NCBI RefSeq assembly: GCF_900636765.1
Contig: NZ_LR134313.1
Location: forward strand, 1,736,001-1,800,000
Length of the DNA stretch: 64,000 nucleotides
Direction: 5' to 3'
Source of the DNA: Neisseria canis
Lineage (GTDB): Bacteria > Pseudomonadota > Gammaproteobacteria > Burkholderiales > Neisseriaceae
The position numbers and the translations under genes were made by a program. Positions 1-64,000 of this stretch are shown here, one piece after another (position 1 is the first letter of the stretch; each line of letters begins with the position of its first letter). The notes under the pieces were generated by a model, which saw only the letters and a list, made by a program, of their open reading frames with translations, was not told the DNA's origin and ran no database searches.

Positions 1-68
1 GTAAGTCCCGTCATGCCTGGACGCGGCGGAAGCGTTACTGACATTAGGTGGTTTAACGATAAAAGCGC
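1..68. other. Left edge; possible 3' end of an upstream gene
   Basis: These 68 bases lie before a DUS hairpin that usually follows a gene. One forward frame is open from the edge to a TGA at about 39-41 and another to a TGA inside the DUS at about 79-81. Neither tail is long enough to recognise, so no product is proposed. Confidence 0.25.
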
Positions 69-101
69 AATGCCTGTCTGAAAACGGTTCAGACAGGCAT
101 T
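69..101. terminator. Inverted DUS pair upstream of cysT
   Basis: Two copies of TGCCTGTCTGAA face each other across a short loop and can form a hairpin. There is no clear T run, so termination is likely but not certain. It separates the unseen upstream gene from cysT. Confidence 0.6.
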
Positions 102-114
102 CGGATAAGGTGGA

Positions 115-945
115 ATGATGCTGTTGCTGAAAACACAAACTGTTTTGCCCGGTTTCAAGCTGACGCTCGGGCTGAGTATGCTGACACTTTCGTTAATGGT
201 GCTGATGCCCTTTGCGATGCTGGTTGCGACGGTAGCCGGAATGGGGTGGGCGGATTTTGTGCAGCAGATTGTTGCACCGCGGACTTTGGCTGCGGTGTGG
301 CTCACGCTGAAAACTTCTTTTTTCGCCATGTTGGCCAATGTGGTGTTCGGTACGCTGGTGGCTTGGGTGTTGGTGCGCTACCGATTCTGGGGCAAGGGGC
401 TGGTAAATGCTTTGGTTGATTTGCCTTTTGCGCTGCCGACTGCCGTAACCGGGGTGGCGCTGGCCACGCTTTATGCGCCTAACGGTTGGATCGGGCGTTG
501 GCTGGAACCTTTCGGTATCAAGGTGGCGTTTACGCCGTTGGGTATCTGGGTGGCTCTGGTTGTGGTGAGCTTGCCGTTTATTGTGCGTGCCGTGCAGCCT
601 GTTTTGGAAGAGTTGCCGGCCGAATATGAAGAGGCTGCGGTGTCTTTGGGGGCGGGCCGTTTTACGGTGTTCCGCCGCGTGCTGCTGCCGGAAATTCTGC
701 CTGCTCTGATAACCGGTGCGGGCATGGCGTTTGCACGTGCAACGGGCGAGTACGGCTCTGTGATTTTTATTGCGGGAAATATTCCGATGGAGTCGGAAAT
801 TCTGCCTTTGATTATTGCCGGCAAGTTTGAGCTGTTTGATGTGAAGGGTGCGAGTGCCGTGGCTTTATTTATGCTGGGTATTTCGTTTGTGATTTTATTT
901 ATCTTAAATATTTTGCAATGGCGTTTGGCTAAACGCAAGCGTTGA
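115..945 (+). CDS. cysT: Sulfate/thiosulfate ABC transporter permease CysT (CysU)
   Basis: This 276-residue inner-membrane protein is one of the two permease subunits that carry sulfate or thiosulfate into the cell for cysteine synthesis. About six hydrophobic segments are visible, and the EAA loop that docks on the ATPase is at residues 172-180 (EEAAVSLGA). Length and the order cysT-cysW-cysA match the family. Two adjacent ATG codons (115, 118) could start it; the AAGGTGG-type ribosome site fits either. It lies 22 bases before cysW, so it is almost certainly co-transcribed with cysW and cysA. Confidence 0.93.
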   Translation: MMLLLKTQTVLPGFKLTLGLSMLTLSLMVLMPFAMLVATVAGMGWADFVQQIVAPRTLAAVWLTLKTSFFAMLANVVFGTLVAWVLVRYRFWGKGLVNALVDLPFALPTAVTGVALATLYAPNGWIGRWLEPFGIKVAFTPLGIWVALVVVSLPFIVRAVQPVLEELPAEYEEAAVSLGAGRFTVFRRVLLPEILPALITGAGMAFARATGEYGSVIFIAGNIPMESEILPLIIAGKFELFDVKGASAVALFMLGISFVILFILNILQWRLAKRKR

Positions 946-967
946 GCGTGTTTGACGGAGTGAGACT

Positions 968-1819
968 ATGAATACGGCTAAAACCAATCCTCTGCTTACC
1001 GAGTCGCGCATTGTGCGTTATGTGTTAATCGGAACGGCGCTATTGTTTCTCGGCCTGATGCTGGTGATGCCTCTGGTTGCTGTGTTTTGGAACGCGCTGG
1101 AAAAAGGGTGGCAGCTTTATCTTGCCGCGCTGACTGAAGCGGATGCTTTGCATGCGGTTAAGCTGACTTTGCTGATTGCGGCAATTGTGGTGCCGGTAAA
1201 TATCGTGATAGGCGTTGCGCTGGCCTGGTTGCTCACGCGTTTTGATTTCCGCGGCAAGCAGTTGTTTACCACTTTGTTGGACTTGCCTTTTTCCGTATCG
1301 CCGGTAGTGGCCGGATTAATGTTTGTGCTTTTATTCGGTGCTAACAGTGTGATGGGCGGCTGGCTGGAAGCACGCGGTATTCAGATTGTGTTTGCTCTGC
1401 CCGGAATGATATTGGCTACTTTATTTGTTACTTTTCCGTTTATAGCGCGGGAGCTGATTCCTTTAATGCAGGCTCAGGGGGACAGTGAGGAGCAGGCTGC
1501 ATTGATTTTGGGCGCGAGCGGCCGGCAGATGTTTTGGCGCATCACTCTGCCCAATATCAAATGGGCGCTGCTTTACGGGATTATTCTGACGAATGCACGG
1601 GCTATGGGCGAATTCGGCGCGGTAAGCATGGTGTCCGGCCACATTCGCGGGCAAACCAATACGCTGCCTTTGCAGGTGGAGATTCTTTATAACGAGTATA
1701 ACTTTACTGCCGCATTCGCTTTATCCAGCCTACTGGCTTTATTAGCCTTGCTTACTTTGTTGTTGCAGAACGTGTTGGCCTGGAGGCGGCAAAGGCAGCT
1801 TGAATCGGCCGGTAATTAG
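968..1819 (+). CDS. cysW: Sulfate/thiosulfate ABC transporter permease CysW
   Basis: This is the second permease subunit of the sulfate importer, 283 residues with about six membrane segments. The EAA loop is at about residues 174-185 (EEQAALILGASG). The sequence LLDLPFSVSPVVAG and the GEFGAVSMVSGHI region are typical of CysW. A GGAG site lies a few bases before the ATG. It follows cysT by 22 bases and precedes cysA by 45 bases that contain a single DUS. Confidence 0.93.
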   Translation: MNTAKTNPLLTESRIVRYVLIGTALLFLGLMLVMPLVAVFWNALEKGWQLYLAALTEADALHAVKLTLLIAAIVVPVNIVIGVALAWLLTRFDFRGKQLFTTLLDLPFSVSPVVAGLMFVLLFGANSVMGGWLEARGIQIVFALPGMILATLFVTFPFIARELIPLMQAQGDSEEQAALILGASGRQMFWRITLPNIKWALLYGIILTNARAMGEFGAVSMVSGHIRGQTNTLPLQVEILYNEYNFTAAFALSSLLALLALLTLLLQNVLAWRRQRQLESAGN

Positions 1820-1820
1820 G

Positions 1821-1833
1821 ATGCCTGTCTGAA
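1821..1833 (+). repeat. Single DUS between cysW and cysA
   Basis: One copy of ATGCCTGTCTGAA without an inverted partner lies just after the cysW stop. It should not form a terminator, so read-through into cysA is expected. Its likely role is recognition during DNA uptake. Confidence 0.85.
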
Positions 1834-1864
1834 ACAACCGTAAATAATTTGATGGAGCCTGAGC

Positions 1865-2947
1865 ATGACCATACGCATTGAACAACTCAATAAATATTTC
1901 GGCAGTTTTCATGCCTTGAAAAACATTAATCTGACCATTCCGACAGGAAGCCTTACGGCGCTGCTCGGCCCTTCGGGCTGCGGCAAAACCACACTTTTGC
2001 GGATTATTGCAGGCTTGGAGCATGCGGACGGAGGCAGCATTTTCTTTGATGACGAAAATGTGACCCGCAAGCATGTGCGCGACCGTAAAGTCGGTTTTAT
2101 GTTTCAGCATTATGCGCTGTTTAGGCATATGAATGTGTTTGATAACATTGCTTTTGGTTTGCAGGTGCTGCCGCGGAAAATCAGGCCGGCGGAAAGCCAA
2201 ATTGCAGAGAAAGTTTACAGCCTGCTCAAGCTGGTGCAGCTTGAGCATCTTGCCAAAGCTTATCCCGGCCAACTTTCGGGCGGCCAGCGCCAACGCATCG
2301 CGCTCGCCCGCGCACTGGCTACCGAACCCAAACTGTTGCTGCTGGACGAGCCGTTTGGCGCGCTGGATGCTAAGGTGAGGAAAGAATTGCGTTATTGGCT
2401 GCGTCAAATCCATCATGAATTGGGAATTACCAGTGTGTTGGTTACGCATGATCAGGAGGAAGCTCTGGAAATGGCCGACAGCATCGTGGTAATGAACCAC
2501 GGGGTAATTGAGCAAACGGGCAGCGGCGATGCTTTATATCATGAGCCGGAGAATGTGTTTGTTACAGAATTTCTCGGTGAGGTGAACGCGTTTGAAAATG
2601 CAAAAATAGAGCAGGGCAGCCTGTTTATCGGCGGTTATGAGGAAAAGCTGGAAGGCCGGGGGCATGAGCGGCAAAATGTAGTGGCTTATGTTCGCCCGCA
2701 TGACTTGGCACTATCTGCAAAAGCGGGCGGCAACAGTATCGGAGATGCGGAAATAGCTTCCATACAAACTACCGGCCCTATGGTTCGGCTTATGTTGAAG
2801 CGCACGGGCAACAGCCGGATGTTGCAGGTGTTGGTTCCGCATAATGAATACCGCACTGAGTCGTTTGCATTGGGGCAAAGGGTGTGGCTGTATCCTAGAA
2901 AGCACATCGTATTCAAGCTGCCCGAGATGGTGGAATATGTGATTTAA
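1865..2947 (+). CDS. cysA: Sulfate/thiosulfate import ATP-binding protein CysA
   Basis: This 360-residue ATPase powers the CysTW permease from the cytoplasmic face. Walker A is at residues 35-43 (GPSGCGKTT), the ABC signature LSGGQ at 137-141 and Walker B with LLLLDEP at 157-163, followed by the switch histidine in VTHDQEEA. The last ~110 residues form the TOBE-type regulatory region ([15 protein letters not shown]). It closes the cysTWA operon and faces the binding-protein gene sbp across a shared hairpin. Confidence 0.95.
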
Positions 2948-2986
2948 GCGGCAGATAAAGCATCTGTTATGCCCGGGTTTAACGTA

Positions 2987-3018
2987 AATGCCTGTCTGAA
3001 AGTTTTCAGACAGGCATT
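2987..3018. terminator. Bidirectional DUS-hairpin terminator, cysA / sbp
   Basis: Inverted TGCCTGTCTGAA copies with a short loop lie between two convergent genes. The sequence after the right arm is T-rich (GTTTATTGTT). It can serve cysA on the plus strand and sbp on the minus strand. Confidence 0.8.
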
Positions 3019-3039
3019 GTTTATTGTTAACGGTAACTG

Positions 3040-4077
3040 TTATTTGGTGGTCAGTTGGTCAAATAAACCGCCGTCGGCGAAGTATTTTTTCATAATCTGA
3101 TCCCAGGGGCCGAACACCTCCGTCGGGCGGAATGTTTCGACTTTCGGGAATGTAGCTGCGTTTGCTGCCAAAACATCTTTGTCTGTCGGTCTCAGGTAAA
3201 GCTTGGCGCCAAGCTCTTGTGCAGGTTTGCTCCATAAATAATTCAGATATTCGGTTGCGGCTGCAGTTGAGCCTTTTTTATCGGTAACGCTGTTGACTAC
3301 TGCAACAGGGCTTTCCATTAAAATCGAATAACTGGGATAAATGATTTCAAAATTGCCATTGCCCAATTGTTTCCCGGCCAAATTGGCCTCGTTTTCAAAT
3401 GTGATCAACACATCGCCGATGTTGCGCTGAACAAAAGTAGTGGTGGCCGCCCGCCCGCCGTTTTCAAATACCGGAACGTTTTTTAAGAGCTTTTTGGTAA
3501 ATTCAATTGCTTTGGTTTCATCATTCTGATTGGTTTTTAACGCATAAGCATGGGCTGCCAGAAAAGAATAACGGCCGTTTCCTGAGGTTTTTGGGTTGGC
3601 AACCACCACTTTGATATTATCTCTGGCTAAATCCGACCAATCTTTAACTTGCAGAGGGTTGCCTTTTCGAACCAAGAAAACCGTCGTGCTGGTAAAGGGT
3701 ACGGCGTTATTCGGAAACTGTTTTTGCCAATCGGAGGAGACCAAACCTTTTTGTACCAATAAATCAATATCCGAACTTTGATTCATCGTAACAACGTCTG
3801 CCTGCAAACCGTTTGCTACCGACAAAGCCTGCTTGCTGGAGCCGCCGTGTGATTGTTGGATATTAATGGTTACGTTAGGATGTTTGGTTGCGTAGTGTTT
3901 GGTGAAAATGGGATTGTAGTCTTTGTAATAATCGCGGGTTACGTCATATGAAACATTCAGCAGCGTTGCGGCGGCAACTTTATCGCTCGGAGCCGATGCC
4001 GATTTGTCGCCGGATTCGGGGGCGCAGCCGGGTAGGGCGAATACCGTTAATAAGGCAATCAAGTGTTTGGGTTTCAT
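3040..4077 (-). CDS. sbp: Sulfate-binding lipoprotein Sbp
   Basis: This 345-residue substrate-binding protein should deliver sulfate or thiosulfate to CysTWA. The N-terminus has a short signal and a lipobox-like LPGC around residues 14-17, so it is probably anchored as a lipoprotein. Family motifs include NVSYDVTRDYYKDYN, QSHGGSSKQA and the AATEYLNYLWS segment near the C-terminus. It is convergent with the cys operon instead of being part of it, so it has its own promoter upstream of 4077. Confidence 0.92.
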   Translation of the reverse strand: MKPKHLIALLTVFALPGCAPESGDKSASAPSDKVAAATLLNVSYDVTRDYYKDYNPIFTKHYATKHPNVTINIQQSHGGSSKQALSVANGLQADVVTMNQSSDIDLLVQKGLVSSDWQKQFPNNAVPFTSTTVFLVRKGNPLQVKDWSDLARDNIKVVVANPKTSGNGRYSFLAAHAYALKTNQNDETKAIEFTKKLLKNVPVFENGGRAATTTFVQRNIGDVLITFENEANLAGKQLGNGNFEIIYPSYSILMESPVAVVNSVTDKKGSTAAATEYLNYLWSKPAQELGAKLYLRPTDKDVLAANAATFPKVETFRPTEVFGPWDQIMKKYFADGGLFDQLTTK

Positions 4078-4271
4078 TTCATTTCCTTTTGCTTAATTTT
4101 AGAGATGACTTCTTCATTTTAAAGAAGGGTTTTTAATAAGAAAAAGAATGAATGATTGTTAGCTAATGCTTCTTGGTTATATAAAACCATCGCAATAGGG
4201 TGCTTTTCTGCGGTTGGGACAAAAACTTTAAAAAATGCTATCCTCTATTTTTTTACATTTCTAGCGATACA

Positions 4272-5885
4272 ATGAAAAAGCTGATACCCATCGGAGTTAC
4301 CGGTATTGTTTTGGCGCTGGCCGGCGTATTTGGCGGCGCGCCTTATTTTCTCGGGCAAAAAGCCGAGCAAGCATTAAACGAGCAGCACAAATTGCTTGCC
4401 CAAGCCAGCTTTCTCACAGTTGAATCACGTCAATACGAACGCGGTTGGTTCAGTGCTAAGGAAACGACCGTTATCAGATTGAAGCCCACATTGCTGAAAA
4501 ACATGCAGCAATATCTGCCGGATAATCTGAAAACCATCTTGAACGAGCCGGTTACGGTAGTGAACCATATCAAACACGGTCCGTTTGCTTCCGGTTTGAC
4601 ACCGGTTAGTGCAAAAGTGGAAACCGAGTTCAAATATCATCCTGAAACGGAAAAAGCGCTCAAGCGGTTTTTCGGCGATCAGGCGCCATTGGCTTTAAGC
4701 AATGTGATTCACTTAAACGGTTCGGGCCAATTAACAGCCAGTATGCCTGCTTTTGACTACGAAGAGCTGTCGGGCATCAAGCTGAATTGGAAAGGCATGA
4801 ACGGCACCACCGATTATCAGCCGGGCTGGTCGGATTACAGCCACAGCTACCGGGCGCCCGCATTGCTTGCCAAGCTGGCAGACAAAGGCGACGTGTCGCT
4901 GGAAAATCTGCAAATCAACACGCAAACCCAAGACGGCAAAACCCGGCTGTCGCTCGGCAACAGCAGCTTCAAGCTGGATAAATTTTCCGTGGTCTGGAAA
5001 GAAGGCGTTGATTACAATGTAAAAATCAACGAGCTGATTAATCTGGTAACCGATTTGCAGATTGGCGCTTTCATCAATCCTACCGGCCAGGTAGCCCCTT
5101 CTAAAATTGTGGTGGACAAGCTGCAATTTGACACCAAGATGGCGGAAAACGGCGATTGGATTAACAGCGAAGGCAAGTTTCAGTTTGCCAATCTGGTGTA
5201 TGGCGAAGAACAATACGGCCCTTTGAATATTGATGTGGCCGCCGAGCATCTGGACGCTAAGAGCCTTTTGGTTTTGAAAAACAAAATGGCCGAAGCGGCA
5301 TCCAAAGAAATGACCGGCCAGCAAATTCAGGATATGCTGATTCAGGCGGCGAAAAACGAAGCGGCCGGTTTGTTTATCAATAACCCGGTGATTAAAGTGC
5401 GCGCTTTCGATTTGAAGATGCCGCAAGGTAAAGTGTATTCCAGCGGCGAGTTGAAGTTTAACGGTCTCACACAACCTGATTTGAATAATTTCAACGCTTT
5501 AATCAAAAAAACGCATGCCGATTTCAAATTGCAGGTGCCGCAAAAGCTGCTGGAGAGTTTGGTAATCAATCAGGCGCGCAATGTGTTTACAGTTAATGCC
5601 GAGGATGAGGCGGAAGGCCGCGCCAGCTTAGATGATATTAACGAAACCTTGCGTTTGATGGTGGAAAATGTGGTGGCTTCGATGAACAGTGATGGTTATA
5701 TCACGGTAAACAACGGCGATATAAGCACTCAAATGATGTTAAAAGACAGCCGGTTGCTGTTTAACGGCAAGCCGCTTAGAAGCGAACCTGATGATTTGGA
5801 CATTGATGATGTAATTGAATTTCAAGAATCTCAGGCGGCAAGCGCTCCAAAAGCAGCTGCAAGCCAGCCTAAAGCAGGCGGTTGA
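4272..5885 (+). CDS. DUF945 (YdgA-like) envelope protein
   Basis: This 537-residue protein resembles the DUF945/YdgA family, whose biochemical role is poorly defined. A single N-terminal hydrophobic segment (IPIGVTGIVLALAGVFG) should anchor it in the inner membrane, with the rest in the periplasm. The region around residues 30-60 with SFLTVESRQYERGWFSA is the hallmark of the family. The ATG at 4272 is preferred over the upstream ATG at 4200 because the 24 extra residues are not family-like. The tail is Ala/Ser/Lys-rich (AASAPKAAASQPKAGG). Confidence 0.82.
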   Translation: MKKLIPIGVTGIVLALAGVFGGAPYFLGQKAEQALNEQHKLLAQASFLTVESRQYERGWFSAKETTVIRLKPTLLKNMQQYLPDNLKTILNEPVTVVNHIKHGPFASGLTPVSAKVETEFKYHPETEKALKRFFGDQAPLALSNVIHLNGSGQLTASMPAFDYEELSGIKLNWKGMNGTTDYQPGWSDYSHSYRAPALLAKLADKGDVSLENLQINTQTQDGKTRLSLGNSSFKLDKFSVVWKEGVDYNVKINELINLVTDLQIGAFINPTGQVAPSKIVVDKLQFDTKMAENGDWINSEGKFQFANLVYGEEQYGPLNIDVAAEHLDAKSLLVLKNKMAEAASKEMTGQQIQDMLIQAAKNEAAGLFINNPVIKVRAFDLKMPQGKVYSSGELKFNGLTQPDLNNFNALIKKTHADFKLQVPQKLLESLVINQARNVFTVNAEDEAEGRASLDDINETLRLMVENVVASMNSDGYITVNNGDISTQMMLKDSRLLFNGKPLRSEPDDLDIDDVIEFQESQAASAPKAAASQPKAGG

Positions 5886-5917
5886 TTACTAAAAGCTTAA
5901 TCTTAGTTCTGTTTGAA

Positions 5918-5952
5918 AATGCCTGTCTGAAAATCGTTTTCAGACAGGCATT
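5918..5952. terminator. DUS-hairpin terminator after DUF945 gene
   Basis: Inverted TGCCTGTCTGAA pair 33 bases after the stop codon, followed by TTGTTTATGG. It ends the plus-strand gene. Confidence 0.7.
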
Positions 5953-6076
5953 GTTTATGGTTCGGCCGCTTGCATAGCAACAGTGTCGCCATATTCTAAC
6001 TTGACCCGAATATCCGAAACTTTGTTGAAGCTCTCAAGATACTCGAGTCAAGCCCGAGTATAACGTGTGTGCTTTT

Positions 6077-6097
6077 TCTTAACTTGATTGACTATAG
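6077..6097. repeat. Solo Correia-like repeat end at the 3' end of the glycosyltransferase gene
   Basis: Read on the minus strand, TATAGTCAATCAAGTTAAG matches the ends of the two complete Correia-like repeats in this window (about 15 of 19 positions). The TAG stop codon of the glycosyltransferase gene lies inside it. No second end is visible nearby, so it may be a remnant or chance resemblance. Confidence 0.4.
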
Positions 6098-7651
6098 AAG
6101 TTGGTCTACACCGTTTTCGCAACGCGTCAGCTTATGCGTCAACGTTTTATTTAAAAGCGCATCGTTGTGGGGCAGTGCACCGCGTTCTGCTTCATGATGC
6201 CACAAATGATAGGCAATGCCGCCGAATTTCAGATTGCGGCGTTTTAAACCGTGATGATACAGACGGGCAACAAATTCGCTGTCTTCTTTGCCCCAACCGA
6301 CAAATTCGTTGTTAAAACCGTTAACCGCCAGCGCATCCTCCCTAAAAAAGCCCATATTGCAGCTTTTAATGGATTTGTGGCTCTGGCTTTTTTTACGCCA
6401 AATGAATTTACTTAAATGACCGCAGCGCAAAGCGGATAAGCGTTTTTCTATTCCTTTGTCGAAGAAGGAAACGGATTCTGTTTGAGTCGGCCGGCTGAGT
6501 AACTCTGCGGTTTTCTCTTGGGTGAGCATAACGTGGGAGCCTTGGACGAGCGTGTTTTTTTGGGCGGCCAATATGTGGTCGCGGATGAACTCGGGATGCA
6601 GCACCATATCGCCGTCAATAGTCACCATGTATTCGCCGCTTGCGGCCGCTATGGCGCGATTGCGGGCTTGTGCGGCGCGGAAACCATCGTCTTCCTGCCA
6701 CAGGTGTTTGACCGGAATGGCACAATTTTCAGCAAATGTTCGGATAACTTCTGCCGTATCTTCTCCGGAGCCGTCGTCTGCAATCAGGATTTCAACAGGC
6801 TTAATGCTTTGCCGCAGTATGGAATAAAGCACTTTTTGCAAGGCATCGGGGCGGTTGTAAGTGGTGATGAGCAGCGATACCTGCAAAGCTTGGTTGCGCT
6901 CATTCAGCTTGATGTATTTATAAAAAGAACCGCTGGCGTTGGAAAAAGAGATCACAAAACCGTCGCTGCCATATTTAAACCCCTGTCTGAAAAAATAGTT
7001 TTTAATAAATCCAGCTAATCCGTGCACAATGGCGGAGCCTGTTGAGGTGCGTTTGGTAAAGCGGAATTGATCGGCGTAGAGTGCGGTGTAGTATTGCATT
7101 TTTTGAATCAGGCCGTCGACCGAATCATAAGAATAGTGCAAAAGTTCGCCTGCTAAAGCAGTAATTTGAGTTCCTTCAGGCCGTTCTAATGATTCATGAA
7201 CTTGCCGGTTGTTAAAGCGGGTATGCCGGCGGTTATAAAGGCGGCAGATGATATCGGGATGCCAGCCGCAGCCTTTGATTGCGCGGCCGCGGTAGTGGTT
7301 TAAGCGGGAGACGGTGTACATGCGGTTGATTTGCGATAAGTCTGCCTGGCGGATGCTTTGCATCAGCTCGGGTGTAACGATTTCATCGCTGTCTATGCTG
7401 AAAATCCAATCATGGCGCGCAAGCTTGGCTGCGAGGTTTTTCATCGGGCCGAAGCCGATGAATTCGTGTTTGTGTATGCTTACGTTGTTAAAACGGGCGG
7501 CGATATCGAGAGTGCGGTCGGTTGAACCGTTGTCTAACAACAATACTTCGTCGAAGCCGCTCAGGCGCTGCAATACTTCTGCCAGATATTTTTCGGAATT
7601 TTTAACCATCATGGCAGCGGTAACAGGTATTTTTTCGGTTGATTCGTTCAT
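6092..7651 (-). CDS. Two-domain glycosyltransferase (LgtF-like GT2 fused to a second GT2/GT27-like domain)
   Basis: This 519-residue cytoplasmic protein carries two family-2 type glycosyltransferase domains. The first (about residues 8-250) resembles the LOS inner-core glucosyltransferase LgtF/WaaE: AAMMVKNSEKYL, DSDE at 87-90 and GCGWHPDIICRLYNR. The second (about 257-505) starts with VSLLITTYNRPD, has DGD at 346-348 and a galactosyltransferase-type NGFNNEFVGWGKED at 444-457. Each domain keeps a plausible metal-binding acidic motif, so it may add two sugars in turn. Substrate and polymer (LOS or other glycan) are inference. The stop codon lies in a repeat end. Confidence 0.78.
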   Translation of the reverse strand: MNESTEKIPVTAAMMVKNSEKYLAEVLQRLSGFDEVLLLDNGSTDRTLDIAARFNNVSIHKHEFIGFGPMKNLAAKLARHDWIFSIDSDEIVTPELMQSIRQADLSQINRMYTVSRLNHYRGRAIKGCGWHPDIICRLYNRRHTRFNNRQVHESLERPEGTQITALAGELLHYSYDSVDGLIQKMQYYTALYADQFRFTKRTSTGSAIVHGLAGFIKNYFFRQGFKYGSDGFVISFSNASGSFYKYIKLNERNQALQVSLLITTYNRPDALQKVLYSILRQSIKPVEILIADDGSGEDTAEVIRTFAENCAIPVKHLWQEDDGFRAAQARNRAIAAASGEYMVTIDGDMVLHPEFIRDHILAAQKNTLVQGSHVMLTQEKTAELLSRPTQTESVSFFDKGIEKRLSALRCGHLSKFIWRKKSQSHKSIKSCNMGFFREDALAVNGFNNEFVGWGKEDSEFVARLYHHGLKRRNLKFGGIAYHLWHHEAERGALPHNDALLNKTLTHKLTRCENGVDQLL

Positions 7652-7677
7652 ATTTGGGTACTTGATATTTAAGGAGA

Positions 7678-7731
7678 GAAGGCCGCCTGAACAGTGCAGA
7701 CGACCTTTCTCGGTTTTTTTCAGACAGGCAT
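7678..7731. terminator. Mixed-dialect DUS-like hairpin plus a standard DUS
   Basis: The hairpin GAGAAGGCCGCCTGAA...GCAGACGACCTTTCTC (7678-7711) holds degenerate DUS-like arms (AGGCCGCCTGAA and AGGTCGTCTGCA) and is followed by CGGTTTTTTT. A normal reverse DUS (7719-7731) comes next, touching the stop codon of the nucleoside hydrolase gene. It lies between two minus-strand genes; the T run follows on the plus strand, so its terminator role is unclear. Confidence 0.5.
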
Positions 7732-7732
7732 T

Positions 7733-8686
7733 TTAAGGCAGTTGTTCGATGGATAAAGCCAATTCTTCAAACATTCTGTCGGCATCAACTTCGGTAACCC
7801 AATAAGCATTTGCCGGTTTGCCGGTTGAATTCCACCAATCCACCACACACGCCCCCATGGTTAATTCGCTGGAGGTTTCCACTTCTACATGGCATTCCCT
7901 GCCTTGGAACAGCTCCGGAAACACTGCGCAACTAATGGCGCAAGGGTCGTGCAAAGGGCCGCCTTCGGTGCCGAATTTTTGGATGTCGTAGCGTTCGTAA
8001 CTTTGCAAAATGCCGGCCAAACGCGGGCCGTTTTCGTTATTCTGTTTACGCAACACGTCCATACGGGGCGTGGTGATGCAGGCTTTGTGGGTGACGTCAA
8101 GCGGCAAAATAGTGATGGGTGCGCCGCTTTGCAACACAATCTGAGCGGCGTGCGGGTCACAATAAAAATTGAATTCTGCTGCGGGTGTGATGTTGCCGGC
8201 TTCAAAATAATTACCACCCATTAAAACAATCCGTTTAATTGCGCGCGCGCAATCCGGTGCCAGCGTTAAAACTTGTGCGATGTTGGTAAGCGGGCCGATA
8301 GGGCAGATAACGATGCTGCCGTCTTCCGCTGCGCGCAAGGTGTCGATCAAATAGTTGACGGCGTGCTGCTCTTGCAGCGGGCAGCGTGGTGTGTGGCGCT
8401 CAACGCCGTCTAACCCGGTTTTCCCGTGCACTTCTTCGGCGGTAACCAAATTTCGCAGCAGCGGTTTGGCGGCACCCGAATATACGGCAAAATCTTCCTT
8501 CCCCGCCCAATCGCAAATAATCCTTGCATTTTCAGAGGTGTAACCGATGCCTACATTGCCGGCTACTACGGTGATCGATATAAAATCAATCAGCCCGCGC
8601 TTGACCAAACCGTGTGCCATTAAAATGGCGGCCGCATCGTCCTGGCCGGGATCGGTATCGATAATCAGGCGGATTTTTTCAGACAT
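7733..8686 (-). CDS. Inosine-uridine preferring nucleoside hydrolase (IunH family)
   Basis: This 317-residue enzyme should split nucleosides into base and ribose for salvage. The calcium-binding DTDPGQDDA motif is near the N-terminus. GGNYFEAGNITPAAEFNFY and GGPLHDPCAI are conserved substrate-site regions. The start at 8686 (MSEKIRLIIDTDPG) is chosen because the motif begins at the usual distance; an upstream ATG at 8740 would add 18 unlike residues. Base specificity (purine or pyrimidine) cannot be told from the sequence alone. Confidence 0.88.
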   Translation of the reverse strand: MSEKIRLIIDTDPGQDDAAAILMAHGLVKRGLIDFISITVVAGNVGIGYTSENARIICDWAGKEDFAVYSGAAKPLLRNLVTAEEVHGKTGLDGVERHTPRCPLQEQHAVNYLIDTLRAAEDGSIVICPIGPLTNIAQVLTLAPDCARAIKRIVLMGGNYFEAGNITPAAEFNFYCDPHAAQIVLQSGAPITILPLDVTHKACITTPRMDVLRKQNNENGPRLAGILQSYERYDIQKFGTEGGPLHDPCAISCAVFPELFQGRECHVEVETSSELTMGACVVDWWNSTGKPANAYWVTEVDADRMFEELALSIEQLP

Positions 8687-8770
8687 ATTCAAGCACTTCC
8701 TGTAAGTGTTGGGATGAAGTTTGGAGTGTAACGCAGTCAAGATAACGATACAATATGCGCTTTTCTTAAT

Positions 8771-8783
8771 TTCAGACAGGCAT
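8771..8783 (-). repeat. Single DUS upstream of dusC
   Basis: One reverse copy of the DUS (TTCAGACAGGCAT) lies eight bases before the dusC start codon, without a partner arm. Confidence 0.85.
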
Positions 8784-8790
8784 TGTAGAT

Positions 8791-9762
8791 ATGCGTTTGG
8801 TGCTGGCGCCTATGCAGGGGCTGACGGATGATGTGATGCGCGATTTGTTGACGCGCATTGGTGGGTTTGACGAGTGTGTGAGCGAGTTTGTACGCATTAC
8901 GCACACGGTGCATTCACGCGCGACTTGGTTACGGTATGCGCCTGAAATTGCGAATGGCAATAAAACGTTTGCAGGCGTGCCCTGTACGGTGCAGCTTTTA
9001 GGAAGTGATGCGGAGAATATGGCAGTCAATGCGCTGGCTGCGGTACGTTTCGGTGTGGAAAAAATCGATCTCAACTTCGGTTGTCCGGCGCCTACGGTAA
9101 ATAAGCATCAAGGCGGTGCGGTTTTATTAAAGGAGCCCGACAGGGTATTTCATATTGTCAAAACCCTACGTGATGCTTTGCCGGAGCACATACCGCTCAC
9201 GGCAAAAATGCGTTTGGGTTTTGAGGATAAAACGCTGGCTTTGGAAAACGCCCGTGCAATTAATGAAGGTGGAGCCTGCGGACTGACTGTACATGCCCGT
9301 ACCAAAGTAGAAGGCTACGAACCTCCTGCCCACTGGGAATGGGTGCGTAAAATTGCCGATGCTGTGGATATTCCGGTTACGGCAAACGGAGATGTGTTTA
9401 CGCTGGCTGACTATATAGGCATTAAAGAAGCAAGCGGTTGCGACAGCATAATGTTGGGACGCGGCGCGGTTATGTTGCCGGATTTGGCACGACAGATTAA
9501 GCAGTATGAAAAAGGAGAACCGGTTCGGGCTATGCCATTTGAAGAAGTCATGGAATGGATAATGCTGTTTGTTAAATTATGTATCCAAAAAGAAGGAGAA
9601 AATAAATATCCTGTTGCGAGATTGAAACAATGGCTTGGGATGATGAGAAAAGCCAATCCCTATGCTGACGGGCTATTTGAATATATTCGGTCAATAAAAG
9701 AGATAAGCGGTATAAAAATTGCTTTACGGGAGTATGAATTTCAGATAAAAAAGCATCTTTAA
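8791..9762 (+). CDS. dusC: tRNA-dihydrouridine synthase, DusC-like
   Basis: This 323-residue flavoenzyme reduces a uridine in the tRNA D loop; the DusC type acts at position 16. It opens with VLAPMQGLTDDVMRDLL, has the catalytic-loop cysteine in LNFGCPAPTVNKHQGGAVLL and the FMN-phosphate region ANGDVFT ... DSIMLGRGA. Length fits DusC. The last ~250 bases are clearly richer in A and T than the first part, which may mark a recombination join. It has no operon partner; the dispersin-like gene starts 53 bases on. Confidence 0.88.
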   Translation: MRLVLAPMQGLTDDVMRDLLTRIGGFDECVSEFVRITHTVHSRATWLRYAPEIANGNKTFAGVPCTVQLLGSDAENMAVNALAAVRFGVEKIDLNFGCPAPTVNKHQGGAVLLKEPDRVFHIVKTLRDALPEHIPLTAKMRLGFEDKTLALENARAINEGGACGLTVHARTKVEGYEPPAHWEWVRKIADAVDIPVTANGDVFTLADYIGIKEASGCDSIMLGRGAVMLPDLARQIKQYEKGEPVRAMPFEEVMEWIMLFVKLCIQKEGENKYPVARLKQWLGMMRKANPYADGLFEYIRSIKEISGIKIALREYEFQIKKHL

Positions 9763-9814
9763 TTTTTTATATTTTGGCGAATATTGAAAATTTAAACTTT
9801 ATCGGGGAACAAAA

Positions 9815-12229
9815 ATGAAATTTAAACATCATATGCCAAGTTCAAAATTTCAACAACATGAGCTCACACATATGCAAGAAATAATAAACCAATCGAAAGA
9901 AATTCCTATGTCGGACATTGAGAATGGTCAATTAATCGCGCAGGAGTTGAAATCAGAAGGAGCTTTCGCTCTTCAGAACCAAGAAACCTACCAATTATTT
10001 ACCGAGCAATGGATTGTTCCGGAGGAACGGATACAAACTGTTTACAATGAAATCGGTTATACGCACTTGGCAAATAACGCTTCCGCTGATGTAACGAATG
10101 ATGCGAGTATTGCCGATCCGCAAGCTGAAGAAATTGCGCCTGTAAGCGATTCCGGCTCTGGAAAAATGCCGTGGATTGTCGGTGGTTCAGGTTTGTTATT
10201 GGCTGGTTTAGCTGCCGCTGCTGCCGGAGGTTCTTCGGGAGGCGGGGATTCAAGTGCAAAATCAGAAAATACAGCCAAGAAACGTATTGTTAGCGAAGAA
10301 AGCTCTGCGCAGCAGCCTGCCGAATCTTCTAAAATAAGAGAAAACGAAACAACAGCTGTCGCGCCTGCAACAGAATTACCGGCTGCTCCGGTAGAAGACA
10401 ATCATTCCGACACCGAACCGGATAATACACAGCAAACGGAAGAAGAAAACAAAACAGCAGGTGCAGCCCAGGCTGCAACCGAATCGTCGGCTCCGGTGGA
10501 GGAAGTTCAGCCTGTTGAGGAAGTTAGTGAAACGCCAAAAACTGAAATTCAAGAAACTCCGGCGCCCACGCCCGAGCGTACGGAAGAACCCGCACCTATT
10601 GTAAAAGATGCTGAGCCTTCTCAAGAAGCAGCCGCAGATCCCGGTCAAAACATTAACCAACCGGCAGAAGCTTCTCCGGAACAAGATCATGCAGCCGACC
10701 AGCCGGCTACAACAGAGCCGAAACAGGAAACAGAAGCTGCACCGGAAATAAGTGAACCGGCTACTGAGCCAACTGCGCCGACTAAAGAGAATGTTGCTCC
10801 GGAAAACACGGAAACCAACAACGGCATCATAGACCGTAACCAACAAGAAAGCCACACTCAGGCAGAGCCTGCTCCTCAACCCGCAGTGAACGGCAAGCAA
10901 AGCGGTTTAACCTTGGATATCGCCAAGCATTTCTATTCTGCCGATGTCATCAAGAAATATATCGATACCATCAGCAAATCAGGCGGTACATTCCTGCAAT
11001 TGCACTTATCCGATGATGATAACTATGCATTTGAGAGCACTGTGCTGAACCAGCGTGCAGCCGACGCAATCCATAATGAAGACGGTACTTACACCAATCC
11101 GAAAACGGGTAAACAGTTTTTAAGCTACGAGCAGATTGCAGATATTGTTTCTCATGCTAAAGCTAAAGGTGTAGAGCTGATTCCCGAAGTGGATACGCCC
11201 AACCATATGGATGCTATTTTTGATTTGTTGACCCTTCACAAAGGAGAGGCTTATGTGAAGAGCATTAAATCAGAAATGGTAAATGACGAAATCAAGATTA
11301 CCGATCCTAAAGCGGTAGACTTCGTTAAAAGCCTTTATAGTGAAGTAATCGGGTTGATGCAGGGCAACAGCAAGCATTTCCATATCGGTGGGGACGAATT
11401 TGGTTACAGTGCTTTAAGTAACCATGAGTTCATCACTTATGCCAATAATTTATCGGAATTCTTGGAAGACAAAGGCTTGAAAACCCGTATGTGGAACGAC
11501 GGCCTTTTGAAAACCAGCTTGAAAGATTTGAATCCTGCCATTGAAATCACTTATTGGAGTTATGACGGCAATCCGGGAGTTGATTCTGTGGCCGCCGATC
11601 GCCGGGCGGAACGTGCAAGCATGAAAGACTTGCTGGACGAAGGCTTTGATGTTTTGAATTACAACTGGTATTACTTGTATTTCGTGCCGGATGAAGGCGT
11701 AACCAATGCCGAAAGCGGTGCTCATATGGCCAGCGATATTCAAGCTACATGGAATTTGGATATCTGGGATGGCCAAGATCATTCCAACAAGCTTTCAGAT
11801 ACCGGTAAAGTAATCGGCTCGTCTCTAACGATTTGGGGCGAAAATGCTGATAATTTGACGGATGACGAGATTTACGAATGGAGTGCCAATGGTTTGGCTG
11901 CTTTGATCAGTAAAACCAATGCGGAATCAATCGACAAAGAAAGCTTGTCAAAAGTAAGCTTGGATATTACCAAAGAGATCCGCGATAACGGTGTGATTAA
12001 CCTGAAGAGTTCAGCTTCCGAACTGGTGGACGTTTCTCTTGCCGACGATTTACTTTCCAGCTATTCGTTTGTATGGCTAAACGGCGATACCGACGACATG
12101 TTGACATTGTCTTCAGACTGGTCGTTCAGCGGAGCTAGCGAATATAAAGATAATGTTAGCTACAGTCTCTATAAGCAGGGTAATAACCACCTCTATGTAG
12201 ATACCGATATGCCGGTGGAGATTCTCTAA
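9815..12229 (+). CDS. Secreted dispersin B-like beta-hexosaminidase (GH20) with adhesin-type ends
   Basis: The core of this 804-residue protein (about residues 360-710) reads like dispersin B, the GH20 enzyme of Aggregatibacter that cuts poly-beta-1,6-N-acetylglucosamine in biofilms. Shared stretches include SGLTLDIAKHFYSADVIKKY, LIPEVDTPNHM, the catalytic pair in HIGGDEFGYS (Asp527-Glu528), EITYWSYDG, NYNWYYLYFVP and SLTIWGEN. Dispersin B itself has little outside this domain. Here an acidic N-terminus leads to a hydrophobic Gly/Ala segment (about 119-138) and a glycine-rich end, then a ~210-residue Pro/Glu/Thr linker. The last ~65 residues (DDMLTLSSDWSF ... LYVDTDM) resemble the C-terminal domain of large type I-secreted adhesins. 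No standard signal peptide. GGGGAA ribosome site supports ATG 9815. Confidence 0.85.
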   Translation: MKFKHHMPSSKFQQHELTHMQEIINQSKEIPMSDIENGQLIAQELKSEGAFALQNQETYQLFTEQWIVPEERIQTVYNEIGYTHLANNASADVTNDASIADPQAEEIAPVSDSGSGKMPWIVGGSGLLLAGLAAAAAGGSSGGGDSSAKSENTAKKRIVSEESSAQQPAESSKIRENETTAVAPATELPAAPVEDNHSDTEPDNTQQTEEENKTAGAAQAATESSAPVEEVQPVEEVSETPKTEIQETPAPTPERTEEPAPIVKDAEPSQEAAADPGQNINQPAEASPEQDHAADQPATTEPKQETEAAPEISEPATEPTAPTKENVAPENTETNNGIIDRNQQESHTQAEPAPQPAVNGKQSGLTLDIAKHFYSADVIKKYIDTISKSGGTFLQLHLSDDDNYAFESTVLNQRAADAIHNEDGTYTNPKTGKQFLSYEQIADIVSHAKAKGVELIPEVDTPNHMDAIFDLLTLHKGEAYVKSIKSEMVNDEIKITDPKAVDFVKSLYSEVIGLMQGNSKHFHIGGDEFGYSALSNHEFITYANNLSEFLEDKGLKTRMWNDGLLKTSLKDLNPAIEITYWSYDGNPGVDSVAADRRAERASMKDLLDEGFDVLNYNWYYLYFVPDEGVTNAESGAHMASDIQATWNLDIWDGQDHSNKLSDTGKVIGSSLTIWGENADNLTDDEIYEWSANGLAALISKTNAESIDKESLSKVSLDITKEIRDNGVINLKSSASELVDVSLADDLLSSYSFVWLNGDTDDMLTLSSDWSFSGASEYKDNVSYSLYKQGNNHLYVDTDMPVEIL

Positions 12230-12252
12230 AGTAAAGTGGTCGTAACCTAATA

Positions 12253-12295
12253 AATGCCTGTCTGAAAGCTGATACAGAGTTTTCAGACAGGCATT
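12253..12295. terminator. DUS-hairpin terminator after the dispersin-like gene
   Basis: Inverted TGCCTGTCTGAA pair with a 15-base spacer, followed by TTTTAT. It ends the dispersin-like gene. Confidence 0.75.
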
Positions 12296-12335
12296 TTTAT
12301 TGGGGCTGAAATAATTAGCCCTTAAAGTTATTTGC

Positions 12336-12442
12336 TATAGTTAATCAACACATTTTTAATACAAGGCAGCAAACCGCAGACAGTACAGATAGTACGGCAA
12401 GGGCAGCAACGCTGTAGTAAAAGTTAAGTTGATTAACGTATA
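12336..12442. repeat. Correia-like repeat (CREE/NEMIS type), copy 1, 107 bp
   Basis: The element starts TATAGTTAATCAA and ends TTGATTAACGTATA, an imperfect terminal inverted repeat. The interior has GCAGACAGTACAGATAGTACGGCAAGG and GCAGCAACGC, which match the core of the Neisseria Correia repeat enclosed element (known long and ~105-bp forms). Such elements insert at TA and can carry promoters or IHF sites. A related copy lies at 23334-23432. One extra base interrupts the right end. Confidence 0.75.
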
Positions 12443-12615
12443 TAACATATTCTTGAGAGATAAAGAGACTTGCCTTGATATGACGGGTCTCTTTCGGGGA
12501 GCAGTGAAGTTTCAGAGTAGTTTTATATGGTAATAATATAGAGATTGTCGTGCGGCCCCTAACGATCTATTTAGCTTGGTTCGCAGCTATGTTCTGATAA
12601 CCCAAAATCAAAGCA
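12443..12615. other. Non-coding stretch with one hairpin
   Basis: No gene is seen here. One inverted repeat, AAAGAGAC...GTCTCTTT (about 12463-12494), could form a stem of eight base pairs with a long loop. The remaining bases show no recognised motif. Confidence 0.3.
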
Positions 12616-12645
12616 AAATCCCAAGCTGTTAAGGGCTTGGGATTT
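12616..12645 (-). terminator. Terminator of tRNA-Ser
   Basis: Perfect 11-bp stem AAATCCCAAGC / GCTTGGGATTT directly downstream of the minus-strand tRNA gene, followed on that strand by TTGCTTTG. Confidence 0.75.
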
Positions 12646-12650
12646 GTATT

Positions 12651-12745
12651 TGGCGGAGTAGGAGGGATTCGAACCCTCGATCCAGGTTTTAGCCCAGATG
12701 CACCCTTAGCAGGGGTGTGCCTTCAGCCTCTCAGCCACTACTCCG
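12651..12745 (-). tRNA. tRNA-Ser (anticodon GCT)
   Basis: On the minus strand this 95-base sequence folds as a class II tRNA with a long variable arm, as for serine. Acceptor arms CGGAGTA and TACTCCG pair and the encoded CCA end is present. The anticodon loop reads CTGCTAA, giving GCT, which reads AGC and AGU. The T loop is GTTCGAATC. A strong terminator follows. Confidence 0.95.
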
Positions 12746-12838
12746 TTTCGAAGAAACATGAAATATAAAGGTTTAGAGCTATTGTGTCAAGCTTTTAGAT
12801 TAGGCTAAATCTTAACTGATTGAAGTTAAATTAAATAA

Positions 12839-12863
12839 AAACCCATTGCAGTTGCAATGGGTT
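12839..12863 (-). terminator. Rho-independent terminator of icd
   Basis: Perfect 12-bp stem AAACCCATTGCA / TGCAATGGGTTT lies 20 bases beyond the icd stop codon and is followed by a T run on the minus strand. Unlike most terminators here it contains no DUS. Confidence 0.85.
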
Positions 12864-12883
12864 TTTACTTGGCTTACGAGACC

Positions 12884-14122
12884 TTACATGCGCTCAATCA
12901 TGGCTTTGCCGAAGGCCGAGCAAGATACTTCGTTCGCACCGTCCATCAGGCGGGCAAAGTCGTAAGTAACTTGTTTGTCGCCGATGGCTTTTTCCATGGA
13001 TTCGATTACCAAATCAGCCGCTTCTTTCCAGCCTAAATGGCGGAGCATCATTTCAGCAGACAAAATTAGAGAACCGGGGTTTACTTTGTCTTGGCCGGCG
13101 TATTTGGGCGCAGTACCGTGGGTAGCTTCAAATACGGCGTATTTGTCGGAAATATTTGCGCCGGGGGCGATACCGATACCGCCTACTTGAGCAGCCAAGG
13201 CATCGGAAATGTAGTCGCCGTTCAGGTTAAGTGTGGCGATTACATCGTATTCTGCAGGGCGCAATACGATTTGTTGGAGGAACGCATCGGCAATGGCATC
13301 TTTTACGATGATTTCTTTGCCGGTTTTCGGGTTTTTAAATTTGCACCATGGGCCGCCGTCGATCAATTCTGCACCGAATTCTTTTTGTGCCAATTCGTAG
13401 CCCCAATCACGGAAACCGCCTTCGGTAAATTTCATGATGTTGCCTTTGTGAACCAAAGTTACGCTGTCGCGGTCGTTGTCGATGGCGTATTGGATGGCGG
13501 CGCGCACCAAGCGGGTGGTACCTTCTTTGGAAACGGGCTTAATGCCGATGCCAGATGTTCCAGGGAAGCGGATTTTTTTCACGCCCATTTCGTTTTGCAG
13601 GAAGTTGATGATTTTTTTAGCGCTGTCGCTTTCGGCTTCCCATTCGATACCGGCGTAAATGTCTTCGGTGTTTTCACGGAAAATCACCATATCGGTTTTG
13701 CTGGGGTCTTTCAACGGAGAAGGTACGCCGTTGAAGTAGCGAACGGGGCGCACGCATTGGTATAAGTCTAATTCTTGGCGCAAAGCTACGTTTAACGAAC
13801 GGATACCGCCGCCTACGGGAGTGGTCATCGGGCCTTTGATGGATACGGAGTATTCTTTCAGGGCTTCCAGAGTTTCTTCGGGCAGCCAAACGTTGTCGCC
13901 GTATACGCGGGTGGCTTTTTCACCTGCGTAAACTTCCATCCAATGGATTTTTTTCTCGCCACCATAAGCTTTCTCTACGGCAGCGTCGATTACCGCTTTC
14001 ATTACGGGCGTAATGTCTACGCCGATCCCGTCGCCTTCGATGAAGGGGATAATCGGGTTGTTGGGAATAGCTTGACCGGGAATGATTTTTTGACCTTCTG
14101 CGGGTACTTGGATATGACTCAT
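12884..14122 (-). CDS. icd: Isocitrate dehydrogenase [NADP+]
   Basis: This 412-residue TCA-cycle enzyme oxidises isocitrate to 2-oxoglutarate with NADP+. Length and sequence match the dimeric bacterial type: the substrate loop [12 protein letters not shown] with its serine, [11 protein letters not shown], the metal-binding acidic region [19 protein letters not shown], and the NADP region [20 protein letters not shown] ribosome site lies before the ATG at 14122. It is a single-gene unit with a terminator of its own. Confidence 0.97.
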
Positions 14123-14283
14123 GGTGTCTCCTGATTGTTAGGTTCGTTTTTTTCTTCAGAGCAAGCACCGGCCTTCCGGTGCGCCTTCGTGTGATTATGC
14201 GGTATTTTTGTTGATTACGCTAGGGTTTGCGGGTAATAAACTTGATTAAACTACTTAATACTACAGTTACAGGGTGTTGCTAG

Positions 14284-14317
14284 AATGCCTGTCTGAAAAC
14301 GGTTTCAGACAGGCATT
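14284..14317. terminator. DUS-hairpin terminator downstream of purE
   Basis: Inverted DUS pair 14 bases past the purE stop on the minus strand, in tail-to-tail orientation with a short loop. Confidence 0.7.
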
Positions 14318-14330
14318 TTGAAGGCGGGTA

Positions 14331-14816
14331 TTATTCTTCGCCAAGTGTCATTTCCAAAACGGTTTGTTTTTGTTTTTCGCGGAAATCGGCTAATTTTTGA
14401 GCCAATCCGGCATCTTCGTTTGCCAATAGGGAAACGGCAAATAATGCGGCATTGGCGGCTCCGGCTTCACCTATGGCGAAAGTGGCAACGGGAATGCCTT
14501 TGGGCATCTGCACGATAGATAACAAGGAGTCTTTTCCGCGCAGATATTTGCTGGGTACGGGTACGCCCAATACCGGCACGGTGGTTTTGGCGGCTACCAT
14601 GCCGGGCAGGTGGGCAGCGCCGCCAGCTCCGGCGATAATGGCTTTAAGTCCGCGCGCGTTTGCGGTTTCGGCATATTCAAACATTAAATCCGGTGTGCGG
14701 TGTGCAGAAACGACACGGGCTTCGTATTCTACGCCGAAGTCTTTTAGAAATTGCGCAGCGTGCTGCATAACGGGCCAGTCGCTGTTGCTGCCCATGATAA
14801 TGCCGATTTTTGCCAT
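14331..14816 (-). CDS. purE: N5-carboxyaminoimidazole ribonucleotide mutase PurE
   Basis: This 161-residue enzyme converts N5-CAIR to CAIR in purine synthesis and forms octamers. It opens with [12 protein letters not shown], the substrate loop of class I PurE, and has [13 protein letters not shown] and [15 protein letters not shown]. The ATG at 14816 is chosen since the upstream in-frame ATG at 14873 only translates a DUS. Its pathway partner purK, which makes N5-CAIR, is at 52039-53196, and purM at 48548-49582, so the genes are scattered. Confidence 0.95.
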
Positions 14817-14842
14817 ATTGGGTTTCCTTGTTATGAAATGGG

Positions 14843-14870
14843 TTTTCAGACAGGCATGCCTGTCTGAAAA
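14843..14870. repeat. Head-to-head DUS palindrome upstream of purE
   Basis: Two DUS copies share their heads (TTCAGACAGGCA|TGCCTGTCTGAA), giving a perfect 28-bp palindrome with no loop. It lies between the CpoB-like gene and purE. Confidence 0.85.
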
Positions 14871-14882
14871 CAAAGTAGGGGC

Positions 14883-15677
14883 TTACTTTTTATTCAACTG
14901 TTGGTGCGCGCGCTTGGCAGCGGGGCTGTCGGGATAGGTTTGTATCAGCTTGCGCCAAGTAACTTTGGCGATGTCTTGCTGCTGCATGCTGTATTGGCAT
15001 TGGCCGATATTGAATAAAGCTTCAGGTGCTTCCTGGCTGTTGCGGAAGCGGCCGATAAAGCGGTTGCCGATATTGATGGCGGATTCGCAGTTATTCAGGT
15101 GCTTATGGCTTTGCATCAGCAGATACATGCTTTTTCTGGCTGTGTCGCTGCCGTCGCCGCCACTTTCCATATGTTTTAGGGTTTCCACTACTGCTTTGAA
15201 TTTGCCGCTTCGGTATTGGTTTTGCGCATATTGGAGGGTTTGTGCTGCGCTTTGCTGCATTTGCTGCGCTTGGGCGGCTTCATCAGCGGAGATGCTGCTA
15301 CCGGTAGAGGGGCGGGGCCGCGGGGTGCTTGCTGCGACACGGGGTTTGTTGCGGCGTTCGAGCTGTTGAACGCGGGTTTGCAGGGTTTGGACTTGTTGCT
15401 CCAGGCGGGCAAGCTGGATGCCCAGCTGGTTAATTTGGGTTTGCTCGTCGATAATGGGATATAGAATGTCTTCTTCTGTTTTGACAACGTGCTTGGATGG
15501 TTCGGGTTGCGTTGCCGCGGCAGAAGGCAGTTTGCCGACCGAACAGGCTGCCAACATAAGGGAAGACAATATACAGCAAACCAATTTGGTTTTTGCTTCT
15601 GCTCTGCTGGGTTTTGCTCTGTTGCTTATGTTTTTATAAGAAGCCGGTTTTGTTATCAGGAACGTTTTATTTATCAT
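14883..15677 (-). CDS. CpoB/YbgF-like TPR lipoprotein
   Basis: This protein of up to 264 residues resembles CpoB (YbgF), which links cell-wall synthesis to the Tol-Pal machine at division. A lipobox LAAC lies at about residues 42-45, preceded by the hydrophobic segment LVCCILSSLM. A coiled coil with QLARLEQQVQTLQTRVQQLE follows (about 85-110), then a C-terminal TPR region with QCQYSMQQQDIAKVTWRKLI. The N-terminal stretch before the lipobox is long, so the true start may lie inside it. The upstream methyltransferase gene ends 12 bases before this start. Confidence 0.75.
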   Translation of the reverse strand: MINKTFLITKPASYKNISNRAKPSRAEAKTKLVCCILSSLMLAACSVGKLPSAAATQPEPSKHVVKTEEDILYPIIDEQTQINQLGIQLARLEQQVQTLQTRVQQLERRNKPRVAASTPRPRPSTGSSISADEAAQAQQMQQSAAQTLQYAQNQYRSGKFKAVVETLKHMESGGDGSDTARKSMYLLMQSHKHLNNCESAINIGNRFIGRFRNSQEAPEALFNIGQCQYSMQQQDIAKVTWRKLIQTYPDSPAAKRAHQQLNKK

Positions 15678-15689
15678 AATGCTGGTGGA

Positions 15690-16358
15690 TTATTTTTTTA
15701 ACAGGAGCGTTAAACCGTCGCCGATCGGTAGGGTAATCGGAATAATGCGCTCGTCAAGCGGAAGAGATGCGTTGAATGTTTGCAGAATGGATATGGCGGG
15801 TGTGTCGTGCTCGGATGCTTCCTGCATTACCCGCCCGCCGAGCAATATGTTGTCAATGGCGATAATGCCGCCGCTGCGCACCAAAGTGAGGCAGCGTTCG
15901 TAATATTGCGGTGTCGGCGGTTTGTCTGCATCGATAAAAGCGATGTCATAACTGCCTGCCCGGCCTTCGCTGATGAGTTCGTCTAAAGTAATCAGGGCAG
16001 GTTGCAGGTTGAGCGTGATTTTATCGGCTATGCCCGCCTGCTGCCAAAAGCGGCGGGCAATATTGGTGAAGCTGACATTAATATCGCAACAGGTCAGCCT
16101 GCCGTGTTCCGGCAGCGCCAATGCCATGGCTGTGCTGCTGTAACCGGTAAATACGCCGATTTCCAGATAGCGTTCGGCCCGAATCAGGCGGGCAAGCCAG
16201 CAGAGCAGCGCGGCTTGTTCGGGGGTTATTGCCATTTTCCCGAGCCTGTGGCCTGCGGTTTCGGCACGAAGCTGTGTTAAAACCGGATGCTCTGGCTCGC
16301 TGATGCTGCGCAGATAGTTTACCAGCTCGGAATCTACGGTTGAGGCGTGAACGCTCAT
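15690..16358 (-). CDS. SAM-dependent O-methyltransferase (caffeoyl-CoA/catechol OMT family)
   Basis: This 222-residue cytosolic enzyme has the SAM-binding motif YLEIGVFTGYSSTAMALAL near residue 65, CDIN at the end of beta strand 2, the metal-binding FIDADKPPTPQYYE and AIDNILLGGRV. These are diagnostic of the family 3 O-methyltransferases, which use a divalent cation and a catechol-like substrate. The natural substrate in bacteria is often unknown, and nothing nearby suggests one. It lies between DUF3460 (6 bases upstream) and the CpoB-like gene in a compact minus-strand unit. Confidence 0.85.
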   Translation of the reverse strand: MSVHASTVDSELVNYLRSISEPEHPVLTQLRAETAGHRLGKMAITPEQAALLCWLARLIRAERYLEIGVFTGYSSTAMALALPEHGRLTCCDINVSFTNIARRFWQQAGIADKITLNLQPALITLDELISEGRAGSYDIAFIDADKPPTPQYYERCLTLVRSGGIIAIDNILLGGRVMQEASEHDTPAISILQTFNASLPLDERIIPITLPIGDGLTLLLKK

Positions 16359-16364
16359 GCCTGT

Positions 16365-16550
16365 TTAGTCGGGTTGGTAGGCGTAAGGTTTTTTGGGCAG
16401 TTTGGCCGCTTCGAAACCGGCTTGTTCTTCGGGATTTAACTCTACATCCCACAATAAACCGCGGTTTTTCAGGCGCTGCTCGGCTTCTTTCGGGTTTTTT
16501 TCGATGTAGTCGTTTAGAAACTGGGTGGCTTCGGATTGGTAGTTATACAT
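16365..16550 (-). CDS. DUF3460 small protein
   Basis: This 61-residue protein matches my memory of the DUF3460 family, found mainly in betaproteobacteria and of unknown function. It opens MYNYQSEATQFLNDYIE and has RGLLWDVELNPEEQAGF in the middle and the basic, proline-rich KLPKKPYAYQPD at the end. A strong ribosome site (AAGGAGT) precedes the ATG. It leads the minus-strand cluster with the methyltransferase and CpoB-like genes. Confidence 0.8.
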   Translation of the reverse strand: MYNYQSEATQFLNDYIEKNPKEAEQRLKNRGLLWDVELNPEEQAGFEAAKLPKKPYAYQPD

Positions 16551-16720
16551 GTTGACTCCTTAGTGATGTCGGCCTTGTTGTGTATGCCTTATTTTTTAGG
16601 GTGTTGCGGAGGATTCGGTTAACGCGGATATTATAGCGTGATTTTTTGATATAAGCAGCTTTACTTTCAACGGCATGTTGTTGCGGCGGTGATGGGGGTA
16701 TAATGTAGCCCGTTTTGGAA

Positions 16721-16810
16721 AATGCCTGTCTGAAACCTTTGCAGAAGCATTTGTAGAAGATGTTTGTGCAAAGGTTTCATTGAAGAAGCCGCTGTGTTTC
16801 AGACAGGCAT
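16721..16810. repeat. Widely spaced DUS pair enclosing a second 13-bp inverted repeat
   Basis: The DUS arms at 16721-16734 and 16798-16810 are about 63 bases apart. Between and overlapping them, TGAAACCTTTGCA (16731-16743) and TGCAAAGGTTTCA (16767-16779) form a perfect inverted repeat. The second stem competes with or extends the left DUS arm. It lies 26 bases before pcnB. Confidence 0.7.
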
Positions 16811-16835
16811 GCGATTGTTTTGAAACAGGAGATTT

Positions 16836-18188
16836 ATGCTGAAAAAATTGTGGCGCAAGATGGTGCCGGCAAAAGGGAAAGTGCATAAGCGGATCATACC
16901 TTTTGCGGAACACCATATCAGCGCAGACAAATTAAATTTTGCCGCCGAGAAAGTGGTCAACCGCCTCCACCGAGCAGGTTATGAAGCTTATGTGGTGGGA
17001 GGCGCGGTACGCGACCTGCTTTTGGGTGTGGAACCGAAAGACTTTGACGTGGCAACCAATGCCACGCCGGAAGAAGTGCGCAAAGTGTTCCGCCGCAGCC
17101 GCATTATCGGCCGCCGCTTTCAGATTGTACATGTGATGGTGGGACCGGAAACGATTGAAGTAACCACGTTTAGGGGCGGCGATAATGCGTTGCAAAACGA
17201 ACACGGCCGCATTATGAAAGACAACTCCTACGGCTCGATGGAAGAAGACGCCATGCGCCGCGATTTTACCTGTAATGCGCTGTATTTCGACCCGATCCGT
17301 CGTGAAATTATCGATTTCCATCACGGTGTGGAGGACGTGCGCAATAAAAAGCTGGTGATGATCGGCGAACCGGAAGCGCGCTATCAGGAAGATCCGGTGC
17401 GGATTCTGCGCGCCATCCGCTTGTCGGGCAAGCTCGGCTTCGATATTGAAGAAGCCACCGCTGCGCCGATTGCCGGGAACGCAGCCCGCTTGAAAAACGA
17501 GCCGGCTGCGCGCCTGTTTGACGAAATATTGAAAATCTTGTTTTCAGGTTATGCCCGCCGCTGTTTGGACGCACTGAAGAACTCCGATATTGATGTTTCG
17601 GTTCATCCGATTTTGGATGCTTTGAAACAGTCGGACCACCAAAACGGGCAGAACATTATCACGCTGGCTTTGAAAAATACCGACGAGCGTTTGCGGGCGG
17701 ATAAATCCGTATCGGTGGGTTTTGTGCTGGCTGCGGTATTGTGGCCGGAGTTATACGGCTACTGGCAGCAGCATTTGTCGCAGGGAGAAAAGCCTGTTGC
17801 CGCACTCAACAGCGCGATTGGCGTGATGCGCGACAATATGGAGCAAGGTTGGGGTGTGCCGCAGCGCTTCTCCGCCACCATGCGCGAGATTTGGGCTTTG
17901 CAGCCCCAGTTTGATTTTGTACGCGGCAGCCGCCCGTTCCGCCTGTTGGCGCAGCCGAGATTCCGCGCGGCATATGATTTTTTGGTGCTGCGTGCGCAAA
18001 CCGGTGAAGTGCCGCAGGAGCTGGCGGATTGGTGGACAGCGTTTCAGCATGCAGACGAAAACACCAGACAGGAAATGGTTTCGGCCAACAATACGCCTGT
18101 TACGCAAAGCGGTAACACCGAGCCGGCCAAGAAAAAACGCCGGCGCCCGCGCAAGCGCAAACCCAAGCCTGTGATTGTACAGATTTAA
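16836..18188 (+). CDS. pcnB: Poly(A) polymerase I PcnB
   Basis: This 450-residue enzyme adds 3' poly(A) tails to RNA, marking it for decay. The nucleotidyltransferase region has YVVGGAVRDLLLG and the catalytic acids in PKDFDVATNATPEEV, followed by RRSRIIGRRFQIVHV and the RRDFTCNALYFDP motif. The C-terminus is strongly basic (KKKRRRPRKRKPKP), as usual for PcnB and likely RNA-binding. An AGGAG site supports ATG 16836. folK follows, as in many proteobacteria. Confidence 0.95.
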   Translation: MLKKLWRKMVPAKGKVHKRIIPFAEHHISADKLNFAAEKVVNRLHRAGYEAYVVGGAVRDLLLGVEPKDFDVATNATPEEVRKVFRRSRIIGRRFQIVHVMVGPETIEVTTFRGGDNALQNEHGRIMKDNSYGSMEEDAMRRDFTCNALYFDPIRREIIDFHHGVEDVRNKKLVMIGEPEARYQEDPVRILRAIRLSGKLGFDIEEATAAPIAGNAARLKNEPAARLFDEILKILFSGYARRCLDALKNSDIDVSVHPILDALKQSDHQNGQNIITLALKNTDERLRADKSVSVGFVLAAVLWPELYGYWQQHLSQGEKPVAALNSAIGVMRDNMEQGWGVPQRFSATMREIWALQPQFDFVRGSRPFRLLAQPRFRAAYDFLVLRAQTGEVPQELADWWTAFQHADENTRQEMVSANNTPVTQSGNTEPAKKKRRRPRKRKPKPVIVQI

Positions 18189-18207
18189 CATACCGATTTT
18201 TAAACCG

Positions 18208-18241
18208 AATGCCTGTCTGAAAATGTTTTCAGGCAGGCATT
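18208..18241. terminator. DUS hairpin between pcnB and folK
   Basis: The left arm is a standard DUS; the right arm reads TTCAGGCAGGCA, so one position would be a G-U wobble in RNA. The hairpin can still form. Partial read-through into folK is possible. Confidence 0.6.
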
Positions 18242-18261
18242 CAGGATACGGAACGATTTAT

Positions 18262-18750
18262 ATGGAACAAACCGCCGTTATCGCGCTCGGCAGCAACTTG
18301 GCCAGGCCGGCAGAGCAAATCCGCAAAGCATTATCGGATTTGGATGCGCATCCGAATATTCGGGTTTTAAAAACCTCGTCATTTTATCAAACCGCACCTG
18401 TAGGCTACACCGGGCAACCGGATTTTGTGAATGCCGTGTGCATCGTGGAAACGGATTTGAATGCTGCCCGATTGCTGGCGGCGCTGCACACTATCGAAGC
18501 ACAGGCAGGCCGCGAGCGCACTTTCCGCAACGCACCGCGTACTTTGGATTTGGATATTATCGATTACGCACATTGCCGATCAGACGATCCTGCGTTGACT
18601 TTGCCGCATCCCAGAGCAGCCGAACGCAGTTTTGTGATGGTGCCGCTGGCAGAAATTGCACCGGATTTTGAGTTGGGCGGTTTGGGGAAAGCTGCCGAAA
18701 TCGCCTCCGGATTGGAGCAGGGCGGTATAGAGAGATTACCAAAGGAATGA
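18262..18750 (+). CDS. folK: HPPK, 6-hydroxymethyl-7,8-dihydropterin pyrophosphokinase
   Basis: This 162-residue enzyme transfers pyrophosphate from ATP to hydroxymethyl-dihydropterin in folate synthesis. Family motifs are ALGSNLARP at the start, SSFYQTAPVGYTGQPDFVN, the RTLDLDIIDY metal-binding aspartates and LPHPRAAERSFVMVPLAEI. The start at 18262 is chosen because the longer frame from 18175 only covers the pcnB tail and a DUS. The next gene starts three bases after its stop, so the two are co-transcribed. Confidence 0.95.
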   Translation: MEQTAVIALGSNLARPAEQIRKALSDLDAHPNIRVLKTSSFYQTAPVGYTGQPDFVNAVCIVETDLNAARLLAALHTIEAQAGRERTFRNAPRTLDLDIIDYAHCRSDDPALTLPHPRAAERSFVMVPLAEIAPDFELGGLGKAAEIASGLEQGGIERLPKE

Positions 18751-18753
18751 TGA

Positions 18754-19398
18754 ATGGATTACCGGTATATTGTTGTAGAAGGCACGATAGGCAGCGGCAA
18801 ATCTAAAGTCAGCCGCCGTTTGGCAGAATATTTTGATGCGCTTTACCTCACGGAAAATCCCGAACGCAATCCTTTTCTCGAGCAGTTTTACCTGAACCCG
18901 ACCAACCACGGTTTGGCCACCGAGCTTTATTATTTGGTGCGCCGCGCCGAAGCGGTGGATACGATAAACGCCGAAGAAGAGGGCAACCGCAGGATTGTGG
19001 CGGATTTTCTGCTGGAAAAAGACCAGATTTTCGTACCGGTACTGCTTAAAGGCAAAGAACCGGGCAACGAGCAAACGCTTTTTTGGCAGGTAAAGCATAA
19101 AATCATGCCCGAATTTCCCGTGCCCGATTTGGTGATTTATCTGCAAACTTCAGCCGAAAATACCAAAAAACGCCTGCAAAAACGCGGCGATAATATATTG
19201 AATTTATTTCCTGCCGGCCATCTCAACCAAATCCACGAAGAATACCGCCACTTTTTCCATCTTTACCAAAACGCACCGCTGTTGATTGCCAACGCCGATG
19301 AAATGGATTTTGAAGATAACGACGAACATTTTGAAATGCTCATCCGCGCAATGGGCGATATGAAGGGCAGCCGCCACTATTTAAATCTGAGCGAGTAA
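18754..19398 (+). CDS. Deoxynucleoside kinase family protein
   Basis: This 214-residue protein belongs to the deoxyadenosine/deoxyguanosine kinase family that phosphorylates deoxynucleosides for salvage. The P-loop VEGTIGSGKSKVSRRLAEYF is at residues 8-27. A DRS-like region is replaced by RRIVADFLLEKDQIF, and the LID arginines appear in KKRLQKRGDN. It follows folK by three bases, an arrangement I recall from other Neisseria. Whether it prefers dA, dG or dC is not clear. Confidence 0.85.
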   Translation: MDYRYIVVEGTIGSGKSKVSRRLAEYFDALYLTENPERNPFLEQFYLNPTNHGLATELYYLVRRAEAVDTINAEEEGNRRIVADFLLEKDQIFVPVLLKGKEPGNEQTLFWQVKHKIMPEFPVPDLVIYLQTSAENTKKRLQKRGDNILNLFPAGHLNQIHEEYRHFFHLYQNAPLLIANADEMDFEDNDEHFEMLIRAMGDMKGSRHYLNLSE

Positions 19399-19403
19399 TC
19401 GAA

Positions 19404-19435
19404 ATGCCTGTCTGAAAAAGTTTTCAGACAGGCAT
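19404..19435. terminator. Bidirectional DUS-hairpin terminator, dNK / dut
   Basis: Inverted DUS pair in the 47-base gap between two convergent genes. It should serve both strands. Confidence 0.8.
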
Positions 19436-19445
19436 AGGTTTATGC

Positions 19446-19898
19446 TCAAGCCTTACCTGTGCTGCCGAAGCCGCCTTCGCCGCGCTCGCTGGCCGCAAAT
19501 TCGTCCACCACTTTAAATGCCGCTTGAACCACCGGCACAATCACCATTTGTGCAATCCGCTCCATCGGCTCGATAGTGAACGCTTCTTTACCGCGGTTCC
19601 ATACCGAAACTTTCAATTCGCCCTGATAATCCGAATCGATTAATCCCACCAAATTTCCCAGCACAATACCGTGTTTGTGTCCCAAGCCCGAGCGTGGCAG
19701 CAATACCGCAGCGTAGGCAGGGTTGTTTAAGTGTACGGCCAAGCCGGTGGGCACCAAAAACGTATCGCCGGGAGCCAGCTCTACCGCCTTATCCAAACAG
19801 GCGCGCAAGTCCAAACCGGCGGAACCCGGTGTGGCATAGGCAGGCAGCTGGTCTGCCATTTTAGGATTGAGGATTTTCAGTTCGACTTCCATTTGCAT
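19446..19898 (-). CDS. dut: dUTP diphosphatase
   Basis: This 150-residue trimeric enzyme hydrolyses dUTP to dUMP, keeping uracil out of DNA and feeding thymidylate synthesis. All five motifs are present: [48 protein letters not shown] and the C-terminal [10 protein letters not shown] that closes on the active site. The start [10 protein letters not shown] at 19898 gives the family length; the longer frame to 20075 has no family match. ung, the uracil-DNA glycosylase, is at 58960. Confidence 0.96.
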
Positions 19899-19959
19899 AA
19901 AGATTCCTAAATTCGGGTAAGACAAAAAGCAATTATACTTTTCTCTTCCTGTTTGCCCA

Positions 19960-19972
19960 ATGCCTGTCTGAA
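19960..19972 (+). repeat. Single DUS upstream of dut
   Basis: One DUS lies inside a small unrelated inverted repeat (GTTTGC ... GCAAAC, 19951-19979). It is in the region between the divergent dut and rho genes. Confidence 0.8.
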
Positions 19973-20190
19973 TGCAAACGGAACCAACTCTCCTGCATGC
20001 CTTAACTTTTCTGTGTATTTCGTTGACATGAATTGTCATTTTCCATAGAATACGCGGGCAATGGGTTTCTACCATGTGTCCGAATAATTTCCCGAAATCA
20101 TTCTAAAACCATTTAAATCCTCCACATATCGATTCATGCCGGGCAATCTCAGCTCAGGCAGATTTATCTTTCATACTTGAATCAAACATC

Positions 20191-21450
20191 ATGCACGTTT
20201 CCGAATTACAAACACAACATATTTCCAAACTTCTCGAACAAGCCGAACAATTAGGTATTGAAAACGCCAACCGCCTGCGCAAGCAAGACCTTGTTTTTGC
20301 CATAGTTCGCCAACTGATGAAACAGGGCGAAGATTTTTCCTGCTCGGGTACGCTCGAAATCCTGCCCGACGGTTTCGGTTTCCTGCGCAGTTCCGACACT
20401 TCTTATTTGGCAGGGCCGGATGATATTTATGTATCGCCCAGCCAAATCCGCCGCTTTAATCTGCATACGGGCGACACCATAGAAGGCACGGTGCGCGTGC
20501 CTAAAGACAACGAACGCTATTTCGCACTTGTGCGTCTCGACGCGATTAACGGCGACAAGCCGGAAGTGTGCAAACACAAAATTCTGTTTGAAAACCTCAC
20601 ACCGCTTTTTCCGACCAAACAATTCAAACTCGAACGCGATATCAAGGCGGAAGAAAACCTGACCAGCCGCGCCATTGATTTGGTGGCGCCCATCGGCTTC
20701 GGCCAGCGTGCATTGGTGGTGGCACCGCCCAAATCGGGTAAAACCGTGATGCTGCAAAACATTGCCCATGCCATCACGGTAAATTATCCTGATGCCGAAC
20801 TGATAGTTTTGCTGATTGACGAGCGCCCCGAGGAGGTAACCGAAATGATCCGTTCCGTGCGCGGCGAAGTGGTGTCTTCTACATTCGACGAGCCCGCCAG
20901 CCGTCATGTTCAGGTGGCCGAGATGGTGATTGAAAAAGCCAAGCGCATGGTGGAGCATAAAAAAGACGTGGTGATTCTGCTGGATTCCATCACCCGCCTT
21001 GCCCGCGCCTACAACACTGTAGTGCCGGCATCAGGCAAAGTGCTTACCGGCGGTGTCGATGCCAATGCGCTGCACCGGCCCAAGCGCTTTTTTGGCGCGG
21101 CGCGTAATGTGGAAGAAGGCGGTTCGCTTACCATTATTGCTACGGCATTGGTGGAAACCGGCAGCCGCATGGACGATGTGATATACGAAGAATTCAAAGG
21201 CACGGGCAATATGGAGCTGCATCTCGACCGCCGCATGGCCGAGAAGCGTTTGTTCCCGGCCATCAATATCAACAAGTCCGGTACGCGCCGCGAAGAATTG
21301 CTGGTGCCGAACGACCAGCTTCAACGCATGTGGCTGTTGCGTAAATTCCTGCATCCGATGGACGAAATCGAAGCAACCGAATTTTTGGTGGGCAAGCTCA
21401 AAGATTCAAAAGACAACAACGATTTCTTTGAATTGATGCGCGGTAAATAA
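20191..21450 (+). CDS. rho: Transcription termination factor Rho
   Basis: This 419-residue hexameric RNA helicase ends transcription at Rho-dependent sites. The N-terminal RNA-binding domain has [15 protein letters not shown] (about 55-70). The P-loop is [10 protein letters not shown] and Walker B is [17 protein letters not shown]; the Q loop [15 protein letters not shown] and R loop [12 protein letters not shown] follow. It is nearly family-identical and full length. No good ribosome site is obvious before ATG 20191, but the start matches other Rho proteins. Confidence 0.98.
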
Positions 21451-21462
21451 AATAAACAGCAT

Positions 21463-21492
21463 GGCTGTCTGAAAAGTTTCAGACAGCCTTTT
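21463..21492 (+). terminator. rho terminator with variant DUS arms
   Basis: The stem is GGCTGTCTGAA / TTTCAGACAGCC with a three-base loop and a following TTTT. The DUS in it is TGGCTGTCTGAA, one base off the window's standard. Confidence 0.8.
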
Positions 21493-21499
21493 GCTCATA

Positions 21500-21558
21500 A
21501 TGCCTGTCTGAACTCATTGCCCGAAAGGCTACAAACCCATCATTTTTCAGACAGGCAT
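21500..21558. repeat. Second, widely spaced DUS pair before dgt
   Basis: A standard DUS at about 21500-21512 and a reverse copy at about 21546-21558 flank 33 bases. They lie between the rho terminator and dgt. Confidence 0.75.
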
Positions 21559-21585
21559 CAAACACGAAAGTAAAGGAATGGCGTT

Positions 21586-22935
21586 ATGCCGCAAATGAAT
21601 TGGCAACAACTGCTCAGTACACAACGTTTCCGCCCGAAAGACGGCGGAATCGAACCCACAATCACGCCGTCAACCCAAGAAGGCATCGATGCTTTACGCA
21701 CCGATTTTCATATTGATTATGACCGCGTTGTATTCTCCAGCGCCTTTCGCAGGTTGGGGCGCAAAACACAGGTTCACCCCTTTGCAGAGCACGATCACAC
21801 GCATAACCGCCTGACGCATAGCGTGGAAGTGGCCAGTGTGGGGCGTAGTTTGGGAAACCGCGTCGGCGTGATGTTAGCAGCCGGCGGTTTTTTGCCGCAA
21901 GGCAATATGCCCAGCGATATTGGTGCAATCGTTCAAGTGGCATGTTTGGCGCATGATTTGGGCAACCCCCCTTTTGGTCATGTGGGCGAAGACGCTTTGC
22001 GCGAATGGTTTCGCGCGCCGGAACATGAGCGCTATTTGGAGGGCTTAACCGAGGTTCAACGTAAAGACATCCAAACATATGAAGGCAATGCACACAGCCT
22101 GCGCCTGGTTGCCAACTTGGAAATGTATCGAAACCGCGGGGGAATGCGGCTCACTTCTGCCACAATCGGCGCATTGATTAAATATCCGTGGACGACATTG
22201 GATCCGCGAGGCGGTAAAAAATTTAATATTTACCAAACCGAATTGCCCTTTATCCGCAGAATCGCACAAGAATTAGGCCTGCCTGAAACAGGCAAAGATT
22301 GTTGGGCGCGCCATCCCTTGTCATATTTAATGGAGGCCGCGGACGATATTTGTTACGCTTTGCTTGATTTGGAAGACGCCGTGGAAATCGGTTTGCTTGA
22401 CGACATGGAAATGGAAAGCATCCTTTCCGAATTAACCTTCTCAGAAAGCACTTGGCATGCACCATCAAGCAGGCAGCGTTGCGCCATGCTCAGAGGTATT
22501 GCTATCGGCAGAGCGGTAGAAGACGTGGCTCAAACATTTATGACCCATCAATCCGATTTGTTAAACGGAGAGTTTAAAGGCAAAGACCTGCTCGCTTTGT
22601 GCAGCCCCGCCGTACAAAACACTTTGCATAAAGCCAAAGATTTGGCCAAAGCCAAAATTTTTCGGCACGAATCCAAACTGCTCACTTCCATCGCCGCATT
22701 CCCATGTTTGGCTTCCGTATTGGATTTGTTGGTGCCGGCAGCACATCAATGGGTGCAGAATAAACAACTCAGCCCGCGCCACTCATTGGCATTAGAGCTT
22801 TTGACAGACGAACCTTTGGAACAAGATGACTCCCTATACACCGCTTATATGAAAATTCTGGATTTTGTCGGCGGTATGACAGACAATACCGCGGCAAAAA
22901 TGGCCAGAGAATTATCAGGCATCGGTATGATATAG
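21586..22935 (+). CDS. dgt: dGTP triphosphohydrolase-like HD-domain protein
   Basis: This 449-residue HD-domain enzyme should release tripolyphosphate from dNTPs, most likely dGTP. Metal-binding signs are RLTHSVEVASVGRSLG, the HD pair in AHDLGNPPFGHVGEDAL, and EGNAHSLRLVANLE. SSAFRRLGRKTQV and MEAADDICYALLDLEDAVE are also typical. A AAAGGA site precedes ATG 21586. It has no operon partner and is followed by a head-to-head DUS pair. Confidence 0.9.
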   Translation: MPQMNWQQLLSTQRFRPKDGGIEPTITPSTQEGIDALRTDFHIDYDRVVFSSAFRRLGRKTQVHPFAEHDHTHNRLTHSVEVASVGRSLGNRVGVMLAAGGFLPQGNMPSDIGAIVQVACLAHDLGNPPFGHVGEDALREWFRAPEHERYLEGLTEVQRKDIQTYEGNAHSLRLVANLEMYRNRGGMRLTSATIGALIKYPWTTLDPRGGKKFNIYQTELPFIRRIAQELGLPETGKDCWARHPLSYLMEAADDICYALLDLEDAVEIGLLDDMEMESILSELTFSESTWHAPSSRQRCAMLRGIAIGRAVEDVAQTFMTHQSDLLNGEFKGKDLLALCSPAVQNTLHKAKDLAKAKIFRHESKLLTSIAAFPCLASVLDLLVPAAHQWVQNKQLSPRHSLALELLTDEPLEQDDSLYTAYMKILDFVGGMTDNTAAKMARELSGIGMI

Positions 22936-22966
22936 TTTTCAGACAGGCATGAATGCCTGTCTGAAA
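22936..22966. repeat. Head-to-head DUS pair after dgt
   Basis: Reverse DUS then forward DUS, almost touching. This forms a near-perfect palindrome one base after the dgt stop codon. Confidence 0.8.
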
Positions 22967-23105
22967 GAAAATAATATTGATGAAATTCATGCTATTAGTT
23001 TTAAATTTTAAAATTAATTACAAGACTACTAGACAGGCCAAGCAAAAAACTATATCATCTCGTTTCTTGATTGGTTGCACCATTAAGTTGTAGCTGAATC
23101 GAAAT

Positions 23106-23182
23106 GCACCCGTAGCTCAGTTGGATAGAGTATCTGGCTACGAACCAGAGGGTCGGGCGTTCGAATCGCTCCGGGTGCGCCA
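23106..23182 (+). tRNA. tRNA-Arg (anticodon ACG)
   Basis: This 77-base cloverleaf has acceptor arms GCACCCG / CGGGTGC, a D loop with GTTGGATAGAG and an encoded CCA. The anticodon loop CTACGAA gives ACG, normally edited to ICG to read CGN codons. tRNA-Glu follows 13 bases later, so both come from one transcript. Confidence 0.95.
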
Positions 23183-23195
23183 AAAAAATCTATCC

Positions 23196-23270
23196 GCGCC
23201 CATCGTCTAGCGGTTAGGACATCGCCCTTTCACGGCGGTAACCGGGGTTCGATTCCCCGTGGGCGTGCCA
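23196..23270 (+). tRNA. tRNA-Glu (anticodon TTC)
   Basis: This 75-base cloverleaf has acceptor arms GCGCCCA / TGGGCGT, an anticodon loop CTTTCAC giving TTC, the T loop GTTCGATTC and an encoded CCA. It is the second tRNA of the pair and is followed by a strong terminator. Confidence 0.95.
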
Positions 23271-23278
23271 GTCATCTA

Positions 23279-23320
23279 ATTAAAGCCTTACTTATTTTTC
23301 AGTAAGGCTTTAATTTTTTT
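23279..23320 (+). terminator. Terminator of the tRNA-Arg/tRNA-Glu unit
   Basis: A 14-bp stem ATTAAAGCCTTACT / AGTAAGGCTTTAAT with an eight-base loop is followed by TTTTTT. Confidence 0.9.
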
Positions 23321-23333
23321 CTTTTGAAATTAA

Positions 23334-23432
23334 TATAGTTGATCAACTTAACTTTTGCTACGGCGTTGCTGCACCTTTCTGTACTGTCTTCGGCTTGCTG
23401 CTTTGTATTAAAAATTAATTTGATTAACTATA
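23334..23432. repeat. Correia-like repeat (CREE/NEMIS type), copy 2, 99 bp
   Basis: It begins TATAGTTGATCAA and ends TTGATTAACTATA, and its reverse complement matches copy 1 (12336-12442) through most of its length, including GCAGCAACGCCGTAGC and GACAGTACAGA. It lies just after the tRNA terminator and before the IS remnants, a typical insertion-tolerant site. Confidence 0.75.
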
Positions 23433-23574
23433 ACGTTTTATTTGCTTCATAGTGGTGTTGCTGTTTTTACAGCCAAACTTTGGAAACTTTATTCTGCATT
23501 CAAAGATTTTTTCAAACAGCGAAATGGTTTAACCGGTGTTCTTATTCCATCAAACGTAATATTAATACCTGGCG
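23433..23574. other. Orphan stretch before the IS30 remnant
   Basis: A reading frame starting TTG at 23442 runs on through the IS30 end to 23660 (72 codons). Its first ~44 codons (ending VILIPGG) lie outside the insertion sequence and may be the tail of a disrupted gene. No family is recognised. Confidence 0.25.
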
Positions 23575-23669
23575 GATTCGGATTTGAAGTGCAACTGTCC
23601 ATAACAGAAAAAGGCCGGTATGGGGGGTATGAACTGTCCCCCAATCCTTGGACAAGTTAAGAATATTTC

Positions 23670-24469
23670 TCAAACAGCCTCTTCAAGCTGAGTTCTGTAG
23701 GCCACAGGGCTCAGCTTTTTCAAGTTTAAACTAATGCGCTCATGATTGTAGTAATGTATGTAATCATTGATCACCGTTGTCAGTTCGGCCACCGATAACG
23801 CACCTTCTTCGTAGAAGCTTTCCGTTTTCAATGTGCCGAAGAAACTCTCCATCGGCGCATTGTCCCGGCAGTTGCCTTTGCGCGACATGCTTTGCACAAT
23901 CCCGTTCTCAGCCAATTTCGCCCGATAAGCACCGGTTCGATACGGTACGCCTTGGTCGGAATGCAGCAGCGGCGTTGCCCCTTTCAGACGGCCGAATGCG
24001 TTATCCAACATTTGCGTTACCATGTCACCGTTCGCTCTGCGGCTTAAAGAATAGGCTACAATCTCGCGATTGAACACATCCAATATCGGCGATAAATACA
24101 GTTTGCCGTCTGTGCATTTAAACTCGGTCACATCGGTCAACCACTTATCTCGCGATTTGGCGGCACTAAATTCACGATTGAGAATGTTTGCCGAAGCTTC
24201 CCCTTAGCCTGCGGGCGATAGGTTCTTTTGCTGCGGACTTTGGCTTTTAACCCCAATAAACCCATAATGCGCCCGACTTTCTTTTTGTTCCACGACAATA
24301 CGGCGGCAATCCGCCGTTGACCGTAGCGGCCTTTGTGTTGGCGGTATACTTCGCTCACTGCGGTTTTGGCCGCAGCATCGGGGTCGGGTTTGCCGATAGG
24401 GTAATGGAAACTGCTTTTGGGGATGCCGGCACTGTGCAGCAGATATTTCAGCGGGTGTTTCGCCCTCAA
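23670..24469 (-). pseudogene. IS3-family transposase OrfB, frameshifted
   Basis: OrfB should encode the DDE integrase core. The first part (24137-24469) has the HTH_21-like RQHKGRYGQRRIAAVL and RPQAKGK, then loses frame. The second part (23670-24140) has the catalytic LTDVTEFKCTDGKLYLSPI, LLHSDQGVPY and the glutamate region NAPMESFFGTLK. The join lies at about 24200-24204 in a run of four C (G on the coding strand); the frame EASANILNREFSAAKSRDKW resumes there, so one base appears lost. The element is probably not self-mobile. Confidence 0.85.
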
Positions 24470-24819
24470 CTTTTGAACGGTTTCGCAGCTTTGGCGGCGT
24501 TCCCTTCCTTTTCGTTGAGGGCGTTCATGTGCTTTAGGTAGTCGTTCTCCGCACGCATATAACGCAGCTCTTCAATCAGCTTTGCTTGGGTTTTTTCATG
24601 GTCGGGCTTATCGACGATAAACGGGTTTTTGCGTTTGGTTTTCATGGAGTGCGCCTGAGGGTGTTGCAGTGCGGCGATGCCGCCTTGCCGATAGGCGGCT
24701 ACCCAACGGCGCAGGTGTGTGCGCGAGACGTTGAAGTGCTCTGCGGTGCGCTGTTGGCTGTGCACTTGGTGATAATGGAGTACGGCTCGGTATTTGAAGT
24801 CTAGTGTATATTTGTTCAT
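24466..24819 (-). CDS. IS3-family transposase OrfA
   Basis: This 117-residue protein is the DNA-binding OrfA of an IS150-type element. It opens MNKYTLDFKYRAVLHYHQ and has the helix-turn-helix ERTAEHFNVSRTHLRRWVAA-like region, then a leucine-zipper-like ELRYMRAENDYLKHMNAL. The start at 24819 is chosen over one at 24876, which lies in the terminal repeat. It overlaps orfB by four bases, as expected for a frameshift-made OrfAB fusion. Confidence 0.85.
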   Translation of the reverse strand: MNKYTLDFKYRAVLHYHQVHSQQRTAEHFNVSRTHLRRWVAAYRQGGIAALQHPQAHSMKTKRKNPFIVDKPDHEKTQAKLIEELRYMRAENDYLKHMNALNEKEGNAAKAAKPFKS

Positions 24820-24875
24820 AAGAAAACTGCACCTTTTTAGTCGGAGGGGGTGTCCAACTTTTGGGGTGCAGTTCA

Positions 24876-25153
24876 AATTCTACCAACACATGCGAATAGC
24901 CCAAGCATTGGAGGCGGAAACCTATTTTTGCCGCCCCTACCATTCTTGGGAGAAAGGGCTGAATGAAAATACCAACGGACTCATCCGCCAATATTTCCCC
25001 AAACAAACCGATTTCCGCAACATCAGCCATCGGGAGATACGCAGGGTTCAGGATGAGCTGAACCATAGGCCAAGAAAAACACTTGGCTATGAAACGCCAA
25101 GTGTTTTATTCTTGAATCTGTTCCAACCTCTACTGCCTGAGTGTTGCACTTGA
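24876..25153 (+). pseudogene. IS30-family transposase, C-terminal remnant
   Basis: About 92 codons survive. The end of the DDE domain is clear: YHSWEKGLNENTNGLIRQYF holds the catalytic glutamate, and DFRNISHREIRRVQDELNHR then RKTLGYETPSVLF follow, a typical IS30 C-terminus. The N-terminal DNA-binding part and two catalytic aspartates were removed by the IS3 insertion. The stop codon TGA lies in the right terminal repeat. Confidence 0.85.
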
Positions 25154-25164
25154 AATTCGAATCT

Positions 25165-25196
25165 AAGCCTGTCTGAAATTTTTTCAGACAGGCATT
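25165..25196. terminator. DUS-hairpin terminator of metF
   Basis: Inverted DUS pair 20 bases past the metF stop on the minus strand, abutting the IS30 right end. The left arm begins AAGCCTGTCTGAA, one base off. Confidence 0.7.
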
Positions 25197-25216
25197 GTGC
25201 GTGTAAGCATAAGGGT

Positions 25217-26050
25217 TTAGTAACCCAAGCGTTGGCAAATGGTGGATACCAGCCCTGCTTGGTTAAGCGTGTAAAAGTGCAGTCCGGGTGCACCCTCTCG
25301 CAGCAGGCGTTCGCACATTTCGGTAACCACATCCAATGCCAGCGATTTGATAGCGGCGGTGTCGTCGGCGTAGGATTGCAGCTTCAAACGCAGCCAGCGG
25401 GGGATTTCTGCGCCGCATGTATCGGAAAAGCGCGTTAGTTTGGAGAAGCTGGCAATCGGCATGATGCCGGGAATAATCGGAATATTCACGCCACGGCCCT
25501 GCACGTCGTCCACAAAGCGGAAATAGGCATCGGTGTTGTAAAAATATTGGGTAATGGCGGAATCGGCTCCGGCTTTGACTTTGCGTACGAAATTATTCAG
25601 GTCGTCTTCCGCGCTGCGTGCCTGCGGGTGAAATTCAGGATAAGCCGCCACTTCGATGTGGAAATGGTTGCCGAATTCGTTTTTAATCAGGGAAACCAGT
25701 TCGTTGGCATAAAACAAGCCGTCCATGCCTGCGCCCATGCCGGAAGGAATGTCTCCGCGCAAGGCAACAATATGGCGTATGCCCAAGGCTTTATATTCAT
25801 TCAGTAAATCAACTACTTCCTGCGGCTGCATGCCGATGCAGGGCAAATGCGGCGCGGCAGCGATGCCTTCGCTTAAAATATCCTGAATGGTCTGCATGGT
25901 GCCTTCTTTGGTTGAGCCGCCGGCACCTGATGTGCAGCTGAAAAAATCCGGCGCGTATTGGCTGAGCTGTTTGCGCGTGATAACTTGTTTTGCCCTGCCT
26001 TCGGGGGTGCGTGTCGGGAAGAATTCGAAACTGAGTTTGGGTAGCGACAT
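25217..26050 (-). CDS. metF: 5,10-methylenetetrahydrofolate reductase
   Basis: This 277-residue flavoenzyme makes 5-methyl-THF for methionine synthesis. It is a TIM barrel with LSFEFFPTRTPEGRAK at the start, TSGAGGSTKEGT, IVALRGDIPSG with the FAD/folate aspartate, and ITQYFYNTDAYFRFVDD. A GGAG site eight bases before the ATG at 26050 decides the start; the frame to 26113 adds 21 unlike residues. The C-terminal LREGAPGLHFYTLNQAG is typical. No met regulon site was recognised. Confidence 0.93.
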   Translation of the reverse strand: MSLPKLSFEFFPTRTPEGRAKQVITRKQLSQYAPDFFSCTSGAGGSTKEGTMQTIQDILSEGIAAAPHLPCIGMQPQEVVDLLNEYKALGIRHIVALRGDIPSGMGAGMDGLFYANELVSLIKNEFGNHFHIEVAAYPEFHPQARSAEDDLNNFVRKVKAGADSAITQYFYNTDAYFRFVDDVQGRGVNIPIIPGIMPIASFSKLTRFSDTCGAEIPRWLRLKLQSYADDTAAIKSLALDVVTEMCERLLREGAPGLHFYTLNQAGLVSTICQRLGY

Positions 26051-26217
26051 ATAGGCGGCTCCGTAAATATTTTCAGATGCGCTTAGGTTATGTGCTGGAT
26101 TGCCCGAGTGCAAGCGGTAAAGGCAGTTTTTCTTGTGAAAAATATTCGTTTGGATATGAATTTAATTGTTGTTGCGGGTTTTCTGCTGAAAAATTAAGAG
26201 TTTGGTTTGAATGAAGC

Positions 26218-26260
26218 AATGCCTGTCTGAAAACGTTTTACAGGTTTTCAGACAGGCATT
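26218..26260. terminator. DUS-hairpin terminator of hemA
   Basis: Inverted DUS pair 19 bases past the hemA stop on the minus strand. An inner ACGTTTTACAGG spacer extends the loop. Confidence 0.7.
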
Positions 26261-26278
26261 GCAGTCGTAATCATTTTT

Positions 26279-27538
26279 TTATGGTTTATCGGGATGATGC
26301 AGGCGGTAAATCCGGGCAACCGCTTCCGACAATTCAGGATTATGGCTGCTGGCTTTGGAAAGCGTTTGGGTGGGCGAATGCAGCAGTTTGTTGGTAAGCT
26401 GTACAGACAAACGTTCGAGCACTTCTTCAGGCGATGTGCCTTTGGCAAGCTGTTTCATGGCGTTTTCCAGCACATAGCGGCGCGCCCGTTCGCCTTCGTC
26501 GCGCAGTGCGCGGATGAGCGGCACGTTTTGCCGGTTGCGCTGCCAGTCGATAAATTCCGCTACTTTTTGCGTTACCATAGCTTCGGCTTCCGCGGCTGCA
26601 CGCTGGCGTGATTCTTTACCGGTTTCAACGATTCCGGTCATGTCGTCGACCGTGTACAGGTAAATATCGTCCAGCTCGTTTACTTGTTCTTCAATATCGC
26701 GCGGCACGGCCAAGTCGAGCATGAATACGGGCATGTGCTGCCGCTCTTTCAAGGCTTTTTCTACCATGCCTTTGCCGATAATGGGCAGTTGGCTGGCGGT
26801 GGATGACACTACTACATCATAATCAAACAAAATATCGGGCAACTCGCTGAGCAGGCGGGGTTCTGCATTGACGCTTAATTTGTCGCACAGTTCTTGCGCG
26901 CGTGGCAAGGTGCGGTTGGCAACGGTAATGAGGTTGGGCTGTTTGGCGGCGAAATAAGTCGCCACCAGTTCAATCATTTCGCCGGCGCCGACAAATAAAA
27001 CATTCAATTCGCTTACAGAAGGAAAAATCTGCTCAGCCATTTTTACCGATGCGGCTGCCATTGAAACAGAATTGGCACCTACGGCGGTAGAAGAACGTAT
27101 TTCTTTTGCTACGGAAAATGTTTTTTGAAACAGGGCATTCAACCAAGTGCTGACAGCAGACTCTTCCTGTGCAACCCGCACGGCATCTTTAAGCTGCCCT
27201 AAAATCTGCGGTTCGCCCAATACCATGCTGTCCAAACCGCAGGCTACTCGGAATGCATGCTGTATGGTTTCACTACATTCGTAGGTATAAAGATAAGGGC
27301 GGATTTCTTCAATGGCTAATCCTTGATAATCAGCCAGCCACTGCATAACCGCTTCTGTATCACCGACGCAATAAAGCTCTGTCCGGTTGCAGGTGGAGAG
27401 AATTACAGCCTCTTGTGCGGCATCGCTGTGAACCAAACTACCCACGGCTTCAGGTAATGTCGCAGCGGCAAACGCAAGTTTTTCACGTATGCTCAACGGG
27501 GCGGTTTGATGGTTCAGTCCTACGGCAGTGAGTTGCAT
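26279..27538 (-). CDS. hemA: Glutamyl-tRNA reductase
   Basis: This 419-residue enzyme makes glutamate-1-semialdehyde, the first step of C5 haem synthesis. The catalytic cysteine is Cys50 in LSTCNRTELY, preceded by GLNHQTAPLSIREK. The NADPH site reads FVGAGEMIELVATYF and the C-terminal dimerisation helix has LTNKLLHSPTQTLSKAS. Full length. It is a single-gene unit divergent from the small membrane protein at 27823. Confidence 0.96.
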   Translation of the reverse strand: MQLTAVGLNHQTAPLSIREKLAFAAATLPEAVGSLVHSDAAQEAVILSTCNRTELYCVGDTEAVMQWLADYQGLAIEEIRPYLYTYECSETIQHAFRVACGLDSMVLGEPQILGQLKDAVRVAQEESAVSTWLNALFQKTFSVAKEIRSSTAVGANSVSMAAASVKMAEQIFPSVSELNVLFVGAGEMIELVATYFAAKQPNLITVANRTLPRAQELCDKLSVNAEPRLLSELPDILFDYDVVVSSTASQLPIIGKGMVEKALKERQHMPVFMLDLAVPRDIEEQVNELDDIYLYTVDDMTGIVETGKESRQRAAAEAEAMVTQKVAEFIDWQRNRQNVPLIRALRDEGERARRYVLENAMKQLAKGTSPEEVLERLSVQLTNKLLHSPTQTLSKASSHNPELSEAVARIYRLHHPDKP

Positions 27539-27822
27539 GACGGTGTTCGCTGAGGAAATATAAAGACGGCTGGAAAACGCATTATTGTATCAAAAAATCA
27601 CCAGATAAGTATAAAAGTAATGTCAGCGGCCGTTTGGATAGATTATGTAAATTGATAAGATTGCCGGGTAAACAATACTTAAAGTTAGTGCTTTTTTATT
27701 TTTTTATGATATAAGTATAAATTGAACGGCAGCCGTGCAATATCACTGCCAACGGTTGGCTTTTTTATTTGGTTTCTTCATAAACGAATGCCAAGTGTAT
27801 TTCAAACAGGACACCGTTAAAC
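27539..27822. other. Divergent intergenic region with a possible leader or small RNA
   Basis: This 284-base gap carries the promoters of hemA and of the small gene at 27823. It is A+T-rich around 27690-27720 with TATAAG-like boxes. It ends in two small stems, ACGG/CCGT near 27726-27736 and GCCAA/TTGGC at 27748-27760, the latter followed by TTTTTTATTT. Confidence 0.4.
27748..27770 (+). terminator. Possible terminator or attenuator ahead of the 27823 gene
   Basis: A short GCCAA/TTGGC stem with a three-base loop is followed by TTTTTTATTT, upstream of any gene on the plus strand. It could end a short RNA beginning near 27715 or attenuate the downstream gene. Confidence 0.4.
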
Positions 27823-28275
27823 ATGGTTAAATATCCACACATTATTCTTGCATTATTGGTCGGCTGTGTGTTCGGCTTTATAGGCTCCCGATTGTTTTTT
27901 GCTCCTTCGGCTACATCCGAGCCGTTGTTCGACGCGCCGGATGCCCCTGTGGCCGAGTTCAAAACATGGAAAAACAATAATTGGACATTCAAGCTTTCGG
28001 GCGAAAATAAAGAAAGCTCGGCGGAAGTAGCGGTGTTGGAAAACCAGGTGCTTCCGTTTAGAATTATGGTTAACGGCGCCACTTCGCCCAAGTTTTTCCA
28101 AATGGACATATCAGGCGTGCCGCATGAGCCTTACGGCACGGTTACTTTGGTGGGCGACGAGCAAAAAGGGTTTGTGAAAGAAGTGGAGCTTTGGTCTGCG
28201 CAGAAAATTTACCGCCTCAAGCGCACGAAGGCGGGCGGCAATTGGACGATGCAGGAAGTGAACCTGAAAAAATAA
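27823..28275 (+). CDS. Small membrane-anchored periplasmic protein, unknown function
   Basis: I do not recognise this 150-residue protein. The first ~25 residues form one hydrophobic helix ([20 protein letters not shown]), so it is probably anchored in the inner membrane facing the periplasm. The rest looks beta-rich, with [13 protein letters not shown] and [19 protein letters not shown]. The last stretch resembles YDLKKQAGGVWRAENVRL in the protein at 31916-32347, so the two may be distant paralogues. pdxH starts 26 bases after its stop, with one DUS between. Confidence 0.7.
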
Positions 28276-28288
28276 ATGCCTGTCTGAA
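28276..28288 (+). repeat. Single DUS before pdxH
   Basis: One forward DUS lies between the stop codon of the small membrane protein and the GTG of pdxH. No partner arm, so no terminator is expected. Confidence 0.85.
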
Positions 28289-28301
28289 AAAGGAACCGGT
28301 C

Positions 28302-28934
28302 GTGGATTTGCATGATATACGTGAAGAATACAGCAAAAGGGAATTGTCGGAACAAGATTGTGATGCCAGCCCGATTGTTCAGTTTGAACAGTGGCTCGGT
28401 GAGGCAATGAAAGCGGCGGTAAACGAACCGACTGCGGTGAATGTGGCCACGGTAAGGGAAGACGGCAGGCCTTCCAACAGAATGGTGCTGCTGAAAGAAG
28501 TGAACCCCAAAGGCTTTGTGTTTTTTACCAATTATCAAAGCCAAAAAGGGCGCGCGATTGCGGCCAATCCGTTTGCCGCGATGACCTTTTTCTGGCCTGA
28601 GCTGGAACGGCAGGTACGCATTGAAGGGCGCGTGGAAAAGCTTAGCGATAAGGATTCGGACGAGTATTTCGATTTGCGGCCTTATACCAGCCGCATCGGT
28701 GCGTGGGCCAGCGAGCAAAGCAGCGTATTGGAAAGCAAGGCGGTGCTGGTGGCAAAAGCGGCTGCCGTAGGCGTGAAGCATCCGTTTCATGTCCCGCGCC
28801 CGCCGCATTGGGGCGGCTATGTGGTGATTCCCGATGCCGTAGAATTCTGGCAAGGCAGACCGAGCCGCCTGCATGACCGCATACGCTACCGTTTGGAAAA
28901 CAATGTATGGATTAAAGAGCGTTTGTCGCCTTGA
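28302..28934 (+). CDS. pdxH: Pyridoxamine/pyridoxine 5'-phosphate oxidase
   Basis: This 210-residue FMN enzyme makes pyridoxal phosphate. It has [55 protein letters not shown] and the C-terminal [17 protein letters not shown], all canonical. No ATG fits the family start; a GTG at 28302 (GTG GAT TTG CAT GAT) does, with AAGGAAC nine bases upstream. An unrelated longer frame starts at 28191. pdxJ, the preceding pathway enzyme, is at 29917. Confidence 0.95.
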
Positions 28935-29074
28935 TATCGGTGTGTGTTCAAATTGTTGCGAAGCCGGAGGATTGCCATCTCCGGCTTTGCTGTTTTCGGG
29001 TTTAAAATATTTCTACTTCAAACCCGAGTGCGTCCGAATTTTAATACGGAGCTTGAGGTATAATTTGCGCAATT

Positions 29075-29842
29075 ATGCCGACGACGCAAACCATGTCAGA
29101 TAAATCACACCGTATCAACCACCAACCTGCTTTCCTGCTCACGGCCACTCCGTGGCGGGAAAGCAGTTTGTGGCTGGAAGTGTTCAGCCGCGATTATGGT
29201 CGTGTGGCGCTGCTGGCGCGCAGCGCGCGCAAACGGCAGAGCGAGCTGCGCGGTGTGTTGGTGCCGTTTGTGCCGATGGGTGCTTCATGGTATGGCAGCG
29301 GCGAATTGAAAACGCTGCACCGTGCCGAATGGTTGGGCGGCTGGGCTTTGCCGCAGGGCAGGGCGCTGTTTAGCGGGCTGTATGCCAATGAGTTGGTGTT
29401 GAAACTCACTGCGCGCGAAGATCCGCATCCCAAGCTTTACGACGCGCTGTTTGCATTGATGAAGGCGGTGGCGGTGCAGCCGAATCATGTGGCGGCTTTG
29501 CGCTGCTTTGAATGGTCGTTGCTGACCGAACTCGGTTTCGCACCGGATTTGCAGCGGGATGAGGCGGGTTGCGCCATTGATGCAAAACGCGATTACTGGC
29601 TGCGGCCGGAGCATGCGGCCTTGCCGGTTGGCGGCGCCGATAATCCGCGCCTGCAAATGAACGGAGCGCAGGGGGTGGTTATCAAAGGCAGCAGCCTGAT
29701 TCAGCTGCGCAAAGGCGAGTTCGACAGCGGAGAGGGTTTGCAGCAGGCTTTGAAGCTTACCCGTATGCTGATTGATTTCCGTTTGCCGCAAGGTGTGAAA
29801 TCGAGGCAGGTTTTGCAGCAGATGCAGGCTTTTGAAGTTTGA
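29075..29842 (+). CDS. recO: DNA repair protein RecO
   Basis: This 255-residue protein helps RecR load RecA on gapped DNA in the RecFOR pathway, which Neisseria also uses in pilin variation and transformation. The N-terminal OB fold has AFLLTATPWRESSLWLEVF and RDYGRVALLARSARKRQSEL. The helical C-terminal part has LFSGLYANELVLKLTAREDP and CFEWSLLTELGF. A second ATG at 29093 could be the true start. pdxJ follows after 74 bases containing one DUS. Confidence 0.92.
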   Translation: MPTTQTMSDKSHRINHQPAFLLTATPWRESSLWLEVFSRDYGRVALLARSARKRQSELRGVLVPFVPMGASWYGSGELKTLHRAEWLGGWALPQGRALFSGLYANELVLKLTAREDPHPKLYDALFALMKAVAVQPNHVAALRCFEWSLLTELGFAPDLQRDEAGCAIDAKRDYWLRPEHAALPVGGADNPRLQMNGAQGVVIKGSSLIQLRKGEFDSGEGLQQALKLTRMLIDFRLPQGVKSRQVLQQMQAFEV

Positions 29843-29852
29843 ATGAAACCGA

Positions 29853-29865
29853 ATGCCTGTCTGAA
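29853..29865 (+). repeat. Single DUS between recO and pdxJ
   Basis: One forward DUS copy without an inverted partner, 10 bases after the recO stop. Confidence 0.85.
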
Positions 29866-29916
29866 AACATAAAGCGGCATGTTTGGCTTGCTGCTTGAGT
29901 GAAGAAAGGAAGATCC

Positions 29917-30648
29917 ATGCTTTTAGGTGTGAATATTGATCATGTGGCCACTTTGCGCAATGCGCGGGGCACAACTTATCCCAGCCCGCTGGAGGCCGCT
30001 TTGCTGGCAGAAACGCATGGCGCCGACCTGATTACCCTGCATTTGCGCGAAGACCGCCGCCATATTAAAGACGCCGATGTGTTTGCGATTAAAAACGCCA
30101 TCCGCACCCGCATGAATCTGGAAATGGCGCTCACCGAAGAAATGCTGGAAAATGCTTTGAACGTGATGCCGCAAGACGTGTGCATCGTGCCGGAGCGGCG
30201 CGAGGAAGTAACCACCGAAGGCGGGCTGGACGTGTTGGCGCAGCAGAAAAAAATCGCCGATTACACCCGCACATTAACCTGCGCAGGCATTCGCGTTTCA
30301 TTGTTTATCGACGCTGACGAAGCGCAGATTCAGGCAGCAAAAGATGTGGGTGCGCCGGTGGTGGAACTGCACACGGGCGCTTACGCTGAAGCGCGTACGC
30401 ATGAAACGCAGCGCGAAGAATGCTCGCGTATTGAAGCCGGCGCCCATTTTGCCGGCGAGCTGGGTTTGGTGGTAAACGCAGGCCACGGGTTGACTATACA
30501 TAATGTAACGCCCATCGCCCAAATTCTTGCCATCAGCGAGCTGAATATCGGCCATTCGCTGATTTCGCAAGCCGTATTTTTAGGCTTGCCGGAAGCCATC
30601 CGGCAAATGAAAAAAGTGATGTTTGAAGCGCGCGCTTTGCCATATTGA
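29917..30648 (+). CDS. pdxJ: Pyridoxine 5'-phosphate synthase
   Basis: This 243-residue TIM-barrel enzyme condenses deoxyxylulose phosphate with an aminoacetone phosphate to give pyridoxine phosphate. It opens [17 protein letters not shown], then has [36 protein letters not shown] and [10 protein letters not shown] 29917 is preceded by AAAGGAAG; the upstream ATG at 29899 overlaps that site. It lies in the recO-pdxJ-acpS order common in proteobacteria. Confidence 0.96.
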
Positions 30649-30650
30649 TG

Positions 30651-30674
30651 TTTTCAGACAGGCCTGTCTGAAAA
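30651..30674. repeat. Compact head-to-head DUS palindrome between pdxJ and acpS
   Basis: Reverse and forward DUS share the central GGCC (TTCAGACAGGCCTGTCTGAA), so the two 12-mers overlap. It starts three bases after the pdxJ stop and ends just before the acpS ribosome site. Confidence 0.85.
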
Positions 30675-30687
30675 AAGGAGATGCACC

Positions 30688-31065
30688 ATGATTTACGGAA
30701 TCGGTACGGATATTGTCGCCCTCAACCGCATTGAGCGGCTCCATAAAAAATACGGCAAGGCTTTTGCAGAGCGCTTGTTGAGCCAAGTGGAGCTGCTTGA
30801 GTTTGAACAGGCCGGCAAACCCGTTAATTTTCTGGCTAAGCGTTTTGCCGCCAAAGAAGCTTTTTCCAAAGCGGTAGGCACCGGCATCCGCGGCATCGTT
30901 TCGTTTGCGCGTATCACCATCGGCCACAACCATTTAGGGCGGCCGGAAATTTTATGCGCACCGGATTTGCAGGCGTGGATGGATGAGCAGGGCATCAAGC
31001 ATGTGCATTTAAGCATCAGCGATGAAAAAGATGTTGTGCAGGCCTTTGCCGTAGCGGAAAAATAA
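30688..31065 (+). CDS. acpS: Holo-[acyl-carrier-protein] synthase
   Basis: This 125-residue enzyme moves 4'-phosphopantetheine from CoA to ACP, switching on fatty acid synthesis. The motifs are GIGTDIVALNRIERL with the metal-binding Asp, KRFAAKEAFSKAVGTGI with the second acidic residue, and LSISDEKDVVQAFAV at the end. AAAGGAG precedes ATG 30688. It is part of the recO-pdxJ-acpS cluster and the nudix gene follows 20 bases on. Confidence 0.96.
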   Translation: MIYGIGTDIVALNRIERLHKKYGKAFAERLLSQVELLEFEQAGKPVNFLAKRFAAKEAFSKAVGTGIRGIVSFARITIGHNHLGRPEILCAPDLQAWMDEQGIKHVHLSISDEKDVVQAFAVAEK

Positions 31066-31085
31066 TCGGGCGGAACAATCAGAAC

Positions 31086-31907
31086 ATGCTGAAAGAAAAC
31101 GATATGCCGCAAGACGACCGCCCTTTGCTGCGCGTGGTTGCCGGCGTTGTGTTAAACGGGCAGGGCGATTACCTGCTCGCTTCGCGCCCCGAAGGCAAGC
31201 CTTATGCCGGATACTGGGAATTTGCCGGAGGCAAAGTCGAGCCGCAGGAAAGCGAACTGGATGCGCTGAAACGCGAGTTTGAAGAAGAGCTGGGCATTCA
31301 TATCCACCATGCAACGCCGTGGTTAACCAAAATCCATATGTATGAACACGCGCATGTCCACCTGCGTTTTTTCCGCGTAAAAGCAGGCGATTGGTCGGGC
31401 ACTTTGCAGGCCAAAGAAGGGCAGAGCTGGTCGTGGCAGAAAGCGGGCGATTTTACCGTGTCGCCTATGCTGCCGGCCAACGGGCCGGTGCTCGCTGCAT
31501 TGGCCGTACCGACCGAGCTGGCGGGCAGCGCCGAAACAGGTTTTACAGGCGAAAACCGTATGGGCGATTATCGTGTGGTGCCGTTTGCCATGTGGGAGCC
31601 GGCGCACAAGCATTGTTTGATTGGTGCGGAAGCTTTGAAACACTACGGCAGGCGGCCGCAGGTGGAAAGTTTGTGGGTGTTGGTTGAGAATGCCGAACAG
31701 TTTGCCGGTGCGCCCGATGCCGATGTGGTGGTATGGCGCTCGGCATGTGAGGAGTCGGCCGAACGGGTTTTACAGGTATTGCGGGAAGGTGTCGGCGTGC
31801 CGTTGGTGGTGTTGGCAGAAGAATGCCTGTCTGAAAAATACCGTTCGGCCTGGTTGGAAGCAGGTGCACATGCCGTGGTAAACGAGCGGCAAACCGGATG
31901 GGCATAG
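31086..31907 (+). CDS. Nudix (MutT) hydrolase fused to a TenI/ThiE-like C-terminal domain
   Basis: Residues ~10-140 are a MutT-type nudix domain that would cleanse oxidised nucleotides such as 8-oxo-dGTP; the nudix box is GGKVEPQESELDALKREFEE followed by ELGI. The remaining ~130 residues (CLIGAEALKHYGRR ... GVPLVVLAEECLSEKYR ... AGAHAVVN) look like a reduced thiamine-phosphate-synthase fold, a known fusion in proteobacteria. The order of ThiE active-site residues is not kept. A DUS lies inside the coding sequence at 31822-31834. Starts at 31086 or 31104 are both possible. Confidence 0.82.
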   Translation: MLKENDMPQDDRPLLRVVAGVVLNGQGDYLLASRPEGKPYAGYWEFAGGKVEPQESELDALKREFEEELGIHIHHATPWLTKIHMYEHAHVHLRFFRVKAGDWSGTLQAKEGQSWSWQKAGDFTVSPMLPANGPVLAALAVPTELAGSAETGFTGENRMGDYRVVPFAMWEPAHKHCLIGAEALKHYGRRPQVESLWVLVENAEQFAGAPDADVVVWRSACEESAERVLQVLREGVGVPLVVLAEECLSEKYRSAWLEAGAHAVVNERQTGWA

Positions 31908-31915
31908 GACGGCAA

Positions 31916-32347
31916 ATGGATAAAAACAAAAAGTGGATGATGATAGGTGCGTTGCTGCTGGCGTTTGCCGCGGTAAAACTCGGTATGCTTTATATTTGGA
32001 ACAAGCGGCAGCCGCAAGCGCAAGACGTGTCGGCGCAATGCGATGTGCGCAAAGGCTGCGTTTTGCCGGGCGGCGCAACCGTTAAATTCAGCGAGCCGCT
32101 CAGTGCCAAAGCCCCTTTCAATATCGAAATCAACCATGTACCGCAAGATGTTCAAAGCGTTTACCTCAGCTTCAGCATGAGCAATATGGATATGGGGTTT
32201 AACCGCTATGATCTGAAAAAACAGGCCGGCGGTGTGTGGCGTGCAGAAAATGTCCGGCTGCCGATATGCACGGATAACCGACACGACTATCTGGCGGATA
32301 TCCACATCAACGGCCGGGTTTTTCAGACAGGCTTTACCGCCGAATAA
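31916..32347 (+). CDS. Small membrane-anchored periplasmic protein, unknown function
   Basis: This 143-residue protein is not a family I can name. One N-terminal hydrophobic helix (WMMIGALLLAFAAVKLGMLYIW) should anchor it with the rest in the periplasm. The outer part has three cysteines (CDVRKGC and PICTDN) and the run SMSNMDMGFNRYDLKKQAGG, which faintly recalls YtkA/FixH-like metal-handling domains. GGACGG before ATG 31916 decides the start, eight bases after the nudix stop. It may be a distant paralogue of the 27823 gene. Confidence 0.7.
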   Translation: MDKNKKWMMIGALLLAFAAVKLGMLYIWNKRQPQAQDVSAQCDVRKGCVLPGGATVKFSEPLSAKAPFNIEINHVPQDVQSVYLSFSMSNMDMGFNRYDLKKQAGGVWRAENVRLPICTDNRHDYLADIHINGRVFQTGFTAE

Positions 32348-32358
32348 GGATTATGCCT

Positions 32359-32397
32359 ATGCCTGTCTGAAAAAACAGTGTGTTTTCAGACAGGCAT
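32359..32397. terminator. DUS-hairpin terminator at the end of the recO-to-31916 cluster
   Basis: Inverted DUS pair with a loop containing CAGTGTG, followed by TTATTC. It lies 11 bases past the stop codon at 32347. Confidence 0.75.
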
Positions 32398-32445
32398 TTA
32401 TTCTATACAATTCCAAGTGAAACCATGCTATGAAAGGAAACCGCT

Positions 32446-32736
32446 ATGATCGGTCAGAAACTGTTTGAAGAAGTGAGCGCAAAAGTGAGCGAAACCATTG
32501 CCAACAGCCCGGCAAAAGACGTTGAAAAAAACGTAAAAGCCATGCTCGGCAGCGCATTCAACCGCATGGATCTGATAACCCGTGAAGAATTTGATATCCA
32601 GCAGCAAGTGCTGATTAAAACCCGTACCAAGCTGGCCGAGTTGGAAGAGCGCGTAGCCAAGCTCGAAGCAAGCCTGTCTGCTTCGGCAGAACCGGCACAA
32701 GCCGCCCAACAAACCGATACATCCTCAGAAGGATAA
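32446..32736 (+). CDS. ubiK: Ubiquinone biosynthesis accessory factor UbiK (YqiC/BMFP family)
   Basis: This 96-residue helical protein is thought to assist the Ubi complex, binding UbiJ and lipids in aerobic ubiquinone synthesis. It has FNRMDLITREEFDIQQQVL and a C-terminal coiled coil TKLAELEERVAKLEASL, both typical. AAAGGAAA precedes ATG 32446. comM starts seven bases after its stop. Another quinone gene, ubiE, lies at 56297. Confidence 0.9.
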   Translation: MIGQKLFEEVSAKVSETIANSPAKDVEKNVKAMLGSAFNRMDLITREEFDIQQQVLIKTRTKLAELEERVAKLEASLSASAEPAQAAQQTDTSSEG

Positions 32737-32743
32737 GCCGTTC

Positions 32744-34240
32744 ATGTCTTTGGCGGTGGTTTACAGCCGTGCATTAAGCGGTATGGATGCGCCTTTGGTC
32801 GAAGTGGAAGCCCATTTGGCCAACGGTTTGCCGCAATTCAATATCGTGGGGCTGCCGGATACGGAAGTGAAAGAAAGCCGCGACAGGGTGCGCGCCGCCA
32901 TTTTGCAAAGCGGCTTTGACTTTCCCGCTGCAAAAATCACCGTCAATTTGGCACCTGCCGACTTGCCGAAAGAGTCCGGCCGTTTCGATTTGCCGATTGC
33001 GCTGGGTGTATTGGCGGCTTCCGGCCAAATTCTGCAAGACAAACTGGCGCAATACGAATTTGCGGGAGAATTGGCTTTATCCGGCGCACTGCGCCCGGTT
33101 CGCGGCGCGTTGGCAATGGCTTGGCAGGGGGCACAATCGGGCAGGTCTTTCGTATTGCCTGCGCAAAATGCCGTGCAGGCTGCCGTGATGGACAGCATTG
33201 CCGTGTTCGGAGCCGAAAATCTTGCACAAGTGGCCGCCCACTTAAACGGCGTCGAGCCGCTAAGCCAAACCGCAGCACCTGAGCGGCAATGCCTGTCTGA
33301 AAACACTGGCTTGCCCGATATGCGTGATGTCAAAGGCCAGCATACAGCCAGATTGGCTTTGGAAATAGCCGCAGCGGGCGGACACAGCATCCTGATGGTT
33401 GGTCCGCCCGGTACGGGTAAATCAATGCTGGCGCAAAGGCTGCCCGGCATTTTGCCGCCTTTAACCGACGACGAGTTGGTTTCTGTGTGGACATTACGTT
33501 CCCTATTGCCGCAACATCTGCAAAATCTCAGTACGCAACGCCCTTTCAGATCTCCACATCACAGCGCCAGCGCCGTTGCATTGGTTGGCGGCGGTTCGGA
33601 CCCGCGCCCGGGTGAAATTTCTTTAGCGCATCAGGGCGTTTTATTTTTGGATGAATTGCCGGAATTCGACCGCAAAGTGCTGGAAGTGTTGCGCGAACCT
33701 TTGGAAAGCGGCGAAATCCATATTTCCCGCGCTGCCCGACAAGCAACTTATCCGGCCAAATTCCAGTTGGTCGCCGCTATGAATCCCTGTCCTTGCGGCT
33801 ATTTCGGCCATCCTGTCAAACTCTGCCGCTGCACGCCCGACAGCATACAGCGTTACCGGGATAAAATTTCCGGCCCGCTGCTCGACCGGATTGATTTGAC
33901 AATAGAAGTGCCGAGTATCCCGGCAGGAGAATTAACGCAAATTCAGGCAGGAGAAAGCAGCGAACATATTTTGCAGCGCGTTATGGCAGCGCGCAGCAGG
34001 CAGTTGGGTCGGCAAGGGAAAACCAATGCCCAATTAAGCGTTACTGAATTGGACGAAAAAGCGATGATCAGCGAAGAGGCAAAACAAGCTTTGGGTGATC
34101 TGATAGACAAGCTTTCTTTGTCTGCCCGCAGTTTTCACAGAATTATGCGCGTAGCCCGTACTTTAGCTGATTTGAATAATGATGAAACGGTTAACCGGCA
34201 GCATGTATTGCGCGCCGTCAGCTTCCGGAGAGCCTTATAG
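32744..34240 (+). CDS. comM: ComM/YifB-type Mg-chelatase-like AAA+ ATPase
   Basis: This 498-residue protein belongs to the ComM helicases, which drive branch migration in natural transformation. An N-terminal Lon-like ChlI domain (about 1-170) has GLPDTEVKESRDRVRAAI. The AAA+ core has Walker A GPPGTGKS at 220-227, Walker B LFLDELPEF and AMNPCPCGYFGHP. A full DUS sits in the coding sequence at 33289-33301, in the linker between domains (about residues 182-186). It follows ubiK by seven bases. Confidence 0.93.
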   Translation: MSLAVVYSRALSGMDAPLVEVEAHLANGLPQFNIVGLPDTEVKESRDRVRAAILQSGFDFPAAKITVNLAPADLPKESGRFDLPIALGVLAASGQILQDKLAQYEFAGELALSGALRPVRGALAMAWQGAQSGRSFVLPAQNAVQAAVMDSIAVFGAENLAQVAAHLNGVEPLSQTAAPERQCLSENTGLPDMRDVKGQHTARLALEIAAAGGHSILMVGPPGTGKSMLAQRLPGILPPLTDDELVSVWTLRSLLPQHLQNLSTQRPFRSPHHSASAVALVGGGSDPRPGEISLAHQGVLFLDELPEFDRKVLEVLREPLESGEIHISRAARQATYPAKFQLVAAMNPCPCGYFGHPVKLCRCTPDSIQRYRDKISGPLLDRIDLTIEVPSIPAGELTQIQAGESSEHILQRVMAARSRQLGRQGKTNAQLSVTELDEKAMISEEAKQALGDLIDKLSLSARSFHRIMRVARTLADLNNDETVNRQHVLRAVSFRRAL

Positions 34241-34330
34241 TAAAAATATTATGTAAGCTAAGGTAAAACGGGTTAGGCAGCTGCCCTGATATTTTGTTAG
34301 AATAAACGGCTAATTTATTGAAGGCTATCG

Positions 34331-34348
34331 GCCGGATTTCCGGCTTTT
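34331..34348 (+). terminator. Weak terminator after comM
   Basis: GCCGG-ATTT-CCGGC stem followed by TTTTAG, 90 bases past comM and 32 before the next start codon. It could also act as an attenuator of the SPOR gene. Confidence 0.4.
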
Positions 34349-34379
34349 AGAGAACCAGAGAATCTTAAAGGTATCGTAA

Positions 34380-35357
34380 ATGAATGCGAAAAAACAATAT
34401 GGAAAAGGTTTGTCCGGCTTTTTTGTGGGGCTGTTACTGGCCACAGCAGTTATTGCCGGGGTGCTGTATTTCCTGAATAAAAACGGCCAGTCTTCCGTGA
34501 AGGAGTTGCCGAAAGTCGAAGAGAAAAAAGTACCCGAACCAGAGATTCTTGTGCCCGGTTCCACTTCAAGTTCAAGCGCTTCTGCAACAGGAGCCGGTTC
34601 TGCTTCACAAACGCAAGCCGACCGCACCTCACTTGAAACAACAGTTTCTGAAACGACCCAGCCTAAAGATACGCCTGCTACGGTAGAGCAGACTGAGAAA
34701 GATAAAACTGCGGAAGCGCCGCAAACCACGGCCAGCGAAACTGCAAAAGAGTCTGTAACGCATCCGCCTGTTATTGTTGCGCCACCTAAACCAAAGGTTT
34801 CCGTTGAGAAGGAAAAAGCAGCAAAAGAAGCTCAAAAGCAAGCTCAACTGAAAAAACAGGCTGAAATGAAAAAAGCGCAAGCCGAACGCGCGAAGAAAGA
34901 GGCCAAAACCAAAACCGAGCCTAAAGTGCAACCCACTCCCGAGCAAATTCTGAACAGCGGTAATTTGGAGAAAGCCCGTAAAGAAGCCCAAACCGAAGCG
35001 CGTAAGAAAGCGGAAGCCGATGCCGACAGAAAACGTGCGGAAGATGCTTTGAGCGGCCGATCCGGTTCGGATAAACAAAGCAGCAAAACATCTTCGCAAC
35101 CGAAACAAGAAAGCGGCTCTGCCAAAGGCGGCAAAATGATTATTCAAGCCGGTTCATACAATAACCAACAGGCGGCCGAAGTTCAGCGCGGAAAGCTGGC
35201 AATGGCCGGAGTCTCTGCAAGTGTTGTGGAAGCAGAGGTAAACGGCAAAACGGTCTACCGTGTTCAGACAGGCGTTTTGAGCGGATCTGAAGCAGCTGCG
35301 GCGCGTAAGAAATTACAACAGCGCGGGATAAACCATTTTGCCCGCTCTGTGAAATAA
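34380..35357 (+). CDS. FtsN-like SPOR-domain membrane protein
   Basis: This 325-residue protein has a short cytoplasmic head, one membrane helix (about 12-32, GFFVGLLLATAVIAGVLYFL), a long charged Lys/Ala/Glu linker (about 110-225) and a C-terminal SPOR domain (MIIQAGSYNNQQAAEVQRG ... VYRVQTGVLSG) that binds denuded peptidoglycan at the division site. This is the FtsN layout, though FtsN itself is poorly conserved and other SPOR proteins look alike. A near-DUS (TTCAGACAGGCG) lies within the SPOR coding region. dsbA follows 17 bases on. Confidence 0.78.
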   Translation: MNAKKQYGKGLSGFFVGLLLATAVIAGVLYFLNKNGQSSVKELPKVEEKKVPEPEILVPGSTSSSSASATGAGSASQTQADRTSLETTVSETTQPKDTPATVEQTEKDKTAEAPQTTASETAKESVTHPPVIVAPPKPKVSVEKEKAAKEAQKQAQLKKQAEMKKAQAERAKKEAKTKTEPKVQPTPEQILNSGNLEKARKEAQTEARKKAEADADRKRAEDALSGRSGSDKQSSKTSSQPKQESGSAKGGKMIIQAGSYNNQQAAEVQRGKLAMAGVSASVVEAEVNGKTVYRVQTGVLSGSEAAAARKKLQQRGINHFARSVK

Positions 35358-35374
35358 ACCAAGGAATATTACTT

Positions 35375-36073
35375 ATGAAAATGAAAAAATTCGTGTTAGC
35401 GGCAGGTTTGGCGTTTGCCATGGTTACAAATGCTTCTGCTGCCTTAGTTGAAGGTCAGGATTACAAAGTTTTGGAAAAGCCTGTTCCGCAAACACAGGCT
35501 GACAAAATCGAAGTTTTGGAGTTTTTCGGCTACTTTTGCGTACATTGCTATCATTTGGATCCTGTTTTGCTGAAGCAGGCTAAAACTTGGCCAAGTGATA
35601 CTTATCTGCGCTCCGAGCACGTAGTTTGGCAGCCTGAAATGCTGGGATTTGCCAAAGTGGCTGCCGCGGTGAATCAGTCCGGTTTGAAATACCAAGCCAA
35701 TCCGGTTGTATTCAAAGCGATTTATGAGCAGAAAATCAATCTGGCAGATTCCGCAACTTTCAAAAAATGGGCAGCAGAGCAAAAATCTTTTGATGCTCAG
35801 CAACTGATTGCCGCTTATGACTCTCCGGCCAATCAGGTTGCTGCGGAAAAAATGGCGAAACTCACTGAGGAATTCAAAATCGAAGGTACGCCTATCGTTA
35901 TTGTGGGCGGTAAATACGAGGTAAAATTCAACGGTGATTGGCAAGCCGGTATGAAAACAATCGAAGGGCTTGTTGAGAAAGTACGCAAAGAGCGCGGAAT
36001 GGCAGCGCCGAAAAAAGCGGAAAGCAAACTGAAAAGCAAAGGTGCTTTTTTCGCCAAAGCGGCCAATCAATAA
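35375..36073 (+). CDS. dsbA: Thiol:disulfide interchange protein DsbA
   Basis: This 232-residue periplasmic oxidase introduces disulfides into exported proteins. A cleavable signal ends ASA near residue 22. The thioredoxin-fold active site is FFGYFCVHCYHLDP, a CVHC pair as seen in Neisseria DsbA enzymes, and the cis-proline is in EGTPIVIVGG. There is no lipobox, so it resembles the soluble Neisseria DsbA type. The tail is Lys-rich (PKKAESKLKSKG). It lies downstream of the SPOR gene, perhaps in one transcript. Confidence 0.93.
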   Translation: MKMKKFVLAAGLAFAMVTNASAALVEGQDYKVLEKPVPQTQADKIEVLEFFGYFCVHCYHLDPVLLKQAKTWPSDTYLRSEHVVWQPEMLGFAKVAAAVNQSGLKYQANPVVFKAIYEQKINLADSATFKKWAAEQKSFDAQQLIAAYDSPANQVAAEKMAKLTEEFKIEGTPIVIVGGKYEVKFNGDWQAGMKTIEGLVEKVRKERGMAAPKKAESKLKSKGAFFAKAANQ

Positions 36074-36112
36074 GCGGGTTTCTTGATGGGATTAAACATA
36101 AACCCATCCTTT

Positions 36113-36135
36113 CAGGCAGTCTTTAAGGCTGCCTG
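36113..36135. terminator. Hairpin after dsbA with AGGCTGCCTG arms
   Basis: CAGGCAG / CTGCCTG stem with a nine-base loop lies 40 bases beyond dsbA. The arms recall a DUS core of another dialect (AGGCTGCCTGAA), but the tail GAA is replaced by TCT. No strong T run follows. Confidence 0.45.
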
Positions 36136-36334
36136 TCTTCATTATCAAGATTGTCGGGTTGATTTGTGATATAAATGCCCGTTTTTAGATTTAGCGAGCG
36201 ATGTGGCCGGAAACTTAGTTATTTCAATGATATTGGTTTGAATTGCACCAAAATCAGGTTCCTGCTACGGCTAAATATTTCAATAATCGAAATTGAATCA
36301 TTAAAAGGAAACAGGCGGACTGCCTTTGCTGGAT

Positions 36335-37162
36335 ATGGATATTGTATTGTTACTTAAGGCCCTGATTTTAGGGATTATTGAAGGTTTAACCGAATTTCTG
36401 CCGATTTCGAGCACAGGGCACTTGATTGTGTTCGGTAATCTGATGGATTTCAACAGCAACGGCAAAGTGTTTGAGATTGCAATCCAGCTGGGTGCCGTGT
36501 TGGCGGTAATTTTCGAATACCGCACGCGTTTCAAACATGTGGTGACTTACGCCGGTAAAGACAGGGCGGTTAACCGCTTTGTGGTTAATCTGATTATTGC
36601 TTTCATTCCTGCCGCAGTTATGGGCTTTTTATTCAGTAAACAGATTAAAACCGTATTATTCAATCCGATCAGCGTAGCCACCATGCTGGTTTTGGGCGGA
36701 TTCTTTATTTTATGGGTTGAAAAGCGGGCTAAAACCCATCAGCCGAAAGTAACCAGTGTGGACGACATGTCGCCCAAAGATGCTTTGGTGGTAGGGTTGG
36801 CGCAAATTTGTGCGTTGATACCGGGCACTTCGCGCTCGGGCAGTACGATTATGGGCGGTATGCTTTGGGGGCTGGATAGAAAAGTGGCCACGGAATTTTC
36901 ATTTTTCCTGGCGGTGCCGGTTATGATTATGGCCACTACTTATGATGTTTTGAAAAATTATAAATTGTTCAGTTTGCAGGATATAGGCTTGATTGCCGTG
37001 GGTTTTGTGGCCGCATTTGTTGCCGGCTTACTGGCCGTGAAAGCCCTGCTTAAATTTGTGAGCGCAAAAAACTATGTGCCTTTTGCGTATTACCGCATTA
37101 TCTTCGGCGGATTGATTTTGTTAACCTGGAAAATGGGTTGGGTGCATTGGACATTGGATTAA
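36335..37162 (+). CDS. uppP: Undecaprenyl-diphosphatase UppP (BacA)
   Basis: This 275-residue polytopic enzyme regenerates undecaprenyl phosphate for peptidoglycan and LOS assembly and gives bacitracin resistance. The first active-site motif is [19 protein letters not shown] and the second is [14 protein letters not shown] with its key arginine. About eight membrane segments are visible. ATG 36335 is chosen by likeness to the family; a TTG at 36326 is the only close alternative and neither has an ideal ribosome site. Confidence 0.95.
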
Positions 37163-37183
37163 TATCTTCGCATTGAATGTTGA

Positions 37184-37227
37184 AATGCCTGTCTGAAAAT
37201 GAATATGTAACATTTTCAGACAGGCAT
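37184..37227. terminator. Bidirectional DUS-hairpin terminator, uppP / antiporter
   Basis: Inverted DUS pair between convergent genes, right arm followed by TTTTATATT. It serves uppP and probably the antiporter gene on the minus strand. Confidence 0.8.
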
Positions 37228-37242
37228 TTTTATATTGGGAAC

Positions 37243-38988
37243 TCAATTTGCTGTTTCAGTGTGCTGTTTGGGCATTTTCAAACCGAAAGTCTTAATATAG
37301 CTTTGTTCGTCCAATTCTTTTACGGTGATACAGAAATTATCAATGATGATGCGGTCGCCCGACACCGGAATATCGCCGAAGCGGGCGCGGAATAAATCCA
37401 CGAGGCTTAAGCCGGCTTCCTCTTCTTTGACGGTGATGCCGTAAACCTGTGCCAAATCGCCGACTTTGACTTCGGGGTTCAGAATAAATTCACCATAGAA
37501 TTGCTGCTCGGTTGCATGGTCTTTAAGGTCGGCAAACTGTTCGGCAAAGTCATCGCCTTTTTCTTCGGGCAGGATATACCATGCAATATCGCCTTCCTGC
37601 ATTTGGGTGTTCATGCCTACCTGCACCGGTTTCCCGTTGCGGATAAGTGCAAACAGGCGGCTGTCGGCGAATTCTTCCGGGCGGGTCATCACATAGGGGT
37701 GGCTGTTTTCCGCTTCCGAGCCGGAGGACACTTTAAACGACTGCAAGCCGACCGAAAGGTTACGGGCAAGCCAGATTTCGCGATAGGAAAGCGGTTCCGG
37801 TTTGGGTGGCAGCACCACTTCCAGCTTATTGGCCAAATAAGGAATGGTTGTGCCTTGTATCAGCAGGGAAAGAATTACCACGGCAAAGGCAACGTCAAAT
37901 AACAACTGGGAATTGGGTACGCCCATCATTAAGGGCATGATGGCAAGCGTAATCGGCACGGCGCCGCGCAGGCCTACCCAGCTGATGTAGGCGAGTTCCC
38001 GTTTGCTGTAATGAAACCATTTGATGGATGAATATACGGCCAACGGGCGGGCTATCAGCATCAGAAAGCCTGCGATAACCAAAGCATCCATGCCGTGTTC
38101 CAGCAAGCGGGAAGGGGTAACCAGCAAACCGAGCACCAAGAACATCGCGGCTTGTGCGAGCCAAGCCAGGCCGTCCATCACATTCAAAACGTGTTCGACC
38201 GAGCTGTTGCGTGAGTTGCCGATTAGCACGCCTGCCAAGTAAACGGCCAGAAAGCCGCTGCCGCCGCTGAGGTTGGTTACCGAAAACACCAGCAAACCGC
38301 CCGAGGCAATCAAAATGGCATATAAGCCTTCGGCCAGCCGGATTTGGCCCAACATGAAAGCCAAAGCTTTGCCGGCCAGCCAGCCGAACAGCAGCCCCAA
38401 ACCGAGCTGCAAAACAAACATTTGTATAATGGAGAAGAAACCGGTGGTTTCGGGCTGCATAATCAGATTAATCAGCACGCTGACCAGCAAAATCGCCATA
38501 GGATCGTTGATACCGCTTTCCAATTCCAGCGTGGCCTGAATACGGGCGTTCAGGCGCACGCCGCTGTTGCGCAACAGGGAAAATACGGCGGCGGCATCGG
38601 TTGAGCCGACAATGGCGGCCATAAGCAGGCCGAGCTTCCAGTCGATGCCCATATAAAAAGTGGCGAAGATACCGAGCAGCGCCACGCCTGCCAACACGCC
38701 CCAGGTTGCCAAAATGGAAGCCGGTTTGAGCGCGATTCGGAAGGTTTCGAATTTGGTGCGCAGTCCGCCGTCAAGCAGAATAATTGCCAAGGCCATCTGG
38801 CCGACAAAAGTGGCGCCGGTAAAACTGTCGAATTTGATGCCGCCGATGCCGTCTTCCCCGGCCAGCATGCCCACGCCGAGAAAAGCAAGCAATAAGGGCA
38901 TGCCCACCCGTGCGGAAATGCGGCTGGCGATAACGCTGACAAACAGCAAAAGTGCGATAACAAGGAAGAAAATATTAAGCGAGTCCAT
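37243..38988 (-). CDS. cvrA: K+/H+ antiporter, CvrA (NhaP2) family
   Basis: This 581-residue protein should exchange potassium for protons, helping with volume and pH control. About 12 membrane helices fill residues 1-385. The CPA1 motifs are MLAGEDGIGGIKFD, ALAIILLDGGLRTKFETFRIA, the ion-binding VGSTDAAAVFSLL and LESGINDPMAILL. The cytoplasmic end has a TrkA_C-like region and a CorC_HlyC-like domain (GDIPVSGDRIIIDNFCITVK), as in CvrA. It stands alone between two DUS hairpins. Confidence 0.9.
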   Translation of the reverse strand: MDSLNIFFLVIALLLFVSVIASRISARVGMPLLLAFLGVGMLAGEDGIGGIKFDSFTGATFVGQMALAIILLDGGLRTKFETFRIALKPASILATWGVLAGVALLGIFATFYMGIDWKLGLLMAAIVGSTDAAAVFSLLRNSGVRLNARIQATLELESGINDPMAILLVSVLINLIMQPETTGFFSIIQMFVLQLGLGLLFGWLAGKALAFMLGQIRLAEGLYAILIASGGLLVFSVTNLSGGSGFLAVYLAGVLIGNSRNSSVEHVLNVMDGLAWLAQAAMFLVLGLLVTPSRLLEHGMDALVIAGFLMLIARPLAVYSSIKWFHYSKRELAYISWVGLRGAVPITLAIMPLMMGVPNSQLLFDVAFAVVILSLLIQGTTIPYLANKLEVVLPPKPEPLSYREIWLARNLSVGLQSFKVSSGSEAENSHPYVMTRPEEFADSRLFALIRNGKPVQVGMNTQMQEGDIAWYILPEEKGDDFAEQFADLKDHATEQQFYGEFILNPEVKVGDLAQVYGITVKEEEAGLSLVDLFRARFGDIPVSGDRIIIDNFCITVKELDEQSYIKTFGLKMPKQHTETAN

Positions 38989-39016
38989 GAATTATTCTTG
39001 TATCAAACGGTTGCAG

Positions 39017-39046
39017 ATGCCTGTCTGAAAAAATTCAGACAGGCAT
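39017..39046. terminator. DUS-hairpin terminator of the Gcr-family gene
   Basis: Inverted DUS pair immediately past the minus-strand stop at 39049, with a T run on the minus strand provided by the left arm's flank. Confidence 0.7.
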
Positions 39047-39048
39047 TG

Positions 39049-41097
39049 TTATTGTGTGTGGTCTTTATCTTTAGGCTGCCCCGAAGGCTGCCGCGTTTCT
39101 TTGATGACTTGTCCGGCGGCCTGAACTGGGAACAAAAGGCTGAGCGGATTTGCGCGGATTTGCGCGATGACGCTGTTTAACAGGTTGCGGAAGCTGTCGA
39201 TACGCGCATCACGCGAACGCAGCGCCACCCAAAGCGTTAAGGTAAAGCTCACCCACAGGTTGACGATGCCGATCAGGAAAATACAGACCAGATAAAAGCA
39301 GAACATGATCGGATTGGTCAGATCGCTTGCTGCGGCATAGGCGATGTTGGCCGATGAAAACGCCACATGGCGGATATCCAGCGGCAGCCCGAGCAAATAG
39401 CCGATATAGCCTGTGCTGCCAAGCATCACGCCGAAAATAAAGTTACCCATAATCGCGCCGTAATTGTGGTGCACATAGTTGGCTAAATAGGCGCGCCATT
39501 TTGCGGGCAGTATTTTCACCAGAAGGGGGTGTTGGTTGAGGCGGTGGCGCAGATGCAGATAGTCGGCCCGGTTGTCGAAGAAGCCGGAAATAATGCCGGA
39601 GCAAAACAGCCACACACCGGCAATCCCGGCGTAAATCAGAGAGGGCTGGCTCAAAGGCAGAACGGATTTAAACTGCTTCTGCACGCTTTCGGCATCAAGA
39701 ATCGGCATGCCTGTCTGAAAATAATAAACGGCGGCAATCAGCATAGACAAAAGCATAGCCACGCTCACATTGCCGAACACGGCCACACCTTGTGAGCGGA
39801 TAACATCTATCGACAATTTGGCCAGCTTTTGGTCAACGGCTTTACCCGAGTCGTTGCGCTCCACCTGTTCGGCAATGCTGGAAGCGGTCATCGCGGGCTG
39901 CTTGGTGGCTACCGTGCAGTGAATCATGTGGATAAACACAAAGCCCAAGCCGTAGTCGAGGCTGGAGAAAACAGCATATTGCAGCTTGCTCAGCCCCATC
40001 ATGCCGAGTTTGAGTTTCAAAAGCGCCATGAATGCGATAACCGCGCCGCCGCCGGCAGCCGCACGCAGCATGCTGAAATATTCGCTGCGCGAGCTGGTGA
40101 TGTATTTTTCGCCGCGGTAACTGGTGTTTTGACTGATGCTTTTGGCCAGCATTTTTACGCTGCGCCGCCACAGCAGGGAGGTGCTTTTTTGTTCGGCGGC
40201 GGAGTAGGCCATCGCCTGTAAAAGCTCTATCAAATGCCGCTGGCGCGAAGGATTGTCGGTAGCGGTTTGGATGGTCAGCAGCATGGTTAGCCGGTTGAGC
40301 GACTGCTCGAGCCGCTCCAGCAGGTGCGATACGGCGATGGAAGAGCCTGTGCCGGCGCATACGCCTTTTTTACGCAGCCTTTCAATATGGGAACGGGATT
40401 GTTCGAGCATCACTTGCAGGTGTGCGTCATCAAACATTTCCGGCTTTTCTTGCTGGTAATGGTCGATTAACAGGGTTACTTCGCGCTTGAGGGCGATAAA
40501 AGAAGAATCCACTTCCAAAAGCTTGGGGTCAAGCCGCATCAAATCGGGGTCGAGCTCTTCGGCGGCAATCCAAATCGACAGCATTTCAAGCGCATGCAGG
40601 TTGGCATGTTGGAAATTGCGGCGTGTTGCCTGCAGAATGTTTTCGGGTGTGTGCTCCGCCAGCAAATCGTAGAGCCGCAGCCATTGGCGCGGCGGAATGG
40701 CTTCAAGCCATTCGATGTCGCTGCTGCGGTAGAAAAGCTTTTCAAACATGTTTTTAATGCTGCGCGGATCGTGGGGCGGCGGGCTGAAGCGGTCGTAAAC
40801 GCGTTTGCCCAATTCTTTGCCGAAGCCTTTGCGCGAGAAAATCCCGAGTGAAACGAGTGCGGGATAGATATGGGTGTTGTTGAGCCAGCGGTAGAATTGG
40901 ATGCCTATTTCTCTTGCCGTTTCAGGGTGGTCGGAGAGGGTTTGCAGCAATAGGTCCATGCGGGCGGCTGCGCCTTTGCTTCCGCCTTTGCGCAGCCATT
41001 GGGTAACGCTGGTAAGGACGCTGCCGATGTTGTTGAGCCGGGCAAGCTCTTGCAGCCAATCGGAGATATTCTTTTTAGGTAATATGGTTTTGTACAT
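39049..41097 (-). CDS. gcr: Gcr-type 'site-specific recombinase' family membrane protein
   Basis: This 682-residue protein matches the family named site-specific recombinase Gcr in Neisseria (COG4389/SpecificRecomb). Residues ~1-340 are helical and soluble-looking (ELARLNNIGSVLTSVTQWL, GTGSSIAVSHLLERLEQSLN). From about 350 on there are some six hydrophobic segments (AAGGGAVIAFMALLKL, MLLSMLIAAVYYF, IYAGIAGVWLFCSGIISGFF), so it is an integral membrane protein. I see no tyrosine- or serine-recombinase motif. A DUS lies in the coding sequence at 39707-39719. The biochemical role is open. Confidence 0.8.
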   Translation of the reverse strand: MYKTILPKKNISDWLQELARLNNIGSVLTSVTQWLRKGGSKGAAARMDLLLQTLSDHPETAREIGIQFYRWLNNTHIYPALVSLGIFSRKGFGKELGKRVYDRFSPPPHDPRSIKNMFEKLFYRSSDIEWLEAIPPRQWLRLYDLLAEHTPENILQATRRNFQHANLHALEMLSIWIAAEELDPDLMRLDPKLLEVDSSFIALKREVTLLIDHYQQEKPEMFDDAHLQVMLEQSRSHIERLRKKGVCAGTGSSIAVSHLLERLEQSLNRLTMLLTIQTATDNPSRQRHLIELLQAMAYSAAEQKSTSLLWRRSVKMLAKSISQNTSYRGEKYITSSRSEYFSMLRAAAGGGAVIAFMALLKLKLGMMGLSKLQYAVFSSLDYGLGFVFIHMIHCTVATKQPAMTASSIAEQVERNDSGKAVDQKLAKLSIDVIRSQGVAVFGNVSVAMLLSMLIAAVYYFQTGMPILDAESVQKQFKSVLPLSQPSLIYAGIAGVWLFCSGIISGFFDNRADYLHLRHRLNQHPLLVKILPAKWRAYLANYVHHNYGAIMGNFIFGVMLGSTGYIGYLLGLPLDIRHVAFSSANIAYAAASDLTNPIMFCFYLVCIFLIGIVNLWVSFTLTLWVALRSRDARIDSFRNLLNSVIAQIRANPLSLLFPVQAAGQVIKETRQPSGQPKDKDHTQ

Positions 41098-41180
41098 TAA
41101 TTGTTTAGATAAATGTGTTGTGTCGGGTGTAAGGATAACAAAAAAACGGCGCGCGGTCTCAGCGTGTTGATATTTTAAGG

Positions 41181-41215
41181 AATGCCTGTCTGAAAAAGCG
41201 GTTCAGACAGGCATT
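41181..41215. terminator. DUS-hairpin terminator of rlmB
   Basis: Inverted DUS pair 21 bases past the rlmB stop on the minus strand. Confidence 0.7.
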
Positions 41216-41235
41216 GTTCGGGCGGGCGAACCTTC

Positions 41236-41988
41236 TTAAGCCTGTTCCGACTGTAAAGTGCGGCGGCGGCGGGTTTCGCTCAGCACCATGCCCGTGCTGA
41301 CCGATACGTTCATGCTTTCAACCGTGCCGAACATGGGAATCGACACCAACATATCGCAATGTTCGCGCGTGAGGCGGCGCATGCCTTCGCCTTCGTTGCC
41401 CATCACCCAGGCTACGCTGTCGGGCAGGCCGCAACGGTATAAATCCGAATCGCCGCCTGTATCGGTACCGATAATCCAGATGCCGTATTCTTTCAGCTCC
41501 CGCAGGGTGCGGGCGAGGTTGGTAACGGTGATGTAGGGCACGGTTTCGGCGGCTCCGCAGGCCACTTTGCTTACCGTGGCATTCAGGCCGGCGCTGCGGT
41601 CTTTCGGCGCAATCACGGCGTGCACGCCCATCGCGTCTGCCGTACGCAGGCAGGCGCCGAGGTTGTGCGGGTCGGTAATGCCGTCGAGAACCAGCAAAAG
41701 CGGCGGCTCGCTCAGGTTTTCCAACACATCTTCCAGATGCACATGGTTTTTCGAAGCATCGATAAATCCGACCACGCCTTGATGGCGCATGCCTTTGCTG
41801 AGCTTGTTCAACCGGTCGGCATCGGCAAAATGCACGCGCACTTTTTCATCGGCGGCTTTTTGCAGCACATCGCGGGTGCGCGCATCGCTTTTGCCTTCCT
41901 GCACATAAATTTCCGTGATGCTTTTCGGGTTTTGCCACAAGCGTGCGTTAATGGCATGGAAGCCGTAAATCAATCTTTGATTAGACAT
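41236..41988 (-). CDS. rlmB: 23S rRNA (guanosine-2'-O-)-methyltransferase RlmB
   Basis: This 250-residue SPOUT enzyme methylates the ribose of G2251 in the ribosomal P loop. The N-terminal substrate-binding domain opens [17 protein letters not shown]. The knotted SAM domain has [23 protein letters not shown] with the catalytic arginine, [19 protein letters not shown] and [18 protein letters not shown]. It is full length. lgt lies upstream on the same strand, separated by a head-to-head DUS pair. Confidence 0.95.
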
Positions 41989-42002
41989 GAATATTTCCTG
42001 AT

Positions 42003-42042
42003 GTTTTCAGACAGGCATTGATACACCAAATGCCTGTCTGAA
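42003..42042. repeat. Head-to-head DUS pair between lgt and rlmB
   Basis: Reverse DUS (42005-42017) then forward DUS (42030-42042) with a 12-base spacer. Confidence 0.8.
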
Positions 42043-42058
42043 AAAATAAAAGGTGAAA

Positions 42059-42913
42059 TCAGCGGCTGTGTTTTTTGCTGCCGAACCAGATAAAGCCCGC
42101 TACGCCCAGCACAATCATCGGAACGCTCAACCATTGGCCCATAGACAAGCCCAAAGTCAGCAAGCCCAAATGGTCGTCCGGTTGGCGCGCATACTCGGCA
42201 ATAAAACGGAAGATGCCGTAGCCCGCCAAAAACACCATGGAAACTTGGCCGGTAGGGCGCGGTTTGCGCGAAAACAACCACACAACCACAAATAAAGTCA
42301 CACCTTCCAGCGCAAACTGATAAAGCTGGGAAGGATGGCGCGGCAACATGCCGAATTGTTGGAGCCAGGCCATATACTGCAGATTATTGGCCGCCAGTTG
42401 CGCATCTTCATAAGCGGCTTGCGGAAAACCCATCGCCCAAAATGCCGAAGGGTCGGTAACGCGGCCCCACAATTCGCCGTTGATAAAATTACCGATGCGG
42501 CCCGATGCCAAGCCCAGCGGCACGAGCGGCGCGATAAAATCGGTAACCTGCCAAAAGCCTAAATTTCTGCGTTTGGCAAACAACCACATCGCCACCAATA
42601 CACCCAAAAATCCGCCGTGGAAAGACATGCCGCCTTCCCAAATTTTAAAAACCGAAACCGGATCGTTGATGTATTCGGAAAATTTGTAAAACAGCACATA
42701 GCCCAAGCGCCCGCCCAAAATCACGCCAAACACGCCGTAAGTCAGCAAATCGTCGAGCATTTCTTTCGTGAAAACCGTATGCCCCTGCTTGATGCGCAGT
42801 CGGCCGAGCAACATAAACAGAATAAATGCCAAAACATAGCTCAGCGCATACCAGCGGATAGCTATAAATCCGAAATCTATCGCGGCGGCATTGAATTGCG
42901 GGTGGATCATCAT
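42059..42913 (-). CDS. lgt: Prolipoprotein diacylglyceryl transferase
   Basis: This 284-residue inner-membrane enzyme attaches diacylglycerol to the lipobox cysteine of lipoproteins such as Sbp, the CpoB-like protein and the amino-acid-binding protein in this window. The signature [18 protein letters not shown] and the HGGFLGVL region with its essential histidine are present, plus about seven membrane helices and [15 protein letters not shown]. Full length. The end is basic (FGSKKHSR). Confidence 0.96.
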
Positions 42914-42940
42914 AATAAAAACAAGCCTTGCTTATAATAT

Positions 42941-42985
42941 TTTTCAGGCAGGCATTATACTGGAAATGTGCAATGCCTGCCTGAA
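42941..42985. repeat. Head-to-head pair of variant DUS (TGCCTGCCTGAA) upstream of lgt
   Basis: Both arms carry the same change (C for T at the eighth base), reading TTCAGGCAGGCA and TGCCTGCCTGAA. They lie in the divergent region between lgt and ilvD. Confidence 0.75.
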
Positions 42986-43108
42986 AGCTTGCAACGCACA
43001 TTTCTTAACGCCCGCCTGCGTTTGGTATAAAATAAGCGGTATTTTTTACCGGTTTATACAAACAGCCCCCCGCGGCACATACTAAAACTTTTTACGAAGG
43101 ACACCACC

Positions 43109-44968
43109 ATGCCAGCTTACCGCTCCAAAACCTCCACCCATGGCCGCAATATGGCGGGCGCACGCGCTTTATGGCGTGCCACCGGCGTAGCCGAAGAAGA
43201 TTTCGGCAAACCGATTATCGCCATTGCCAACTCGTTCACCCAGTTCGTGCCCGGCCATGTGCATCTGCACAATATGGGGCAGCTCGTGGCGCGCGAAATC
43301 GAAAAAGCGGGCGGTTTGGCCAAGGAATTCAACACCATCGCTGTGGACGACGGCATTGCCATGGGCCACAGCGGTATGCTCTACAGCCTGCCCAGCCGCG
43401 ATTTGATTGCCGATTCGGTGGAATACATGGTCAACGCGCATTGTGCCGACGCGCTGGTGTGCATTTCCAACTGCGACAAAATCACCCCCGGCATGCTGAT
43501 GGCCGCCATGCGCCTGAACATTCCCACCGTGTTCGTTTCAGGCGGCCCGATGGAAGCGGGCAAGGTAATCGGCGTGGCCAACATCACCGACACCCGCAAG
43601 CTCGATTTGGTCGATGCGATGGTGGATGCCGCCAACGATGCCGTATCCGACGAAGAAGTGGCGGCAGTAGAACGCTCCGCCTGCCCGACCTGCGGCTCCT
43701 GCTCCGGCATGTTTACCGCCAACTCGATGAACTGCCTCACTGAAGCCTTGGGCTTGTCGTTGCCGGGCAACGGCTCGCTGCTGGCCACTCATGCAGGCCG
43801 TAAAGAACTGTTTTTGGAAGCAGGCCGTCTGATTGTGGAAATTACCAAACGCTATTACGAGCAAGACGACGAGAGCGTATTGCCGCGCAGCATCGCTACC
43901 AAAGCCGCGTTTGAAAACGCCATGAGTTTGGACGTGGCGATGGGCGGTTCCACCAACACCGTGCTGCATCTGCTGGCCGCCGCTAGCGAAGCGCAAGTGG
44001 ATTTCAAAATGGCCGACATCGACCGCATCAGCCGCCAAGTGCCGTGTTTGTGTAAGGTCGCACCGGCCACGCAGAAATACCACATGGAAGACGTGCACCG
44101 CGCAGGCGGCGTGATGGGCATTCTGGCCGAACTCGACCGCGCCGGCTGCCTGAAAACCGACGTTTCCACCGTTCACGAAAAAACCTTGAAAGACGCGTTG
44201 GCGAAATGGGACATCACCAACCCCGCCAACGAAACCGCACATCAGCGCTACAAAGCCGCACCGGGCGGCGTGCGCACCACCGAAGCCTTTTCGCAAAACA
44301 GACAATGGCCTTCGCTCGACCTCGACCGCAAAAACGGCTGTATCCGCAGCAAAGCACATGCTTATTCGCAAGACGGCGGTTTAGCCGTGCTGTTCGGCAA
44401 CATCGCCGAGCGCGGCTGCGTGGTAAAAACCGCCGGCGTGGACGACAGCATTCTCAAATTCACCGGCCGCGCGCGCGTGTTTGAAAGCCAAGATGCCGCC
44501 GTGGCAGGCATTTTGGATAACCAAATCGTTGCCGGAGATATTGTGATTATCCGCTACGAAGGCCCGAAAGGCGGCCCGGGCATGCAGGAAATGCTCTATC
44601 CCACCAGTTATCTGAAATCCAAAGGCTTGGGCAAAGCCTGCGCCTTGCTCACCGACGGTCGTTTTTCAGGCGGCACTTCCGGCTTGAGCATCGGCCACGT
44701 TTCGCCCGAAGCGGCGGAAGGCGGTGCCATCGGTTTGGTGAAAGAGGGCGACACCATCGAAATCGACATTCCTAACCGCAGCATCCGCTTGGCCGTTACC
44801 GATGAAGAATTGGCCAACCGTCGCGAAGAAATGGAAAGCCGCGGTGCCAAAGCATGGAAGCCCGAAAGCCGCGACCGCCACGTTTCCGCCGCCTTGCGTG
44901 CCTACGCCGCCATGACCACTTCCGCCGACACCGGCGCGGTGCGCGATGTGAGCCAAGTCGAGCGCTGA
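43109..44968 (+). CDS. ilvD: Dihydroxy-acid dehydratase
   Basis: This 619-residue iron-sulfur enzyme makes the keto acids of valine, isoleucine and leucine synthesis. Cluster cysteines are in [14 protein letters not shown] and [32 protein letters not shown] and [20 protein letters not shown] are also family marks. AAGGACACC precedes ATG 43109. Codons are unusually rich in C and G at third positions compared with nearby genes, which may reflect high expression or import. Near-DUS of other dialects occur inside (AGGCCGTCTGAT at about 43797, CGGCTGCCTGAA at about 44143). Confidence 0.97.
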
Positions 44969-45029
44969 CTAACATTCAGGGCAATTAGAAACAGTTTCTA
45001 GTTGCCCTGAGTTTCGTATAAATAGTGAT

Positions 45030-45440
45030 ATGGCCAAATATAAAATCCTGTCCCGATATACTGATTCAAAAACCAAACCTTTAAAAACCAAACCGAGATG
45101 GAAGCGGAAATGGCAAGTTTGGTTGTTTTTTATTGCGCTGAACAGTTGGAATGGGCTTATGGCTTGGATTGTCTCGAAACAATACCGTTTTATTTACGGT
45201 GATGGGCCGGTTGGTTTTATTGAGATGATGATTAAGGTTTCGATTTTTTCTCTCTCTGAAGTAATTTTTATGCTGGCGATTATTTTTGTCGGATTGTCAT
45301 TAACTGCTTATCCGGAAAAACGGTATATCAAAACAGCATTGCTCATGACGGCATGTTTGTCTGCTTTTGGTTTCTTGATGATAGACGAAGCTTGTAGCAA
45401 TACCGTTGGCTACTGTCAGGCATGGCGGCTGATTTGGTAG
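45030..45440 (+). CDS. Small integral membrane protein, unknown function
   Basis: This 136-residue protein is not one I recognise. A basic head (KTKPLKTKPRWKRKWQ) is followed by three probable membrane helices (VWLFFIALNSWNGLMAWIV, FSLSEVIFMLAIIFVGLSL, ALLMTACLSAFGFLMI). Two cysteines near the end (EACSNTVGYCQAW) could pair in the periplasm. Base composition is more A+T-rich than ilvD upstream. It lies 61 bases after ilvD and is followed by the left direct repeat of the lipase region. Confidence 0.65.
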   Translation: MAKYKILSRYTDSKTKPLKTKPRWKRKWQVWLFFIALNSWNGLMAWIVSKQYRFIYGDGPVGFIEMMIKVSIFSLSEVIFMLAIIFVGLSLTAYPEKRYIKTALLMTACLSAFGFLMIDEACSNTVGYCQAWRLIW

Positions 45441-45488
45441 CTGTCTCATCATTAAGATGTCGAATTTACCCTGCATGGTGGCTACATA

Positions 45489-45533
45489 TAGCATAAATGC
45501 CTGTCTGAACGATATTTTCAGACAGGCATTTAT
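45489..45533. repeat. Left copy of a 45-bp direct repeat (contains a DUS hairpin)
   Basis: The repeat runs TAGCATAAATGCC...GGCATTTAT and contains an inverted DUS pair with the loop CGATATT. The right copy (48153-48197) differs at one base. Together they bracket the lipase gene. The hairpin also serves as the lipase terminator. Confidence 0.85.
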
Positions 45534-45577
45534 ATCGGTTTAATTAATTCAAGCAGGTATTAAGCTGGTTGATTATA

Positions 45578-48019
45578 TCAACCTATTAAATGTTCAGAAC
45601 CGATATTGACATGATGTTCCGCGTCAAATTGCGCAAATACAATTCCTTCTTTTGCGCCTGCTTTTCGGTAAGACAAAGTTTGCTCTTGGCTATTGAAATG
45701 TAAAGATGACAATGCCTCATTGAAAATTTCTTTATCGTTTACCAGCACATCAGACCACTTGAAGCCTTGGCTTCTGTCTTCAAATAAAGAGCGCAGGCCG
45801 CTTAAATCCAGATAATCTTCTTGCGGATGGAAATCTTTAATTATATCCGCTTCGCCTTGCCGGATATCGCTTGCTTTAAAAGCAAATGTGTCGTTCCCTT
45901 CGCCGCCGATAAGCGTGTCTTTACCCAAATTGCCCCATAAATAATCATTTCCCTTGCTGCCTTGCAAAGTATCGTTGCCGGAGGTGCCGTTCAGGAACGC
46001 AAGGCCTTTTGCAGCGCTTTGGGATTCGAAAGCAGACCAATCAAACCCGCTGTCGGCCAAATCAAACTCTTTGCCGGACGGTGTGTACACGATTTCACCA
46101 TCTAATTGCCCGGCCTGCATTTCAATACCTTTTATCCCGATGATTCTGCCTTTGTCGTCTTCTGTTTGAACAATGGCAATAAACGGACGGTCATCCGTTT
46201 CAATTAAGGGGCTGTCGGTAGTATAAGGCGTGATTTCCGAATCGGAGGCATTGGATGCCAGTTTGATTTCGATGCCGTCGGAAAAACCGTCGCCGTCAGA
46301 GTCGGCAAGATTCGGGTTGGTGTCTATCTTGTATTCTTGTATATCGGTTAAACCGTCTTTGTCCGTATCTATATTTTGATAATGTGTATCGGTACGATAT
46401 CCTTGGGTAAAATATTGTTGCATTTTTCTGTTTTTATTATAAAAACTAACCATGTTGTGTTTTCCCGAGTCTTCGAAGAAAACAGTATTTTTGTAAGTTC
46501 CAAGTATATCACCCACCCATTCTCCTTTAATAACAAAAGAAGTGGTTTTTTTATGCTGCTCACCGTTATCCCATATATATTCTTCTAAGAACTTTTCAGT
46601 ATTTTTTTCTGCATTTTTTAATCCTTTGTTTGCTTCGGAGCCAAACCAGGAAAATAGGTCTGATATGACACCGGATTTTAATTTTGCAGGATTAAATAAT
46701 GTGTTACGCACAAAATATTCCTTCAAACCGGGTGTGGATTGGATGTTGTGAGCAACAAAATACTGCGATAAATAGCCACCTAAAGAGTGGCCGGTAGAAT
46801 AAATTTTTTCAGCATTAAATGACTGAATATCTTTAATGGCATATTGTAAATCTTTAACTTGACCGGGGGCTATCTTTAATAGACCAAGTTTCCCATTAGC
46901 TGTCCAGTCGCCCACATTGCTTGATCCGCGAAAAGCAACCACTATATTTTCATAGCCTTTTTCTGTTTTTCCATTACCGAAAATCGCATAGTCCAAACCG
47001 CTTTCTACAATGTCATTGGAATTATGTACTTTCAATAAATGCCAATGCTGAATAAGTTCGGCAACATCTGCTTGACCATTAAATTTTTTGGGATTTCTGT
47101 TAATTTGTTCAATTACCTCTATGGATTGATCGTTGAAAATAGCCTTTAATGATGATTCATCTTCATAGGCTAAGGTGGCAAATATTCTCAAATCACGGTC
47201 TGATACATTCCAGCTGTTTGGGTAAGGGTCTTTTAAATCAATCAAACCATCACCGTCAGTATCTTTACCATAAGAAGAAATGATATTTTTGTTTGAAAAA
47301 TCCGAGTTGTTGGCAATATAAGTTTCTAAGGAAGCTATTTTCTCTTTTGAAGGCGATGCAGTTTTGTTATGTGATTGCAGAATCGGATTACCTTCGGAAT
47401 ATTTCAACATGCCTGTCTGAAAAGGATTATCGACGCTCCCCTTGTGTGTTAGCACGCTGCCGTCTTTATATAGGATGCGGGTGGTTAAAACCGCAGGCTG
47501 GATGGGCGAGGTTTCCGGTGGTGATTCGGGTTTCCGGTGGGTATCGGGTTGTTCTTTAGCGGAAGCCGGCGGTTGGGTGTTTTGTTCGGGCATCTGCGGA
47601 TTATCGGGCTGCCCGGTTTTTTTATCGTCTTTTTCAGCCGGATTTTCGGTTTTGTTGTTTTTCTTCGGTGCATCATCTCCGCCCCCGCCTCCGCCTCCGC
47701 CGCTTGCTAAAGCGGTGATTGCACCCAATGCCCCCAAACCGCCGAGAATTTTTGCGGCGCCGAAACCGGAGGCTGCGGCAGGTTCAACCGACTCTACTTC
47801 CGAAGCCAGTAATGCTTGGTCAGTGGTAGAGGATTGTTCCGAGTTTGCAGATGTCGGGGCATTAGAGGCTGCCGGGCTTTGGGGTTGGAATGGTTGTTCT
47901 TGTGTTGTATTGGTAGGAAGAAGAGGCGTTTCTTCTGCTGCTGATAAGATGATTTCCGTTTCTTTTACGGTATTTTCAGAAATAGTTTGGTTGATTGGAT
48001 GCAGTATCGTTTCGTTCAT
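45578..48019 (-). CDS. RTX-type secreted lipase with Gly-rich N-terminal segment
   Basis: This 813-residue protein has an acidic head, a hydrophobic Gly/Ala segment (about 82-106) ending in eight glycines (107-114), a Pro/Lys/Glu linker, an alpha/beta-hydrolase domain, then calcium motifs. The lipase nucleophile is Ser412 in STGHSLGGYLSQY; VVAFRGSSNVGDW is the oxyanion region. Thrombospondin-3-like DTDGDGLIDLKDPYPN (about 253-268) and DSDGDGFSDGIEI (573-585) bind calcium. RTX nonapeptides GGEGNDTF and kin are at about 678-712, then a serralysin-like C-terminus, so type I secretion is likely. A DUS lies inside at 47409-47421. GGGGA precedes the ATG. Confidence 0.85.
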   Translation of the reverse strand: MNETILHPINQTISENTVKETEIILSAAEETPLLPTNTTQEQPFQPQSPAASNAPTSANSEQSSTTDQALLASEVESVEPAAASGFGAAKILGGLGALGAITALASGGGGGGGGDDAPKKNNKTENPAEKDDKKTGQPDNPQMPEQNTQPPASAKEQPDTHRKPESPPETSPIQPAVLTTRILYKDGSVLTHKGSVDNPFQTGMLKYSEGNPILQSHNKTASPSKEKIASLETYIANNSDFSNKNIISSYGKDTDGDGLIDLKDPYPNSWNVSDRDLRIFATLAYEDESSLKAIFNDQSIEVIEQINRNPKKFNGQADVAELIQHWHLLKVHNSNDIVESGLDYAIFGNGKTEKGYENIVVAFRGSSNVGDWTANGKLGLLKIAPGQVKDLQYAIKDIQSFNAEKIYSTGHSLGGYLSQYFVAHNIQSTPGLKEYFVRNTLFNPAKLKSGVISDLFSWFGSEANKGLKNAEKNTEKFLEEYIWDNGEQHKKTTSFVIKGEWVGDILGTYKNTVFFEDSGKHNMVSFYNKNRKMQQYFTQGYRTDTHYQNIDTDKDGLTDIQEYKIDTNPNLADSDGDGFSDGIEIKLASNASDSEITPYTTDSPLIETDDRPFIAIVQTEDDKGRIIGIKGIEMQAGQLDGEIVYTPSGKEFDLADSGFDWSAFESQSAAKGLAFLNGTSGNDTLQGSKGNDYLWGNLGKDTLIGGEGNDTFAFKASDIRQGEADIIKDFHPQEDYLDLSGLRSLFEDRSQGFKWSDVLVNDKEIFNEALSSLHFNSQEQTLSYRKAGAKEGIVFAQFDAEHHVNIGSEHLIG

Positions 48020-48152
48020 TTAAAAATCCCCTAAGTAAATATTTAAAGTGTTTGAATTGATATTTTATTATATTTATTATTTTAAATAAAATTATTACTA
48101 AATTTATTAAATAAAAATACTGAACTTTTATTTAAAAAACAACAATTTCGTT

Positions 48153-48197
48153 TAGCATAAATGCCTATCTGAACGATATTTTCAGACAGGCATTTAT
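48153..48197. repeat. Right copy of the 45-bp direct repeat flanking the lipase gene
   Basis: It matches the left copy (45489-45533) at 44 of 45 positions in the same orientation; the left DUS arm has A for G (TGCCTATCTGAA). It lies upstream of the lipase promoter region. Confidence 0.85.
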
Positions 48198-48226
48198 GCT
48201 ATTTCGGGAAGTTTCATGATTTAAGC

Positions 48227-48463
48227 TTATTTGAAATTCAACCTCTTCGACCATTTTTTCACAAACTCGGTCAGCTCGGCCACGCTTTCGGGCTTCAGCA
48301 TCGGGCGGGCTTGTTTGGCCAACGTTTTGGCTTCCTGCAGATTGATTTCACCTGCGCGGTAGCGTGCCCAATGGGTTTGAACGTAGTCGGACATTTCCTG
48401 CTGATGCGTTTCCTGCGTGTGTTTGAGGATAAATTTTAAGGCTTGTTTTTCGATAATGTTCAT
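48227..48463 (-). CDS. Small hypothetical protein
   Basis: I do not recognise this 78-residue protein. It looks mostly helical, is basic at the end (FVKKWSKRLNFK) and has the pattern MNIIEKQALKFILKHTQETH at the start. No signal peptide or membrane segment. It lies downstream of purM on the same strand, separated by an AG-dialect DUS hairpin, and may travel with purM. Confidence 0.6.
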   Translation of the reverse strand: MNIIEKQALKFILKHTQETHQQEMSDYVQTHWARYRAGEINLQEAKTLAKQARPMLKPESVAELTEFVKKWSKRLNFK

Positions 48464-48491
48464 GGGGTTTAATGGCTTTGATTTGAAGGCA

Positions 48492-48523
48492 AGGCCGTCT
48501 GAAAATGTGTTTTCAGACGGCCT
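48492..48523. terminator. purM terminator made of AG-dialect DUS (AGGCCGTCTGAA)
   Basis: This inverted pair has the sequence AGGCCGTCTGAA in both arms, the AG-DUS of many other Neisseria, instead of TGCCTGTCTGAA. It lies 24 bases past the purM stop. It is the only complete hairpin of this dialect in the window. Confidence 0.9.
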
Positions 48524-48547
48524 CCGTTTAGTGAAGTAAGCCTGATA

Positions 48548-49582
48548 TTAGGCCACTTGGGTTTGGTGCTCGTCGCCGCTGCGTGCACGGATTTCACCCA
48601 AGCGGTAAACGGTTTCGCCTTGTTCGGCCAAGAATTTCTGCACCGCGTCGGCATCTTCTTTGGCGATGATGACCACCATGCCGATGCCGCAGTTGAAGGT
48701 GCGGTACATTTCCTGTTGTGCCACGTTGCCCGCTTGTTGCAGCCATTGGAACAGCTTGGGCATTTCCCATGCTTTGGCGTCGATTTGGGCAACGGTGTTT
48801 TCGGGCAGCACGCGCGGCACGTTTTCGGTGATGCCGCCGCCGGTGATGTGCGCCATACCTTTGATGGTGAACTGTTTCAGCGCGGCGAGAATCGGTTTCA
48901 CATACAGGCGGGTAGGGGCGATGATGGCTTGGCGCAGGGTTTTGCCGCCGTCAAACGGTGCGTCCAAATCAGGCTGGTCGCGCTCGATGATTTTGCGTAC
49001 CAATGAATAGCCGTTGGAATGTGCGCCGTTTGAAGCCAAGCCCAGCACGATGTCGCCGGGCACGATGCTGCGGCCGTTGATGACTTGGTCTTTTTCCACC
49101 ACGCCCACGGCGAAGCCGGCCAAGTCGTATTCGCCTTCGGGATACATGCCGGGCATTTCGGCGGTTTCGCCGCCGATGAGGGAGCAGCCGGATTCTTCAC
49201 AGCCTTGGGCGATACCTTTAATCACGTCGGTGGCGCGGGCGACATCGAGTTTGCCGCAGGCGAAGTAGTCGAGGAAAAACAGCGGCTCTGCGCCTTGCAC
49301 CAGAATGTCGTTCACGCTCATGGCCACGAGGTCGATGCCGACGGTGTCGTGTTTGTCCCAGTCGAAAGCCAGTTTCAGTTTGGTGCCTACACCGTCGGTG
49401 CCGGAAACGAGCACGGGGTTTTGGTATTTTTTGCCGATTTCCACCAGTGCGCCGAAGCCGCCCAAATCGCCCAACACTTCGGGGCGCATGGTGCGTTTGG
49501 CAAAAGGTTTGATGTTTTCAACGAGTTGGTCGCCTGCGTCGATATCTACGCCTGCGTCGCGGTAGCTCAATGAATTGCTCAT
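48548..49582 (-). CDS. purM: Phosphoribosylformylglycinamidine cyclo-ligase
   Basis: This 344-residue enzyme closes the imidazole ring to form AIR, the substrate that PurK and PurE then carboxylate. It has [35 protein letters not shown], the ATP-site [11 protein letters not shown] and [16 protein letters not shown]. Full length. The codons are rich in G/C at third positions, and the gene ends in an AG-dialect DUS hairpin, so it may have been acquired by transformation from another Neisseria. Confidence 0.97.
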
Positions 49583-49684
49583 GTCGGGTTCTTTCAGTTG
49601 GTGATGAGGGTAAAAAAAATCGGACTTATTTTACCTGATTTTAACTGTGGCTTGGTTAACAATCGCTTTGGCCGAAGGGTATTT

Positions 49685-49697
49685 TTCAGACAGGCAT
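49685..49697 (-). repeat. Single DUS at the end of nnrD
   Basis: One reverse DUS copy lies four bases past the nnrD stop codon, without a partner arm. Confidence 0.85.
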
Positions 49698-49700
49698 CTT

Positions 49701-50585
49701 TCAAGCAAGTGCGGCAACCAAACGGTTGCGTAGCCAGCGTGCCGCCGGTGCAAGCTCGCCCGACAGCATGCCGATTTCGCCGATTTGCGAATCGCGCAGT
49801 ACATCGGCCGCCGCGCCGTGGAGCCACACGCCGCCGCGGACGGCTTCTCCGATTGGAATGCCTTGTGCGAGCAGGGCACCGATGATGCCGCTGAGCACGT
49901 CGCCGCTGCCTGCGGTGGCCAGCCCTGCGTTGCCGCTGGTATTGGTGTAGAGCGCTGCGCCGGGTTCGGCAACCAAGCTGTGGCGGCCTTTTAATACAAC
50001 GGTTGCGTTGAATGTTTCAGACAGGCATTGTACGGCGGCTACGCGGTCTGCCTGTACGGAGGCAGTGCTGCTGCCGAGCAGGCGTGCGGCTTCGGCGGGA
50101 TGGGGCGTGAGCACGAGTGCGGGGTGTTCGCGGCAGGTGGCGGCCAAATTTTCATCGTGGGCGACCAGAGTGAGCGCGTCGGCGTCGAGCAGCAGGGGGA
50201 TGTCGTGTGAAAGGGTGAATTGGGTGTGCAGCAGCAGGGTGCCGGATGCTTCCAAATCCAGCCCGCAGCCGACAACCCACGCTGTGATGTCGTTGCGTTT
50301 TTGCAGGGTGGCTGCGATGGCAAGCATGATTTCCGGGCGTTCCGGAATCAGCGGCATGGGCAGCGCGCTTTGGTTGAAGCCCGCCCAAACCTTGCCGCAG
50401 CCGCTGTAAATCGCGGCTTCGGCGGCCAGCACTACGGCGCCGCTCATGCCTGCCGCGCCGCCGACGATGCCCAGTGTGCCGTGGGTGCCTTTGTGGCTGT
50501 CTACCGCGCGGGCTTTGAAAATATTGGGGAATTGTTTGGCCGATTCGGTAAAGCGGGTGAGGTCGGTATGGTAAAGTTCCGGCAT
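49701..50585 (-). CDS. nnrD: ADP-dependent (S)-NAD(P)H-hydrate dehydratase
   Basis: This 294-residue enzyme repairs damaged NAD(P)H hydrates; it is the C-terminal (YjeF-C, carbohydrate-kinase-like) half of the two-domain Nnr protein, here on its own without the epimerase half. Motifs are GTLGIVGGAAGMSGAVVLAA, VLTPHPAEAARLL and NTSGNAGLATAGSGDVLSGI. A clear GAGGAG site precedes ATG 50585 and decides the start. A DUS lies inside the gene at 50016-50028 (in the CLSETF codons). Confidence 0.92.
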   Translation of the reverse strand: MPELYHTDLTRFTESAKQFPNIFKARAVDSHKGTHGTLGIVGGAAGMSGAVVLAAEAAIYSGCGKVWAGFNQSALPMPLIPERPEIMLAIAATLQKRNDITAWVVGCGLDLEASGTLLLHTQFTLSHDIPLLLDADALTLVAHDENLAATCREHPALVLTPHPAEAARLLGSSTASVQADRVAAVQCLSETFNATVVLKGRHSLVAEPGAALYTNTSGNAGLATAGSGDVLSGIIGALLAQGIPIGEAVRGGVWLHGAAADVLRDSQIGEIGMLSGELAPAARWLRNRLVAALA

Positions 50586-50625
50586 GGCAGCTCCTCGGAA
50601 AAATGAGTACAATCGGGCTTGCACA

Positions 50626-50658
50626 TTTTCAGACAGGCATTGAATGCCTGTCTGAAAA
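50626..50658. repeat. Head-to-head DUS pair between nnrD and the cytochrome gene
   Basis: Reverse then forward DUS three bases apart, in the promoter region between two divergent genes. Confidence 0.8.
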
Positions 50659-50684
50659 ACACAAACCAATACGGATATTTTATT

Positions 50685-51341
50685 ATGAAACAGAAATTAA
50701 AAGTATGGGATTTGCCTACGCGGCTGTTCCATTGGTTGTTGGCGGCCTCGGTTGCCTTTATGTGGTACAGCGGCGAGCAGGGCGGCGATATTATGGCTTG
50801 GCACTTGCGCTGCGGTGTGTTTATTTTGGGGTTGTTGGTGTTCCGTATCTGCTGGGGCATTTGGGGCAGCGACACGGCGCGTTTTGCCCAATTCTTCAAG
50901 CCGTGGCAGATCGGCCGCTATTTGAAAGGCAGTTTGAGCGAGAATGAACAGCCCGGCCATAATCCTCTGGGTGCGCTGATGGTGGTGGCGCTGATTGGCG
51001 CAGTATTGTTTCAGGTGGTAACGGGTTTGCTTTCCAGCGACGAAAACGCGTTTGTCTACAATGGTTATTTAAGCGGCCTTGCCGGCAGCGCAAGCGCGGA
51101 TTTCCGCAAGCTGCATGTGCAGTTTTTTGACTTTTTGCTGATTTTAATCGGTGTGCATGTGTTGACGGTGTTGCTGTATAAGTTTGTGAAAAAACACAAT
51201 CTCATTACGCCGATGCTGACCGGCTATAAATATCTGGAAGGTAAGTTGCCCGATTTGAAATTTGCGGGAGCGGGCAAATTGGCGGCGGCACTGGTGATTA
51301 CGGCTGCCGCGGTATGCGCGGTGGTGTTTGCGGGGGTGTGA
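50685..51341 (+). CDS. Cytochrome b561-type di-haem membrane protein
   Basis: This 218-residue protein has four or five membrane helices with histidines placed as in the bacterial b561/Ni-Fe hydrogenase cytochrome b family: LPTRLFHWLLAASVAF, MAWHLRCGVFILGLLVFRI, PLGALMVVALIGAVLFQVVTG and IGVHVLTVLLY with KKHNLITPMLTG. It should pass electrons between quinone and a partner that is not in the window. ATG 50685 is chosen; an upstream in-frame ATG only translates a DUS. Confidence 0.85.
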   Translation: MKQKLKVWDLPTRLFHWLLAASVAFMWYSGEQGGDIMAWHLRCGVFILGLLVFRICWGIWGSDTARFAQFFKPWQIGRYLKGSLSENEQPGHNPLGALMVVALIGAVLFQVVTGLLSSDENAFVYNGYLSGLAGSASADFRKLHVQFFDFLLILIGVHVLTVLLYKFVKKHNLITPMLTGYKYLEGKLPDLKFAGAGKLAAALVITAAAVCAVVFAGV

Positions 51342-51365
51342 TTTAAAGTGATTTAAAGATGCAGA

Positions 51366-51398
51366 AATGCCTGTCTGAATGTGTTTCAGACAGGCATT
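51366..51398. terminator. Bidirectional DUS-hairpin terminator, cytochrome / GNAT
   Basis: Inverted DUS pair in the 63-base gap between convergent genes. Confidence 0.8.
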
Positions 51399-51404
51399 GG
51401 TTAT

Positions 51405-51896
51405 TTAATAGTCGTTTAAGTATTTGCGCATCAATTCGCATTCCACCGACACTTCCAAGTTTAAAGGCAAAATGGCGGAACCGAGGGAGCGGTAGCCGTT
51501 GATGCGGTAAAAGCCGACCGAGTTGAGCGAGGCATAAAGCTTCAGGAAGGCGAGTCCGGATTGGGCTGCCAGCGATTCGGCGCGGTTGAGCAGGGCGGTG
51601 CCGAGGCCGCGGTTGTGCAGGAAAGGGTGGACATAAAGTGCGTCAAGCTGCGATTGCGCCAAATCCACTTGGAAAAAGCCGCGTATCCGGCGCTGGTATT
51701 CGATAACCCAAAGGGCTTTGTTGTCGCTATTCAGCGCTTCTTGGTAGCTTTCGGGATGCAGCAGTTTGCTCCATGCTTCGAGCACGCGCCGGTCATAGCA
51801 GCGCTCGCAAGTGTATTGCACGGAAAAGCGGTGGGTGGTGTAGATGGCTTCGCAGTCATCGGGAAGAGCAGGGCGGAGTACGGTTAACAGGCTCAT
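51405..51896 (-). CDS. GNAT-family N-acetyltransferase
   Basis: This 163-residue protein has the GNAT acetyl-CoA signature LDALYVHPFLHNRGLGTALL (about 85-105) with the pyrophosphate-binding R-G-L-G-T, then LYASLNSVGFYRINGYRSLG. The first part has four cysteines or histidines around residues 20-40 (YTCERCYD). The acceptor is unknown: it may be a small molecule or a protein N-terminus. It stands alone. Confidence 0.82.
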   Translation of the reverse strand: MSLLTVLRPALPDDCEAIYTTHRFSVQYTCERCYDRRVLEAWSKLLHPESYQEALNSDNKALWVIEYQRRIRGFFQVDLAQSQLDALYVHPFLHNRGLGTALLNRAESLAAQSGLAFLKLYASLNSVGFYRINGYRSLGSAILPLNLEVSVECELMRKYLNDY

Positions 51897-52003
51897 GGTT
51901 GGTCTGGATAGAGGCGTAATGTAATGGTGTTTGGTAAACCGCGCTTGGCTTTGCAGCGGGCGCGGGTGGTTTTATTGTAATGTAAATAAAGGTTTAGGCA
52001 AAG

Positions 52004-52033
52004 AATGCCTGTCTGAAACTTTCAGGCAGGCAT
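52004..52033. terminator. DUS-hairpin terminator of purK
   Basis: Inverted pair just past the purK stop on the minus strand; the right arm is the variant TTCAGGCAGGCA. Confidence 0.65.
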
Positions 52034-52038
52034 GTGTT

Positions 52039-53196
52039 TTACCGGCTGCGCTTATCGGTTAAAGAAGCATGCAGTTGTTTGGCTGCTTCAAATGCGGCGT
52101 CGGCGTCAGCGCCCAGTACGGTAAAGTGGCCCATTTTGCGGCCCGTGCGGGCGTTTTTTTTGCCGTAAAGGTGCAAATGGACGTGGGTATTGTTCATCAA
52201 GGGCAGCCAGTTGGGTTCGCTGCCGTTTTCGCCCCAAACGTCGCCTAAAATATTGGCCATGCAGCATGAGGTAAGCAGGCGGGTATCTGCGGGCGGAAGC
52301 TTACACATGATGCGCACTTGCTGCTGGAATTGGTTTGCCGCACAGGCGTTTATGGTGTGGTGGCCGGAGTTGTGCGGGCGCGGTGCGATTTCGTTGACGA
52401 TGAGCTCGTGTGTGTCGCCGACCACGAAAATTTCTACCGCCAATACGCCGACATAATCCAATTCGTCTGCCAGCCGCCGCGCCATTTCTTGCGCTTGTTG
52501 CTGCACGTCGGCGCTCAAACGGGCGGGTACGATGGAATAGGCGAGAATGCCGTTTTCATGAATATTTTCGGCGGGGTCGAACGTACACACGTTTTCATGG
52601 TTCAAACGGCAAACAACCACGGAAATTTCGCCGCGCAAATCCACCATTTTTTCCAGTACGCAATCTACGCGGCCGTGTTCGGCAAATGCTGCGCGCAATT
52701 CTTCCGGTGTTTTTACGCGGATTTGGCCTTTGCCGTCGTAGCCCAATGTGGCTGTTTTCAAAATGCCGGGCAGGTATTGCGCACTGGCTTCCGTGATGTC
52801 TTCTTCCCGGCAGACGGCTTGATAAGGCGCGGTTTGCAGGCCGGCTTTGCGTATCCGGCTTTTTTCTTGGATGCGGTTTTGGGCGATGGCAACGCAGTCG
52901 CCGCCGGGCGAAACGTTTGTGTGTTTTGCCAGAAAGCGCATGGAGTCGGCGTTGACATTTTCAAATTCGGTGGTTACGGCGGCGCATTTTGCCAGCTCTT
53001 CCAAAGCGGCCTGGTCATCGAAAGCGGCGCATAAATGCCTGTCTGAAAATTCGGCGGCAGGCGCGTTCGGATCAGGGTCAAGCACAGTAACGCGGTAGCC
53101 CATGGCTTTGGCGGCGAGGGTAAACATGCGGCCGAGCTGGCCGCCGCCGAGTATGCCGAGCATGGCTGGGGGGAGAATGGGTTGGTCGGTGTTCAT
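52039..53196 (-). CDS. purK: N5-carboxyaminoimidazole ribonucleotide synthase
   Basis: This 385-residue ATP-grasp enzyme makes N5-CAIR from AIR, ATP and bicarbonate for PurE. It opens LGILGGGQLGRMFTLAAKAM and has TEFENVNADSMRFLA, GYDGKGQIRV, NEIAPRPHNSGHHTINACA and MANILGDVWG. A DUS lies in the coding sequence at about 53034-53046 and reads as FSDRHL. Full length for the family. Confidence 0.96.
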   Translation of the reverse strand: MNTDQPILPPAMLGILGGGQLGRMFTLAAKAMGYRVTVLDPDPNAPAAEFSDRHLCAAFDDQAALEELAKCAAVTTEFENVNADSMRFLAKHTNVSPGGDCVAIAQNRIQEKSRIRKAGLQTAPYQAVCREEDITEASAQYLPGILKTATLGYDGKGQIRVKTPEELRAAFAEHGRVDCVLEKMVDLRGEISVVVCRLNHENVCTFDPAENIHENGILAYSIVPARLSADVQQQAQEMARRLADELDYVGVLAVEIFVVGDTHELIVNEIAPRPHNSGHHTINACAANQFQQQVRIMCKLPPADTRLLTSCCMANILGDVWGENGSEPNWLPLMNNTHVHLHLYGKKNARTGRKMGHFTVLGADADAAFEAAKQLHASLTDKRSR

Positions 53197-53245
53197 TTCG
53201 TAGTGTGTTTAATCAGGTATGGCGGTTAAGGTATCGGCTTGTGCA

Positions 53246-53275
53246 ATGCCTGCCTGAAATGTTTCAGACAGGCAT
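53246..53275. terminator. DUS-hairpin terminator of yfaE-nrdB
   Basis: Inverted pair three bases past the yfaE stop on the minus strand. One arm is the variant TGCCTGCCTGAA, the other is standard. Confidence 0.65.
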
Positions 53276-53277
53276 GT

Positions 53278-53574
53278 TTATTCGCCGAACAAATCCGGTT
53301 CAAACAAATCCGGCTCTTCCATTTTGCTGTTGCAATCGAGGCGTATGGGTTCGTTGACGCGGCAGCAGCAGGGTAGGATTTCGCCCGGTGCGATAAAAGC
53401 CAGCGGAAAGTCAGGATAGCTTACTTTGCCCGAAAGGATTTTGACGCGGCATGAGCCGCAATAGCCGCTGCGGCATTGGTATTCGACTTCGTGGCCTGTG
53501 CGTTCCAAACCTTCGAGCAGGGTTTCGTGTTCCTGCAATTCAAAAGCTTTGTCGTTGGTGGTAATCAGTGGCAT
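53278..53574 (-). CDS. yfaE: YfaE-like 2Fe-2S ferredoxin
   Basis: This 98-residue ferredoxin should supply electrons to maintain the di-iron tyrosyl radical of NrdB, as YfaE does in E. coli. The cluster cysteines appear in YQCRSGYCGSCRVKILSG and later in ILPCCCRVNEPIRLDC. It lies 78 bases downstream of nrdB on the same strand, a pairing that supports the role. The C-terminus is acidic (EEPDLFEPDLFGE). Confidence 0.9.
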   Translation of the reverse strand: MPLITTNDKAFELQEHETLLEGLERTGHEVEYQCRSGYCGSCRVKILSGKVSYPDFPLAFIAPGEILPCCCRVNEPIRLDCNSKMEEPDLFEPDLFGE

Positions 53575-53652
53575 GAAGCAATAACCTGAAAAATCAAAGC
53601 CGTTTCAAGCCAACGGAGAAACGGCGTTGTGTATAAGGCTCAAAAGGGGCGT

Positions 53653-54786
53653 TTATAATTCAAAGTCGCCCAAATCTTCGGCTTTCACTTCTGCATCAAT
53701 CTGACCGATCAGGTAGGAGCTGATTTCCACTTCCTGCGGTGCAACCTGCACATTATCGGATGAAAGCCAGGCGTTAATCCACGGAATCGGGTTTTGGTTG
53801 GAACCGACAAAAGCGGGGCGGAGGCCTACGGCAGTCATGCGCAGATTGGTGATGTATTCGATGTATTGGCCGAGGATGTCTTTGTTCAAGCCAATCATGG
53901 AGCCGTCTTTAAACAGATATTCGGCCCACTCTTTTTCCTGCATAGCAGCTTTTTTAAACAATTCGAAGCAGTCTTCTTCCAATTCGGCGGCGATTTGAGC
54001 CATTTCGGGATCGTCCGCACCGCTGCGCATCAGGTTGAGCATATGCTGCGTGCTGGTTAAGTGCAGCGCTTCATCACGGGCAATCAGTTTGATGATTTTC
54101 GCGTTGCCTTCCATTAATTCGCGTTCGGCAAAGGCAAACGAACAGGCAAACGACACATAAAACCGGATGGCCTCCAATACGTTGACGCACATCAGGCACA
54201 AATAGAGCTTTTTCTTCAGTTCGCGTTTGCTGACCGTAACGGTTTTGCCGTTCACCTGATGCGAACCTTCTCCCAAAAGGTTGTAATATTGGGTGTATTC
54301 GATCAAATCATCGTAGTAGCAGGCGATGTCTTCCGCGCGTGCGATGATGTATTTGTTTTGCACAATATCGTCAAAAATGATTGACGGGTTGTTGACGATA
54401 TTGCGGATGATATGTGTGTAGCTGCGGGAATGGATGGTTTCGGAAAAAGACCAAGTTTCGATCCAAGTTTCCAATTCAGGTAGGGAAACCAGCGGCAGCA
54501 AGGCCACATTCGGGCTGCGGCCCTGAATGGAATCCAGCAGGGTTTGGTATTTTAAATTGCTGATAAAGATATGCTTTTCGTGGTCGGGCAGATTTTGGTA
54601 GTCGATGCGGTCGCGCGATACGTCGATTTCTTCCGGCCGCCAAAAAAAAGAGAGCTGTTTTTCAATCAGCTTTTCAAACACTTCGTATTTTTGTTGGTCG
54701 TAGCGAGCCACATTTACAGGCTGGCCGAAAAACATCGGCTCTTTCAAGGCGTTGTTTTGCTCTTTGCTGAAGGTGCTGTAAGACAT
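53653..54786 (-). CDS. nrdB: Ribonucleotide reductase class Ia, beta subunit
   Basis: This 377-residue protein holds the di-iron site and tyrosyl radical that drive dNTP synthesis. It is very close to E. coli Nrd[38 protein letters not shown] with metal ligands and the radical tyrosine, [11 protein letters not shown] and ARDEALHLT. The start [11 protein letters not shown] at 54786 follows the family; an ATG at 54807 would add seven residues. nrdA is not next to it in this window. Confidence 0.97.
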
Positions 54787-54878
54787 TACCAGGTGCTCGC
54801 AAGACATGTCGGATCCTACAAAAATGAATAACGAAATAAGGAGGCTATTCTACCTTAAATCTAACCTTTTTTCTAATG

Positions 54879-54912
54879 AGCCTGTCTGAAAAATAATGTT
54901 TCAGACAGGCAT
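54879..54912. terminator. DUS-hairpin terminator of nadE
   Basis: Inverted DUS pair nine bases past the nadE stop on the minus strand; the left arm begins GAGCCTGTCTGAA. Confidence 0.7.
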
Positions 54913-54920
54913 TTTGTGTA

Positions 54921-55712
54921 TTAACCCAATAATTCTTCAGGTATTTTACATACAGGAATAGGCTGGACTTTATGCTGCATCGCCTTATGCAAACGCGTGT
55001 AAATTTCCAACACATCCCGTTTACGTCCTTGAAAATCCTCGGGTTTGTGCGAATCATACACACTCATAGCCCACTCCAACTCGGGATAGCTCGCCCCCAT
55101 TTGCTGCTCGTCGGTGCGCTCTTCGTCCCACAGGCCGTCGGTGGGTATGGCTTGTTGGATGGAATCGACAATGTTTAATGCTTTTGCCAAGCCGTAAACT
55201 TGGGTTTTCAGCAAATCGCCGATGGGGCTGATGTCGACCCCGCCGTCACCGTATTTGGTGAAAAAGCCCACGCCGAAATCTTCCACTTTATTGCCTGTGC
55301 CGGCAACCAAAAGCCGGTTGATTTGGCCGTAGTAATAAAGTGTGAGCATGCGCAGGCGGGCGCGGCTGTTGGCAAAAGCAAGGTTGCGGGCGGGATAATC
55401 TTCGGCGCTCACGTCTACCGTTTTTTCAAATGCTTCGAAAGCCGGCGTTAAGTCCACCCGCATGGCGCGCACGTTGTTAAATTTGCTTTGCAAATCGGCA
55501 ATGTGTTCTTGAGCGCGGTCGATTTGGTCGGCTTTCTGCCTGATCGGCATTTCCAAAAGCAAAACGTCCAACCCTGTTCTTGCCGCCAGCGCGGATACCA
55601 CTGCGGAATCAATGCCGCCGGAAATGCCGACCACAAAACCTTTTGCGCCGGCTTTGGCGGCATAATCGGAAAGCCAGTCGGTAATATGTTGGATAACAGA
55701 TTGATATTTCAT
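54921..55712 (-). CDS. nadE: NAD+ synthetase
   Basis: This 263-residue enzyme turns deamido-NAD into NAD, probably using ammonia, as it has no glutaminase domain. The PP-loop reads GFVVGISGGIDSAVVSALA and other motifs are NLAFANSRARLRMLTLYYYG, GTGNKVEDFGVGFFTKYGDG and PIPVCKIPEELLG. GGAA before the ATG at 55712 decides the start. The gene stands alone upstream of nrdB. Confidence 0.96.
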   Translation of the reverse strand: MKYQSVIQHITDWLSDYAAKAGAKGFVVGISGGIDSAVVSALAARTGLDVLLLEMPIRQKADQIDRAQEHIADLQSKFNNVRAMRVDLTPAFEAFEKTVDVSAEDYPARNLAFANSRARLRMLTLYYYGQINRLLVAGTGNKVEDFGVGFFTKYGDGGVDISPIGDLLKTQVYGLAKALNIVDSIQQAIPTDGLWDEERTDEQQMGASYPELEWAMSVYDSHKPEDFQGRKRDVLEIYTRLHKAMQHKVQPIPVCKIPEELLG

Positions 55713-55796
55713 GATGTTCCTTTGAGTCGGCAAGATTGTGCGGTTCATTTTTATCTTCAATATAAACCTTTCGCGCCCATATGAAAATAAAATTCT

Positions 55797-55835
55797 TTCA
55801 GACAGACATAGTTAAACTTATAATGCCTGCCTGAA
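55797..55835. repeat. Degenerate head-to-head DUS pair
   Basis: TTCAGACAGACAT and ATGCCTGCCTGAA, each one base off the standard, lie in the divergent region between nadE and the DUF971 gene. Confidence 0.7.
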
Positions 55836-55852
55836 TCCGGAAAATATGAATC

Positions 55853-56272
55853 ATGAAACATCAGCCGCCCGAAGAAATACGCCTGCAAAAAGACAAAAGC
55901 ACACTCGTTTTGATGTATGGCAGCGAAGAAAAAAAGCTGCCGGCGGAATATTTGCGCGTTTACTCGCCCAGCGCGGAAGTGCGCGGTCATGCGCCGGGGC
56001 AGGAAACCTTGCAAACCGGCAAAATCAGCGTGCATATCGCCGGCTTGGAACCGGTAGGCCGATATGCTTTAAAAATCATATTCAGCGACGGCCACGACAG
56101 CGGTTTGTATGACTGGGATTATCTGTATCAACTGGCCCACGAATACGATACAATGTGGGCCGGTTATCTGCGCCGGCTTGAAGCGGCGGGCGCTATGCGG
56201 GAAGCGGCAATGGAAAGCCTGTCTGAAAAAACCGCACGCGGTTGCGCTTCGGGCGGCTGCGGCAAACATTAA
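55853..56272 (+). CDS. DUF971 protein (gamma-butyrobetaine hydroxylase-like N-terminal domain)
   Basis: This 139-residue protein belongs to the DUF971 group, a zinc-binding fold often encoded next to ubiE and of uncertain function. It has PPEEIRLQKDKSTLVLMYGS, LPAEYLRVYSPSAEVRGH, YALKIIFSDGHDSGLYDWDY and a cysteine-rich end GCASGGCGKH that may bind metal. A near-DUS (AGCCTGTCTGAA) lies in the coding sequence at 56216-56228. ubiE starts 25 bases on, so they form an operon. Confidence 0.88.
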   Translation: MKHQPPEEIRLQKDKSTLVLMYGSEEKKLPAEYLRVYSPSAEVRGHAPGQETLQTGKISVHIAGLEPVGRYALKIIFSDGHDSGLYDWDYLYQLAHEYDTMWAGYLRRLEAAGAMREAAMESLSEKTARGCASGGCGKH

Positions 56273-56296
56273 CCCAATCAAACGGAAACTTAAAGC

Positions 56297-57034
56297 ATGA
56301 GCGACAACAAAACCCATTTCGGCTACAAAACGGTTGATGAAAGCGAAAAAGCGGGCAAAGTGGCCGAAGTGTTCCATTCGGTGGCAAAAAACTACGATAT
56401 TATGAACGATGTGATGTCCGGCGGCCTGCACCGCGTGTGGAAGCATTTCACCATCAACACCGCGCGTTTGAAAAAAGGCGATAAAGTGCTGGATATTGCG
56501 GGCGGAACGGGAGATTTGTCGCGCGGTTGGGCGAAGCGTGTAGGCAAAGAAGGCGAAGTGTGGCTGACCGATATCAATTCGTCCATGCTCGGCGTCGGCC
56601 GCGACCGCTTGTTGAACGAAGGTTTGATTCTGCCTGTTTCGCTGGCCGATGCTGAGAAGCTGCCTTTCCCCGATAATTATTTCAATTTGGTTTCTGTGGC
56701 TTTCGGCCTGCGCAATATGACGCATAAAGATGCCGCATTGAAAGAGATGTATCGCGTACTCAAACCGGGCGGCTCGCTTTTGGTGCTGGAATTTTCCAAA
56801 GTATTCAAACCGCTGGCGCCTGCTTATGATCTGTATTCTTTCAAACTTTTGCCGCTGATGGGCAAGGTGATTGCTAAGGATGCAGACAGCTACCAATATT
56901 TGGCCGAATCCATCCGCATGCATCCCGATCAGGAAACCCTGAAACAGATGATGTATGACGCGGGATTCGACAGCGTGGATTACCACAATATGAGCGCAGG
57001 CATCGTTGCCTTGCACAAAGGTGTGAAATTTTGA
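56297..57034 (+). CDS. ubiE: Demethylmenaquinone/2-polyprenyl-benzoquinol methyltransferase
   Basis: This 245-residue SAM enzyme makes the C-methylation step of ubiquinone (and menaquinone where present). It has [20 protein letters not shown], the SAM motif [53 protein letters not shown] and [14 protein letters not shown]. Full length. It follows the DUF971 gene. Confidence 0.97.
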
Positions 57035-57048
57035 TTTTCTCAATATAA

Positions 57049-57082
57049 ATGCCTGTCTGAAAAAATGTTTTCAGGCAGGCAT
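57049..57082. terminator. DUS-hairpin terminator of ubiE
   Basis: Inverted pair 14 bases past the stop; right arm is the variant TTCAGGCAGGCA. Confidence 0.7.
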
Positions 57083-57119
57083 CATGATAAATACTGAATC
57101 TTGATAACGAAAGAGAACC

Positions 57120-57935
57120 ATGATTAAAAAAGCTACCCTTCTGGCATCTTTAACTGCAGCCCTGATGCTCGGCGCCTGCTCTAAAGACAACGGGCAAAAC
57201 GGTGCCGATGCCGGCCAAAAAACGTATATCGTTGCGACCGATGCGTCTTACGCACCTTTTGAATATATGGAAAACAATCAGGTTATCGGCTTTTCGCATG
57301 ATATTTTGAAAGCGGCAGGCGAAAAAGAAGGCATTAAGTTTGAATTTGTCAACACGCCGTTTGAAGGTATCTTTGCCAACGTAGGCAAGGGAGACAGCGA
57401 TGTGGCGCTGGCCAGCATCACCATTACCGATGAGCGCAAGCAGCAAGTGGACTTTACCGATCCTTATTTTGAAGCCACCCAAATGATTGTTACCGCAGAA
57501 AAAGGCAGCGATATCAAATCGTTTAAAGATTTGAAGAAACGCAGCGTATCCGTTCAAACCGGCACCACCGCCGATTTGATTCTGCAAGATTTGCAAGGTA
57601 AAGACAGTGCGAATATCAAACGCTTTGAAACCATGCCTTTGGCGTTTAAAGAACTGGAAGCGGGCGGGGTGGATGCAACTGTAGGCGATAACGGTGTGGT
57701 TCAAAACTTTGTTGCTAATAATCCGGGTAAAAAATACCGCCTGTTTGTTGATCCCGAGTTTCCGAAAGAGCAATACGGTTTTGCACTTAAAAAAGGCCGC
57801 GATGACGGCTTGCGCGAAAAAATCAATAAAGGTTTGGCCGCTATTAAAGCCGACGGTACCTATGCCGATATCCAAGCCAAATGGTTTAAGCAGGATGAGG
57901 CATCGGCTGCATCGGCAGCTTCTGCAAGCAAATAA
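57120..57935 (+). CDS. Amino-acid-binding lipoprotein of an ABC importer
   Basis: This 271-residue lipoprotein (lipobox LGAC near residue 19) has the type II periplasmic-binding fold for polar amino acids: YIVATDASYAPFEYMENNQ, VALASITITDERKQQVDFTD with the carboxylate-binding arginine, FKDLKKRSVSVQTGTTADL and DATVGDNGVVQNFV. Which amino acid it binds is not clear. No permease or ATPase gene is adjacent, so the importer is split. A Ala/Ser tail ends it. A Correia-like end and a strong terminator follow. Confidence 0.9.
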   Translation: MIKKATLLASLTAALMLGACSKDNGQNGADAGQKTYIVATDASYAPFEYMENNQVIGFSHDILKAAGEKEGIKFEFVNTPFEGIFANVGKGDSDVALASITITDERKQQVDFTDPYFEATQMIVTAEKGSDIKSFKDLKKRSVSVQTGTTADLILQDLQGKDSANIKRFETMPLAFKELEAGGVDATVGDNGVVQNFVANNPGKKYRLFVDPEFPKEQYGFALKKGRDDGLREKINKGLAAIKADGTYADIQAKWFKQDEASAASAASASK

Positions 57936-57946
57936 GCGCGGGATTA

Positions 57947-57977
57947 TATAGTTAATCAATTTAAAATAGTACGCTCG
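57947..57977. repeat. Solo end of a Correia-like repeat
   Basis: TATAGTTAATCAA is identical to the end of copy 1, and the next bases TTTAAAATAGTACG continue the match to the general Correia end. The rest of the element is absent. Confidence 0.5.
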
Positions 57978-57980
57978 TTA

Positions 57981-58010
57981 TGCCCCGGTTTTACCGGGGC
58001 ATGTTCTTGT
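57981..58010 (+). terminator. Terminator of the amino-acid-binding protein gene
   Basis: A stem ATGCCCCGGT / ACCGGGGCAT with a two- to four-base loop is followed by GTTCTTGTTT. It contains no DUS. Confidence 0.85.
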
Positions 58011-58044
58011 TTAAGTGTAATGTAAGGTTTTGCAGTTGGTTGGT

Positions 58045-58090
58045 AATAAATAATGCCTGTCTGAAACAATTCAGACAGGCATTATTTATT
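58045..58090. terminator. Extended DUS hairpin, 21-bp stem
   Basis: The DUS pair is extended outward by AATAAATAA / TTATTTATT, giving a long perfect stem. It lies downstream of the minus-strand gene at 58119 and is A/T-rich at its base on both sides, so it can work in both directions. Confidence 0.8.
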
Positions 58091-58118
58091 ACTTCTCTAA
58101 TTTCCAAATCAGCCGACT

Positions 58119-58622
58119 TTAGTGTTTCTTACTTTTGCCCTTGGCGCCAGTCGTTTTTTCAGGCATCAGAGATGAGTGGTGAGATGAAATCAACCATTTG
58201 TTGCCGTCCCATTTGTAAGTGAACGTATAACGGCCGGGGGCTGATGAACCGTCGGCAAATGTGAATGTATACAAGCCGTTGTCCTTGGCTATGTTACAGC
58301 CGATTCGGATATGGTTCATATCGATTTTACCAACCGGCTTTTTCTCTAAAAAGTGTTTGAAATAATCTTCTTTTTCAGCTTGTGTCAGGCGTGGTTTGTT
58401 GGAAAGGGTTGGTAGTAAAATACCGTCTTCGGCATAATTCTCTACCACTTTTTTAGGATCTCCTGTTTTTAACGAATTATTCCAACGGTCAAACAACGCT
58501 GCAATTTCTTCTTTGGTGGTTTGTTTGCAAGCATGCTCCGCTGCAGGGGCTTTTTTTTCAAAAACGGAGCAGGCCGACAATGCAGTAGATGCTATTAAAG
58601 TAGCTAACAGATATAATTTCAT
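58119..58622 (-). CDS. SnoaL/DUF4440-like (SgcJ/EcaC family) lipoprotein
   Basis: This 167-residue protein has a lipobox LSAC at residues 15-18, so it is a probable outer-envelope lipoprotein. The body has the NTF2-like pattern KEEIAALFDRWNNSLKTGDP, VVENYAEDGILLPTLSN, the arch FTYKWDGNKWLISSHHSSLM and a lysine-rich tail. Members of this group lack a settled function; the cone-shaped pocket may bind a small ligand. It has its own terminator and an A+T-rich upstream region. Confidence 0.78.
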   Translation of the reverse strand: MKLYLLATLIASTALSACSVFEKKAPAAEHACKQTTKEEIAALFDRWNNSLKTGDPKKVVENYAEDGILLPTLSNKPRLTQAEKEDYFKHFLEKKPVGKIDMNHIRIGCNIAKDNGLYTFTFADGSSAPGRYTFTYKWDGNKWLISSHHSSLMPEKTTGAKGKSKKH

Positions 58623-58959
58623 AATTATTCTCCTTTTGTAAAATGTTTTAATATTTTATTATATGAATTATATTAATTTAATAATTAAGAAGTATAAATT
58701 ATGATTTTTTCCCTTGTTAATACTAAATGATTAGTGGAATAGAAAAGTAATTAAATATTTAGATGTATATTTGCTGAAGTAATCAACAGGCTTGATTTTT
58801 GTTATATTATTATGCTTTCAGACAGATAGAAAATAATTTTGCAGCTTGAGTTTTAATTCATTTTCTTCTATTTCTATATGAATCTGAGTAATTCAATACT
58901 GTAAAGATTTAAGTTCATCGGTCATGGTATGAGCTGTTTTAAAAATTAATAGGATATTT
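58623..58959. other. A+T-rich intergenic region
   Basis: These 337 bases hold the promoters of the divergent lipoprotein gene and ung. They are strongly A+T-rich. A partial DUS (TTTCAGACAGATAG, about 58818) is present. No gene, tRNA or strong hairpin is seen. Confidence 0.4.
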
Positions 58960-59619
58960 ATGCAGACTTGGAAAGAAGCGATCGGCACAGAAAAAGAAGC
59001 GCCTTATTTCCGGCATATTTTGAATACGGTAAAGGCAGAAAGGCAGGCCGGGCAGATTATCTATCCGCCGGCAGGCGATGTGTTCAATGCGTTTAAAGCC
59101 ACCGAATTCGACCGGGTAAAAGTGGTGATTTTGGGGCAAGACCCGTATCACGGCGCGGGGCAGGCGCACGGGCTGGCTTTTTCCGTGCGGCCTGAAGTGC
59201 ATATTCCGCCTTCTTTGCAAAATATTTATAAAGAGCTGGCGGCCGATATCGAAGGCTTTCAGATGCCACGGCACGGTTATCTGCAAGGATGGGCGGAGCA
59301 GGGCGTGTTGCTGCTCAATACCGTGTTAACCGTGCGTGCAGGGCAGGCGCATTCTCATGCTTCGTTGGGTTGGGAGCAGTTTACCGATTGTGTGATTCAC
59401 CGTTTGAACGATCAGCGCGAGCACCTTGTGTTTATGCTTTGGGGCAGTCATGCACAGAAAAAAGGCGCATTTATCGACCGCAACCGCCATTTGGTTTTGA
59501 CAGCGCCCCATCCCTCACCCCTTTCCGCTCACCGCGGATTTTTGGGCTGCCGCCACTTTTCCCAAGCCAATGCCTATCTGAAAGCGCACGGCCAAACGCC
59601 CATAGAATGGCAGATTTAA
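58960..59619 (+). CDS. ung: Uracil-DNA glycosylase
   Basis: This 219-residue repair enzyme cuts uracil out of DNA. Motif A with the catalytic aspartate is [22 protein letters not shown]; the uracil pocket is [17 protein letters not shown]; the DNA-intercalating loop is [20 protein letters not shown]. Full length. It complements dut at 19446 in keeping uracil out of DNA. glnS follows after a head-to-head DUS pair. Confidence 0.97.
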
Positions 59620-59647
59620 GGTACAATTAAGCCCTTTCCATATCTTG

Positions 59648-59687
59648 TTTTCAGACAGGCATTATGTGAAGCAAATGCCTGTCTGAA
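59648..59687. repeat. Head-to-head DUS pair between ung and glnS
   Basis: Reverse DUS (59649-59661) and forward DUS (59675-59687) with a spacer of about 13 bases, in the gap before glnS. Confidence 0.8.
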
Positions 59688-59708
59688 AAAATAAAAGGCC
59701 ACCGCAAA

Positions 59709-61397
59709 ATGATGAACAAAGAACAATTTGCCGATAATCATTTTATCCGCACCATTATTGAAGACGATCTCAAAAGCGGCAAGCACACCGCCATCCAAAC
59801 CCGTTTCCCGCCCGAGCCGAACGGCTATCTGCACATCGGCCACGCCAAATCCATCTGCCTGAACTTCGGTTTGGCCTATATTTACGACGGCCTGTGCAAC
59901 CTGCGTTTCGACGACACCAACCCCGAAAAAGAAAATCAGGAATACGTTGATTCGATTAAAGAAGACGTGCAATGGTTAGGTTTCAAATGGGCGGGCGAAC
60001 CGCGTTATGCTTCCGATTATTTCGACCAACTGTTTGATTACGCCGTCGGCCTGATTAAAGACGGCAAAGCCTATGTGGACGACTTAAGCGCCGAAGAAAT
60101 GCGCGAATACCGCGGCACGCTCACCGAACCGGGCAAAAACAGCCCTTATCGAGACCGCAGCGTCGAAGAAAACCTCGATTTGTTCATGCGCATGAAAAAC
60201 GGCGAATTCCCCGACGGCAGCAAAACCCTGCGTCTGAAAATCGACATGGCCGCGGGCAACGTAAACCTGCGCGATCCGGTGATTTACCGCATCCGCCGCG
60301 CGCATCACCACAACACCGGCGACAAGTGGTGCATCTACCCCATGTATGACTACACCCACGCCATTTCCGATGCCATCGAAAAAATCACCCATTCGCTGTG
60401 TACGCTCGAATTTGAAGCCCACCGCCCGCTGTATGATTGGGTGCTCGACAATATTCCGATCGACAACCACCCGCGCCAATACGAATTTTCCCGTTTGGAA
60501 TTGCTGTATTCCATCACTTCCAAACGCAAACTGAACCAGTTGGTTTCAGACGGCCACGTTACAGGCTGGAACGACCCGCGTATGCCTACCATCTCCGGCA
60601 TGCGCCGCCGCGGTTACACACCTGAAGGTTTGCGCCTGTTTGCCAAGCGCGTCGGCATTTCCAAATCTGAAAACGTAGTCGACATGAGCGTGCTCGAAGG
60701 TGCGGTTCGCGAAGAGCTGGAAAATTCCGCACCGCGTTTGATGGCTGTGTTAAACCCGATTAAGGTAACGCTCACCAATTTTGAAGCCGGCAAAACCCAA
60801 AGCCGCAGCGCGCCTTACCATCCGCACCACGAAGAAATGGGCGAGCGCGAAGTGCCCATCAGCCAAACCCTGTATATCGAAGCCGACGATTTTAGTGAGA
60901 ATCCGCCAAAAGGCTGGCAGCGTTTGACTTTAGGCGGCGAAGTGCGCCTGCGTTACAGCTATGTGATTAAGTGCGACGAAGTGGTAAAAGACGAAAACGG
61001 CAACGTCATCGAACTCAAATGCAGCATCGACCATGATACGCTGGGTAAAAAACCCGAAGGCCGCAAAGTAAAAGGCGTGATACACTGGCTCTCCGCCGAG
61101 CATGCCGTGCCCGCGACAGTGCGCCTGTATGACCGCCTGTTTACCGAACCGCGCCCCGATGCCGTTCGCGGCGAAGACGGCGAATATCTGCCGTTTACTG
61201 ATTTTCTCAACCCCGAATCCGTGAAGGAAATCACTGCTTACACCGAACCGGTGGTCAATATGCTGGAGCCGGAAAGCCGCTGGCAGTTTGAGCGTTTGGG
61301 TTATTTCGTGACCGACCGCTACGACCATACACAAGAAAAACCGGTATTTAACCGAACCGTGGCGTTGAAAGATACTTGGCAAGCCAAAGAAGCTTAA
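59709..61397 (+). CDS. glnS: Glutaminyl-tRNA synthetase
   Basis: This 562-residue class I synthetase charges tRNA-Gln. The HIGH-like motif is [17 protein letters not shown] and the KMSKS-like region is VDMSVL preceded by [28 protein letters not shown] and [17 protein letters not shown] are typical of GlnRS. Two adjacent ATG codons start it (59709, 59712). A one-off AG-type DUS (TGGCCGTCTGAA, reverse) lies at 60545-60556 within codons VSDGHV. Codons are G/C-rich in third positions. Confidence 0.97.
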
Positions 61398-61415
61398 GCA
61401 GTTTGCCGTAAACAG

Positions 61416-61446
61416 ATGCCTGTCTGAAAGCTTTTCAGACAGGCAT
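61416..61446. terminator. Bidirectional DUS-hairpin terminator, glnS / trmA
   Basis: Inverted DUS pair between two convergent genes, 18 bases past the glnS stop. Confidence 0.8.
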
Positions 61447-61460
61447 TGCTGTTTATCGTT

Positions 61461-62549
61461 TTAACGCTTTTTCAACAATACTCCGCTTTCTATGTGGTGG
61501 GTAAACGGAAATTGGTCGAACAAGGCAAAGCGCACAGGTATATGGGTTTTGCATAGTTCGTTCAGGTTGTTGCGTAAAGTTTCGGGATTGCATGAGATAT
61601 AAATCACATTATCAAATCGGGCAACCAGCTTCAGCGTTTCTTCATCCACTCCGGCGCGGGGCGGATCGATGAAAATCGTTGAGAAATCATAACGCTGCAA
61701 ATGAATATTCTGCTCTTGCAGGCGCCGGAACGGGCGCGAACCGGTATAGGCTTCGGTAAACTCTTCCGCCGAGAGGCGGGCAATCGCAATATTGGCGGCT
61801 TTGTTGGCTCCGATATTCCATTGCGCCGCCTGCACGGATGTTTTAGATACCTCGGTGGCCAATACACGGCGGAACTGGTCGGCCAGAGGTAGGGTGAAAT
61901 TGCCGTTACCGCAATAAAGTTCCAACAAATCGCCGCCCAGGTCGTTGGCAGCACTACATGCCCATTCCAACATGTGTTCACACACAAAAGCATTGGGCTG
62001 GGTAAAGCTGCCTTCGGTTTGGCGGTAAATAAAGGTTTTTCCGCCCACATTCAATTTTTCGGTAACAAAATCCTGCGATAACACGATTTTCTGGCCGCGG
62101 CTGCGCCCGATAATGAAAATGCCCAGTTTGTTTTGCAATACTTCTGCTGCGGCCTGCCACTGTTCGTCCAGCTTTTTGTGGTAAATCAGGCTGACCAGCA
62201 TCTCGCCGCTTAATGTGGATAAAAATTCGCATTGGTACAAGCGGGTTTGCAATACGGCAGATTGTTTGATTTCCGTCAAGAGTACAGGCATTAATTCGTT
62301 GATGGTCGTGTATGCAGGCGGAAATTGTTCCAGTCGGATTAAAGATGCGGAAGAAGCTTTTTGTCCGCGTTCAAACATGGCATAGCAAATGTCATCGCCT
62401 TCATGCCAAATGCGGAATTCCGAACGCATACGGTAATGCCGCTCGGGCGAAGCATAGATTTCCAGCTCGGACATGGCCAGATTTTTAAACAAATCGCGCA
62501 AATAGGCGGATTTTTCAGCTAATTGCTGCTGGTAATCCTGATCGGGCAT
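61461..62549 (-). CDS. trmA: tRNA (uracil-5-)-methyltransferase TrmA
   Basis: This 362-residue enzyme makes ribothymidine at position 54 of tRNA T loops. It has LYCGNGNFTLPLADQFRRVL for SAM, IFIDPPRAGVDEET, and the catalytic cysteine in VIYISCNPETLRNNL, ending with DQFPFTHHIESGVLL. It is full length and has no iron-sulfur motif, which sets it apart from RlmD. The start at 62549 (MPDQDYQQQLAEK) fits the family. Confidence 0.95.
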   Translation of the reverse strand: MPDQDYQQQLAEKSAYLRDLFKNLAMSELEIYASPERHYRMRSEFRIWHEGDDICYAMFERGQKASSASLIRLEQFPPAYTTINELMPVLLTEIKQSAVLQTRLYQCEFLSTLSGEMLVSLIYHKKLDEQWQAAAEVLQNKLGIFIIGRSRGQKIVLSQDFVTEKLNVGGKTFIYRQTEGSFTQPNAFVCEHMLEWACSAANDLGGDLLELYCGNGNFTLPLADQFRRVLATEVSKTSVQAAQWNIGANKAANIAIARLSAEEFTEAYTGSRPFRRLQEQNIHLQRYDFSTIFIDPPRAGVDEETLKLVARFDNVIYISCNPETLRNNLNELCKTHIPVRFALFDQFPFTHHIESGVLLKKR

Positions 62550-62640
62550 GATGGGTACTTCCTTAATAAAAAACTTTGATATTTTACCCGAATCTTAATT
62601 TTCCCGTTGTTCTATTATTCATTAAAACAAAGCTTTGCTT

Positions 62641-62653
62641 TTCAGACAGGCAT
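62641..62653 (-). repeat. Single DUS upstream of the TonB receptor
   Basis: One reverse DUS in the divergent region between trmA and the receptor gene. Confidence 0.85.
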
Positions 62654-62696
62654 TTATATTTTCTAAGACTTGCATTTTCTTACTAAAAATTATATA

Positions 62697-62715
62697 AATA
62701 ATAATTGTTCTTAAT
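62697..62715 (+). promoter_or_regulatory. Possible Fur box before the TonB receptor gene
   Basis: AATAATAATTGTTCTTAAT matches the classic 19-bp Fur consensus at about 11 positions and lies 25 bases before the start codon. The region is A+T-rich, so chance agreement is possible. Confidence 0.3.
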
Positions 62716-62739
62716 AATATTAAAAATAAGGATTACAAA

Positions 62740-64000
62740 ATGCATTTGAAAAAAACCGTGCAGTTGATTGCATTGGCTTTTGCTGCGCCAGTAGTGTATG
62801 CAAACGGACAAGCCGGGCAAAGCGTTGAAGTCAAAACCGTTACCGTAACCGCCGACCGCCACGCGCAGGCTTTGGATAAGGCTGCGCCGAATGTGGCGGT
62901 GGTTTCGCGCAAAGAGCTGGATAGTGCAGCGGCGGCCAATTTGGATGATGTGGTGCTGTACGAGCCGGGTGTGGACGTGCCTACCGACAACAGCCGCCGC
63001 GGTAATGCGGGGGTAAATATCCGCGGTATCGGCGGCAACCGCATTCTGATGATGGTGGACGGTATCCGCGTTCCCGAAGCCTATGCGGGCGGCGGCAGCA
63101 ATGCGGCGGTTTCCGGCCGCGATTTGGTGGAAGCCGATACTTTGAAGCAGGTGGATATCGTGAAAGGCCCGTATTCCGCGCTGTACGGCAGTGATGCTTT
63201 GGGCGGCGTGGTCAATTTTTCCACTTATTCGCCCGCTGATTTTGTCGATGCCGAAAAACCGTTCCATTTCGGTTTGAAACACGGCTACCGCAGCCGCGAC
63301 CGCAGCCACGGCGTAACGGCAACGGCGGCGGGCTACACGGAAAATGCGCAAGGTTTGCTGATGCTCACCCACCGCCAAGGTCATGAAAGCAAAAACCGCG
63401 GCGGTGTGGATACGCGCAACGGCCGCCGTACCAAGCCGAACCCGCAGGATTTCCGCAGCTACAACATTTTGGCCAAAGGCGATGCGGGCAATGAAACCCA
63501 CCGTGTGGAAGCCTTGTTCGAGCATTTTTACCGCAAAAAAGAGACTGATTTGCTGAACACTTTGGGCACGGGTGCGCCGCGCGGCCCGCGGGTAACCACA
63601 ACGACATCCAGTTCGTCGGACGACCGCGCCCGCCGCCAGCGTATCGAATTGGGCTACCGCTACCGCGGCGACTCCGCCTTGAAAGAAGCCAATATTTATG
63701 TTTACCGGCAAAGGCTGAAATCGGAAGACGATGCGGTTACTGATGAAACCGCCCGCATGGCTGGGCGCATCACTGAAGACGGCATCCGCTATTCCGATTA
63801 CGGTTTCAACCAAACCACCCAAGGCATCAATACCCGCGGCGTGTTTGAAGCCGACACAGGCCGTCTGAAACACACTATTGTGGCAGGTGCGGAATTCAAG
63901 AAAACCGACACCGAACGCCCGCGCGAAAGCACCACAATAGGCCGCGACGGCCGCATCAGCCACATGTATGCCGGTGCGCTGTATCCCAACAAAACCTTCC
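62740..64000 (+). CDS. TonB-dependent haem/iron receptor (5' part, runs off the window)
   Basis: The frame is open from ATG 62740 to the edge, giving 420 residues without a stop. A signal peptide (about 1-21, ending VYA) is followed by a TonB box-like VEVKTVTVTAD and a plug domain: RKELDSAAAANLDDVVLYEP, NIRGIGGNRILMMVDGIRVP and KQVDIVKGPYSALYGSDALG. Beta-barrel strands then follow. The plug looks like the haemoglobin/transferrin/lactoferrin receptor group, so haem or iron-protein uptake is likely. AAGGA precedes the start. An exact AG-dialect DUS (AGGCCGTCTGAA) is inside at 63858-63869. Confidence 0.88.
   Translation, partial: MHLKKTVQLIALAFAAPVVYANGQAGQSVEVKTVTVTADRHAQALDKAAPNVAVVSRKELDSAAAANLDDVVLYEPGVDVPTDNSRRGNAGVNIRGIGGNRILMMVDGIRVPEAYAGGGSNAAVSGRDLVEADTLKQVDIVKGPYSALYGSDALGGVVNFSTYSPADFVDAEKPFHFGLKHGYRSRDRSHGVTATAAGYTENAQGLLMLTHRQGHESKNRGGVDTRNGRRTKPNPQDFRSYNILAKGDAGNETHRVEALFEHFYRKKETDLLNTLGTGAPRGPRVTTTTSSSSDDRARRQRIELGYRYRGDSALKEANIYVYRQRLKSEDDAVTDETARMAGRITEDGIRYSDYGFNQTTQGINTRGVFEADTGRLKHTIVAGAEFKKTDTERPRESTTIGRDGRISHMYAGALYPNKTF

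What the first reader, a model, noticed from the sequence alone, without database searches (positions are those of the whole stretch)
9815..12229. A dispersin B-like PNAG hydrolase built into a large secreted frame
The central ~350 residues follow dispersin B closely, including the catalytic Asp-Glu pair (527-528) and the aromatic and WGE motifs. Dispersin B is essentially this domain plus a signal peptide. Here it is set after a Gly/Ala-rich hydrophobic segment and a ~210-residue linker, and before a domain like those ending large type I-secreted adhesins. In a Neisseria relative this could be a surface-tethered enzyme that trims its own or a neighbour's biofilm. I do not know of a described enzyme with this layout.
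Basis: partly seen in the sequence, partly recalled or inferred. Interest (0 to 1): 0.85.

Follow-up and report, generated by a model that had tools for sequence, protein, structure and literature searches.

The report
Surface-type dispersin with altered active site
A Neisseria gene joins an enzyme domain that normally cuts a sticky biofilm sugar to parts resembling large secreted adhesins, but one key active-site residue is changed in a way that sharply lowers activity in the best-studied relative, so it may hold the biofilm sugar more than cut it.

Summary
Window 9815-12229 encodes 804 aa: an acidic N-terminus, a hydrophobic Ala/Gly leader (118-147), a 209-aa linker, a GH20 domain 55% identical to dispersin B over 347 ungapped residues, and a C-terminal module homologous to the ends of large secreted adhesins (hhalign probability 97%). 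The genome has a Lap-type type I secretion operon, a pga operon, and a second, Sec-type dispersin.

DspB Arg27 is Lys371 here; R27K is reported to lower DspB activity 2400-fold. Arg stands in 80 of 80 GH20 loci from other genomes and in all 36 tree rows outside one secretion-type clade; in that clade 11 of 17 rows have Lys, 2 Asp, 4 Arg. The catalytic pair is intact and the domain is under purifying selection (dN/dS about 0.05). In 83 genomes of the family, dispersins occur only with pgaC (18 of 18).

Best reading: a type I-exported, probably surface-held dispersin paralogue that engages the cell's own PNAG with attenuated hydrolysis, possibly mainly binding, beside a secreted Arg27 enzyme. 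Export, tethering and activity are untested; no structure prediction was obtained. New variant of a known kind.

The parts
9815..10165 (+). N-terminal segment, residues 1-117: acidic, no Sec-like hydrophobic start by hydropathy, no Pfam or NCBIfam domain
   Evidence: hydropathy maximum 0.11 for windows starting at residues 1-72 against 1.89 near the start of the Sec-type copy
10166..10255 (+). Leader, residues 118-147: hydrophobic Ala/Leu/Gly stretch then Gly/Ser-rich tail, similar in three RTX proteins of the same genome
10256..10882 (+). Linker, residues 148-356: Ala/Pro/Glu-rich, low complexity, fast-evolving
   Evidence: composition; dN/dS 0.38 and 0.23 in the two of three comparisons that could be scored
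10883..11926 (+). GH20 dispersin-like domain, residues 357-704
   Evidence: PDB 1yht E 1.1e-124; Pfam PF00728; dN/dS 0.045-0.057
10925..10927 (+). Lys371 (AAG), at the position of DspB Arg27
   Evidence: ungapped alignment; codons of four genomes
11393..11398 (+). Catalytic pair Asp527-Glu528 (DspB Asp183-Glu184)
11834..11842 (+). Trp674-Gly675-Glu676 (DspB Trp330-Gly331-Glu332)
   Evidence: sequence
11927..12226 (+). C-terminal module, residues 705-804, homologous to the extreme C-terminus of large adhesin-like proteins
12255..12293 (.). Inverted pair of TGCCTGTCTGAA, a terminator-like hairpin by eye after the gene
45578..48019 (-). 813-aa RTX protein with a hydrolase-like middle and a similar leader: a likely fellow substrate of the type I system

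Best explanation
The gene encodes a paralogue of dispersin B that leaves the cell through the genome's Lap/LssB-type type I secretion system and is probably held at the cell surface by its N-terminal leader. The flexible linker projects the GH20 domain, which engages the PNAG that the same cell makes with its pga operon. Because the -1 subsite arginine is lysine, hydrolysis is probably strongly attenuated, so the protein mainly holds PNAG chain ends, with slow trimming at most. The Arg27 Sec-type dispersin of the same genome would be the working dispersal enzyme. Shown by computation: domain anatomy, residue changes, purifying selection, presence of the type I operon and pga genes, co-occurrence with pgaC. 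Inferred: route of export, surface retention, substrate and attenuation.
For: GH20 core is dispersin-type, with the listed catalytic and aromatic pocket residues kept apart from Lys371. R27K is reported to cut DspB activity 2400-fold, on pNP-GlcNAc (passages). Lys or Asp at position 27 in 13 of 17 rows of the secretion-type clade and in 0 of the 36 other rows of the tree; Arg in 80 of 80 GH20 loci of genome contigs (three of them dispersins also in the tree); by lineage at 95% identity 94 R, 6 K, 1 D, 1 H of 102. dN/dS 0.045-0.057; Lys written AAG or AAA in four genomes. C-terminal module homologous to adhesin ends. Lap-type ABC, HlyD and TolC genes in a row. Leader profile found in 21 of 83 genomes, all 21 with the Lap-type ABC over its cut-off. 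Dispersins in 18 of 83 genomes, all 18 with pgaC. Sec-type copy with Arg in the same genome.
Against: Catalytic Asp-Glu and the aromatic pocket are fully kept, which a pure binder would not need. Arg is common among secretion-type proteins too: 4 of 17 clade rows, the more basal P0053 and P0055, and, counted by record, 16 Arg against 10 Lys and 17 Asp among those with a leader or long N-terminus plus module (the 17 Asp records are one lineage). So the layout does not require a weak enzyme. The 2400-fold figure is for a small aryl substrate, not polymer. Asn at 242 is shared with many Arg-type rows, so it is not specific. No LapG match in the genome, no RTX repeats in this protein, and the C-terminal module also occurs in Sec-type dispersins, so it is not by itself a type I signal. 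The leader is low-complexity and many of its hits are weak. No structure or activity test.
Confidence: 0.47

Rival explanations
1. A fully active surface PNAG hydrolase: lysine substitutes for arginine in this background, and the tethered enzyme trims the cell's own or a neighbour's PNAG.
For: All other listed catalytic residues kept; selection as strong as on the Arg27 Sec-type copies; dispersins only with pgaC in the 83 genomes; secretion-type members with Arg27 exist.
Against: R27K costs DspB 2400-fold (passages); none of the other 11 positions that separate Lys from Arg rows in the clade is a listed active-site residue; the genome already has an Arg27 dispersin.
Confidence: 0.27
2. A GH20 with a shifted substrate, for example a modified PNAG or another beta-linked amino sugar, in which the -1 sugar no longer needs the Arg contacts to O3 and O4.
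For: Change in a residue whose counterparts contact the C3 and C4 hydroxyls of the inhibitor (passage) with the catalytic pair kept; loss of the +1 anionic residues Asp245 and Glu248.
Against: The pocket is otherwise that of dispersins, and the four genomes of the family with the gene all have pgaC.
Confidence: 0.14
3. An inner-membrane-anchored periplasmic protein: the hydrophobic segment is a Sec signal anchor and the GH20 domain works in the periplasm during PNAG export.
For: A single hydrophobic segment; an acidic N-terminus that would stay in the cytoplasm.
Against: A similar leader stands in three RTX-repeat proteins and was found only in genomes with the Lap-type ABC; adhesin-type C-terminus.
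Confidence: 0.12

Closest known systems
Dispersin B of Aggregatibacter actinomycetemcomitans (GH20, PDB 1yht)
   Same: GH20 domain 55.3% identical over 347 ungapped residues; Asp-Glu pair, Trp216, Trp237, Trp330, Tyr187, Tyr278 and Glu332 kept.
   Different: Arg27 is Lys, Asp242/Asp245/Glu248 are Asn/Val/Val; leader, linker and C-terminal module in place of a Sec signal peptide. DspB is 381 aa with a 20-aa signal sequence (passage of PMC11357414).
Dispersin homologues of Neisseriaceae listed in the 2024 review (PMC11357414)
   Same: Same family, including a 770-aa protein of N. shayeganii (passages).
   Different: The passages seen mention only 'N- or C-terminal extensions' and give the critical residues, Arg27 included, as conserved in 31 of 32; 'type I secretion', 'T1SS' and 'domain' do not occur in the main text.
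LapA/Bap-type adhesins of Lap-type type I secretion systems
   Same: C-terminal module (hhalign probability 97.4 to seven adhesin-like ends); Lap/LssB-type ABC in the genome, 880 bits against a cut-off of 693.
   Different: 804 aa, no repeat array, no RTX repeats, no LapG match; an enzyme-type domain in place of adhesin repeats.
Inactive dispersin B used as a laboratory PNAG probe
   Same: Would be its natural counterpart if the domain binds without cutting.
   Different: Engineered; known here only from a reference title in PMC11357414.

Membership tests
GH20 dispersin subfamily | GH20 catalytic domain closer to dispersin B than to chitobiases | tested here: met
   1yht E 1.1e-124 against 2.7e-6 for chitobiase 1qba
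GH20 dispersin subfamily | Catalytic Asp-Glu pair | tested here: met
   D527-E528
GH20 dispersin subfamily | Dispersin-specific His53, Asp116, Trp216, Asp218, Trp330, Gly331 (PMC11883664 section 3.7) | tested here: met
   all six present in the window protein; Asp116 is Gly in many other rows, so it is not strict
GH20 dispersin subfamily, active enzyme | Arg27 contacting the -1 sugar | tested here: not met
   Lys371
GH20 dispersin subfamily, active enzyme | Hydrolysis of beta-1,6-GlcNAc polymer | not testable with these tools
   needs the protein
LapA/Bap-type type I-secreted adhesin | Adhesin-type C-terminal module | tested here: met
LapA/Bap-type type I-secreted adhesin | Lap/LssB-type ABC, HlyD and TolC in the genome | tested here: met
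   not adjacent to the gene
LapA/Bap-type type I-secreted adhesin | LapG-type protease | tested here: not met
   no match to PF06035 at E <= 1 in the own genome
LapA/Bap-type type I-secreted adhesin | RTX repeats or repeat array | tested here: not met
LapA/Bap-type type I-secreted adhesin | N-terminal leader shared with type I substrates of the genome | tested here: met
   three RTX proteins with a similar leader at E 1.3e-4, 3.9e-4 and 0.04; that they are type I substrates is inferred from their RTX repeats
LapA/Bap-type type I-secreted adhesin | Secretion by the type I system and surface retention | not testable with these tools
   needs mutants and localisation

The most novel reading that the evidence does not exclude
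An enzyme turned into an adhesin: in several lineages of Neisseria and its kin a dispersin carried on a type I-exported, surface-held frame has lost the substrate-locking arginine, kept its sugar pocket under selection, and serves as the cell's own PNAG receptor, while a second, Arg27 dispersin does the cutting. A related possibility is that the secreted dispersins, DspB included, descend from such adhesin-like proteins and that the C-terminal extension of many of them is a relic.
Probability: 0.32. Interest if true: 0.8.

Novelty: new variant of a known kind. Interest (0 to 1): 0.6.

Why it matters
Dispersin B is a well-characterised PNAG-degrading enzyme and a drug candidate (passages of PMC11357414), and a 2024 review expects most of its homologues to be functional enzymes. 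A natural, selected substitution of a residue on which DspB depends, in surface-type paralogues beside a secreted Arg27 copy in PNAG-gene carriers, makes a clean question testable: can a matrix-cutting enzyme be converted to a matrix-holding receptor? It would also give natural PNAG-binding reagents and a source for the C-terminal extensions of dispersins.

Tried and rejected
Chitobiase or ordinary hexosaminidase: rejected, dispersin B is the best match by over 100 orders of magnitude from the first hexosaminidase that is not among the four best chains (1.8e-17).

C-terminal module as proof of type I export: not accepted alone. It is also in 15 of the 25 Sec-type rows scanned and, weakly, in a protein with the domain DUF2612. 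Protein search with the module of P0055 found one other dispersin relative besides itself; the profile search of whole genomes succeeded.

A Lap-type protease circuit: no LapG match in the own genome.

Sequencing error at Lys371: rejected, four genomes have Lys with two different codons.

Compensating change for Lys371: 12 positions, Lys371 among them, separate the Lys rows from the four Arg rows of the clade; none of the other 11 is a listed active-site residue. Inconclusive.

Used as a GH20 baseline, with L028, L029 and L030 also placed in the tree.

A broken Sec-type copy in G037 was considered and dropped: its 403-aa frame holds the whole GH20 domain, and the stops reported are probably where that alignment runs past the gene's end (inferred).

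Structure prediction: never obtained, so no fold search was run.

Full report
OBSERVATION. The frame 9815-12229 encodes 804 aa. Its anatomy is: acidic N-terminus 1-117 without a Sec-like hydrophobic start (hydropathy only; no signal-peptide predictor was run); leader 118-147; a 209-aa linker rich in Ala, Pro, Glu, Thr and Gln; GH20 domain 357-704; C-terminal 100 aa. The GH20 domain matches dispersin B (1yht) at E 1.1e-124, ungapped, 55.3% identity; the next structures are three GH20 chains, one named Dispersin, at 3.1e-32 to 3.1e-28.

With the constant offset of 344, DspB Arg27 falls on Lys371; Asp183/Glu184, Tyr187, Trp216, Trp237, Tyr278, Trp330, Glu332, His53, Asp116 and Asp147 are kept; Asp242, Asp245 and Glu248 are Asn, Val and Val. 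Two papers report that R27K lowers DspB activity 2400-fold: PMC11357414 (passages) and PMC11883664 (passage, which names pNP-GlcNAc as substrate and credits Manuel 2007, which I did not read). The review also says D242N impairs endo-cleavage (passage); but Asn at 242 is shared by all 17 rows of the secretion-type clade and by many Arg-type rows. PMC7949127 (passages) reports modest effects of D245N and E248A, mainly on substrates with glucosamine at +1. The predicted result is a weak enzyme or a binder; the figures come from DspB and a small substrate, so this is an inference.

HOW UNUSUAL LYSINE IS. In 80 of 80 GH20 loci from genome contigs the position is Arg (the loci were found by GH20 motifs, and three of them are dispersins also used in the tree). 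In 133 of the 142 held protein records the position could be read: 102 lineages at 95% identity, of which 94 Arg, 6 Lys, 1 Asp, 1 His. The His lineage (P0141) also has Ala for the catalytic Glu, like the Kingella oralis protein described in PMC11357414. A 53-row tree left out near-duplicate records (P0002, P0008, P0010-P0013, P0015-P0017, P0021, P0023, P0025-P0039, P0045, L108, L128), P0057-P0067 and the distant P0056; P0068 and P0069-P0142 were never in it. In it 17 secretion-type rows, some identical to each other, form one clade (support 98/96). There position 27 is Lys in 11, Asp in 2 and Arg in 4. In the 36 other rows it is Arg: 30 Sec-type rows (97/97, DspB included; P0047 and perhaps others are incomplete at the start), P0050, and five more basal rows, of which P0053 and P0055 are long leader-bearing proteins. 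At least 3 changes between Arg and not-Arg are needed; rows of one clade are not independent, so I attach no probability. Against a simple rule: counted by record, proteins with a leader or long N-terminus plus module are 16 Arg, 10 Lys and 17 Asp, the 17 Asp being one lineage; P0068, P0126 and P0127 are such Arg proteins. The two Asp rows in the tree also lack Asn59 and Asp116, though Asp116 is Gly in many Sec-type rows as well. So Arg is lost only in the secretion-type clade (the degenerate P0141 apart), but not in all of it.

SELECTION. Nei-Gojobori dN/dS of the GH20 domain is 0.054, 0.045 and 0.057 against genomes G033, G048 and G037, compared with 0.070, 0.067 and 0.079 for the Sec-type copies; the linker gives 0.38 and 0.23 in the two comparisons that could be scored. 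dS is 0.7 to 2.3 in these GH20 comparisons, near saturation, so the values are rough. Lysine is written AAG or AAA in the four genomes. The domain is therefore not decaying.

C-TERMINAL MODULE. A profile of 18 dispersin C-termini (alignment A4) matched 13 of 369 genomes of the class at E <= 0.01, own genome included, in open frames up to 8401 aa. Of the 19 places outside the own genome I fetched 9 stretches: in 7 of 9 the module is the last part of the longest frame before the stop; in 2 of 9 (L183, L186) it is followed by more protein, and those frames run out of the stretch taken. Two of the 9 (L182, L188) begin like LapA, by my recalled reading. Profile-profile comparison with seven of these ends gives probability 97.4, E 1.1e-11. 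The same module ends 15 of the 25 Sec-type rows that were scanned, the second copy of this genome among them, and is missing in the other 10, all about 400-450 aa (five further Sec-type rows were not in that scan, of which L028 shows the module by eye and DspB ends at the GH20 domain). It may be a relic of a type I-exported ancestor or a domain with its own binding role; the root of the tree is too weak (82/94) to decide.

LEADER AND SECRETION. No domain model matches residues 1-117; over the leader and linker NCBIfam gives only matches far below cut-off. Searching the own genome with residues 1-151 found three more proteins at E 1.3e-4, 3.9e-4 and 0.04: an RTX protein with hydrolase-like middle in this window (45578-48019), an RTX beta-helix protein and an RTX serralysin-like protein; all three have RTX repeats over the Pfam cut-off. 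A leader profile built from 13 leaders, four of them the own genome's, matched 21 of 83 genomes of the family at E <= 0.01, many weakly; all 21 have an LssB/Lap-type ABC over the cut-off, which 47 of 83 have (Fisher 9e-7; within the genus 16 of 16 against 35 of 46, p 0.008; relatedness not corrected). The own operon is TolC-type 427 aa, ABC 724 aa, HlyD 410 aa, with a transposase directly downstream. No LapG match, so release by that protease is not expected. Type I export with N-terminal retention is the simplest reading, not a demonstration.

PNAG CONTEXT. The genome has pgaA-like, pgaB-like (deacetylase plus GHL13) and pgaC genes (587 bits, cut-off 422) and, next in the row, a 131-aa gene in the pgaD position, without a Pfam hit. 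Among 83 genomes of the family, which I take to be Neisseriaceae, 18 have a dispersin at E <= 1e-30 and 24 have pgaC over its cut-off; all 18 are among the 24, and 6 pgaC genomes have none (Fisher 1.8e-13; within the genus 18 of 18 against 22 of 46, 2.6e-9; relatedness not corrected). The secretion-type protein is in 4 of 83 (G000, G033, G037, G048), each with a second, Sec-type dispersin, and in the three others also after the dus gene.

ORGANISM. 65 copies of TGCCTGTCTGAA in the window against 0.01 expected. I recall this as the uptake-sequence dialect of Neisseria wadsworthii; no call confirms the species. Proteins P0004 and P0005 are named Neisseria sp. in their sources.

CONCLUSION. A real, conserved, unusual protein. 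It belongs by descent to the GH20 dispersins, but the arginine on which DspB depends is not there, so I do not file it as an active dispersin. It is built like a type I-exported surface protein but is not a LapA-type adhesin. Seven literature searches (listings with abstract starts) and what I read of three papers (PMC11357414: passages; PMC11883664: outline, sections 3.1 and 3.7 and passages; PMC7949127: passages) showed no description of this layout or of natural Lys27; the library holds open-licence papers only. After checking, the odds of the best reading and the novel case went down by 0.01 each and those of the fully active rival up by 0.01, because the Arg-bearing secretion-type records are now counted.

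Noticed in passing
45578-48019 (-): 813-aa RTX protein with hydrolase-like middle and a hydrophobic Gly-rich leader similar to the finding's; with the RTX proteins in L026 and L027 it makes a set of leader-bearing likely type I substrates.
   Followed up: partly
whole window: 65 exact copies of TGCCTGTCTGAA, many as inverted pairs: a Neisseria uptake sequence in the dialect I recall for N. wadsworthii.
   Followed up: partly
P0057 (651 aa), no window place: Dispersin-type GH20 plus a weak copy of the C-terminal module fused to DUF2612. 159 phage records match the protein; the ten listed match only residues 443-645, outside the GH20 part, several annotated as tail fibre: a possible phage PNAG depolymerase.
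   Followed up: partly
L029: Streptococcus-labelled MAG with a frame of about 2050 aa, open at its upstream end, holding a dispersin domain and ending in an LPQTG wall anchor: another route to a surface-bound dispersin.
   Followed up: no
P0024-P0040: One lineage with Asp at position 27 and, in the two rows aligned, Asn59 and Asp116 lost; linkers of PVENK-type repeats in the two sequences read, and lengths of 652-742 aa across the records.
   Followed up: partly
P0141: Dispersin relative with His at position 27 and Ala for the catalytic Glu; resembles the K. oralis protein in PMC11357414.
   Followed up: no
23670-25153: Transposase pieces in several frames (IS3-like and IS30-like by eye); an IS30-like transposase also lies directly beside the type I secretion operon (L017:8172-9149).
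   Followed up: no
L114-L121, L124, L129: Ten dispersins of about 400-450 aa lack the C-terminal module that the 500-aa Sec-type ones carry.
   Followed up: partly
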